Assembly (NCBI GenBank): GCA_009778475.1
Contig: WRJS01000021.1
Coordinates: 1-38,338, forward strand
Source of the DNA: Kiritimatiellota bacterium
GTDB lineage: Bacteria; Verrucomicrobiota; Kiritimatiellia; RFP12; UBA1067
Reading direction: 5' to 3'
Length of the DNA: 38,338 nucleotides
The notes under the pieces were generated by a model that worked only from the letters and a program-made list of their open reading frames with translations, had not been told where the DNA came from and made no database searches. Positions 1 through 38,338 of the stretch are shown here, piece by piece. The position numbers and the translations under genes are program-made. The number at the start of each line of letters is the position of its first letter. Within the stretch, counting starts at the first letter, position 1.

Positions 1-19
1 AAAGGCGGGGCGGGAATGA

Positions 20-175
20 GTGAAGCGCGCGGACGGGACGTTCATCACGGTTCAATCGGCAAACGATTTGAATCTGGACAACACAACCGAGCCGCTTCAC
101 TTCTACGACCCCGGGCTGTTCCCGGGGGTGTTCGGGGAGCAACCGCAAAGTATGTTCAACATGGGGGACGATTAA
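20..175 (+). CDS. C-terminal tail of an upstream gene or gene remnant
   Basis: An open frame of 51 codons ends at TAA 173-175, one base before the ATG of the next gene. It ends in a plausible protein tail (…QSMFNMGDD). The same frame has a TGA at 17-19, so this is either a short gene from GTG 20, or a remnant or frameshifted end of a longer gene cut by the window edge. I recognise no family. The one-base spacing to the next start suggests co-transcription and perhaps translational coupling. Confidence is low because so little is visible. Confidence 0.3.
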   Translation: MKRADGTFITVQSANDLNLDNTTEPLHFYDPGLFPGVFGEQPQSMFNMGDD

Positions 176-176
176 A

Positions 177-1178
177 ATGAAAGCGGCGAGAACTACAGGA
201 ATACTGGTGTGCGCTTTTGCGGCACTCATCGGGACGGCTGATGATATGCAGCCCGGCAGAAAGGCGGATATCCTCAAGCCCGCGTTTCAGCGGCAGGAGC
301 AGGCGCTGCTGCGGCTTATGGACAAATGGATAGCCGACGGAATGGAGTATGACGTTAAAATAGAAGAGAGAGAGGTTTTCCCGTCCAAGAAGTTTACGCT
401 GGAAAAGACAACGTCATTTTTTCACTTCGTCACGCTCCCCGCAGAAATAGAACAGGGAATCAGAGGCCTTAACCTTGTCAAAATGGAAGGGCGCCTTAAA
501 ATGCCTGGGCTTGTTTTGAAATACAGCGACAACCCCCAATACTCTTTCGCAATAACAGTCTTTTACATAGCGACTCTCAGTTTTAGAGCAGACGGGGGGT
601 GGCAAGGGCAGACGCTTGATGCCATCGCCAGCAAGGACAGGGACGGGTGGGATAAGGAAAGCGTCAAGAGGATGACCGCAGGGTATGCGCCGAGCCTCCT
701 GTATTACTATGACTGGGAGGTTTTCTCGTCATGCGCAATCCCTGACGTGTATGCGGCGGAAGTCCTTGAATCAGGCAGTCAGGCGAAAGGTTTGAAAGAA
801 AAGATGCATCTTTGTATTGATGATGACAAACGCAGGCTACTTGATAATCGCAGAGATTTCGTCACATGGAGCCGGGAAAATAATGCAGGCAAAAAAAACT
901 ACCTCCCCGCGCTGATGATGGGACTGTTCACCGTGGACGGCTACGCCTTCGACGACGGGACGGGTGCTTACGCCATGAACGAACGCGGGAAGATGCTGAT
1001 GGACTTCATCGCCGAGTTCCCCATCCCCGAGAACGCCACACGGCTGCAAGCCGTGATGGACGGCGGTAACAAGGACGAGATCGAGGGCATGATGAAGAAA
1101 CACGGCACGGAGGCGAAATGGAAAGAGCTCCTCAAAAAACCCACCCACCCCGCGTTCGCCAAATACCCGCAGGACTGA
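177..1178 (+). CDS. Secreted protein of unknown function, 333 aa
   Basis: The N-terminus (MKAARTTGILVCAFAALIGTA) has two basic residues and a short hydrophobic stretch, consistent with a Sec signal peptide cleaved near residue 21. The mature part is mixed alpha/beta in character, with aromatic-rich segments (LLYYYDWEVFSS) and a charged C-terminal third. No domain is recognised. ATG 177 is preceded by GGGGGA at 164-169, about 7 bases upstream, and by the stop of the preceding frame, so coupling is likely. The first roughly 700 bases are richer in A and T (AAA, ATA and GAA codons) than the surrounding genes, while the last 300 bases return to the GC-rich local norm. That may mean foreign or mosaic origin. 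It is a real gene by start, ribosome site and composition; its role is unknown. Confidence 0.6.
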   Translation: MKAARTTGILVCAFAALIGTADDMQPGRKADILKPAFQRQEQALLRLMDKWIADGMEYDVKIEEREVFPSKKFTLEKTTSFFHFVTLPAEIEQGIRGLNLVKMEGRLKMPGLVLKYSDNPQYSFAITVFYIATLSFRADGGWQGQTLDAIASKDRDGWDKESVKRMTAGYAPSLLYYYDWEVFSSCAIPDVYAAEVLESGSQAKGLKEKMHLCIDDDKRRLLDNRRDFVTWSRENNAGKKNYLPALMMGLFTVDGYAFDDGTGAYAMNERGKMLMDFIAEFPIPENATRLQAVMDGGNKDEIEGMMKKHGTEAKWKELLKKPTHPAFAKYPQD

Positions 1179-1488
1179 CCGCGGGCAAAGGCGACCGCAA
1201 AGCACGCAGGGGCATCCGGGAGCGCAGGGCATCCGGGAGCGCAGGGCTTCCGCCCTGCCTATCATTCGGCAAGGCGGAAGCCTTGCGCTCCCAGCACCTT
1301 GCAAGGCGGAGGCCTTGCGCCCCCGGCACCATGCAAGGCGGAAGCCTTACGCTCCCGGCGCCATGGCCGCGTGCCGTTTGAGCCTGACTATTCAAGATGA
1401 CTGGTGGCATGACGGGGACGCGCTTCTCGGGCACGGTTTCGCTTATTTCCAGTATGAGGGGCCGGACCGCGGGCAAAGGCGACCGCAA
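1177..1488 (+). repeat. Direct repeat pair, 24 bp, flanking the hairpin cluster
   Basis: The 24-base sequence beginning GACCGCGGGCAAAGG occurs at 1177-1200 and again at 1465-1488, both times followed by a similar CGCAAAG-rich stretch. The first copy overlaps the stop codon of the preceding gene. The 264 bases between the copies hold the hairpin cluster (1214-1358) and about 100 bases of undefined sequence. No gene is supported in 1179-1653. Confidence 0.6.
1214..1358. repeat. Cluster of REP-like hairpin repeats (family i)
   Basis: Three forward copies of a 7-bp-stem hairpin lie at 1269-1286 (GCAAGGC GGAA GCCTTGC), 1301-1318 (loop GGAG) and 1333-1350 (one arm base changed). Each is followed by a GCTCCCGG-like flank. 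A reverse-orientation copy at 1241-1258 has arms GCAGGGC and GCCCTGC, so both arms changed together and pairing is preserved. A truncated reverse copy lies at 1214-1230. The same element recurs at 30554, 34607 and about 37855. This is a dispersed intergenic palindromic repeat; its function is unknown. Confidence 0.85.
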
Positions 1489-1588
1489 GGATCGCAAAGG
1501 TGAATCCCCGCCCAAGCTCCCCGCACCCTTCCGGGCGTGGTTCATTTAATATTGCAATTTGCAATTTAAAAACCGCCGCCTGTCCCGT

Positions 1589-1617
1589 TTGACATTCCGA
1601 CCAGACTCTGCTATAAT
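1589..1617 (+). promoter_or_regulatory. Perfect consensus sigma-70 promoter
   Basis: TTGACA at 1589-1594 and TATAAT at 1612-1617 are separated by exactly 17 bases. Transcription would start near 1624, about 30 bases before the ATG at 1654, with AGAGG at 1643-1647 as ribosome site. It would drive the beta-strand-repeat gene and probably the ABC transporter genes behind it. Confidence 0.85.
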
Positions 1618-1653
1618 CAAACATTGTATTTTTAATTGTGAAAGAGGTATCTT

Positions 1654-4600
1654 ATGAAACACTTGTTTACGGTATTCGCGGCCCTCGGGTTTGGTCTTTC
1701 ATGCGCACACGCGCAAATTCCCGTCCTCACATACAACGGCGCATTCGGCGGCGACTGGTTCGCCTCGGGTGTGTGGCTGGATGAGCAGGGGCAGTCCGTG
1801 GATTGGGCGGATGGCTCGGTCGCGGTCATCACCAACACGAGCCTCAACAACGCGAACATCAACCTCTCGGCGGATGCGGTGGTGCATGGGTTTTGTGTCA
1901 CCATCAGTTACCGCACTTACATCAATGGCAACGGCAAGCTGACGCTGGGCGCGGGGGGTATCGTCGCGGACATGGGCGGTGAATTCAACATTCAGAGTGA
2001 GGGCGGCCTGCACTTGGCGGCGTCGCAGGAGTGGTTCTCTGCGACGGGCTCGATGTTCTGCCTCGACGGGCGCCGCGCCATCACGTCGGCGCCGGGCGTC
2101 GTGCTGACGGTCAACAATGGGCAGCTGCGCGCGAACGCGGGCGGCGGCCTGACGGATCAATGCACGATCATCATCGTGGGTGAGCGCGGTTCCATCTCGC
2201 CGTCGCCCTCGGGTGAGCTCGGCACGAACAAACTCATTTTCGAGGGGCCCGGCACCCGTTACAATTCCACGGGCGACAACCCCGCGTTCATCGGCGAGCC
2301 TTCGACGGGCAGTGAGTTGCTGCTGAACAACGGGGCGTCGTTCAATGTGGGCGGCACGAAGGAGTACCGCTTGCCGCTCTTGACGGTGGCGTCGCCGACG
2401 GGTACGGTCGCCTCGGCGATCACGGGCGGGGATTTGTCGCTGACCAACGCGGAGACGGTGTTGCACATCGAGGCTGACGCGGAACTCAACATCTCGGCGC
2501 GGCTCGCCGACGGCCCTGCGGGCGCGTCGGCCGTGCGCAAGACGGGCGCGGGCGCGTTGCTGTTCACGCGGGAGCAGTTGTTCAGCGGCGGGCTGGCGGT
2601 GGACACGGGGGATGTGGCGGTCTCCGTGGCGAACGGTCTCGGCGCGGGGGCGGTGACGCTCGCGAGCGGCATCGCGCTGGAACTCCTGCCGGGCGCGTCG
2701 GTCGCGAACGCCATCGGCGGCGCGGGCGCGGTGGTGAAAACGGGCGCGGGCGCGGCGACGCTCACGGGCGTGAGCACCTACACGGGCGGCACGGACATTC
2801 AGGACGGCACGGTGCGCGTCAACGCGCTGGCGGCGTTCGGCGGCGGCACGGTCGCGCTCAACGGCAACACCATCGCGTTCGTGAACAACATCACGCTCAC
2901 GGCGGCGGCGGTTTTCCCGAAGGTGCCGGGGGCGGGCGTGTTGAAGGCGGAGGCGAACACGACGCTGACGTGGGCGGATGACTACGCGGCGGCGCAGGCC
3001 TTGCGCCTGGAGGCGGACCTGCTGGGCAACGTCGTGGTCACGGGCAGCCTGACGGGCGCGGGCTTCGTCAAGACCGACCCGGGCAAACTGAGCCTCTCGG
3101 ACGTGACGGGCTACACGGGCGTCATCCGCGTGGAGAACGGCATCCTGTACATCGGCGACACCTCGGTGCTGACGGGCGACGTCACGATCGAGACGGCGGA
3201 CAGCGGCGCGGTGCAACTCGACTCCATCATGGGGCAGAACCTCGCGCTCATCACGGGGACGGCGAACATCGTCTTTGCCGACGGCGCGGCCATCACGCTC
3301 GACACGGACATGGTCGCCGCACCGTCCGTCGTGCTGAACGAGACGCTTGTCATCTCCGACCTCTCCGGCGCGGGCGACCTCGTCAAGATCGGCCCCGGCA
3401 CGATGGTCGTCACGAACGCGCCCAACTTCACGGGGCGGGTGTTCGTGCTGGACGGCACGCTCGTCGCCGAGACCCCGCTCGGCCAGCAGACCATCACCGT
3501 CTCCAACGGCACGTTCCGCGTGAACAACGCGACGCTCGCGAACAACCCCCTCGCACTGCTGGAAGCGACCGCCGTGCTGGCGGTCACCAACTCCGGCTCG
3601 CTCGGCGCGGGCGCGCTCGCGGTGAACGTCGGGCGGCTGCGCATCGAGGCGGGCGGCACCGTCGGCACACGCGCCGTCACGGTCAGCGGCACGGGACGGG
3701 TGCTGGTCGCCGACGGCGCGGGCTTCGACAACGGCCTGCTCACCATCGGCGGCGGCAGCAGCACGCTGGAGTTCATCGCGTCCACGGTGATGACCAAGGC
3801 CCCTGTCATCGCGGGCAACTGCTGGTTCTACGCGCCCCCCGGCATCGAGGCCGAAATCAACCAGCCGGTGAACACCTCCGCGAAAGCGAAACTCATCGTC
3901 AACGGCGGCGGCCGCATCACGTTCTCCGGAGGCGGCGACTTTGCCCACGCCAGCGAAATCTTCGTGCAGCAGAGCGGGACGGAGTTCGTCGTGGTCTCCA
4001 ACAAGGTCACCATCTCGTGGTACGCCGGGTTGGAGGTCGGCGGCAAACTCATCCTCGTCAAAGACGGCGGCGAGATCGAGATTACGGGCGGAAGCGCCTC
4101 CGCGGTCCATGTCGGCGCGAACCAGACCGGCACCTCCACCATCGAGGTCGGGGAGGGCGGCACGCTCAATATCCTCAACGGGACGAATTTCAGGCTCGGC
4201 TACAACGCCAACGCCATCGGCGTGCTGCGCATCAGCGGCGGCACGGCATACCTCCCCGATAACAACATTTTCGGCGTCGGCGACAATACTGGCGCCACCG
4301 GGCGCGTGGAGATCGTCAGCGGCACCCTCCACACCAGCCGACCCATCCGCCGGAACAATGACGGCAACGGGACCGTCATCTTCAGCGGCGGCACGTTGCA
4401 GTCCGACGGCGTCAACAGCCCCGACCCGTGGATCGCCGACAACATCCCCGTCATCGTCGAGGCGGGCGGCGGCACTATCGACGTGAACGGCCTGGAGATG
4501 ACCATCGGCGCCTCCGCCATCACCGGCCCCGGCACCCTCACCGTGACCGGCAACGGCATCGCGCACTTCGACCGCCCCGCACCCGACTGGACCGGCGGCG

Positions 4601-6117
4601 CCGCAATCGACAACTGCACCCTCCGCGCGAGCGCGACCAGCGCCCTCGGCACAGGCGTGGTGGACATCGGCGACGGCACGTTGGACATCACCGACGACGC
4701 GCTCCTGCCCAACGCCATCCGCGCCGACGGCGGCAACCTCCACGTCGGCGAAGGCCTCACCGCGCACACTGGCATCGCCCTCAGCGGCCGCATCACCAAG
4801 ACCGGCCCCGGCGAATGGGTCGCCGACGCGCTCTTCGACGACGCCGACCTCTCCATCGCCGACGGCCAAGTGACCGTCGCGCCCTTCGCCGAAGCCCTCG
4901 AAGGCCTCGCCGTGGCCGCGGGCGCACCCGCCGCCTTCTGGGTTGACGCGACCGTGGCCGCCTCGCTCGCCGCCAACGGGAGCGGGCAGGTCAGCAGGTG
5001 GTTCGACCGCCGCACCCCCGGCGACCTCAACGGCTTCTACGCCTCCCAGATGTACAACGCCCCCGTGCTAACCCCCGCCCAACTCAACGGCCTGCCCGTC
5101 GTGGACTTCGGCAACCTCGGCCAAGACGGCCAGGCCAACGACAACCGCCCCATGGTGTTCAAGGACTACCTCGACAACATCCGCACCGTGTTCTGGGTCA
5201 TCGGCTCGAAGAACGGCGGCGGCTTCCTGCTCGGCGACTCCAAGGAGGTCGGCGGGGCGCGGCACTTCCACCGCGCCGCCGGGTCGGGCCTCTACGGCGG
5301 CAATCCCTCCGACCCGCTGTGGCGCTGGCAAGACCCCTCGAAAAACGCCGCCCCCAACGGCGAGACATGGATCAACAAAGAACCCGTGGACGGCACAGTG
5401 ACCGGCCTCAGCGGCGACTTCGACCTCGTGGCGTGGCGCCTCTCCGAGACCGACGACACCAACGACAGCGCCGCCGGGGCAATGTGGTTCGCCGCCTGCT
5501 ACGCTCCCAACACCGGCCGGCTCAACGGCGGTCAAGACCTCGGCGAAGTCCTCATCTTCACCAACCGCCTCACCGACGCGGAACTCCGTCTCGCCGAATA
5601 CTACCTCGCCCGCAAGTGGTTCCCCCACCTCGCGCAGATGCCCGCCGCCCGCTCCGTCTCACTCGACACCGAAGGCGTCGCGTTCGTCAACGCCCACACC
5701 GACACGCTGCGCGTCAGCGAACTCATCATCAACGCCGCGAACGTCACCGTGGGCGGCCCCATCGCCGCCGCCAAACTCACCGTCACCGCCAACGGCGCAC
5801 TCCAATGCGAACGCCTCCAGACCCTCGAGACCGCCGCGCTCGAACTCGAGGACGGCGCCACCATCCTGATCGACGCAACCCTGCTCGGCGACTACCCCGC
5901 GCTCATGGTGACGGGCGACGTGACGCTCCCGCAGAACGCCGCGTTCCGCTTCATCGGCTCACCCAAGCCCCCGCCCAGCGTCCTGCTCGTCAGGGCCACC
6001 GGCACGGTCAACGGCGCGGCCCTCTGGCAAGCCCCCCCCGGCCCCTCCCGCATCGAGGTCAAGGGCGCGGACATCTGGCTCAAAACCGCGCAAGGCACAA
6101 TCATCATCCTGAAATAA
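1654..6117 (+). CDS. Large secreted autotransporter-associated beta-strand-repeat protein with LamG-like domain
   Basis: A 1487-aa protein with a clear signal peptide (MKHLFTVFAALGFGLSCAHA, cleavage after residue 20). The body is a Gly/Thr/Ala/Asn-rich beta-helix type sequence. At least five units match the autotransporter-associated beta-strand repeat (KTGxGxLxLxxxxxYTGxxxVxxGTL), starting near residues 295, 359, 471, 576 and 1046; the 359 unit (VVKTGAGAATLTGVSTYTGG) is the clearest. Residues about 1090-1325 resemble a concanavalin-like/LamG domain (AAFWVDATVAASL … GEVLIFTNRLTDAEL … YYLARKW). There is no C-terminal beta-barrel and no PEP-CTERM tail; the protein ends in GTIIILK, much like the protein at 23408-28942. 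It is likely exported and surface-exposed, perhaps an adhesin or glycan-binding fibre. The gene has its own strong promoter and ends 7 bases before an ABC ATPase gene. Confidence 0.85.
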   Translation: MKHLFTVFAALGFGLSCAHAQIPVLTYNGAFGGDWFASGVWLDEQGQSVDWADGSVAVITNTSLNNANINLSADAVVHGFCVTISYRTYINGNGKLTLGAGGIVADMGGEFNIQSEGGLHLAASQEWFSATGSMFCLDGRRAITSAPGVVLTVNNGQLRANAGGGLTDQCTIIIVGERGSISPSPSGELGTNKLIFEGPGTRYNSTGDNPAFIGEPSTGSELLLNNGASFNVGGTKEYRLPLLTVASPTGTVASAITGGDLSLTNAETVLHIEADAELNISARLADGPAGASAVRKTGAGALLFTREQLFSGGLAVDTGDVAVSVANGLGAGAVTLASGIALELLPGASVANAIGGAGAVVKTGAGAATLTGVSTYTGGTDIQDGTVRVNALAAFGGGTVALNGNTIAFVNNITLTAAAVFPKVPGAGVLKAEANTTLTWADDYAAAQALRLEADLLGNVVVTGSLTGAGFVKTDPGKLSLSDVTGYTGVIRVENGILYIGDTSVLTGDVTIETADSGAVQLDSIMGQNLALITGTANIVFADGAAITLDTDMVAAPSVVLNETLVISDLSGAGDLVKIGPGTMVVTNAPNFTGRVFVLDGTLVAETPLGQQTITVSNGTFRVNNATLANNPLALLEATAVLAVTNSGSLGAGALAVNVGRLRIEAGGTVGTRAVTVSGTGRVLVADGAGFDNGLLTIGGGSSTLEFIASTVMTKAPVIAGNCWFYAPPGIEAEINQPVNTSAKAKLIVNGGGRITFSGGGDFAHASEIFVQQSGTEFVVVSNKVTISWYAGLEVGGKLILVKDGGEIEITGGSASAVHVGANQTGTSTIEVGEGGTLNILNGTNFRLGYNANAIGVLRISGGTAYLPDNNIFGVGDNTGATGRVEIVSGTLHTSRPIRRNNDGNGTVIFSGGTLQSDGVNSPDPWIADNIPVIVEAGGGTIDVNGLEMTIGASAITGPGTLTVTGNGIAHFDRPAPDWTGGAAIDNCTLRASATSALGTGVVDIGDGTLDITDDALLPNAIRADGGNLHVGEGLTAHTGIALSGRITKTGPGEWVADALFDDADLSIADGQVTVAPFAEALEGLAVAAGAPAAFWVDATVAASLAANGSGQVSRWFDRRTPGDLNGFYASQMYNAPVLTPAQLNGLPVVDFGNLGQDGQANDNRPMVFKDYLDNIRTVFWVIGSKNGGGFLLGDSKEVGGARHFHRAAGSGLYGGNPSDPLWRWQDPSKNAAPNGETWINKEPVDGTVTGLSGDFDLVAWRLSETDDTNDSAAGAMWFAACYAPNTGRLNGGQDLGEVLIFTNRLTDAELRLAEYYLARKWFPHLAQMPAARSVSLDTEGVAFVNAHTDTLRVSELIINAANVTVGGPIAAAKLTVTANGALQCERLQTLETAALELEDGATILIDATLLGDYPALMVTGDVTLPQNAAFRFIGSPKPPPSVLLVRATGTVNGAALWQAPPGPSRIEVKGADIWLKTAQGTIIILK

Positions 6118-6124
6118 GGCCTCG

Positions 6125-6859
6125 ATGAAACTGGACATCGAAAACCTCTCGTACCGCTACACCGCGACCCCCGCGCTGGACGGCGTCTCGCTGTCCGTCG
6201 CGGCGGGGCAGCTCGTGACGGTCATCGGGCTGAACGGCGCGGGCAAGACGACGCTGCTGCGCTGCCTCTCCACCCTGACCGTCCCGCAGCGGGGGACGAT
6301 CTTCTGCGACGGGCAGCCGCTGGCGCGTTCGGACATCGCGCTCCGCCGCCGCATCTTCTTCATCCCCGACACGCCGCAGCTGTTCCCCGACAGGACGGTC
6401 ATCCAGAACCTCGCGGTCATCTCGCGCATCTACGGCGCGGACACGCCCGACGCGCCCGAACGCGCCATCCGCACCCTGCGCGAACTCGATATGCTCCCGC
6501 ACGCCTACACGCCCGTCCGCGAGCTCTCGCGCGGGCAGCAGTACAAGACCGCGCTCACGGCATTGGTGCTGGTGGACGCGGATCTGTGGCTGCTGGACGA
6601 GCCGTTCGCCGCGGGCATGGACCCGCTCGGCAACGCCTTCCTGCGTAAGCAGATCCGCGCCGCCACCGCGCGGGGCAAGACCGTCCTCTACACCACCCAG
6701 CTTCCCGAGCTCGCCGAGCAGTTCTCGGACACCCTCGCCGTCCTCCACCAAGCCCGCCTCTGCGCCTTCGCCCCCGTGGCGGACATCACGGCGCAGTTCA
6801 AGGGCGCCCCCGACGCGCTGGAGGCGTTCTTCCAGTCGCTGCGCGACCCGCCGCAATGA
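6125..6859 (+). CDS. ABC transporter ATP-binding protein
   Basis: A 244-aa nucleotide-binding subunit of ABC-2 export type. Visible motifs: Walker A GLNGAGKTT (35-43), Q-loop Gln near 85, signature LSRGQ (134-138), Walker B LWLLDEP (154-160) and D-loop region GMDP. The switch (H-loop) histidine expected after the last beta-strand is replaced by Gln 192 (TTQLPELAEQ). This residue helps position the gamma-phosphate in most ABC ATPases, so turnover may be altered. The gene starts 7 bases after the beta-strand-repeat gene and overlaps the permease start by ATGA, so all three are probably one transcript. The substrate cannot be read from sequence; export of a polymer or antimicrobial peptide, or a role in placing the upstream surface protein, are possibilities only. 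Confidence 0.88.
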   Translation: MKLDIENLSYRYTATPALDGVSLSVAAGQLVTVIGLNGAGKTTLLRCLSTLTVPQRGTIFCDGQPLARSDIALRRRIFFIPDTPQLFPDRTVIQNLAVISRIYGADTPDAPERAIRTLRELDMLPHAYTPVRELSRGQQYKTALTALVLVDADLWLLDEPFAAGMDPLGNAFLRKQIRAATARGKTVLYTTQLPELAEQFSDTLAVLHQARLCAFAPVADITAQFKGAPDALEAFFQSLRDPPQ

Positions 6860-8550
6860 AACCGAAACGCCGAGACCCCTTCATCCGCGCCTGCCGCGCC
6901 CTCATCGAAACGGAGTGCGCGCGCGACCCCCGTTTGCGGCGGCAGCTGAAAAAAACGTGGACGCTCACAAAAATCGCTGGGGCTGTTGTCTTGACCCTGT
7001 TCTGCTGTTGTGTGTTCGTTGCCCTCCCCCTTCTCGCCCTCAGCCGCCTCGCCCTGCAAGGTCACGAGCCGCCCTCCGTGTGCCTCTACGGCGCAGTCAT
7101 CGCCGCGCTTTGGTGCGCCATGTTCATCTTCATCCGAAGTATGCTCGCGCCGAGGTTTCCCGCTGTCCTTTTTCATGTGCCGCTTGCCCCGGCAGACTAT
7201 CGCGCAGAGATGCGCTGCCATCTCCTCGCCCTCCCGTGGGCGTTCTGCCCGAGCATCTTCCTGCTGTTGTGCGGCATCGCGTTTTTCGGCGGCGCGTCGG
7301 GCTGGGCAACCGTCCCCCTCATTTTCACGCTCGCGATCCTCTGCGCGCTCGCAAGCGTGGCGGCCGCGTTATGGCTTAAGCAAAGCACTGTCCCGACGGG
7401 CTGGTATTTTTTTATCACACTCGCGATATTTGTTGCGACGCTTATTTCGGCGGCGGTGGAGGACACATCCCCGTGGCTGTTCGAGCAGGTTGAGAACCAC
7501 GCCGAAGCAATCGCCCTGCTCATGCCCGGCGGGTGGGCGGCGGGCGTGCTTTCGGCACACGCGCAGACATTTTCGCGGGCGTGGTGGTGTGCGCTGATCC
7601 CCCTCCTCGGGCTGTCCGCATCCCTGCCGCTCGCGTTGCGCCGACTGGAACGGCATTACACGTTCGAGAGATTCCTCGCCACGGACTGGGGGTGCGCGTT
7701 ACGCAACGCGGACGACGATGACGATCAAGACGGGGAACTCATCGACCGCGACCCGCCCCACCGCCCCGCGCCCGCGGCAGGCGAGCCGGATGCCGACACC
7801 GTGCGCCGCCACTGGGCGCCCGTGTGCGAGACCTCCCGCACCGGCTGGCTGGAGCGTCTTTTCATCCGCCGCCTCTCCCCCGAAGAGAAAATCACCCTCG
7901 AACACATCAGCCCCCGTTTCCCGCGCTGGACGCTCTGGATGCTCCGCGCCCTCGGGGCTTGGGTGATTGCCGTCGCGCTATTCGTCTGCTGCCGGAACAT
8001 CAATTCGGGCAGCATTGCTTACCAAGTGGCGGGTTCCGCGATGCTCGGCGCGTCACTCATCCTGCTCGCCGTGACCTGTCCCGGCATCACGGATTTGAGC
8101 AGAAAATCCACTTGCCAATGGGTTCACCCTTTCCCCCTCCGGCAATGGTTCCACATCCGCCAGAAAGCCGCCTATATTCGGTGCGCCGCCGTCGCCCCCG
8201 TTTACCTCGCCATCGGCGGCGTGATCGCATACCTCTCGCACACCCCCGCGCCCCTCCTTGTCCCCGTCAACATCCTGCTCATGACAACGCTGGGACTCCC
8301 GCACCTGGTACTCCCGCACCTCTGCCTCTTCACCACGGAGCCAATCGCCTGTCAAGGGTGGCTGCGGGCAGGACTGCAAGCCTTCACCCTCATCGCACTC
8401 ACCATCCTGCTGTTCGCGTCAAGCATCGTCAGCCTCGCCTGGATAACCCACCCCCTCCGCTCACTCCTCTGCGCCCTCACCTTCATCCTCCTCTGCCGCC
8501 TCTGGAAACGCTATTCCCTCTTCCAGAACGACCGCGGATATTGCAATTAA
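6856..8550 (+). CDS. ABC transporter permease, 564 aa
   Basis: A polytopic membrane protein with about 12-13 hydrophobic segments in two groups, residues about 36-260 and 355-560. They are separated by a charged cytoplasmic stretch (about 275-345) containing NADDDDDQDGELIDRD. It overlaps the ATPase stop by the tetranucleotide ATGA, so translation is coupled and the two proteins should form one transporter. It is long for a single ABC-2 permease, and the layout of two membrane blocks suggests both permease halves in one chain. I do not recognise a named family. The C-terminus ends in NDRGYCN. Confidence 0.75.
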   Translation: MKPKRRDPFIRACRALIETECARDPRLRRQLKKTWTLTKIAGAVVLTLFCCCVFVALPLLALSRLALQGHEPPSVCLYGAVIAALWCAMFIFIRSMLAPRFPAVLFHVPLAPADYRAEMRCHLLALPWAFCPSIFLLLCGIAFFGGASGWATVPLIFTLAILCALASVAAALWLKQSTVPTGWYFFITLAIFVATLISAAVEDTSPWLFEQVENHAEAIALLMPGGWAAGVLSAHAQTFSRAWWCALIPLLGLSASLPLALRRLERHYTFERFLATDWGCALRNADDDDDQDGELIDRDPPHRPAPAAGEPDADTVRRHWAPVCETSRTGWLERLFIRRLSPEEKITLEHISPRFPRWTLWMLRALGAWVIAVALFVCCRNINSGSIAYQVAGSAMLGASLILLAVTCPGITDLSRKSTCQWVHPFPLRQWFHIRQKAAYIRCAAVAPVYLAIGGVIAYLSHTPAPLLVPVNILLMTTLGLPHLVLPHLCLFTTEPIACQGWLRAGLQAFTLIALTILLFASSIVSLAWITHPLRSLLCALTFILLCRLWKRYSLFQNDRGYCN

Positions 8551-8588
8551 CCTGACCGCGCAGGATGGATGCTCTTGCGCGGTGGAGT

Positions 8589-8636
8589 ACGGTGGCTAAC
8601 CGCAGTCTTCATCAACCGCCGTTTTGAGTTTTTAAT
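8589..8636 (+). terminator. Possible weak rho-independent terminator
   Basis: ACGGTGG at 8589-8595 can pair with CCGCCGT at 8616-8622 (one G-T pair, 20-base loop), followed by TTTGAGTTTTT. A second stem, CCGCGCA at 8556-8562 with TGCGCGG at 8576-8582, lies just after the permease stop but has no T-run. Position between two transcription units supports termination; the long loop argues against it. Confidence 0.35.
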
Positions 8637-8657
8637 ATTAGAGACTAAAAAAAATAG

Positions 8658-8686
8658 TTGACCCCGCGCCGCCAAAGGGGTATCTT
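8658..8686 (+). promoter_or_regulatory. Sigma-70 promoter of the DUF1080 gene
   Basis: TTGACC at 8658-8663 and TATCTT at 8681-8686 are separated by 17 bases. Transcription would start near 8693, leaving about 25 bases before the ATG at 8718, with AGGGAGG at 8706-8712 as a strong ribosome site. Confidence 0.65.
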
Positions 8687-8717
8687 AAAAAAACTCACGT
8701 TAACTAGGGAGGATTGA

Positions 8718-9401
8718 ATGATGATGACGAGACATGACTGGATGGCAGGCGCGATGGCTTGCCTCGCATTGACGGCGGCAAACGGTTTTGCGCAAAAGGC
8801 CGAGCACCCGGACTCAAAGGACTGGAAGCCCCTCTTCAACAAGGCGCTCGACAACGCCGTGTTCGAGAAAGGTATCTGGTATTACGACGACAACGGCGAC
8901 CTCACGGCCACCGAGGACAAGATTATCTGGACTGCGGACGACTACGAGAATTTCGTGGTTGACCTGGAGTACCGCTGCGGGCCGAAGGCGAACAGCGGCG
9001 TGTTCATCTACTGCTCCGACGTCAAGGACTCGACCCCGAACTCGATCGAGGTCCAGATACTCGACAACAATGCGGATGTCCATCCGACGTGGCGCAACGG
9101 CGGACTCTTCGGCCACCTGGCCCCGAAGGTGGACAACGTCAAGCCGGCCGGCCAGTGGAATCGCATGACCGTCACTGCCAAGGGCAAGATCATCCACGTC
9201 ATCGTCAACGGCGAGGTCACGGTCGATAACGCGGACATCTCCAAGTGGACGGACGCGAAGAAGAACCCCGACGGCTCGGACATCCCGCCGTGGCTCAGCA
9301 AGCCCATGGCCGACCTGCCCACCAAGGGCCGCATCGGGTTCCAAGGCAAGCACGGCGGCGCGCCCATCTTCTTCCGCAATATGCGCGTGAAGCAACTCTA
9401 A
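8718..9401 (+). CDS. Secreted DUF1080 / 3-keto-disaccharide hydrolase family protein
   Basis: A 227-aa protein with a signal peptide (MAGAMACLALTAANGFA, preceded by MMMTRHDW). It is followed by one DUF1080 domain (PF06439) filling residues about 30-227: WKPLFNKALDNAVFEKGIW, the conserved NSGVFIYCSD, the SIEVQILDN strand, QWNRMTVTAKG, and the terminal GRIGFQGKHGG … IFFRNMRVKQL. The family has a jelly-roll fold related to concanavalin-like lectins, and members include 3-keto-glycoside hydrolases; many in this phylum are periplasmic or extracellular. The length is normal for a single-domain member. It has its own promoter and is followed by a long AT-rich inverted repeat starting two bases after its stop. 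Confidence 0.88.
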   Translation: MMMTRHDWMAGAMACLALTAANGFAQKAEHPDSKDWKPLFNKALDNAVFEKGIWYYDDNGDLTATEDKIIWTADDYENFVVDLEYRCGPKANSGVFIYCSDVKDSTPNSIEVQILDNNADVHPTWRNGGLFGHLAPKVDNVKPAGQWNRMTVTAKGKIIHVIVNGEVTVDNADISKWTDAKKNPDGSDIPPWLSKPMADLPTKGRIGFQGKHGGAPIFFRNMRVKQL

Positions 9402-9402
9402 C

Positions 9403-9498
9403 GAGGAATTAGGAGTTAGAAATTAGGAATCACTTGCCGCGCATTCCTGATTCCGGATTTCTAATTCCGGATTCCTAATTTCTAATTCCTAATTCTTC
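9403..9498. repeat. AT-rich inverted repeat (family ii), 29-bp arms
   Basis: The left arm 9403-9431 and right arm 9470-9498 are inverted copies with 27 of 29 positions matching. They are built from the units TTAGGAATTAG and GAAATTAGGAAT, and further partial units fill the loop and continue to 9510. The left arm begins two bases after the stop of the DUF1080 gene. The same family occurs at 34481-34656 and 37822-37890. Confidence 0.85.
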
Positions 9499-9524
9499 AT
9501 TCCTAATTCCCCCAGGGGGTCCCT

Positions 9525-10502
9525 ATGCGCCTCATCTCGCTCGTACTGTCTCTGCTCGCTGCAACCGCCCTCCACGCCGCGCCCGTCGTGCGGTGCCACA
9601 GCATCCTCGTGAACCCCTCCACCGGCCCCGTCGCCGAGTTCGACATCTCGTCCGACACCGCATGGAGCGGCACGCTCACCCTCACCCCGCCAGACGGCTG
9701 GACGCTCGCCCCCGCGTCGCACGAGATCGCCCTGCAGGCCGGCGAGTCCAAGCGCATCCCCTACCACATCGTCAAAGCCCGCGAGACCCCCGAGAACGCC
9801 TACCCCTTCACCGTCGCCCTCTCCGGCCTCCCGCCGCAGACCCAGATCCTCCGCGCCGCCAGCGCGCCCTACTACAAGCCCAAAATCGACGGCAGGCTCG
9901 ACGAGTGGAAAGACGCCATCCCCATCCGCTTCGGAGACCCCGGCGAGCAAACCACCCTCCGCACCTATTGGAACCAGACCGCGCTCTGCTTCGCCATCGA
10001 GGTCGAGGAGAAGGCCCTCGTCCCCTCCGACAAAAAGACCGCCGACGGGCGCTTCGATGCCGTCCAGCTCTACATCGCCCCCAAGGGCGCCACCGCCAAA
10101 CGCCACGAATTCCTGATCGAGCCGGTCAGCAAATCGAAGGCCGTCTGCAAACGCCTCGCCTCCCCCGACGGCGCCGACCACAAGGACGGCACCCTCGAGA
10201 AAGGCGCCGCCGTCGCCATCCGCAACAGCGGCGGCGTCACCACCTACGAGATCGCCATCCCCCTCGCCCTGCTCCAAGGCCTGCGCGTGGACACCGGCAG
10301 CGAGTACCGCCTCGGTCTGCTCGTGCACGACCCCGACGGCAGCGGCCTGCGTGACCTCGGCACCGCCATGAACCTCCCCCGCGCCGCCCGCGTCTCCCTC
10401 GTCACCCCACCCTCCTGCTGGACCCTCTGGAAAGGCGGCTGCTGGGACAACACCTTCTTCGACGGCGGCACCGAGTTCGGCTTCTGCACCTCCATCCACT
10501 AG
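9525..10502 (+). CDS. Secreted protein with Ig-like and CBM9-like domains
   Basis: A 325-aa protein with signal peptide MRLISLVLSLLAATALHA. Residues about 20-105 look like a beta-sandwich of the NEW3/alpha-galactosidase-associated kind (TAWSGTLTLTPPDGWTL … SKRIPYHIVKARETPENAYPFTVALSG). Residues about 115-310 match the carbohydrate-binding module 9-like domain: KIDGRLDEWKDA, an aromatic strand YWNQTALCFAIEVEE, FDAVQLYIAP, TYEIAIPLALL, and YRLGLLVHDPDG. Such proteins bind sugars or act as periplasmic adaptors. AGGGGG at 9514-9519 is the ribosome site for ATG 9525. Its stop TAG is formed by the target TA (10500-10501) plus the first base of a MITE, so the original C-terminus could have been longer. 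The next 350 bases hold no intact gene. Confidence 0.75.
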   Translation: MRLISLVLSLLAATALHAAPVVRCHSILVNPSTGPVAEFDISSDTAWSGTLTLTPPDGWTLAPASHEIALQAGESKRIPYHIVKARETPENAYPFTVALSGLPPQTQILRAASAPYYKPKIDGRLDEWKDAIPIRFGDPGEQTTLRTYWNQTALCFAIEVEEKALVPSDKKTADGRFDAVQLYIAPKGATAKRHEFLIEPVSKSKAVCKRLASPDGADHKDGTLEKGAAVAIRNSGGVTTYEIAIPLALLQGLRVDTGSEYRLGLLVHDPDGSGLRDLGTAMNLPRAARVSLVTPPSCWTLWKGGCWDNTFFDGGTEFGFCTSIH

Positions 10503-10606
10503 TGTCCTCTAAAATACAGATGACGGGACAGAGGATTACCCTGTTTGGATGGCGAGACATGGAGGACGCTCGCCCTCCATCGTGAAATCTGTATTTTACA
10601 GGACAC
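10502..10606. mobile_element. MITE, 105 bp, with 20-bp terminal inverted repeats and TA target duplication
   Basis: The left end GTGTCCTCTAAAATACAGAT (10502-10521) and the inverted right end (10587-10606) match at 19 of 20 positions. TA flanks both sides (10500-10501, 10607-10608), the duplication produced by IS630/Tc1-mariner elements. The interior has no reading frame but holds a hairpin with arms ATGGAGG (10559-10565) and CCTCCAT, loop ACGCTCGC. The right end plus interior hairpin sequence recurs in inverse orientation at 30301-30342. Confidence 0.85.
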
Positions 10607-10689
10607 TAGTGCATATTCGCGAGAACCCGAACACATCGGCGGAAACACGCCGTTTGATCCAAGAGATGGATACACGAGTTCAACTATCC

Positions 10690-10794
10690 TGCTCACCTTG
10701 AAGCGGCGGGCGACCTCGGCTTGCGAGCCGCCCCCTTCACGAATTCAACGATTCGATCCCTCAGTTCTAATGGGGATGGATTCATGCCGCCCAT
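10690..10794 (-). pseudogene. Frameshifted N-terminal fragment of an IS630-type transposase
   Basis: On the minus strand from ATG 10794 or 10785 the sequence reads MNPSPLELRDRIVEFVKG. After a one-base shift it continues GSQAEVARRFKVSR. Together this is the N-terminal helix-turn-helix typical of IS630 transposases (xLDLRxRVVxxVxxGxSxxEAARRFxVS). Similarity ends near 10690; the catalytic DDE domain is absent. The fragment lies 83 bases from a TA-flanked MITE, consistent with decay of an IS630 insertion. The plus-strand stretch 10608-10680 could encode ENPNTSAETRRLIQEMD, perhaps another fragment, but I cannot assign it. Confidence 0.65.
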
Positions 10795-10853
10795 CGTAGC
10801 ATGAAGTAACGACGCGGTTCTTCAAGGTGCGGGTGTTTCGGGCTCAGTCGGCC

Positions 10854-12302
10854 TTATTCCGCCAGTGCAGCGCAGAGGCGGCATCCGGCGCAGTCGGGCT
10901 GGGCGTTGAGGCAGAAGTCGGTGTGGATCTGCAACAGGCCCTGCTGGAGCAGGCCGTTGTCGGCGTAGAGGGCGGCGGGGTTGTGGTCGCGCCCGAAGAG
11001 GTGGAGCGCGGTCAGGCGCATGGGCGCGGAAATGTCCTCGGGCGGAAGGTGGTTGACGGCGCAGTGCGTGTGGCTGCCCTCCGCGGCCGCGAAGGGGAGG
11101 ATCACGTTCACGAGGATGGCCGCAGTGCGGTTATCGCCGAGCAACGCGTGGTTGCGCGATGCGTCGGGCGCGGAGGAGAACGCGAGCCGCTGGTTCCAGA
11201 AATCCCATTCGCAAGCGTTCTCCAGATGCTCCGCCACATAGCGGAACCATGCGTCAGGGTGGTTCGCCATGAGCCGCCCGGTGTCGCCCAGCAGATCGTG
11301 TGTGTCGCTGAACAGCGCGGCGGCGGCGGCGAGACGGCGCACGGGGGAGTTGTGGGGGCGGATGTTGTGGAGGCACCACGGGGTGTCCTCGGGAAGGGTG
11401 TCGCCGGACTGCTTCCACCACGTGTCCCAGAGGGCGCGGATGAAGCGCTTGCCTTCCGCGTCGGGGGCGGCGTCGGGCTGGGGGAGGAGGCGCGACGCGC
11501 CGAGCAGGGCGGCGAACGCGCCTTCGCGCGAGGCCTCGCGCAGGGCGGCGGCGGGCACGAGCCGGGCGAGGGCGCGGAAGGGGGGCTGGTTGTTCTTGTA
11601 CCCGAGCGCGGCCATGACCTCTTCGTAGAAGACCTGCTGGCGGTCGCCGGACTGGTTGAGGCGGGCGAGGATGCGGGCGGCCTTCTCGCGCAGGCGGTGG
11701 TGGCCCGCCATGCGGAGGGTTTCCTTTGCGCGGGCGGGGTCGTCCTTCAGGAAAACGGAGCAGGGGCGCGGGGTCTCGGGCAGGGCGGCGTGGGGGTAGG
11801 CCTTGAGGTCGATGTCGTCGAGCGAGAGGTCGGCGCGCGCGGCAAGCGGCTCGGCGAGGGGGAGCGGGCAAACGGCAGACGGGAGGGTCTTGGCCGCGGG
11901 GCCGGCGAACCATGTGACGTGCGCGATGACGTTGGCGTAGGCGGGGTCGGCGCCGTGGCGGTGCGCGTCCCAGTCGGCGGGGCGGACGTGGACCTCGATG
12001 TCGCCGCGTATGCGCCGCGCGCCGGGCTGGATGAGGAGCGTGGCGTTGATGAAGTCAGGCCCGGCCTCGAGGTTCCACTCGCCGGGCTCGATGACGGTGA
12101 GGGTCTCGCCGCCCGCAAGGGGGAAGGCCTTAGGGCGGTAGCGCGAGTCGAACCAGATGCACTGGAGGTGCCGCTCGCTCCAGTGGAAGGCGGTGCGGTA
12201 ACGGGCCGAAGGCTCGTGCGCCGTCAGGCCGTCGTGATGGCCGAGGATACGCGCATAGCCGTCGGCGAGCGGGAAACAGATGTCCATGTCTGCGTTCCTC
12301 AT
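10854..12302 (-). CDS. DUF2851 family protein
   Basis: A 482-aa cytoplasmic protein matching DUF2851: GEWNLEAGPDFINATL followed by GDIEVHVRPADWDAHRHGADPAYANVIAHVTWF in the N-terminal third, and a C-terminal Cys cluster (FCLNAQPDCAGCRLC) after LLQIHTDFC. The HxxPxDWxxHxH pattern in the first part recalls a nuclease-like or metal-binding site, but the biochemical role of this Bacteroidota/PVC family is unknown. ATG 12302 overlaps the TGA of the upstream methyltransferase (ATGA), so the two are translationally coupled. It is the last gene of the minus-strand run beginning with metY. Confidence 0.85.
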   Translation of the reverse strand: MRNADMDICFPLADGYARILGHHDGLTAHEPSARYRTAFHWSERHLQCIWFDSRYRPKAFPLAGGETLTVIEPGEWNLEAGPDFINATLLIQPGARRIRGDIEVHVRPADWDAHRHGADPAYANVIAHVTWFAGPAAKTLPSAVCPLPLAEPLAARADLSLDDIDLKAYPHAALPETPRPCSVFLKDDPARAKETLRMAGHHRLREKAARILARLNQSGDRQQVFYEEVMAALGYKNNQPPFRALARLVPAAALREASREGAFAALLGASRLLPQPDAAPDAEGKRFIRALWDTWWKQSGDTLPEDTPWCLHNIRPHNSPVRRLAAAAALFSDTHDLLGDTGRLMANHPDAWFRYVAEHLENACEWDFWNQRLAFSSAPDASRNHALLGDNRTAAILVNVILPFAAAEGSHTHCAVNHLPPEDISAPMRLTALHLFGRDHNPAALYADNGLLQQGLLQIHTDFCLNAQPDCAGCRLCAALAE

Positions 12303-13327
12303 TCCAGATTCGCAATCTTCTCCGCGCTCACAAGCCAGTGCGGCATGGGGGGCGGCACGGGCTGGGTGCGGGCGTTGGCGAAGCCGGCCTCGGCGAGCCA
12401 GCCTTTCAGCTCTTCGTCAGAGAAGACCCAGCCGTTGGCGGTGGTGAGCGCCATGTTGACGGCGAAGAGCGCAGAGAACGCGGGCTGGGTGTGCGTCGCG
12501 TCGGTCATCATGTCGAGAATGAAAATCTTCCCGCCGGGGCGGAGCGCGACGTGGGCGCGTTTGAGGATAGAGACGATTTGCGTTTGGGATTCCTGGTGCA
12601 ACGCGCCGAAGATGGTCACCGCGTCGTAAGTCTCGGGCTCGTAGGCGTCGGTGTGGTAGTCGCCCGCGCGGCAGGTCACGCGCCCGGCCACATCGGTGGC
12701 GGCGACGAGCTGCGCGGCGACGGCGGCGACGGCGGGCAGGTCGGTGGTCACGCACGAGAGACCGGGGTTGGCCTGCGCGAGCAGCACGGCATACGTCCCC
12801 GGCCCCCCCGCCAAGTCGAGGAGGGTACGGCAGCCCGTGAGGTCGAGCAGCGGCACGACGGCGCGGCCGATGCCGAGCGCACGGCCGTGCATGGACATCA
12901 CGAACGCGCGTGTCCGTTCGGGGTCCTCGCCCAGATGGATTTCGGGTGCCTCGACAGGGCGGCCGGTGCGGACGAGCTCCGCCGTGCGCCCCCATGCGGG
13001 GTAAACGTCGCGATTGTAGCGGATGGCGCGGGTGAGATCGTTGGGTGCGCCCGTGACGAGCGTCAGGACGGAGGCCTGCGTGTTGGCGTACACACCGTCG
13101 GCCGTCTTGGCGAGCAGCCCGAGCGCGGCACAGGCGTCCAGCAACAGACGCATCCCCCTGGGGTCTGCGCCAGCCTGTTGTGCCAGCGTCTCGCTGGTTG
13201 CGGAGCCCCCTGCGTTTCGGATGGCGGTGAACGCATCCACCTCCAGCGCGGCGAACAGCACCGCCGATCCGTAGTAGGCGCTTGCCAGTTCGATGATTTC
13301 AGGGATGGTGCGTGTGTTAGGGTTCAT
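12299..13327 (-). CDS. SAM-dependent O-methyltransferase with dimerisation domain
   Basis: A 342-aa protein from ATG 13327, chosen because AGGGAGAG precedes it and the codons further upstream give a sequence with no methyltransferase character. Residues about 10-90 form the winged-helix dimerisation domain (IPEIIELASAYYGSAVLFAALEVDAF). The SAM fold follows: motif I LLDLAGGPGTYAVLLA, TTDLPAV, RAGDYHTD, and the catalytic-region segment FGALHQES … LRPGGKIFILDMM. This is the plant-type O-methyltransferase family (PF00891), as in hydroxyindole or polyketide O-methyltransferases; the substrate is unknown. Its start overlaps the stop of the upstream membrane protein (ATGA), and its stop overlaps the DUF2851 start. 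Confidence 0.85.
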   Translation of the reverse strand: MNPNTRTIPEIIELASAYYGSAVLFAALEVDAFTAIRNAGGSATSETLAQQAGADPRGMRLLLDACAALGLLAKTADGVYANTQASVLTLVTGAPNDLTRAIRYNRDVYPAWGRTAELVRTGRPVEAPEIHLGEDPERTRAFVMSMHGRALGIGRAVVPLLDLTGCRTLLDLAGGPGTYAVLLAQANPGLSCVTTDLPAVAAVAAQLVAATDVAGRVTCRAGDYHTDAYEPETYDAVTIFGALHQESQTQIVSILKRAHVALRPGGKIFILDMMTDATHTQPAFSALFAVNMALTTANGWVFSDEELKGWLAEAGFANARTQPVPPPMPHWLVSAEKIANLE

Positions 13328-15765
13328 CTTGATTCTCTCCCTCGTTTGTGCGTTTCGTTGGTATGCCTGATAAGTGGCGACAGCGCGACAAGCAGGCTCG
13401 TCACGGCGGACAGCAGGTTCATCCATCCGTCGGGGCGCACGCGGCACGTTACCGTGTGCTTGCCGGGCGGGATATGCACCGCGCACCAGATGCCGTTCGC
13501 CTGATGGAGCGGCGCGGGCTTGCCGTCGATGGCAACCGCGAGGTCGGGCGAGTAATGCTCGTTCCACACCAGAAGCCCCGCTTGCGGCACGTCAATTTCC
13601 GCGCGGCTCGTGAACACGTTCCGCATACCCCGCATCTGCGTGAAGGCGACGGGCTTCGGCGGTATCGGCGCGGCGGCGACGGGCGCGGGCGCGTCGGTGA
13701 CGGGCAGCTTGCTTTGCGCAAGCTGTTCGGCTTGCTTATCCGGCGGGACGCCGCCGTCCCAATCGAAGTGGACGCAGGGGAGCGTGGCGGCTTTGCGCTC
13801 AACCAGCGCGACGGTCTGTGCGCTGGGCGTTGCGCTTCTGCGGATGGTGTCCGCGCCGAGGTCATATCCCCCGACGAGCGTCCCTGCGCCCTGCCGCACG
13901 AACCCCTCCGCCTGTTGCGCCGGAAGCAGCATGAAGCGTGCGCCCAGAGCGTCGAGGAAACGCTCGGGGGTGCTTTGCAGCGCGATGGCGACGGGCAGCT
14001 CTTTCGAGTTGGGGTCACTCACGTCAGGGACGATGCGGATGCCGTGGGCGCGCAGCGAGAAGGTGAACCAGTCAGGCCCCCCCGCGTTGCGCGTGGCGTT
14101 GTTCACGACGTTGACGGGCAGCCCCGCCGTCTTTTGGAGGATGTCCTTCACCAGCGCGTTCTCGGCGTGGAACGCGCGCACGTCCTGCGGCTGGACGTAG
14201 CGTCGGGCGACGCCCGCCAAGTCAATGACCCCCAGCAGCACGATGCCGCAGACGGCGAGGCGGATTTTTTTTCCGCCCTTCCAAACATACATCAGCCCCG
14301 CGACGAACAGGGCGATGATGGTTGTGCGGATGCAGTTGTAAACCGCGTATGCGCTCAGCGTCGGCGCGAACCGCTCCAGCCCGAAGCCCATATTTGCAAT
14401 CTGCTTCTCCATCGCGCCCTTGCCGAGCGATGCCATCACCGCCGCGATTGCCAAGGCAACCGCAACCCCGGCCGCGACGAAAAAGAGGTTACGCGCGGAA
14501 CGCTCGGCGACGCGCTCGCGCTTCACGAGCGCGTGTAACCCGAACCCCGCCAACATCGCGACCGCCACCTCCGTGAAGTGCAGGAACTTCACCGGCGCGC
14601 GCAGGTAATCCATGTACGGCAGCGAATAGAACAGGCGGTAGCACGGCGTGTAACGACCCATCGCCAGCACCAGCGCACCCAGCCCGACCACGCACCAGAA
14701 CGGCACATCCCGCGTGTCCGCCTCGCCTTCGGCAAGCGCGGGCTTCCTTCGCCACGCCAGCAGCCCCACCGCCGCCATCATCACCGTCACCAGCCCGAGG
14801 TACACCGTGTGCTGGCGGTAGTTCGGCCACGGCTTGCGCTCCTGCTCCTCCGGCACACTCCCCAGCTTGCCCCAGAACGGATACGGCGGGTGGAACGATG
14901 CATTACCGAAGTACCCCGGGATGACGAGCTCCGCGCAGTCTGACGGCGGCAAGCTCCATCCCGTCGCGAAATCCCAGCGCTCGGCAGAATCCTTCTGCCC
15001 CGTGTCCGCGCCCTTGGACATGACATTCGCAATCTGCCTGTCGCGTCCCGCGAGGTGCTGCGTGAACACCGACCTCACCCCCGGCAACCCCACCAGCACC
15101 GCAATGAGGGCGGTCACGAGAAACTTCGGCCACACCTTTTGCAGCCGCGCCCGCGCCAGCCAGAAACGCCACAGCGCATAGAACGCGAACACCGCCGCGA
15201 ACAGCACCCACACGTCCGGCTGACCCGGCTGCGCCCACATCGCCACCGCGCCCAGCAGCATGAAATGATGAAGCCGCCCCTCCTCGCCCAAACACCTGTT
15301 CAGCAGGCCGAACGTCCAGAAGAACCCGCCCATCAGCCAGAAGAACCCCAGATGCCCCGCGCAGAACAGCGTGAACATATACCCCGACAGCCCGAGGAAC
15401 AGCCCCCCCCCGTAAGCCGCCCACGCATCCACCCGCAGCGACCGCAAATAATACGCGCCCGCCAGCGCCAGCAGCAGCACCGACGCCACATACCGCACCT
15501 CATGCAGGCCCACCTGCGCGAACAGGTTGCCCAGCCAGAACGGCGTGAACACCGCCCTCCCCGACACCAGCTGCTCCAGTATCGCGGCCGCATGGTTCTG
15601 CGCGTAATACGGCCCGTCATCCGGCGACGAGATCACCACCCACGGCGAGAACACCTTCGCGAAAACCGCCCACATCGCGGCAACGAAAACAAGGGCGAAA
15701 AAGACCAACGCCCCATTCCTCGAGAACCACGCCTTCGCCTTTCCTGACGCACTCTTCTGGCTCAT
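13324..15765 (-). CDS. YfhO / GT-C-like polytopic membrane protein
   Basis: An 813-aa membrane protein with about 12 transmembrane segments, beginning NGALVFFALVFVAAMWAVF (about residues 17-36). After it comes an aspartate-containing loop (ISSPDDGPYYAQNH), placed as in GT-C glycosyltransferases and their relatives. The soluble C-terminus (about 590-790) ends with the YfhO-type beta domain: GLLVWNEHYSPDLAVAIDGKPAPLHQANGIW … HIPPGKHTVTCRVRPDGW. YfhO proteins modify cell-surface polymers with sugars from lipid carriers. One final hydrophobic segment (LLSAVTSLLVALSPLI) follows. GAGGTG precedes ATG 15765; the gene starts 6 bases after metY. The specific donor and acceptor are not visible. Confidence 0.75.
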   Translation of the reverse strand: MSQKSASGKAKAWFSRNGALVFFALVFVAAMWAVFAKVFSPWVVISSPDDGPYYAQNHAAAILEQLVSGRAVFTPFWLGNLFAQVGLHEVRYVASVLLLALAGAYYLRSLRVDAWAAYGGGLFLGLSGYMFTLFCAGHLGFFWLMGGFFWTFGLLNRCLGEEGRLHHFMLLGAVAMWAQPGQPDVWVLFAAVFAFYALWRFWLARARLQKVWPKFLVTALIAVLVGLPGVRSVFTQHLAGRDRQIANVMSKGADTGQKDSAERWDFATGWSLPPSDCAELVIPGYFGNASFHPPYPFWGKLGSVPEEQERKPWPNYRQHTVYLGLVTVMMAAVGLLAWRRKPALAEGEADTRDVPFWCVVGLGALVLAMGRYTPCYRLFYSLPYMDYLRAPVKFLHFTEVAVAMLAGFGLHALVKRERVAERSARNLFFVAAGVAVALAIAAVMASLGKGAMEKQIANMGFGLERFAPTLSAYAVYNCIRTTIIALFVAGLMYVWKGGKKIRLAVCGIVLLGVIDLAGVARRYVQPQDVRAFHAENALVKDILQKTAGLPVNVVNNATRNAGGPDWFTFSLRAHGIRIVPDVSDPNSKELPVAIALQSTPERFLDALGARFMLLPAQQAEGFVRQGAGTLVGGYDLGADTIRRSATPSAQTVALVERKAATLPCVHFDWDGGVPPDKQAEQLAQSKLPVTDAPAPVAAAPIPPKPVAFTQMRGMRNVFTSRAEIDVPQAGLLVWNEHYSPDLAVAIDGKPAPLHQANGIWCAVHIPPGKHTVTCRVRPDGWMNLLSAVTSLLVALSPLIRHTNETHKRGRESR

Positions 15766-15771
15766 ATCACC

Positions 15772-17067
15772 TCATTTCCATGACGCTTGCTGAGATGCGG
15801 AAAGCGCTTGCGCAAGGTCGGCGATGATGTCGCCCGGGTGCTCGATGCCCACGGAGATGCGCACGAGATCGGGCGTGATGCCGATGGCGGCAAGCTGCTC
15901 ATCCGAAAGCTGACGGTGCGACGAGCTCGCAGGGTGAAGCACCGAGCTTCGCGCGTCCGCCACATGCACGACGAGCGCCACGAGCCTGAGGCTATCCATG
16001 AACTTCACGGCCGCCACGCGGCCGCCCCTGATGCCGCAGGAAATCACGCCGCACGTCCCGCGCGGCAAATATTTCTTCACCCGCGCGGCATCCTTGGAGG
16101 ACGCAAGCCCTGGGTACTTGACCCATGCCACGGACGGGTGCTTCTCCAGGAACGCGGCCACCGCCTCCGCATTGCGGCAATGGCGTTCCATGCGCAGGTG
16201 GAGCGTCTCCATGCCGAGGTTCAGCAGGAATGCGTTCATGGGCGCGGGCGCGGCGCCGATGTCGCGCATGAACTGCACGCGCGCCTTCACGATGAACGCG
16301 GCCGGGCCGAACGCCTCCGCGTAAACCAGCCCGTGGTACGACGCGTCCGGCTGCGTGAACTCCGGGAACCTGCCGCTAGCCTTCCAGTCGAAACGGCCGC
16401 TGTCCACCACCACGCCCCCGAGCGCGACCGCATGGCCGTCCATGTATTTGGAGGTGGAATGCACCACGATGTCCGCGCCGAAATCGAACGGGCGGCAGAG
16501 CACAGGCGTGGGGAACGTGTTGTCCACAATCAGCGGCACGGCATTCGCGTGCGCGGCCTTTGCGAACGCCTCGATGTCCAGCACGTCGAGCGCGGGGTTG
16601 GCCACCGTCTCGCCGAAGACCGCCTTGGTGTTGGGGCGGAACGCGGCCTGGATGTCCGCCGCCGTCGCGTCCGGACTGACGAACGTCACCTCGACACCGA
16701 GCTTCCGCAGCGTCACGTTGAAGAGGTTCGCCGTGCCGCCGTAGATGGAGGCGGAGGCTATAAAATGGTCGCCCGCCTTGCAGAGCGTGAGTAGCGCGGC
16801 GGTGGTGGCGGCCTGCCCGGAGGAGGTCAGCATCGCCCCTACACCGCCTTCGAGCGCGGCGATTTTTTTCTCCACCGCCTCCGCAGACGGGTTGCTCAGG
16901 CGCGTGTAGAAATGCCCCGCGGCCTTGAGGTCAAACAAGTCGCCGACATGCTCGCCGCTGTCATATTTGAACGTCGTGCTTTGGACAATCGGCACGACGC
17001 GCGGCTCGCCGTTTTTCGGTGTCCAACCGCCCTGGACGCAGAGTGTGTCAAGATGCTCGCTGCTCAT
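15772..17067 (-). CDS. metY: O-acetylhomoserine aminocarboxypropyltransferase (sulfhydrylase)
   Basis: A 431-aa PLP enzyme of the Cys/Met metabolism family that makes homocysteine from O-acetylhomoserine and sulfide in the cytoplasm. Seen: HLDTLCVQGGWTPKNGEPRVVPIVQSTTFKYDS at the N-terminus, SSGQAATTAALLTL, YGGTANLFNVTLRKLGVEV, VDNTFPTPVLCRPFDFGADIVVHSTSKYMDGH with the PLP-binding Lys 207, and the C-terminal RISVGIEHPGDIIADLAQAL. The length and the long insert after the PLP lysine (SGRFDWKASGRFPEFTQPD…SYHGLVYAEAFGPAAFI) favour MetY over cystathionine gamma-synthase. It leads a minus-strand run with a GT-C-like protein, a methyltransferase and DUF2851; no functional link to those is obvious. 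No SAM riboswitch is visible upstream. Confidence 0.93.
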   Translation of the reverse strand: MSSEHLDTLCVQGGWTPKNGEPRVVPIVQSTTFKYDSGEHVGDLFDLKAAGHFYTRLSNPSAEAVEKKIAALEGGVGAMLTSSGQAATTAALLTLCKAGDHFIASASIYGGTANLFNVTLRKLGVEVTFVSPDATAADIQAAFRPNTKAVFGETVANPALDVLDIEAFAKAAHANAVPLIVDNTFPTPVLCRPFDFGADIVVHSTSKYMDGHAVALGGVVVDSGRFDWKASGRFPEFTQPDASYHGLVYAEAFGPAAFIVKARVQFMRDIGAAPAPMNAFLLNLGMETLHLRMERHCRNAEAVAAFLEKHPSVAWVKYPGLASSKDAARVKKYLPRGTCGVISCGIRGGRVAAVKFMDSLRLVALVVHVADARSSVLHPASSSHRQLSDEQLAAIGITPDLVRISVGIEHPGDIIADLAQALSASQQASWK

Positions 17068-17275
17068 GGTACTGTTTGAACCTTTCCTTCTGGATTTCAG
17101 TAAAACGATAGATTACCTGAATCCGCGAGATTTGAAAAGGCTATTTTGTTGTGGCGTACGGCATCTCTGGGTGCAGGGGATTTTTTCTGTCATCCCCACG
17201 ACCAGCCATCCCGCAATCCTGTCATCCTATTGTCCTCTGGCCCGGCTGTCCTGTCGCAAGCCCATCCGACCCAGT

Positions 17276-17315
17276 CGCTATAGTCATTTAAATTGATGTT
17301 GTCACATCTATAGCG
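17276..17315. repeat. Inverted repeat CGCTATAG / CTATAGCG
   Basis: CGCTATAG (17276-17283) and CTATAGCG (17308-17315) enclose 24 bases that include TTGTCACAT. A stretch 20/25 identical to part of this (17283-17307) occurs at 30253-30277. It lies between the 5' end of metY and the 3' end of the tRNA. The rest of 17068-17275 shows degenerate ATCCTGTC units and nothing else I can name. Confidence 0.5.
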
Positions 17316-17320
17316 TGCGA

Positions 17321-17340
17321 CGCCCCCCCTTTGGGGGGCG
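17321..17340. repeat. GC hairpin downstream of tRNA-Thr
   Basis: CGCCCCCC and GGGGGGCG form an 8-bp stem with a 4-base loop, 35 bases past the tRNA 3' end. There is no T-run on either strand, so it is not a typical intrinsic terminator, but it could pause RNA polymerase or protect the 3' end of the tRNA precursor. Confidence 0.6.
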
Positions 17341-17374
17341 CATACAGCCGCCGTATTTTCAGGGGTTTTGAGGC

Positions 17375-17450
17375 TGGAGCCAGCAATCGGGGTCGAACCG
17401 ATGACCTCATGATTACAAATCAAGTGCTCTACCGACTGAGCTATGCTGGC
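17375..17450 (-). tRNA. tRNA-Thr (anticodon TGT), CCA encoded
   Basis: Read on the minus strand the 76 bases fold as a cloverleaf: acceptor GCCAGCA (17450-17444) pairs with TGCTGGC, D-arm GCTCAGTCGGTAGAGC, anticodon loop TTTGTAA with anticodon TGT (codon ACA), T-arm containing GGTTCGACCCC, discriminator T, and an encoded CCA at 17377-17375. The anticodon stem (CTTGA/TCATG) has one T-T mismatch. It stands alone between metY and the IclR gene. Confidence 0.95.
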
Positions 17451-17463
17451 CAAAAGTCGCGTT

Positions 17464-17492
17464 ACCATATCAAAGGGCGGATGAAAAGACAA
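17464..17492 (-). promoter_or_regulatory. Sigma-70 promoter of tRNA-Thr
   Basis: On the minus strand TTGTCT (17492-17487) and TATGGT (17469-17464) are separated by 17 bases, with the mature tRNA 5' end 13 bases further on. Spacing and position fit a tRNA promoter. Confidence 0.65.
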
Positions 17493-17542
17493 GCACAGAA
17501 TGGACCGGGGAATGAAGAAACAGAAAAAATATTTTTTTCCTG

Positions 17543-17579
17543 TTGACATTCCGCAGTCCACAGGTGTACCATTGGTACA
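17543..17579 (+). promoter_or_regulatory. Promoter with overlapping palindromic operator for the IclR gene
   Basis: A consensus -35 TTGACA (17543-17548) is followed 18 bases later by TACCAT (17567-17572), the best -10 match. The -10 sits inside TGTACC-ATT-GGTACA (17565-17579), a near-perfect palindrome with 6-bp half-sites, of the size IclR-family dimers bind. A repressor there would block the promoter, so autoregulation is likely. Transcription would begin at or next to the ATG at 17579, and there is no ribosome site at normal distance (AGGTG at 17562 is too far and upstream of the predicted start). Confidence 0.6.
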
Positions 17580-18358
17580 TGAATAAAAAAAGGGTCAGCT
17601 ATGATGTGCCGGGGCTGAGGGCAGGTTTGCAGGTGTTGCGGGTGCTGTGCGAGGCGCCAACGCCACTGGGGCAGACGGATCTGTGCCAAGCCTCGGGGCT
17701 GAACAAGCACATGGTTTACAGGTGTCTCCAGACGTTGCTTTCGGAGGGCATGGTCGTCGAGACGGGCGACGGGCCGAAGTATGAGCCGTCGCTGCTGGCG
17801 TTCCATTATTTCTCGCTGCCCGTGGCGCGGATGACAATCACGCGCGCGGCGACGGAGCCGTTGCGCGCGCTGTGGGAAGACCTCAACGAATGCGTCTATC
17901 TCGGTGTCCTGCACGAGGACCGCATCCTCTACCTGATCCATCACGAGGGCGGGCGCGAGATACGCTCCGGCGGCGGCCGCGTCGGCGGGAGCTATTGCCT
18001 GCACGCGGACGGCGCGGGCAAGGTGCTTGCGGCATACGCGGATGATGCGGTGCGCGAACGTCTGCTGGCGAAGGGGCTGGAGAAGCTCACCTCGCGCACG
18101 CACACGGGCCGCAAGGCGTTTCTCGCGGATTTGGCGCGTGTCCGCCAGCAGGGTTTCGCGGTTGACCGCGAGGAGTACATCCCGGGCGTGATTTGTTTCG
18201 GCGCGCCTCTTTTCGATTATGCCGGGGCGATGGCGGGCGCCATCTGTTGCTCGGTGCTGACGATCCATTATTCGATGGATGAGCTGGAGTCGCGAATCGG
18301 GCCGAAGGTGCTGGAGACCGCGCGGCGCATCTCCGCGACGATGGGCTGGGTGAAGTGA
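17579..18358 (+). CDS. IclR family transcriptional regulator
   Basis: A 259-aa regulator from ATG 17579. It opens with VSYDVPGLRAGLQVLRVLCEAPTPLGQTDLCQASGLNKHMVYRCLQTLLSEGMVVETG, the winged-helix domain of IclR proteins. The effector domain follows (ECVYLGVLHEDRILYLIHHEGGREIRSGGGRVGGSYCLHADGAGKVLAAY … TGRKAFLADLARVRQQGFAVDREEYIPGVICFGAPLFDYAGAMAGAICCSVL). A TTG at 17543 is in frame but coincides with the -35 box, so it was not chosen. IclR regulators usually sense small aromatic, sugar-derived or organic acids and control adjacent genes. The natural targets here are itself (palindrome at 17565) and the co-directional HzsA-like gene 111 bases downstream. Confidence 0.9.
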   Translation: MNKKRVSYDVPGLRAGLQVLRVLCEAPTPLGQTDLCQASGLNKHMVYRCLQTLLSEGMVVETGDGPKYEPSLLAFHYFSLPVARMTITRAATEPLRALWEDLNECVYLGVLHEDRILYLIHHEGGREIRSGGGRVGGSYCLHADGAGKVLAAYADDAVRERLLAKGLEKLTSRTHTGRKAFLADLARVRQQGFAVDREEYIPGVICFGAPLFDYAGAMAGAICCSVLTIHYSMDELESRIGPKVLETARRISATMGWVK

Positions 18359-18383
18359 GAACGTTTTTTGGGCAGGATGTTTT

Positions 18384-18408
18384 TTGACACGATTGCATGA
18401 ATCAATCG
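18384..18408 (+). promoter_or_regulatory. TTGACA box with adjoining inverted repeat upstream of the HzsA-like gene
   Basis: TTGACA at 18384-18389 is immediately followed by CGATTGcatgaatCAATCG (18390-18408), a 6-bp-arm inverted repeat in the expected spacer. No clear -10 is seen at 16-18 bases. A direct repeat CCTTTGTG (18423-18430, 18439-18446) lies between it and the ribosome site GGAGG at 18459-18463. It is a plausible control site for the next gene. Confidence 0.4.
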
Positions 18409-18469
18409 CAAATCAAAAAATTCCTTTGTGGCTGGATACCTTTGTGTGGAAAAAAAAAGGAGGTTGGCG

Positions 18470-21400
18470 ATGAAGATGAGTTGGCAATGGTTCGGGGTGG
18501 CCGCGGCGGTGAGCCTGTCGGTTTCGGGCGCGGAGCCCGTGTGGCATTCGGGTTTGCTGAAGGAGGCGACGGCCGGTCCGCGCGCGGTGACGGACAAGGC
18601 GTTGGCGCTCTCGGGGACGTATAAGCTGCAGATGGATTCGTCCTGCCTGCCGGAGGCGATGAAGCAGTTCTCGGTCTCCGCGTGGGTCAAGCCCGAGAAG
18701 TTCGATATGTACAACGAGATCTTCAGGGTCGAGTCGGGCAAGGGGCGCGTGCTGTTCTCGTTCCAGGAGAGGGGGTACGTGCTGGCGCTGGGCCTTGACG
18801 TGAACGGGCGCTATCTGGAGTGCGACGCGCCCATCCGGCCGGAGGCGGTCACCGACGGCGCGTGGCATTTCGCGGCCGCGACGTTCGACGGCCAGACGAT
18901 GCGCGTCTATCTCGACGGGATGCTCATCGAGTCCCTGCCGCACCGGGGGACGGCCGCCGTCGCGCGTGCGCCGGGTTTCGTCGGCTCCATGAACGGGACG
19001 GGCGAGTTTTTCCAAGGCGCAATCGACGACCTGCGCCTCTACACCGAGTGCCTGCCGCCCGAGACGCTTGCCGTGCAGATGAAGGACGGCGCGGCGCAGC
19101 TGGCGGCGCGCGGCGCGAAACCGAAGCTCGACGCATGGAAGCACTCGATGGACACGCGCCTTCAGATGGCGACCGAGTATATGCCCGTTACCGAGGCGCA
19201 GTGGGACCGCTGCCTGCCGGCGGAACGCGCCAAGTGGAAAGAGATCAAGGCGCAGGTCGAGAAGATCAAGACCATGCTTGCGGGCGATGTCGCCGCCGCC
19301 GGGCAGGAGCTGCTCGACGCGCTCAGCGCGTTGGCCGCCGCCGCGCCGGAGCGCCCTGTGGTACGGGAGCGCGTGGCCCCTTACATCCCGCCCGCCACGC
19401 TCGCCACGCGCACCTACACGCGCGACGAGGCGCGCCGCGCCATCGAGGGCGACTGGCTCTTCCAGGTGGCGGGAAAGCCCGACCTGAAGCGCGAGCTCGA
19501 ACGCACGCGCAAGGTGGCCGAACGCCTCGGCGCGGACGCCCCTGAGCTGGCGAAGCTCGCCGCCGCCGCCGCCGCGCCGTCCCTCTCCGAGGCCGCCGCT
19601 GCCGAACTCTACCTCGCCATCCGCCGCGCGCGGCGCGACCTGATGCTGAAAGACCCGGCGGTGGATTTCTCGCGCTTGCTGCTGGTGGATATGCCGTACC
19701 CGCAGGGGAGCGAGTGGAACCACGAGACGCGCCACCGCCTCGGCTACATGGCGGTGCCGGGCGGGCAGCTGCTGGTGGTGGACGGCCTGTCGCTCGACGG
19801 GGCCGTGCGCCGCCTCATGCCGCAGGATCCGCTGCACGGCAGCTTCTGGCGCCCCGACCTCTCGTTCGACGGCACGCGCGTCCTCTTCTGCTTCAAGCCG
19901 CACAACGAGAAGGCCTTCCACATTTACGAGATCGGCTTGGACGGCAAGGGCCTGCGCCAGCTCACCTCCGGCATCTTCGACGACTTCGACCCCGTCTATC
20001 TACCGGACGGGACCCACTACGTCTTCTCCTCCACGCGCGGCCACACCTACGTCCGCTGCATGCCGCCCACCAACGCCTATATGCTCATGCGCGGCGCGCT
20101 CGACGGCAACGAGGTCTTCTTCATCTCTGCCAACAACGAGCCCGAGTACCTCCCCAGCGTGATGAACGACGGCCGCATCATCTACACCCGCTGGGAATAC
20201 ACGGACAAGCCCCTCTGGCGCTGCCAGAGCATCTGGACCGCCAACCCCGACGGCACCCAGCACAACACCTTCTGGGGCAACCAGTCCGTCTGGCCCGACC
20301 TGCTCAAGGACGCGCGCGCCATCCCCGGAAGCCGCCGCGTCATGTTCACCGGCAGCGCCCACCACAACTGGTTCGCCGGCTGCATCGGCATCATCGACCC
20401 CGACAAAGGCGCCAACTTCCCCTACGGCCTGACCAAGGTCACCCAAGAGCTCTCCTGGCCCGAGTGCGGCAACGGCCCCATGGACCCCGCCGAGTCCGCC
20501 GATTACCTGCCCTACGGCAAGTACGAGTCCTACCAGACCCCCTACCCCCTCAGCGAAAAGCTCTTCCTCGTCTCCGCCCACCGCAACGGCAAGTACGCCC
20601 TCTACCTCATGGACACCGACGGCAACCGCGAGCTCATCTATGAGGGCGCCAACCACATCCTCCATGCCATGCCCGTGCGCCCCCGCCCCGTCCCCACCGT
20701 CGTCCCCGACCGCGTCGAGTGGCCCACGCGCGCCGACCGCGACAACCCCGCCGGCGGCACCATCTACAGCGCCGACATCTACGCCGGCGCACCCGAGGAG
20801 ATCCGCGACCGCGTCAAGTTCCTCCGCGTCCTGCACATCGAGCAGAAGACCTACACCTACTGGGACCACCGCCCCGCGCTCTCCACCGGCCCCGTCGTCT
20901 CGCTCGTCCAGTCCGACGGCGTCAAGCGCATCCTCGGCACCGTCCCCGTCCACCCCGACGGCTCCTGCTGGTTCAAGGTCCCCGCCGGCGTCGCCCTCCA
21001 CTTCCAGCTGCTCGACGCCGACCACCGCGCCCTGCACACCATGCGCAGCTTCGCCAACGTCCAGCCCGGCGAGAGCCGCGGCTGCCTCGGCTGCCACGAG
21101 CAGCACAGCCGCGCCCCGCAGCCCAAGTTCATCTCCCAGGCCCTGCGCGCGCCCCCCTCCGCCATCACCCCCGTCCCCTGGGCGCTCGGCGCGGACCCCG
21201 CCCCCGCGTGGGCCGCCTACGTCCAGCGCTTCGGCACCTCGGTCGGCTACGTCAAGGACGTGCAGCCCGTGCTCGACCGTTACTGCGGCGGCTGCCATCA
21301 GGGCGACGGCAAGGCCCGCAAGGTCCTCGACCTCACCCTGCGCGGCTACGAGCCCTACGCCACCCTCGTCGGCCACCCCGGCTGGGGCAGCTACAAGGCC

Positions 21401-21832
21401 CCCCCCAAAGACCCGCCCCCCGGCTACGACCTGGCCGGCATCATGAAGATCGAGAATTTCGACCAGCGCGACCCCAAGGCCTACGCCACCACCCCCCCCC
21501 TCGAGCGCCTCTCCTGCGCCAGCCCCCTCGTCGCGCGCGCCGCCAGCGGCAAGCACCACGACGTCAAAGTTGACCCCGACAGCCTCATGCGCCTTATCCT
21601 CTGGGTGGACACCCTCGGCCCTTACCGCAGCGACGACGAGATCCGCGCCGAGGACGACCCCGTCTTCCAGGGCAGCGAATGGATCGCCATCAAGCCCCGC
21701 CTCAAGACCGCCCCCATCGTCGTCCGCCCCGGTCCCTTCCCTGCGGACTCCCACTCCATCGCCGACTGGCCCAACGCCGAGACCGTCCGCCAACCGCCCT
21801 CCAAGCCGAACGGCGCCGTCACACGGAAATGA
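18470..21832 (+). CDS. HzsA-related di-haem protein with N-terminal LamG domain
   Basis: A 1120-aa exported protein from ATG 18470, preceded by GGAGG. The signal peptide is MKMSWQWFGVAAAVSLSVSGA. Residues about 30-215 are a LamG/concanavalin-like domain (FSVSAWVKPEKFDMYNEIF … GAWHFAAATFDGQTMRVYLDGMLI … GAIDDLRLYTECL). A helical linker (about 220-395) follows. Residues about 400-770 are PD40-like propeller blades (RPDLSFDGTRVLFCF, IYEIGLDGKGLRQLT, YVFSSTRGHTYVRCM, SIWTANPDGTQ). Two haem-attachment motifs follow, CLGCH (872-876) and CGGCH (939-943), the second after VGYVKDVQPVLDRYC. This order matches the hydrazine-synthase-alpha-related family, which is widespread in PVC bacteria outside anammox; it does not imply hydrazine synthesis. 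The role could be redox sensing or enzymatic in the periplasm or outside. The gene is followed within 11 bases by a putative peptidase gene. Confidence 0.82.
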   Translation: MKMSWQWFGVAAAVSLSVSGAEPVWHSGLLKEATAGPRAVTDKALALSGTYKLQMDSSCLPEAMKQFSVSAWVKPEKFDMYNEIFRVESGKGRVLFSFQERGYVLALGLDVNGRYLECDAPIRPEAVTDGAWHFAAATFDGQTMRVYLDGMLIESLPHRGTAAVARAPGFVGSMNGTGEFFQGAIDDLRLYTECLPPETLAVQMKDGAAQLAARGAKPKLDAWKHSMDTRLQMATEYMPVTEAQWDRCLPAERAKWKEIKAQVEKIKTMLAGDVAAAGQELLDALSALAAAAPERPVVRERVAPYIPPATLATRTYTRDEARRAIEGDWLFQVAGKPDLKRELERTRKVAERLGADAPELAKLAAAAAAPSLSEAAAAELYLAIRRARRDLMLKDPAVDFSRLLLVDMPYPQGSEWNHETRHRLGYMAVPGGQLLVVDGLSLDGAVRRLMPQDPLHGSFWRPDLSFDGTRVLFCFKPHNEKAFHIYEIGLDGKGLRQLTSGIFDDFDPVYLPDGTHYVFSSTRGHTYVRCMPPTNAYMLMRGALDGNEVFFISANNEPEYLPSVMNDGRIIYTRWEYTDKPLWRCQSIWTANPDGTQHNTFWGNQSVWPDLLKDARAIPGSRRVMFTGSAHHNWFAGCIGIIDPDKGANFPYGLTKVTQELSWPECGNGPMDPAESADYLPYGKYESYQTPYPLSEKLFLVSAHRNGKYALYLMDTDGNRELIYEGANHILHAMPVRPRPVPTVVPDRVEWPTRADRDNPAGGTIYSADIYAGAPEEIRDRVKFLRVLHIEQKTYTYWDHRPALSTGPVVSLVQSDGVKRILGTVPVHPDGSCWFKVPAGVALHFQLLDADHRALHTMRSFANVQPGESRGCLGCHEQHSRAPQPKFISQALRAPPSAITPVPWALGADPAPAWAAYVQRFGTSVGYVKDVQPVLDRYCGGCHQGDGKARKVLDLTLRGYEPYATLVGHPGWGSYKAPPKDPPPGYDLAGIMKIENFDQRDPKAYATTPPLERLSCASPLVARAASGKHHDVKVDPDSLMRLILWVDTLGPYRSDDEIRAEDDPVFQGSEWIAIKPRLKTAPIVVRPGPFPADSHSIADWPNAETVRQPPSKPNGAVTRK

Positions 21833-21843
21833 CAGGGAAACGC

Positions 21844-23187
21844 ATGATGAATGTACAAACGCACATCACATCCGTCATCCTGTTCGCCCTTGCCTTGGCG
21901 CCGCCGGCATTCGCCGCCACGACCAACCAAGTGCGCAAGCTCACGCCGATTGCCTCCGGGCCCCAGCCCGTGAACGCCCGGCAAGACAAGCCCTTCGTGC
22001 CGGATGTGCCGCTGGGAGGGGCCGAGACGCGCGAGGCCGCGAACACGCAGACGCGCAAGCTCACGCCGCTGGTCACGTCGCGCCCCGTGAACCCCAAGCC
22101 CAATGTCGGGACGGACGCCCTAGGTTTCCTTGACATCCCCATGTCGCCGCTCGTCATCCCCAAACCCGGACCCGGCCAGACGTTCGAGGCCGGTGACTGG
22201 AAAGCCCCTGCGGCCTCGACCGCGCTCCGGTATCAGGACGTTGCGAACGAGGCGCAGCGGATGGAGTCCAAGGCGAAAATCACCGAGGCGCTCATCCTGT
22301 GGGAACGGGTCCTCGACCGGACGACCTGCACGGAGGGGCAGCGCATGAAGGCGCGCGCGCGGATCAAGGAGCTGCGGACGAAGGTGATGATCAACACGGA
22401 TGAGACGAAGGCGCGCAAATGGCATTTCCTCGTGCTGGTTTACGGCATCCATGCCGACAAGACCGAAGGGGACGGGTCGGTGACGGAAATCCGCCAGCCC
22501 ATCACGGAGAACGACCTCATGGCGCTTGGGGAATCGCTCTCAAACCTCCGCAACCTGATATTCGAATACACGTCCGGGGTTGTCTTGGCGGAGTTCGACT
22601 GCGTGCTGGCGGACCCCATCACCAACGCCCCGACGGAGTCCAAGCACTTCGCGGCGCCGCCGGACCTCAGCGGCTCGTACTACCGAAGGGCAACCGCGGC
22701 CAGCAAGAAGCAATACGGCACGACCATCGCCTTTGTCAAATACAAGGGGGGGCCGGGCCCGGGGCTGCCGCGGCCGAGGTTCTCGGGCGCCATGCAGGGG
22801 CGGCACGGCGCGGTCGGCGGCGGGGGGTACATGATGATCCCCTGGAACGGGGGCAAGAGCTCCGGCGAGCTGGAGCTCCACGAGTGGCTCCACCAGATTG
22901 ACGACCTCGTGCACGGCGTCCTCGGCTACCCCGGAGGGACGACGCGCACATCCGACGACGGCCGCGGCGAGGGCTGGGTCGGCACGGATGCGGAGGGGGA
23001 GCGGGAATACCTGAAGCCCGGCAACGTCAACACCTGGCTCCCCTTCTACAAGCACCTGATGTCCGAGCACCTCACGCGCCAGATGTGGACCGAGATGGCG
23101 ATTCACCAGGAAGGGAAACGCAAGCCGGGGTCCGGGATTAAAATCATCTGGGAGTATTGCCCAGAGACCGCGCCGCAAGTCAAGTAG
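21844..23187 (+). CDS. Secreted putative zinc metallopeptidase (HEWLH)
   Basis: A 447-aa protein from ATG 21844 (or 21847; AGGGA at 21834-21838). An ATG at 21829 overlapping the previous stop is in frame but would put MTGKR before the signal peptide MMNVQTHITSVILFALALAPPAFA. After the signal, a Pro-rich part repeats RKLTPIASGPQPVN and RKLTPLVTSRPVN. A helical, charged middle follows. Residues 346-350 are HEWLH, the zinc-binding HExxH pattern, inside HEWLHQIDDLVH with a further His at 357. A metzincin would need its third His one position earlier (HExxHxxGxxH), so it does not fit that clan exactly. The segment GGGGYMMIPWNGG precedes it. I do not recognise the family. It is probably co-transcribed with the di-haem protein. 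Confidence 0.65.
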   Translation: MMNVQTHITSVILFALALAPPAFAATTNQVRKLTPIASGPQPVNARQDKPFVPDVPLGGAETREAANTQTRKLTPLVTSRPVNPKPNVGTDALGFLDIPMSPLVIPKPGPGQTFEAGDWKAPAASTALRYQDVANEAQRMESKAKITEALILWERVLDRTTCTEGQRMKARARIKELRTKVMINTDETKARKWHFLVLVYGIHADKTEGDGSVTEIRQPITENDLMALGESLSNLRNLIFEYTSGVVLAEFDCVLADPITNAPTESKHFAAPPDLSGSYYRRATAASKKQYGTTIAFVKYKGGPGPGLPRPRFSGAMQGRHGAVGGGGYMMIPWNGGKSSGELELHEWLHQIDDLVHGVLGYPGGTTRTSDDGRGEGWVGTDAEGEREYLKPGNVNTWLPFYKHLMSEHLTRQMWTEMAIHQEGKRKPGSGIKIIWEYCPETAPQVK

Positions 23188-23220
23188 CGGCGGCGTCCCT
23201 GCCGCCGCAATGAGAGAACC

Positions 23221-23400
23221 ATTAACCATTATGAGAGATGAGCAGGATGAGCAGGATTGGGAAACGTTCGCGCAGAGACGCAGGGGCGCAGAGTTTTTTC
23301 GGGGGGATAGTCAAAATATCCTCCGCGCCTCTGCGTCTCTGCGCGAGAAAAAAAATAATCCTGCAAACCCTGCAAATCCTGTAACCCTGTCTAAAAAAAG
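23221..23400. repeat. Nested inverted repeats (family iii, CGCAGAG type) between genes
   Basis: Arms of 27 bases at 23267-23293 and 23321-23347, made of CGCAGAGACGCAG units, are inverted copies with a few mismatches around a 27-base loop. Outside them lie AGCAGGAT units (23231-23258) and, on the other side, ATCCTGCAAA / ATCCTGTAA units (23357-23391), again in opposite orientation. The composite hairpin fills the 220-base gap before the next start. A frame runs through it from 23210, but its composition is that of the repeat, so it is not counted as coding. Confidence 0.8.
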
Positions 23401-23407
23401 GAGAACG

Positions 23408-26400
23408 ATGATGAAAACGAGAAACGCAAACGTGTCCATGAAAGTCTGTTTGAAATATGTGTCGGGTGCCCTGCTCGCCTTCGGCGCGTTCAGCGCGTCG
23501 GGCGTGGACATCACGTGGACCGGCAACGCCGGTGACGGCGAATGGCTGACGCAAGAGAACTGGAACCCGGTGCGGGTGCCGCAGGCGGGGGACCTCGCCA
23601 TCTTCAGCGCGGCCGGCGGCGCGCTCGCCGTCAGCGACAACTGCACCATCCAGCGCGTCCGCGTCAACGGCCCTGCCGACGTGACGCTGAACATCGCCGC
23701 AGACAAGACGCTCCTCGTCTCCAACACGGGCGGCGAGGGGATGCTGGCGCTCGGCGGCAACCTCACCGTCAACGGCCCCGGCCTGCTGGGCCACACCACG
23801 GCGGGCGGGGTGAACCACCTCGACGACGGCGCGAACCCCGGCTTCACGCTCGCCATCCACGCGCAGATCGTCGCCCCCGACGGCGGCGCGGACACCGGTT
23901 TCGAGACATGGGTCGGCAACGGCGCGAAGGGCGGCACGGTCATCCTGGGCTGCGAGGCCAATGCGTTCACGCTGGGCATCGCCGCCGGGAACGGGCACAC
24001 CATCTGCGTGTCCAAACTCGCGGATCTCGGGCAGCCCTCCAGCATCGGGGCGGGCAACGCCTTCTACCCCAACAGGGGCTCCGTCCTGCGCTACACGGGC
24101 GCGGACGACAGCACGGACTGGCCCGTCCGCCTGAATGGCGGTGACGCGGTTCTCGGGTTCGGCGGCGGCATCGAACAGGACGGCACGGGCATCCTCACGT
24201 GGGCGGGCCCAATCTACAACAACAGCAACAACGCGCAGACGCTCCTGCTGGGCGGCGACTCGGCGCACGAGGGGCGCGTCACGGGCGACATCTACAACAA
24301 CGTGGGGACGCTCGCCGTCCGCAAGTACGGCAGCGGCACATGGGTGCTCGCCGGCGACAACACCTTCACGGGCAGCCTCGCCGTCGAAGGCGGGACGCTC
24401 GGCCTCGACTCCGCGAACGCGACGCGGAACGTCGCGCAGATCACGATGGCGGACGGCACGGCCCTCTCCGTCAACCCCTCCGCCACGGACGGGTTCTCCG
24501 CCGTGGTGCCGCAGGTTTTCTCGCCCGGCAGCGTCACGCTCACCGTCGCCGACGCGCCGACGGACTCCTCCGTGACGTTCAACACCCTGAGCGCCATCCG
24601 GGTCGCCGTCATCGCGCCGCAGGCCGGCACCGCCTTCAACCGCGTCTTCATCACGGGGTTCCCCGCCGGTCCCGTGGGCGCATGGCTCACGCTCAACGGC
24701 GGCGCGGCCGAGTATGACCTTACGGACGGGCTGAAACCGCTGTCCACGCCGCTCACCACGGGGCGCCTCGACACCAAGGGCAACCCCCTGCCGGACGGCG
24801 CGACGGTCCGGGCCGTCATCGACGGCATCGGCACGGGCAACGACATCTGGGCGGTCAACGACCCCACCGCACTCTACAGCCTCACGATGGACGTGGCCGG
24901 CGACGACGCGACCGTTGACCTCGGCGGCAAGCGGCTGATGCTCAACCGCGTCGCCGTCAACGCCGGGGCGGACGCGCTCACCCTCGCCAACGGCACGCTC
25001 ACCGCGCCGCTCACGCCCGCCGCGACAGGGGGCGCGCGCATCAGCGTCATCCGCACGGACGCGGCGACGGGCATCAGCCCCTCCAAAGACTACACGCACC
25101 TGCTGAGTTTCGGCAGCATTGCCGCCACCGTCAACGGTGTGACCGTCCCCGCCGCCAACGCGACCTCCGGCACGGTCACGGGAAGCGACGGGCTGGGCTA
25201 CGGCTGGCTCAACGCCCCCGGGAACGCCGCCAACCAAGGGACGCTCGCGGCCGGCACCACCGATCCCGGCAGCGGCGGCGGGCTGAACGACCTCATCTTT
25301 TCCATGCGTTACAGCGGCGGCGGCAGCCCGTCCATGGTCACGCTCACCGATTTGACCGACGGCGAGAGTTACGAGCTCACCTTCTTCACCCGCCACTGGA
25401 ACGACTTCAACTACAGCCGCCTCGCACACGTGACGTTCATCACCGACGGCAGCGGCGTGCCGAGCGCGCCCGTCGCCTTCAACACCGAATCGCCCAGCGT
25501 CACCGTCATCACTTTCCGCTACACGCTCACGGGGACGAACGCCGTGACGATGACCCTCACCAACATCGGCAGCGAGAACCGCACGCTCCACCTCTACGCG
25601 CTCACGAACGAGCGCCTGCCCGGTTCGCCCGTGCTGACGCCCGTCGCGCCGGGCGTCCTCGCGCTGGCCAGCGCGGGCGGTGCGCCGCTCACCGTCTCCG
25701 CCGCGCTCGCGGACAACGCCAACCCCGTCAACCTCGTCAAGGAAGGCGCGGGCGAGCTCCGCCTCTCGGGTCCAGTGGACACCACCGGGACCATCGCGCT
25801 CCTCGCCGACGGGCTGGTCATCGATGTCCCGTCCGGGCTGACGCGCGAGCTCGCCGCGATGCCCTACCCGCGCCTCACGGGATCCGGCGGCTTCACCAAG
25901 GCCGGCGACGGGGCGCTCACCGTTTACGGCGCGAACGACCACAGCGGCCCCACCACCGTCGCGCAAGGCACGCTCCGCATCGGCGGCGGCTCGCCCCTCG
26001 GCTCGGGCGACGTGACCGTCCTCGACGGCGCCGCGCTCGACATCGGCGGCGACGCCGGAACCCCCAACGCCACCGGCGTCAGGAAGTATATGCTCGACGG
26101 CCCGCGCACCGTCACCATCCGCGGCGCGGGCCCCGACGGCAACGGCGCTTACGTCAACAACTCCCTCTTCAACCAGCGCTATTCGACCACGGGCGTGGCG
26201 CTCAGCGGCGACGCCACGGTCGGCAGCACCGCCGTCGTCCCCGCGCTGAACGAGATGGTCGGTTCCATCAGCGTCCTCGCCCAAGGCGGCACCTTCACGC
26301 TCAACGGCCACACCCTCACCAAGAAGAGCGACAACCTCCTCAGCATGGGCAACGGCATCATCGACACCACCGGCGGCGGCACCTTCGACATCCTGCAAGG

Positions 26401-28942
26401 CACGTTCCGCCTGCACGACACGGAGAACGGGAACATCGCCTCCACCTTCCTCGGCGACGACACCACCACCGTGAACCTCGCCGGCGGCACGCGCTTCCTG
26501 CTGGACAACTTCAACCCCACCACCCCCTGCCCGTGGTCATTCAACCTCGGCAACGACGCGCGCCTCTACGCGGGCGGAAGGCCCGCCACCCTCACGGGCC
26601 CCGTGACGCTGGCGGGCAACGTCATCGTTGACGGCGCCACCGACCTCACACTATCAGGGCCGCTCTCCGGCAGCGGCAACATCCTCAAGGCGGGTAGCGG
26701 CAACCTCACCCTTTCCTTTGCGGACAACACCTATCAGGGCGACACCACCATCAGTGCGGCTGCCGTCCGCGTCGGCGCCACCAACGCGCTCTCATCCACT
26801 GGCACCGTCACCGCCAACATGGCTAAACTAGAGGTGATCTACGGCGGACGGCAGGAGCTCCCAAGCCTCCTGCTCTTCGGCAGCGGCCTCACGGGCTGGG
26901 GCAACTGGGGCAAGAGCGGCGATGTCGCCGTCAACGGCACCACCACCGTCGAGAGCATGGAATTCATGCCCTTCGCGGGTGTCAACGCCCGCCACTTCGA
27001 GACGGGCGCCCTCGTGCTAAACGGCGGCTTCATCGCCAGCGACACCCTCGCCTTCGGGACGCTTGAAAAGACGACGGCCGCCGCCACCCTCGCCGCCAGC
27101 AACATCAACGTCGAGACGCTCACCGTCACGGGCGGCAGGCTGACGCTGGACGAACTCTCGATTGAGGACGTCTTCCGCATCGGCCGCCCGCTCGTCTGGT
27201 ACGACGCATCCGACGCGGCATCCATCGTGACCAACGCCGAGGGCTTCGTCACCCTGTTCCGCAACAAGGGCATCAGCGCGAACGCGGATGCCGTCCCCGA
27301 CCCGGCGACAACGGCCGCGTCCAACACCTTCTCCGTCGCCACCGCCCCCGACGGGCTGACCTTCATCCGCAAGGACACCGACCCCTACGCCGCGCTGATG
27401 AGCAACGCCGACATCGGCATCACGGGCACCGCGCCGCGCACCCTCTTCGCCGCCGCGCGGCGCATCCTGCCGGACAAGGGCCTCCAGATTCATTACGGCC
27501 CGAACGCGAACGGGCAGGCCTTCGCGTTTGACATCGGCACCGCGAACATCTACTACTACCTTTACAGCAACGACATCCAAGTGGGCAACAGCGTTGCAGC
27601 GGGGGAGCCCCTTGTGCTGACCCACATGTCTGGCGGGGAGGGCAACGCCATGCTGCGGCAGGCTTGGCTGAACGGCGTGTACATGGGGGAGAAAAGCGAC
27701 GGCACGTTCAACACCGTCAACAACCGCTTCCGGCTCTTCGCGCGGGCCGGGCAGAATGCGTTGCAGGGCGACATCGGCGAGGTCCTCTTCTTCAACCGCA
27801 CGCTCTCCGACGCCGAGCGCCGCGCCGTCGAGCGCTACCTCTCGCGCAAGTGGCATTCCGCCGACACGCCCGCCCTGCCCCCCGCGCTCGCGCCGGGCAC
27901 GGACGTGGCGCTCGTGCCCACGCCCCAGCAGGACGCCGCCGCGTCAATCGCGTTCCCCTTCGACGACACGACCTGCGGCATCTCCACCAACAAGCGCTAC
28001 ACCCATGCGCTCGACTTCGGCAACAACACGGCGGCGGCCAACGTCGTCAACGGCGTCCCCTTCACCCCCATCGCGGGGAACGACGCCCAGGCGGGGGTCT
28101 CGCTCGTGTACAACAACCGCGCGAACAACAACACCATCAACACGCAGATCCTGCCGTGGTGCGTGTTCCGCACGCTCCTCCCGAACATGATGTATTCGAA
28201 CAGCGGCAACCCGACGGCGGTGACGCTCAGCGGCCTGACGCCGGGCAAGGCGTACGAGATCGCGCTCATCAACCGCCCGTGGAGCAGCGACGGCAATTTC
28301 ACCAACCGCCGGATGACCGTCAACTTCATCAACGGCACGGCGCGCGACCTGCTGACGTTCAACAACGAATGCTCGCTGGTGCAAATCCTCAATTGGCGAT
28401 ACGTCGCGCAGGGCGAGTCCGTGACCGTCACGCTGATCAACACCACGACCTCCCTCACGCTCCACCTCTACGCGCTGACCAACGAGGAGCTCCCCCCCAC
28501 CGCCGCCGACGGCAACGACCTCTTGCCGCTCCTCGACCTCGGCAGCCGCCCCGAGACCATCCGTAACCTCACCGGCTCCGGCACGGTCACGGGCGACGGC
28601 GCCGTGGCGCTCACCGTCACGGGCGAGATCACCACCCCCTCCGTCATCAACTTCGACGGCGCGAAACCCGTGTTCGACGGCGCGGTGTTCCGCGCCGCTC
28701 CCGATTGCGGGCGCGTCCATGTCGTCGGCGAGGCAGACTTCTCCGCGCTCACCGTCGCCGCCGTCCCTGGCATCGTCAACCCGCGCAGTATGCGCCGCAT
28801 GATACTTTCCGCGACAGGCGGCGTCACCGCCCTGCCCGCGCTGCACCCCGAGCTCCGCGCCACGAACCGCCTCGAGCTCTCCGGCGACGGCAACAGCGTC
28901 TGGATCGCCCCCGTCATCGGCACCGCCATCATCCTGAAATAA
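23408..28942 (+). CDS. Giant beta-strand-repeat surface protein with a duplicated domain and LamG-like domain
   Basis: About 1844 aa from ATG 23408, chosen because AAGGAG lies at 23397-23402 and a signal peptide follows (MKVCLKYVSGALLAFGAFSASG). The mature start (ITWTGNAGDGEWLTQENWNP) is typical of beta-strand-repeat proteins. Clear repeat units start near residues 303, 829 and 1094 (for example KAGDGALTVYGANDHSG). A module of about 180 residues occurs twice, at about 554-737 and 1521-1696: each opens GIS.(S/N)K.YTH.L.FG and closes LHLYALTNE.LP. Between them, about 1261-1485, lies a LamG-like domain (PLVWYDASDAASI … GEVLFFNRTLSDAE … YLSRKWHS). The C-terminus is GTAIILK, as in the protein at 1654-6117. 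No barrel or PEP-CTERM is present. Probably a surface or secreted glycan-associated fibre, co-transcribed with the GH10 gene 3 bases downstream. Confidence 0.83.
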   Translation: MMKTRNANVSMKVCLKYVSGALLAFGAFSASGVDITWTGNAGDGEWLTQENWNPVRVPQAGDLAIFSAAGGALAVSDNCTIQRVRVNGPADVTLNIAADKTLLVSNTGGEGMLALGGNLTVNGPGLLGHTTAGGVNHLDDGANPGFTLAIHAQIVAPDGGADTGFETWVGNGAKGGTVILGCEANAFTLGIAAGNGHTICVSKLADLGQPSSIGAGNAFYPNRGSVLRYTGADDSTDWPVRLNGGDAVLGFGGGIEQDGTGILTWAGPIYNNSNNAQTLLLGGDSAHEGRVTGDIYNNVGTLAVRKYGSGTWVLAGDNTFTGSLAVEGGTLGLDSANATRNVAQITMADGTALSVNPSATDGFSAVVPQVFSPGSVTLTVADAPTDSSVTFNTLSAIRVAVIAPQAGTAFNRVFITGFPAGPVGAWLTLNGGAAEYDLTDGLKPLSTPLTTGRLDTKGNPLPDGATVRAVIDGIGTGNDIWAVNDPTALYSLTMDVAGDDATVDLGGKRLMLNRVAVNAGADALTLANGTLTAPLTPAATGGARISVIRTDAATGISPSKDYTHLLSFGSIAATVNGVTVPAANATSGTVTGSDGLGYGWLNAPGNAANQGTLAAGTTDPGSGGGLNDLIFSMRYSGGGSPSMVTLTDLTDGESYELTFFTRHWNDFNYSRLAHVTFITDGSGVPSAPVAFNTESPSVTVITFRYTLTGTNAVTMTLTNIGSENRTLHLYALTNERLPGSPVLTPVAPGVLALASAGGAPLTVSAALADNANPVNLVKEGAGELRLSGPVDTTGTIALLADGLVIDVPSGLTRELAAMPYPRLTGSGGFTKAGDGALTVYGANDHSGPTTVAQGTLRIGGGSPLGSGDVTVLDGAALDIGGDAGTPNATGVRKYMLDGPRTVTIRGAGPDGNGAYVNNSLFNQRYSTTGVALSGDATVGSTAVVPALNEMVGSISVLAQGGTFTLNGHTLTKKSDNLLSMGNGIIDTTGGGTFDILQGTFRLHDTENGNIASTFLGDDTTTVNLAGGTRFLLDNFNPTTPCPWSFNLGNDARLYAGGRPATLTGPVTLAGNVIVDGATDLTLSGPLSGSGNILKAGSGNLTLSFADNTYQGDTTISAAAVRVGATNALSSTGTVTANMAKLEVIYGGRQELPSLLLFGSGLTGWGNWGKSGDVAVNGTTTVESMEFMPFAGVNARHFETGALVLNGGFIASDTLAFGTLEKTTAAATLAASNINVETLTVTGGRLTLDELSIEDVFRIGRPLVWYDASDAASIVTNAEGFVTLFRNKGISANADAVPDPATTAASNTFSVATAPDGLTFIRKDTDPYAALMSNADIGITGTAPRTLFAAARRILPDKGLQIHYGPNANGQAFAFDIGTANIYYYLYSNDIQVGNSVAAGEPLVLTHMSGGEGNAMLRQAWLNGVYMGEKSDGTFNTVNNRFRLFARAGQNALQGDIGEVLFFNRTLSDAERRAVERYLSRKWHSADTPALPPALAPGTDVALVPTPQQDAAASIAFPFDDTTCGISTNKRYTHALDFGNNTAAANVVNGVPFTPIAGNDAQAGVSLVYNNRANNNTINTQILPWCVFRTLLPNMMYSNSGNPTAVTLSGLTPGKAYEIALINRPWSSDGNFTNRRMTVNFINGTARDLLTFNNECSLVQILNWRYVAQGESVTVTLINTTTSLTLHLYALTNEELPPTAADGNDLLPLLDLGSRPETIRNLTGSGTVTGDGAVALTVTGEITTPSVINFDGAKPVFDGAVFRAAPDCGRVHVVGEADFSALTVAAVPGIVNPRSMRRMILSATGGVTALPALHPELRATNRLELSGDGNSVWIAPVIGTAIILK

Positions 28943-28945
28943 GCC

Positions 28946-30244
28946 ATGGATACGCACATGAAACGGATCGCCATTCTGACACTGCTGGGGTTTTCTGCGA
29001 TGGCGCAGGAGGGCTGGCTTGAACAAGCAAACGCCCGCATCGAAGAGCACCGCAAAGCGCCCTGCCGCATCCGTGTGACGAAAGGCGGCGAGCCTGTCGC
29101 CAACGCCTCCGTCCGCATGGACATGACGCGCAACGAGTTCCTCTTCGGCAGCAACATCTTCAAACTCGATGAGAACAAAACGCCGCAGGACAATCAGGCG
29201 TATGCCGAGCGTTTCGCCGGCCTGTTCAACTTCGCCACGCTCGGCTTCTACTGGTCGAGCTACGAGTGGAAACGGGGAAGCCCAGGCTACGCCAAATCCG
29301 AGAAGGTCGCGGCGTGGTGCAAAGAGCACGGCATCACGGCCAAAGGGCACCCCCTCGTCTGGAACACCGGCGACCCCGGCTGGATCAAGCCCCTGTCCGT
29401 GGACGAGGTGTACGGTGCGCAGCTCGGCAGGGCCGCCGCTTGCGCCGAACGTTTCCGCGACAAGATCGACGTGTGGGACGTGATCAACGAGGTCACCGAA
29501 TGGCAGCGTGACGAGATGTGGAAGAAATCCCCCAAGCTCACCGAGCTCGGCAAAAAATTCGGCGACCCCGAGCTGGTGAAGGCGAGCTTCGCCGCCACCC
29601 GCGCAGGCAACCCCAACGCCATCCTCCTCATCAACGACTACATCCTCGACGCCCCTTACGCCGCCCTGCTCGACAAGCTCAACGCGCCCGACGGCAAGCC
29701 CGTGTTCGACGCCATCGGGCTACAGACGCACACGCACATCAAAGGCATCGAGCATTACGGCAACGAGGCCCTCTGGGCGATTTGCGAACGCTTCGCGCGC
29801 TTCGGCGTGCCGCTCCATTTCACGGAGATGACCATCGTCTCGACGCTCCAGCGCAACATGGTGTGGAAAGACACCGCAACGAGCCCCGAGGGCGAGGCTT
29901 GGCAGCGCGACGAGGTGCTGCGGATCTACACCCTCCTCTTCTCCCACCCCTCCGTGGCGGCGATCACTTGGTGGGACTTCAGCGACCAAGGCGCGTGGAT
30001 GGGCGCCCCCGCCGGGCTCCTCCGCGCCGACATGACCCCCAAGCCGGCCTACGACGCGCTCCGCGAGCGCATCCACACCGACTGGTCCACGCACGCGGAC
30101 CTGAAAACCGGCGCCGACGGCACCGCCACCCTCCGCGCCTTCCGTGGCGAATACCGCGTGACCGCCATCCTCCCCGACGGCGCCCGCAAAGAAGCCACCG
30201 CCACCGTCCGCCCCGGCGACAACCCCATCGACGTGGCGTTTTGA
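28946..30244 (+). CDS. GH10 endo-1,4-beta-xylanase-like glycoside hydrolase
   Basis: A 432-aa exported enzyme. Start ATG 28946 or, equally possible, ATG 28958 (MKRIAILTLLGFSAMAQ, the signal peptide proper). Residues about 35-75 form a small beta domain (CRIRVTKGGEPVANASVRM … NEFLFGSNIF) common in PVC GH10 proteins. The catalytic (beta/alpha)8 barrel shows KGHPLVWN, the acid/base Glu 182 in WDVINEVTEW, the nucleophile Glu 294 in LHFTEMTIVS, and ITWWDFSDQGAWMG. A C-terminal extension of about 55 residues (DLKTGADGTATLRAFRGEYRV…) looks like a second beta-sandwich. It should cleave beta-1,4-xylan or related polymers outside the cell. It begins 3 bases after the giant repeat protein, so the two are probably one transcript. 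Confidence 0.92.
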   Translation: MDTHMKRIAILTLLGFSAMAQEGWLEQANARIEEHRKAPCRIRVTKGGEPVANASVRMDMTRNEFLFGSNIFKLDENKTPQDNQAYAERFAGLFNFATLGFYWSSYEWKRGSPGYAKSEKVAAWCKEHGITAKGHPLVWNTGDPGWIKPLSVDEVYGAQLGRAAACAERFRDKIDVWDVINEVTEWQRDEMWKKSPKLTELGKKFGDPELVKASFAATRAGNPNAILLINDYILDAPYAALLDKLNAPDGKPVFDAIGLQTHTHIKGIEHYGNEALWAICERFARFGVPLHFTEMTIVSTLQRNMVWKDTATSPEGEAWQRDEVLRIYTLLFSHPSVAAITWWDFSDQGAWMGAPAGLLRADMTPKPAYDALRERIHTDWSTHADLKTGADGTATLRAFRGEYRVTAILPDGARKEATATVRPGDNPIDVAF

Positions 30245-30300
30245 TTCATATCGTAATTTAACGCGATATTGTCACATTCTCCCCACCTTTAACAGATCGA

Positions 30301-30434
30301 GTGTCCTGTAAAATACAGATTTCACGATGGAGGGCGAACGTCCCCGCGAGCCGTCAGGCACATTGGAGGGCGAGCGTCCCCGCGAGCCGTTAGACAGATG
30401 GAGGGCGAGCGTCCTCGCGAGCCGTTAGACACAT
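30301..30434. repeat. MITE end fused to a three-unit 35-36 bp tandem repeat
   Basis: 30301-30342 repeats the right end and inner hairpin sequence of the MITE at 10502-10606 (GTGTCCTGTAAAATACAGAT then TTCACGATGGAGGGCGA). It passes directly into three tandem units: 30328-30363, 30364-30398 and 30399-30434, each starting TGGAGGGCGA and containing CGCGAGCCGT. No second MITE end and no flanking TA are visible. The units touch with no spacers, so this is not a CRISPR array. The 337 bases between the GH10 stop and the next gene hold only this and the two hairpins listed next. Confidence 0.8.
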
Positions 30435-30446
30435 TGCGGTTTCCTG

Positions 30447-30476
30447 CCCCATTGGCCGCACGCCGCACCAATGGGG
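30447..30476. repeat. Hairpin CCCCATTGG / CCAATGGGG
   Basis: A perfect 9-bp inverted repeat with a 12-base loop lies between two convergent genes. No T-run follows on either strand, so a role in transcription termination is unproven. Confidence 0.6.
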
Positions 30477-30553
30477 TCCCCTGTCCCGCTCGTCGGGCGG
30501 GGAGGACAAGGGATTCAGGATGGATATTCATTACGCACGCCGAGGTCGCAATT

Positions 30554-30579
30554 GCAAGGCAGAAGCCTTGCGCTCCCGG
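30554..30579 (+). repeat. REP-like hairpin (family i), loop AGAA
   Basis: GCAAGGC AGAA GCCTTGC at 30554-30571, followed by GCTCCCGG, is a forward copy of the family seen at 1269. It ends three bases before the stop codon of the minus-strand gene at 30582. Confidence 0.8.
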
Positions 30580-30581
30580 GT

Positions 30582-31616
30582 TTAACGCGCGGCCTCGTCG
30601 AGGAAGGCCTGGAGGTTGGCGGTGGATACGCCGGGCGGTATGCCGCCGCCGCAGGAGAAGATGACGCGCGAATAATCATGGCCGAGCGCGTGCTTCATCG
30701 CGGCGACGGCGCGGCGCACGTCGTCCGGGGTCCCGGCCGCCAGCACGTCGCGCGGGGGGATGTTGCCCAGCAGGGCGACGCCCCCCCCTACCCTCTCGCG
30801 CATCTCGGCGATGGGGTGCTCGAAACTGAAGTTGAAGAGGTTCACGCCTATGCCATCGAGCAGGGGCGCGCACTCGGTCCCGTTCGCGTCGTTGTGGAAC
30901 AGGCGCACGTCGCTGTCGATTGCGGCGAAGGCGCGTTTGAGATATGGCGCGGCGAAGGCCGCCGCGTCATCCGCGCCGAGGAAACCGACGATGTCGTCCA
31001 GCAGCATCACGCCCCTGATGGTCGGGAGCGTGGCGGCCTGAAGCTTGAGCCAGTCCTCAAGGAAGTCCGTGATGACGCCGAGCATGGCGTGTGTGCCTTC
31101 GGGGTCGAGCTGCATGGCCATAAGGAACTCCGTCGTGCCCATGAGGAAGGAGGCGATGTTCAGCGGCCCGCGCGCGACGGCGAAGCGGATGGCGTGACCC
31201 TCCGCCTCAATCGCGGGGCGGGCGTGCTGCAAGCGGCGGAGCGTGAAGGGCAGCAGGCCTGCGGTGCGCACGTCGGGCTTGTCGAGGCGCAAGGCCTGTT
31301 CGTCGGACTGCCCAAGGCGCTCGGCGAAGGGCAGCTCGTTCTCGTGCCAGACGAGGCGCGCGCCGAACGCGGAGGGCTCTGTACACATCCCGTACTCCGA
31401 CCAGAAACCCGGCAGGAACACTGCGGACGGGAACGTGCGGATGGCTTTCAGGTTCACGTCCAGCCACACCGTCTCCGAAGCGTAGTAATCGAGGATGGAG
31501 GACTCGCCCCCCCACCCCGGCAGCCACGGGCTGTCAATAATGAAACCGCACAGCGGCTTGTCCAACCGCTGGCCGCGGGTCACGGCGAGCAGTGCTTCCC
31601 ATTGGTGTTGCGTCAT
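30582..31616 (-). CDS. Uroporphyrinogen decarboxylase family protein
   Basis: A 344-aa (beta/alpha)8-barrel protein of the URO-D superfamily (PF01208), which includes haem-pathway HemE and corrinoid methyltransferases such as MtaA. Seen: an N-terminal region TFPSAVFLPGFWSEYGMCTEPSAFG, RFAVARGPLNIASFLMGTTEFL in the middle, FHNDANGTECAPLLDGIGVNLFNFSFEH and VALLGNIPPRDVLAAGTPDDV, then VIFSCGGGIPPGVSTANLQAFL. The HxC zinc motif of MtaA-type enzymes reads HND here, with one Cys retained in SCGGG. This is not HemE itself by motif; a methyltransferase-like or other role is possible. It stands alone on the minus strand, with hairpin repeats on both sides. Confidence 0.85.
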   Translation of the reverse strand: MTQHQWEALLAVTRGQRLDKPLCGFIIDSPWLPGWGGESSILDYYASETVWLDVNLKAIRTFPSAVFLPGFWSEYGMCTEPSAFGARLVWHENELPFAERLGQSDEQALRLDKPDVRTAGLLPFTLRRLQHARPAIEAEGHAIRFAVARGPLNIASFLMGTTEFLMAMQLDPEGTHAMLGVITDFLEDWLKLQAATLPTIRGVMLLDDIVGFLGADDAAAFAAPYLKRAFAAIDSDVRLFHNDANGTECAPLLDGIGVNLFNFSFEHPIAEMRERVGGGVALLGNIPPRDVLAAGTPDDVRRAVAAMKHALGHDYSRVIFSCGGGIPPGVSTANLQAFLDEAAR

Positions 31617-31634
31617 CTAAAACCTCCGTTTTTA

Positions 31635-31730
31635 TTACACAGAGTTTCACAGAGGAGACACAGAGGCACACAGAGTTTTTTTAGAATTTCTCTGTGAACC
31701 TCTGTGGCATCTCTGTGGTTCTCTGTGTAA
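31635..31730. repeat. Long inverted repeat (family iii, CACAGAG type), 41-bp arms
   Basis: The arms at 31635-31675 and 31690-31730 are built of CACAGAG units with variable 2-3 base spacers. The units match perfectly as inverted copies and the spacers do not. The loop is 14 bases. It starts 18 bases upstream of the start codon of the gene at 30582-31616, in its likely 5' region. Confidence 0.85.
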
Positions 31731-31753
31731 CATTTATCCGCCCGTTTAATTTA

Positions 31754-31836
31754 ACCGCAGATTACACAGATTAAAACAACCATCTGTGTAATCTGTGGTC
31801 GAACAAAACTATCCTGTAAAATCCTGTTCATCCTGT
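31754..31836. repeat. Inverted repeat ACCGCAGATTACACAGAT plus ATCCTGT units
   Basis: 18-bp arms at 31754-31771 and 31782-31799 match at 17 of 18 positions around a 10-base loop. They are followed by three ATCCTGT direct repeats (about 31811-31836). Together with the repeat at 31635-31730 they fill the 254-base gap before clpC; no gene is seen there. Confidence 0.8.
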
Positions 31837-31870
31837 CAAAAAAAATCCTCTCTGAAACCCGCAATCTGGC

Positions 31871-34456
31871 TCATCCCTTCGCCTCTTCGTTGTCGCTCTT
31901 CTTTGCGCGGGTGCGGGGCTTTGTTTTCGGGGGTTCGGGCGGGGAGGCGCGGAAGACGAGGGACTGGTTGTCGGCGGCGGTGGTGACGGCGATCTCGCCG
32001 GAGGCGATGTCGCCGCGCAGGATTTCTTCCGCGAGGGGGTCCTCGAGCATCCGCTCGATGGTGCGGCGCAGGGGGCGCGCGCCGAGGGCGGGGTCGAAGC
32101 CTTTGGAGACCAGCAGGTCGGCCGCGGCGGCATCGAGGGCGAGGGTGATGCCCTTGCCCTCCAGGCGCGCGCGCACCTTGGCGAGCTCGATGTCGAGGAT
32201 GCTGACGACGTCGGACTTGTCGAGTTTCTTGAAGACGATGATGTCGTCGAAGCGGTTGAGGAACTCGGGCTTGAAGACCTGCTTGGCGGCGTTGACCATG
32301 CGGTCGCGGAGGCGGTCGTAGTCTTCGGCGGCGGTGGCGCGCCCGAAGCCGAGCCCCTGCCCCTGCTTCGCGGAGTCGATGCCGAGGTTGGAGGTGAGGA
32401 TGACGACGGTGTTGCGGAAGTCGATCTGGCGGCCGAGGCTGTCGGTGAGGTGCCCTTCCTCCAGAATCTGGAGGAGCATGTTCATCACGTCGGGGTGGGC
32501 CTTCTCGACCTCGTCGAAGAGCACGACGCTGTAGGGGCGGCGGCGGACGCGCTCGGTCAACTGGCCGCCCTCCTCGTGGCCGATGTAGCCGGGGGGCGAG
32601 CCGATGAGGCGCGAGACGCTGAACTTCTCCATGTACTCGGACATGTCGATCTGCACGAGGGCCTTGCCGTCGCCGAACATTTTCTCGGCGAGGACTTTGG
32701 CGAGCAGGGTCTTGCCCACGCCGGTGGGGCCGAGGAAGATGAAGGAGCCGATGGGGCGCTTGGGGTCTTTCAGGTCGGCGCGCGAGCGGCGCAGGGCGCG
32801 CGCGATGGCCTGTATGGCCGGGGCCTGCCCGACGACCTCGCCGGTGAGCTCCGCCTCGATTTTCAGCAGACGCTCGGTCTCGGTCTGGCTCATGCGCTTG
32901 ATGGGGACGCCGCTGATGTGGGCGACGGTCTCGGTGATGTCATCGAGGGTGACGTCGAGGGTCTTCTCGGCGTAGTCTTTCTTCCACTTCTCGACGACGC
33001 TCGCGAGTTCCTGCTTGGCGACGCGCTCCTCGTCGCGCAGGGCGGCGGCCTCTTCGAACTGCTGGTCAATGATGGCCTTGTCCTTGCGCCCGGCGATCTC
33101 TTGGATGCGCGTCTCGTAGGTGCGCACGTCGGGCGGGCGGATGGTGACGCGCATACGGACGCGCGCGCCGGCCTCGTCGATGGCGTCGATGGCCTTGTCG
33201 GGCAACTGGCGGCCGGGGAGGTAGCGGGCGGTGAGTTTGGCGGCGGCCGCGAGCGCGGGGGCCTCGTACAGCACGTTGTGGTGGGCCTCGTAGCGGGGCG
33301 CGAGGCCCTTGAGGATGGCGATGGTCTCCTCGACGGTCGGCTCGTCCACGCGGATGGTCTGGAAGCGGCGCTCGAGCGCGGCGTCCTTCTCGATGGACTT
33401 GCGGTACTCGTTGAGGGTGGTGGCGCCGATGCACTGGAGTTCGCCGCGCGCGAGCGCGGGCTTGATGATGTTGGCCGCGTCCATGGCGCCCTCCGCGCCG
33501 CCCGCGCCGACGATGGTGTGCAGTTCGTCGAGGAACAGCACGACGTTCTTCTCGCGGCGGATCTCGTCCACGACAGCCTTGATGCGCTCCTCGAACTGGC
33601 CACGGTATTTGGTGCCGGCCACGAGCAGGGCCATGTCGAGCGCGATGACGCGCTTGCCGCGCATACGCTCCGGGACGTCGCCGTTGACGATGGCGTAGGC
33701 GAGGCCTTCGACGACGGCGGTCTTGCCCACGCCCGCCTCGCCGAGCAGCACGGCGTTGTTCTTGGAGCGGCGGCTCAGGACCTGGATGACGCGCTCGAGC
33801 TCGCTCTTGCGCCCGACCATGGGGTCGAGTTCGCCCTTCTTCGCCATCGCGGTCAGGTCGCGCCCGAACGCGTTGAGCGCCGGGGTCTTGCTCTTCTTCC
33901 CGGCCCTCTTGCCGCCTTCGCCGGACGGGTTCTCTGTGTCGCTGGGCGGCTCCTCGGTTGGCGGGAAATCGTCCGGATCATCCGGGTCGTCGGTCTCGTC
34001 CGAATCGTCCCCCGCCTCGCCGAAGATGCTGCGGATGCCGTCGATGACGGCGGAGGGGGTCACGTTGAGCGAGGCCAGGGCCTGGGCCGCGACACCCTCG
34101 CCCTCGCGGACGAGCGCGAGCAGGATGTGCTCCGTGCCGCCCTGCGGCTGCTGCATGGCGCGCGCCTCCGCGACGGCGAGTTGCAGGACCTTCTTGGTGC
34201 GCGGAGTCATGGGCAACTCGCCGAGGGTCTTGGTCTCGCCGCCGACGCCGATCATGCGCTCCACCGCAAGGCGCACGTCATCCAGCGCGACGCCGAGTTT
34301 GCCCAGCACGGCAAAGGCGACGCCATCGCCCAGCGCGAGCAGCCCGAGCAGCAGGTGCTCCGTGCCGATGTACGAGTGGTTGAAGTGCCGCGCCTCTTTG
34401 ACCGCGAGTTGAATCGCCTTCTGCGCGCGCGGCGTGAAATTTCCGTAAACGTTCAT
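31871..34456 (-). CDS. clpC: ATP-dependent Clp protease ATP-binding subunit ClpC
   Basis: An 861-aa AAA+ unfoldase that feeds proteins to ClpP in the cytoplasm. Domains in order: two Clp-N repeats (residues 5-145, [34 protein letters not shown] and [18 protein letters not shown]); an acidic low-complexity linker (about 150-190, [14 protein letters not shown]) that is longer than usual; NBD1 with Walker A GEAGVGKT (239-246) and [15 protein letters not shown]; a UVR motif within a coiled middle segment ([16 protein letters not shown]), which marks ClpC rather than ClpA or ClpB; and NBD2 with [29 protein letters not shown] and LTSNLG. No adaptor or clpP is in the window. The start ATG 34456 has GGAG in the loop of an A/T hairpin (34460-34480). 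Confidence 0.95.
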
Positions 34457-34459
34457 GAC

Positions 34460-34480
34460 AAAAAAAACTCCGTTTTTTTT
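34460..34480 (-). promoter_or_regulatory. 5' leader hairpin with the clpC ribosome site in its loop
   Basis: Eight A's and a C (minus strand 34480-34472) pair with a G and eight T's (34468-34460), leaving only GGA in the loop. GGAG is the only plausible Shine-Dalgarno for clpC, whose ATG is 3 bases past the stem. The weak A-U stem could open with temperature. The T-run could also act as part of a weak terminator for transcripts coming from lpxA. Confidence 0.5.
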
Positions 34481-34656
34481 GAATTCGGAATTAGAAATGA
34501 GGAATTAGGAATTGGTTGGTGTTTTGCTTTTACAACATCCATTTCTAATTTCTGATTTTCCATTCCTAATTCTTAATTCCTAATTCACACAGTATCCGAT
34601 TCTTGTGCAAGGCGGAAGCCTTGCGCTCCCGGCAATTCCTAATTTCTAATTCCTAA
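34481..34656. repeat. AT-rich inverted repeats (family ii) enclosing a REP-like hairpin (family i)
   Basis: TTAGAAATGAGGAATTAGGAATT units (about 34486-34514) face inverted CTAATTTCTGATTTTCCATTCCTAATT units (about 34544-34586). A family-i hairpin GCAAGGC GGAA GCCTTGC sits at 34607-34624, followed by GCTCCCGG. More AATTCCTAATT units (34634-34658) then run into the lpxA stop codon. The whole clpC-lpxA gap is repeat; no gene is seen. Confidence 0.8.
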
Positions 34657-35436
34657 TTAATGTACCCCCCTCTGGCTCTCGGCGTAGAACGCCACGAGGG
34701 TCTGGATCTCGGGGGTCTGCTCGACCTCGTTGCGGACGCGCTCGAGCGCCTGGCCGCGGTTGAGGTTCTCGCGGTAGAGGAGGCGGAAGGCCTCCTTCAG
34801 CGCGGCGCGGGCTTCCTTGGAGAAGCCGAGGCGCTGCAAGCCCACGATGTTCGGGCCGCGCACGATCGTGCCTTCCTCCGTCGATTCGGTGATCATGTAG
34901 GGCGGGCAGTCCTGGCGGACCTTGGTGTAGCCGCCGATCATGGCGTGGATGCCGATGCGGCAGAACTGGTGCACGCCGGCCATGCCGCCGAGGATGGCGT
35001 GGTCGGCCACCCGCACCTCGCCCGCGAGGGCGGCGAGGTTGGACATGATGACGTGGTTGCCGACCGCGCACCCGTGCGCGATGTGGCAGTACGCCATGAT
35101 GAGGCAGCCGCTGCCCACGCGCGTGACCTCGCCGGGCTTGGTGCCGAGGTGGACGGTGGAGAACTCGCGCAGGACGGTGTTGTCGCCGACCTCGACGTGG
35201 GTGACGTCGCCGTCCTGATATTTCAGGTCCTGCGACTTCATGCCCACGCACGCGAAGGGGAACACCTGGCAGTTCTGCCCGAGGGTGGTGTGGCCCACGA
35301 CGTGGGCGTGCGCCTGCACGACGGTGCCCGCGCCGATCTTCACGTCCGGCCCGATGATGGCGTAGGGCCCGACCTCCACGTCCGGCGCGAGCTCGGCCTT
35401 GGGGTCAACGATTGCGGTTGAATGTATGTTCGCCAT
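34657..35436 (-). CDS. lpxA: UDP-N-acetylglucosamine acyltransferase (lipid A biosynthesis)
   Basis: A 259-aa left-handed beta-helix enzyme for the first step of lipid A synthesis, 3-O-acylation of UDP-GlcNAc in the cytoplasm. Seen: hexapeptide repeats from residue 1 (IHSTAIVDPKAELAPDVEVGPYAIIGPDVKIG), the loop KSQDLKYQDGDVTHVEVGDNTVLREFSTVHLGT, the catalytic region AYCHIAHGCAVGN with His 121, the GGMAGVHQFCRIG segment, and the helical C-terminus VGLQRLGFSKEARAALKEAFRLLYRENL. The length is normal. ATG 35436 has AAAGGAG just upstream and lies 15 bases after the LptF/G stop, so it belongs to the same envelope operon. Its TAA stop is the first part of an AT-rich repeat. Confidence 0.95.
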   Translation of the reverse strand: MANIHSTAIVDPKAELAPDVEVGPYAIIGPDVKIGAGTVVQAHAHVVGHTTLGQNCQVFPFACVGMKSQDLKYQDGDVTHVEVGDNTVLREFSTVHLGTKPGEVTRVGSGCLIMAYCHIAHGCAVGNHVIMSNLAALAGEVRVADHAILGGMAGVHQFCRIGIHAMIGGYTKVRQDCPPYMITESTEEGTIVRGPNIVGLQRLGFSKEARAALKEAFRLLYRENLNRGQALERVRNEVEQTPEIQTLVAFYAESQRGVH

Positions 35437-35451
35437 GTGGCAACTCCTTTC

Positions 35452-36537
35452 CTAGAGGTTTTTCGGTAACAGCACGGTGGCCAGCGCGAGGCAGATCGCC
35501 ACGGGCAGCCAGACCAGCAGATGCGGGTGGAAATCGGGGCGCTTCTGCAGTTCGTTCGCGCCGAGGATGATGAGGTAGTACGTCAGCGCGACGACAAGGC
35601 TGATGCCCATCCCGACGGTCGAGTCCTTGCGCTGGGCCTTGATGCCCAGCGGCACGCCGACCAGCACGAAGCAGATGCAGGCGAAGGCCTCCGCGAAGCG
35701 CTTGCTGAGCAGGGTGAGGCAGATGGACAGGCGGGCGCGGCGGTATTCCTCCGGCATGCCGCGCGTGTTCGCGCGCAAGTCCTTGATGGCCCGGAGCATC
35801 TCGAAGAAGCAGAGGTCCTTCTCCTTGCGCGTGGAGGTGCGGTGGCGGATGGCGTCGGGGATGGTGTGCGTGAAGCGCCCCATCGTCGCGATGCCGGGCT
35901 TGTCCGCGTCAATCGGGTCGATGCGCACGTTGTACATCTCCAGGACGATGTCCGTGCCGTTGGTGGAGATGAGCGCCTTCTCGGCCGTCACCTCGCGCGT
36001 GACCTCGCGCGAGAAGTCGTAGGCCGTCAGGCCGTACACCCAGTTGCCCTCCTTCTTGGCGAAGAAGAGCGAGACCTTCTCGAAGTCGTTGGGGCGCCCC
36101 GCCTCCAAGAGTTGGATCCCCGTGTCCACCGAGACGTTGGACTTCAGGTTGTTCCCGACCTCATGCGCGCGCGGCTGGATCTCGTTGTTCACGTAACAGC
36201 AGAGCAGCGTGCAGCACGCGCCGAAGGCGAGCGGGTACTTGATCACGCTCACCAGGTTCACGCCGCACGCGCGCATGGCCGCGATCTCGCTGTCCGCCGA
36301 CAAGCGGCTGAACACCAGCAGCGCGCTCACCAGCAGCGATAGCGGGATGGTCAGCCACAGCGTCTCCGGGAACCCGATCAGCATCACCTGCCCGATGACG
36401 TTCACGGAAACGCCCCGCACGATCAGGTCCGCGATTTTCACCAGCAGCCCGATGGTCAGGACAAACGAAAGCACGATCCACGCCAGGAAAAACGCGGACA
36501 GGAACGAGTGCAGCACATATTTCTCAATTGTCTTCAT
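35452..36537 (-). CDS. LptF/LptG family LPS export permease
   Basis: A 361-aa inner-membrane protein of the YjgP/YjgQ family (PF03739), half of the LPS-extracting ABC permease. ATG 36537 is chosen over ATG 36555 because AGGCGG precedes it and the product then begins MKTIEKYVLHSFLSAFFLAW, the usual start of the family. Transmembrane segments lie near residues 10-34, 46-70 and 95-115, then a periplasmic beta domain (about 130-250), then three more near the C-terminus (FACICFVLVGVPLG, ISLVVALTYYLIILGAN, HLLVWLPVAICLALATVLL). ILSRLSADSEIAAMRACGVN is family-typical. Whether it is F or G cannot be told from one paralogue. The start overlaps the OmpA-like gene by 14 bases. Confidence 0.88.
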   Translation of the reverse strand: MKTIEKYVLHSFLSAFFLAWIVLSFVLTIGLLVKIADLIVRGVSVNVIGQVMLIGFPETLWLTIPLSLLVSALLVFSRLSADSEIAAMRACGVNLVSVIKYPLAFGACCTLLCCYVNNEIQPRAHEVGNNLKSNVSVDTGIQLLEAGRPNDFEKVSLFFAKKEGNWVYGLTAYDFSREVTREVTAEKALISTNGTDIVLEMYNVRIDPIDADKPGIATMGRFTHTIPDAIRHRTSTRKEKDLCFFEMLRAIKDLRANTRGMPEEYRRARLSICLTLLSKRFAEAFACICFVLVGVPLGIKAQRKDSTVGMGISLVVALTYYLIILGANELQKRPDFHPHLLVWLPVAICLALATVLLPKNL

Positions 36538-37753
36538 CAGCCGCCTGCTTCGCATTCAGCGCCCGCACATAACGGTTCGGCACGCCACGGACATAGATCT
36601 CGATGCGGCGGTTCTCCCGGTTCCCCACGACGAGGTTCGGGCGCACGCGCGGCCGCGCGAAGCCGTAGCCCTTCACGCTCAGCCGCTCCGCCGCCACGCC
36701 GCCCTGCGCCAGGTGCGCCGCCACCGCCCTCGCGCGCCGCTCCGTCAGCGCGACGGCCGTTTTCTCATCCGCGCGGGCGCCGCGGTCCGTGTGCCCCTCC
36801 ACCAGCGCCGTCGCGTGCGGGCTCGCGACAAGCTCGCGGATGACCTCCGCCAAGGCCGCGACGGTCTCCGGCGGCAGCACCGCCGAATTGTAATCAAACT
36901 CCGCCGGGATGTCGAACATCAGCAGGTCATCCGTCGGGTCGAGCGGGTCCGTGCCGTCCACGAAAATCTCATGCCAGTCATCCACGCCGCCGCCGTCCGT
37001 ATCACGCTTCAGCGGATCCGTCTTATAGATTTTCACCTCCTCATAGTCCGTGAGGCCATCGAAATCCGAATCCGGGTTCAGCGGATCCGTGCCATAGATG
37101 TTGATTTCCTCATAGTCGGTCAACCCATCGCCGTCCGTATCCTTGCTGAACGGGTCCGTGCCGTGCCGCTTGCGCTCGTCATCCGTCAGCGCCGGCCCGT
37201 CGCCGTGCGCCCCGCGCTCCGGCAGGCGCAGCGCCAGCCCCACGGTCGCCATGTAAGCCATCCCGCACCCGCGGTCAACCGCCATGAGCGCGCGCGCGTC
37301 CGCACGGAGCGCGACCTCCTCCGTGAGGTAATACATCACGCCGAACCCCGCGCGCGGCCCCGCCATGCCGTGCGCGCCGCCGTCCGCGAACACCCTCGCC
37401 GTCGCGCCGTGATACCCCGCGCCCAGCGCGAGGTACGGGTCGAACCGCGAGTAACTGCTCAGGTGGCAGAGCATCTCCGCCGACGCCCCGTAGATGTGCG
37501 GGTTGCCCGCGCCCTTGACGTACGGCATCCACGCCGCGCCGGCCTCCGCCGTCCAATGCTCGCTCAAATCATACCCGAGGCAGAGCGACGCGCCCGCGCC
37601 GCCGTCGGTCGGCCCGCCGCCCTCAACGATCAGTATCCCCGCGCCCGGGCTCACGCTCCACCGCGTCCAGTCCACGCCCTCCTGGGCAAGGGCAGGCCAC
37701 ACCGCGCCCGCAAGCCCGGCACAGACGCACCTCCTCCATACCCCTTTAAACAT
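36524..37753 (-). CDS. OmpA-family outer-membrane protein with calcium-binding type-3 repeats
   Basis: A 409-aa protein with signal peptide MFKGVWRRCVCAGLAGAVWPALA. Residues about 25-185 look like a small beta-barrel (alternating aromatic/polar strands: LCLGYDLSEHWTAEAGAAWM, YLALGAGYHGATARVF). Residues about 190-275 hold thrombospondin type-3 repeats (DTDGDGLTDYEEINIYGTD, DSDFDGLTDYEEVKIYKTD, DTDGGGVDDWHEI). The C-terminal OmpA domain (about 285-400) includes FDYNSAVL, VEGHTDRGA, LTERRARAVAAHL and NRENRRIEIYV, which bind peptidoglycan. AAAGGAGG is the ribosome site and an extended -10 lies upstream. It heads the OmpA - LptF/G - LpxA operon and should anchor the outer membrane to the wall. Confidence 0.92.
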   Translation of the reverse strand: MFKGVWRRCVCAGLAGAVWPALAQEGVDWTRWSVSPGAGILIVEGGGPTDGGAGASLCLGYDLSEHWTAEAGAAWMPYVKGAGNPHIYGASAEMLCHLSSYSRFDPYLALGAGYHGATARVFADGGAHGMAGPRAGFGVMYYLTEEVALRADARALMAVDRGCGMAYMATVGLALRLPERGAHGDGPALTDDERKRHGTDPFSKDTDGDGLTDYEEINIYGTDPLNPDSDFDGLTDYEEVKIYKTDPLKRDTDGGGVDDWHEIFVDGTDPLDPTDDLLMFDIPAEFDYNSAVLPPETVAALAEVIRELVASPHATALVEGHTDRGARADEKTAVALTERRARAVAAHLAQGGVAAERLSVKGYGFARPRVRPNLVVGNRENRRIEIYVRGVPNRYVRALNAKQAADEDN

Positions 37754-37785
37754 GCTCCTCCTTTACGGTGAAAAAATAAGCAACC

Positions 37786-37794
37786 ATTATATCA
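37786..37794 (-). promoter_or_regulatory. Extended -10 promoter of the OmpA-LptF/G-LpxA operon
   Basis: On the minus strand TGATATAAT (37794-37786) is an extended -10 element with a perfect TATAAT. The region 17 bases upstream (TAGCCT) is a poor -35, as is usual for this class. The ATG at 37753 lies 32 bases downstream behind AAAGGAGG. Confidence 0.65.
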
Positions 37795-37821
37795 CGCAAC
37801 GCGCGCGAAGGCTAGCGCAAT

Positions 37822-37890
37822 TAATAATTAGGAATTAGAAATTAGGAATTAGGAAGGGCCGGAAGCCTTGCGCTCCCGGTCATTCCTAAT
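37822..37890. repeat. AT-rich repeat and REP-like hairpin, overlapping a stop codon
   Basis: AATTAGGAATTAGAAATTAG units (37825-37854) are followed by a degenerate family-i hairpin (about 37855-37879, right arm GCCTTGCGCTCCCGG intact). A short inverted ATTCCTAAT (37882-37890) follows, and it supplies the TAG stop of the minus-strand ferredoxin-like gene. It is the same composite as at 34600-34658. Confidence 0.75.
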
Positions 37891-38338
37891 GACTACTCAT
37901 CGCGCCCGTCGGGCAGGCGGCGGCGCAGCCTCCGCAGCCGACGCACACGGCGGACGGCTCGGAGTACGGCGTCGAGACGCCTTTGTCCATGCCCCGCCCG
38001 ACGGCTGCAATCGCGCCTGTCCCAAGGCTTTCGCACGCCCTCGCGCATAACCCGCACAATATGCATTTATCGTTTAACGGTATATCGGATTGCGTGGTTT
38101 TTTCCGGAGGCGTTTCGGAAGCGGGCGATATAAAGCGTTCGTATTTCGGTACGCCGTACATCCGGCACAGCCTTGTTACGCGGTCGCTTGAGGGGGCGCG
38201 CGCGCGGAGAAGCGCGAGCGTCATTCGACGTCTGCGGACAATCCGCTCCGAATTTGTATACACATTGCAATCGCGTTCGACGGGGTAGACGCATGACGCG
38301 ACGACGTCGCTCCGGCCGCCTGATTCCACTTCGACGAC
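37886..38338 (-). CDS. Partial 2x[4Fe-4S] iron-sulfur subunit (HoxU/NuoG-like hydrogenase or dehydrogenase subunit)
   Basis: The frame is open to the right edge, so only the C-terminal 150 residues are present; an in-frame GTG at 38329 is not taken as the start. The visible part begins VVEVESGGRSDVVASCVYPV and NVYTNSERIVRRRRMTLALL, matching the end of a plant-type [2Fe-2S] domain and the region after it in HoxU/NuoG-like proteins. Two four-Cys clusters follow: CILCGLCARAC and CVGCGGCAAACPTGAM, which would each hold a [4Fe-4S] cluster. It ends SSH, at a stop supplied by a repeat. The protein should carry electrons in a NAD(P)H-linked hydrogenase, Complex-I-like or related enzyme of anaerobic metabolism. 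Partners lie outside the window. Confidence 0.8.
   Translation of the reverse strand, partial: VVEVESGGRSDVVASCVYPVERDCNVYTNSERIVRRRRMTLALLRARAPSSDRVTRLCRMYGVPKYERFISPASETPPEKTTQSDIPLNDKCILCGLCARACESLGTGAIAAVGRGMDKGVSTPYSEPSAVCVGCGGCAAACPTGAMSSH

Follow-up and report, generated by a model that had tools for sequence, protein, structure and literature searches.

The giant beta-repeat proteins of Kiritimatiellia, together with a varied set of other PVC proteins, contain a recurring stretch that we interpret, with moderate confidence, as a divergent malectin-like beta-sandwich module that is most likely a carbohydrate-binding (adhesion) unit. This reading would provide a fold and a testable function for a stretch that recurs in giant unannotated PVC proteins, and would connect these proteins with a fold whose sugar site is known. 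The module occurs twice in one protein, P0001, encoded on a contig of 38,338 nucleotides (WRJS01000021.1; hereafter the window, meaning the whole stretch of DNA analysed) from a Kiritimatiellota bacterium (assembly GCA_009778475.1). The features of P0001 and of the gene that follows it are listed below.

23408 to 28942, forward strand: gene of the giant protein P0001; likely start ATGATG at 23408/23411, longest open reading frame from 23210.
23408 to 23503, forward strand: signal-peptide-like N-terminus of P0001 (MMKTRNANVSMKVCLKYVSGALLAFGAFSASG), sequence read directly.
24320 to 24406, forward strand: PATR / autotransporter-type beta-strand repeat, one of several; best stretch of TIGR02601, residues 371-399.
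25046 to 25621, forward strand: malectin-like module, copy A; model m9ba7863b0008, pLDDT 92.1, pTM 0.90.
25892 to 25981, forward strand: PATR repeat between the two modules; best stretch of PF12951, residues 895-924.
27485 to 27817, forward strand: weak LamG-like (ConA-like) stretch; PF13385 (Laminin_G_3), residues 1426-1536, 14.9 bits, below the cut-off of 27.6.
27953 to 28495, forward strand: malectin-like module, copy B; model m030be075edaf, pLDDT 90.2, pTM 0.88.
28919 to 28939, forward strand: tail GTAIILK of P0001 (GT, four apolar residues, K, stop), sequence read directly.
28946 to 30244, forward strand: GH10 (xylanase family) gene; PF00331, E 4.8e-35, with a second in-frame ATG at 28958.

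The frame that holds the giant gene is open from 23210 to 28942 on the forward strand (1910 amino acids), but translation probably starts at 23408 or 23411, because an AGGAG, read directly, lies just before both ATGs (4 bases 5' of the first and 7 bases 5' of the second). An earlier, sequence-only reading of the window counted its residues from MKTRN at 23411, which is 67 residues past the first in-frame ATG (23210). With its signal-peptide-like start, P0001 is probably exported. Only PATR repeats exceed the Pfam cut-off in P0001 (the NCBIfam model TIGR02601 also matches), and Pfam found no catalytic domain in the chain. The first ATG of the GH10 gene lies 3 bases past the stop of the giant gene, a spacing that suggests coupling of the two. 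Just upstream of the giant gene lies P0003 (21679-23187), a protein that looks secreted, has at most 502 residues and gives no Pfam match at E <= 1e-3. The window also encodes P0002 (18428-21832), in which LamG and a PD40 repeat occur together with a domain that takes its name from the hydrazine synthase alpha subunit and, by direct reading, two CxxCH haem-type motifs.

A module present in two copies between 25069 and 28495 had been proposed by the sequence-only reading, and the repeat is real. Copies A and B are each about 185 residues long and are identical in 67 of 191 aligned columns (35%; BLASTP 76.6 bits, E 1e-22), and their local alignment score of 230 is far above the scores obtained with 500 shuffles of copy B (mean 35.7, SD 5.8, maximum 58). 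The coordinates proposed were right, with GISPSKDYTH read from 25070 and the second TLHLYALTNEELP ending at 28495. The shared patterns given for the opening and the closing are exact in both copies and that for the middle is exact in copy B, but the middle of copy A ends in W-x6-R and not in W-x8-R. The two copies had also been said to bracket a LamG-like domain; such a stretch does sit between them, but it stays below the Pfam cut-off. A recent internal duplication is not supported, as A and B lie apart in a tree of 131 module rows in which neither is well placed: copy A stands beside modules of the type found on contig C60 (support 92/87) and the placement of copy B is weak (81/43).

Ten matches were found when the genome of origin was searched with copy A, and a profile of eleven copies found 12, of which 11 are full length and one, on contig C149, is a weak partial match. 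The full-length modules are distributed over five giant open reading frames on contigs C21, C30, C49, C60 and C153; measured from stop to stop, these frames have 1960 to 2633 residues. Matches at E <= 1e-3 were present in 12 of 41 genomes, this one included, and at E <= 1e-5 in 38 of 387 genomes sampled across the phylum, where at most eight candidates were scored per genome so that the counts are lower bounds. Among named genome contigs 104 stretches matched, 64 of which encode relatives in 63 distinct loci; most of these loci carry the title Kiritimatiellae, Verrucomicrobiota or Planctomycetota, a few belong to MAGs under other titles, and two come from the isolate Roseibacillus persicicus KCTC 12988. 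Searched as a profile in PVC relatives, a check that the sequence-only reading had put forward, the module is found across Kiritimatiellia, other Verrucomicrobiota and Planctomycetota. From 131 distinct full-length modules (the first eight loci omitted as duplicates, and a few being one place with different ends) we kept 55, each less than 50% identical to the others kept, as alignment A2, which opens with D-A-D-x-G-I-S-x-x-K-T-Y-T-H and closes with H-L-Y-G-L-T-N-E.

The module is found in varied company. In 15 module proteins of relatives, the domains over the Pfam cut-off beside the module included PATR, LamG, F5/8 C, DUF642, lamin-tail, CotH, PKD, Calx-beta, dockerin and TSP3, and PA14 is found in two further giant open reading frames of the genome of origin. 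In locus L072 a match to the C-terminal domain of GH36 falls below the cut-off. Three large planctomycete or verrucomicrobial proteins (L066:9240-15935, L077:7137-14426 and L100:7164-14051) join the module to lamin-tail and CotH domains, one of them with a dockerin.

The sequence-only reading had called the domain undescribed and, as a sequence family, it is: no Pfam, NCBIfam or PDB sequence covers the module, and its profile did not turn out to match only an already defined Pfam or CBM family. Malectin did not appear at E <= 1 for the 55 members of A2 (25 of 26 Pfam families being listed) or at E <= 10 for P0001. The same Pfam search gave weak matches, most often to fibronectin type III (fn3), in 20 of the 55 members (best E 1.9e-4), and to the N-terminal domain of purple acid phosphatase, in 17, with CBM4_9 matching 3 (best E 8.1e-5), and NCBIfam gave scattered weak matches, none common to two members. 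The PDB sequences that the A2 profile matched were for the most part fibronectin and monobodies, as a rule over some 30 positions; malectin was not among the 60 listed of the 119 sequences matched. In the portions consulted of the open-licence PMC literature, PMC7356697, PMC10880615 and PMC12057145 included, we found no description of the module or of the GT tail discussed below.

The module could on these grounds be taken for an ordinary fibronectin type III domain, single or paired, since fn3 is the commonest weak Pfam match, the A2 profile matches fibronectin 1fnf (E 8.9e-8), and whole-protein fn3 sums pass the 25-bit cut-off in L133 (28.7) and in the giant open reading frame on contig C30 of the genome of origin (29.7). 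In neither of these two proteins, however, does any single stretch pass, and the best stretches cover only about 20-70 of 182 positions, many near 30, centred on the strand pair L-x-G-L-x-P-G-x-x-Y. The match is to a short strand motif and not to the length of a domain of about 90 residues (PF00041), whereas the module forms a single unit, about 190 residues long, whose model aligns with malectin nearly end to end. On this basis we reject fibronectin type III identity and give it next to no weight.

A beta-sandwich had been anticipated from the sequence, and AlphaFold predicts one with high confidence for both copies, the two models being built from one shared alignment and hence not fully independent. 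Comparison of these predicted structures with known folds placed both in a malectin-like tier. Foldseek against the PDB returned plant ANXUR ectodomains first for copy A, and with VIA-align 2 malectin-like domains came first for both copies among the matches listed, with Z of 12.4-16.2 against 9-13 in the next rows. Copy A aligned with the C-terminal domain of 6d8g with Z 14.6 (rmsd 2.6, 145 aligned), with ANXUR2 5y92 with Z 13.5 (rmsd 2.6, 148 aligned) and with human malectin 9ikp with Z 13.4 (2.8, 151), and below this tier, among the matches listed, stood 2o14 at 11.3 and others at 10.0 or less. For copy B the corresponding values were 16.2 for 6d8g (rmsd 2.5, 146), 14.9 for 9ikp (2.6, 152) and 14.8 for 5y92 (2.9, 149), followed among the matches listed by 2o14 at 12.8 and others at 10.9 or less.

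Profile-profile comparison pointed in the same direction. Malectin sequences were collected as Pfam-model matches from the relatives (23 of 59 genomes have one) and control families were gathered likewise, the loci used, chosen mainly for long matches, numbering 22 of 30 for malectin, 20 of 30 for F5/8, 21 of 30 for CBM4_9 and 16 of 19 for CBM6. By hhalign, A2 matched malectin with a probability of 92.4% over 136 columns (E 5e-7), against 23.4% for CBM4_9, 1.0% for CBM6, 0.4% for F5/8, 0.1% for column-reversed malectin and at most 1.1% for 25 column shuffles; pairwise E-values of this kind are rough, and we place weight on the contrast with the controls. Against a smaller set of eight malectin sequences the probability was 86.4% (E 4.7e-6, 86 columns) and, for scale, CBM6 against malectin gave 10.8%.

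The same data bear on whether the module belongs to another defined jelly-roll CBM family (CBM4/9, CBM22, CBM35 or CBM6) that is too diverged for Pfam to recognise. Chains of CBM22, CBM35, CBM61 and CBM16 do appear in the fold lists and CBM4_9 has its few Pfam matches and its 23% in hhalign, yet such chains fall under the malectin tier for both models among the matches listed, and malectin is the only one of the four families compared by hhalign to exceed 24%. We regard this possibility as very unlikely. By profile CBM4_9, CBM6 and F5/8 are weaker matches than malectin, and in the fold lists CBM22 and CBM35 stand under the malectin tier among the matches listed. A new kind of domain is not supported either, as both models and the controlled profile comparison place the module in the malectin superfamily. 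By these predictions, which settle the fold as far as predictions can, the module is a widespread, unnamed branch of that superfamily.

The relationship to known systems is one of partial likeness. With malectin (PF11721; CBM57) the module shares the predicted fold, profile similarity over about 136 columns and two sugar-stacking aromatic positions, but it is missed by the Pfam model, has opening and closing motifs of its own, lacks the acidic sugar contacts in both copies, and is found in giant repeat proteins whereas malectin is an ER lectin. Both copies have the C-terminal domains of Bacteroides/Tannerella beta-glucuronidases (6d8g, 6d50, 5uj6, 6ed1 and 8dhl) among their best structural matches; because the malectin profile matches the C-terminal region of 6ed1, 5uj6, 6d50 and 6d8g, that is, of all but 8dhl, we take these domains to be of a malectin-like kind, but they end a GH2 enzyme, and in the P0001 chain no catalytic domain was found. 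The plant CrRLK1L malectin-like ectodomains (ANXUR, FERONIA) have the same fold and can carry more than one module per chain, but theirs are adjacent and form a cleft, according to the part of PMC6038381 consulted, whereas in P0001, a repeat protein of a bacterium, a long distance separates the copies. Profile kinship also links the module to stand-alone Verrucomicrobiota PEP-CTERM proteins (L122, L123 and L129-L131): a comparison set of 16 stretches, drawn from these and from other distant proteins, matches A2 at 99.0% (hhalign, E 5e-18), yet this set matches malectin at 20.4%, hardly over the 18.0% for CBM4_9. The stand-alone proteins differ from the module-bearing giants in being short (frames of 249-356 residues), with PEP-CTERM ends and without the YTH opening and the LTNE closing.

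Residues of the module were mapped onto malectin by profile alignments, not by superposed coordinates. In Xenopus malectin the sugar contacts reported in the part of PMC13335976 consulted, which also gives those of human malectin, are Tyr67, Glu87, Tyr89, Tyr116, Phe117 and Asp186. Xenopus Tyr89 aligns with Tyr89 of the copy A module, a position that is aromatic in 49 of 55 A2 members, and Tyr116 aligns with Trp118, aromatic in 54 of 55. The Glu87 position is Met or Phe in 50 of the 55 members. At the Asp186 position 13 members have Asp and 4 have Glu, but copy A has Arg and copy B has Leu; the alignment of the Tyr67 loop with the module is not confident. As judged from these alignments, the module retains the putative stacking platform but little of the hydrogen-bonding set. 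Glycan binding by the module is plausible, because the two sugar-stacking positions are kept and a GH10 gene adjoins.

The conserved aromatics may nevertheless be structural, and the malectin fold could serve here without sugar binding, as a unit that binds protein or has a structural part to play, spacing or capping the beta-repeat stalk, in the manner of plant CrRLK1L domains without a sugar site. We rate this as a substantial possibility, with roughly one chance in three in its favour in our estimation. The canonical sugar surface is unconserved in the plant domains and no binding was detected, ANX1, of the same fold, having bound no sugar tested, as described in the part of PMC6038381 available to us; the absence of malectin's acidic contacts from copies A and B points the same way. 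Much of the conservation in A2 lies near the module ends (D5, Y16, T17 and H18; H182, Y184, N188 and E189), which fits a structural or interface role, and no glycoside hydrolase domain exceeded the Pfam cut-off in any of the 15 module proteins of relatives. On the other hand, few columns are as aromatic as the two that align with sugar-stacking residues, and many of the companion domains belong to types that bind sugars (LamG, F5/8 C, PA14, DUF642). Glycan binding appears the likelier of the two.

The protein is probably exported, as its signal-peptide-like start suggests, and probably displayed on the cell surface, as the repeat architecture and the common C-terminal tail suggest. If the module does bind glycans, a sugar would stack on Tyr89 and Trp118 (copy A module numbering), the residues aligned with Tyr89 and Tyr116 of Xenopus malectin. 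Its ligand would be other than diglucose, because malectin's acidic contacts are absent from both copies, and a plant polysaccharide such as xylan is one candidate, because the GH10 gene adjoins. More tentatively, and at somewhat less than even odds in our view, the modules may be the sugar-reading heads of an undescribed Kiritimatiellia surface-display system, in which dozens of giant exported proteins per genome, many of them made of beta-repeats, end alike only in a C-terminal tail of GT, four hydrophobic residues and R or K that some machine would read for export or anchoring; the heads would have a remodelled site for a glycan that is new for malectin.

The tail is not limited to module proteins. 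G-T, four apolar residues and a final R or K close all five module-bearing giant open reading frames of the genome, and also a further giant protein of the window.

1654 to 6117, forward strand: second giant PATR protein of the window (P0006), without the module; tail GTIIILK at 6094-6117.

The tail was counted in DNA with the pattern G-T-(NTN codon)x4-(K/N/R/S/H/Q)-(stop or Trp). GTAIILK of P0001 is a near match that falls outside these strict counts owing to its Ala. The genome of origin has 35 matches, against one for the reversed pattern and one with Gly and Thr swapped, and 59 relatives summed have 821 against 31 and 15, respectively. Inspected by eye, all 35 matches have K or R followed by a true stop, despite the looser pattern. 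In the 30 of these 35 loci examined in sequence the frame is open across the whole 1.5 kb upstream; among another 30 loci from the pattern search several are short and probably chance frames. The 19 forward-strand matches include three that run off the contig end and 16 complete proteins of 1161 to 2456 residues. A signal-peptide-like start was found in all 16 complete proteins with a lenient rule that tries any Met in the first 220 residues, and the same rule fires on 13 of 34 background frames, a mixture of real genes and spurious frames.

In 240 genomes across the phylum, high tail counts occurred only in the class of the window (for example 30 in G142 and 24 in G220), with 0 to 5 matches per genome outside it, mostly like the controls; family f3 belongs to the same order, yet none of its nine genomes has the tail, and genera g6 and g12 almost lack it. 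Within the phylum the tail hardly occurs outside this class. We consider the GT tail a candidate sorting tag. PEP-CTERM sorting signals consist of a PEP motif, a transmembrane helix and a basic cluster; the GT tail is not one of them, as it has no PEP and its GT, four apolar residues and single K or R are too short for a membrane span. Exosortase may have a role but was set aside as the reader of the tail: PF09721 is present in 58 of 59 relatives whatever their tail count, including genomes without a tail match, and its distribution fails to explain that of the tail. Phylogenetic profiling, in the part of PMC1569441 consulted, tied PEP-CTERM to EpsH/exosortase. The GT tail is perhaps more novel than the module and merits separate study and, if it is a sorting signal, would be a brief and precise motif by which to look for the machinery that exports or anchors proteins in these bacteria.

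Other tails are seen in the homologues. Outside Kiritimatiellia, several module proteins (L065, L066, L069, L078, L080, L092, L101, L104 and L105) have, by eye, a PEP-CTERM at the tail position, confirmed by Pfam in L078 and L104, and it sometimes directly follows the module, as if both tails were interchangeable. A third group of module proteins (L062, L063, L068-L071, L073, L084 and L098) ends in F-Y/F-R-I-E or close variants.
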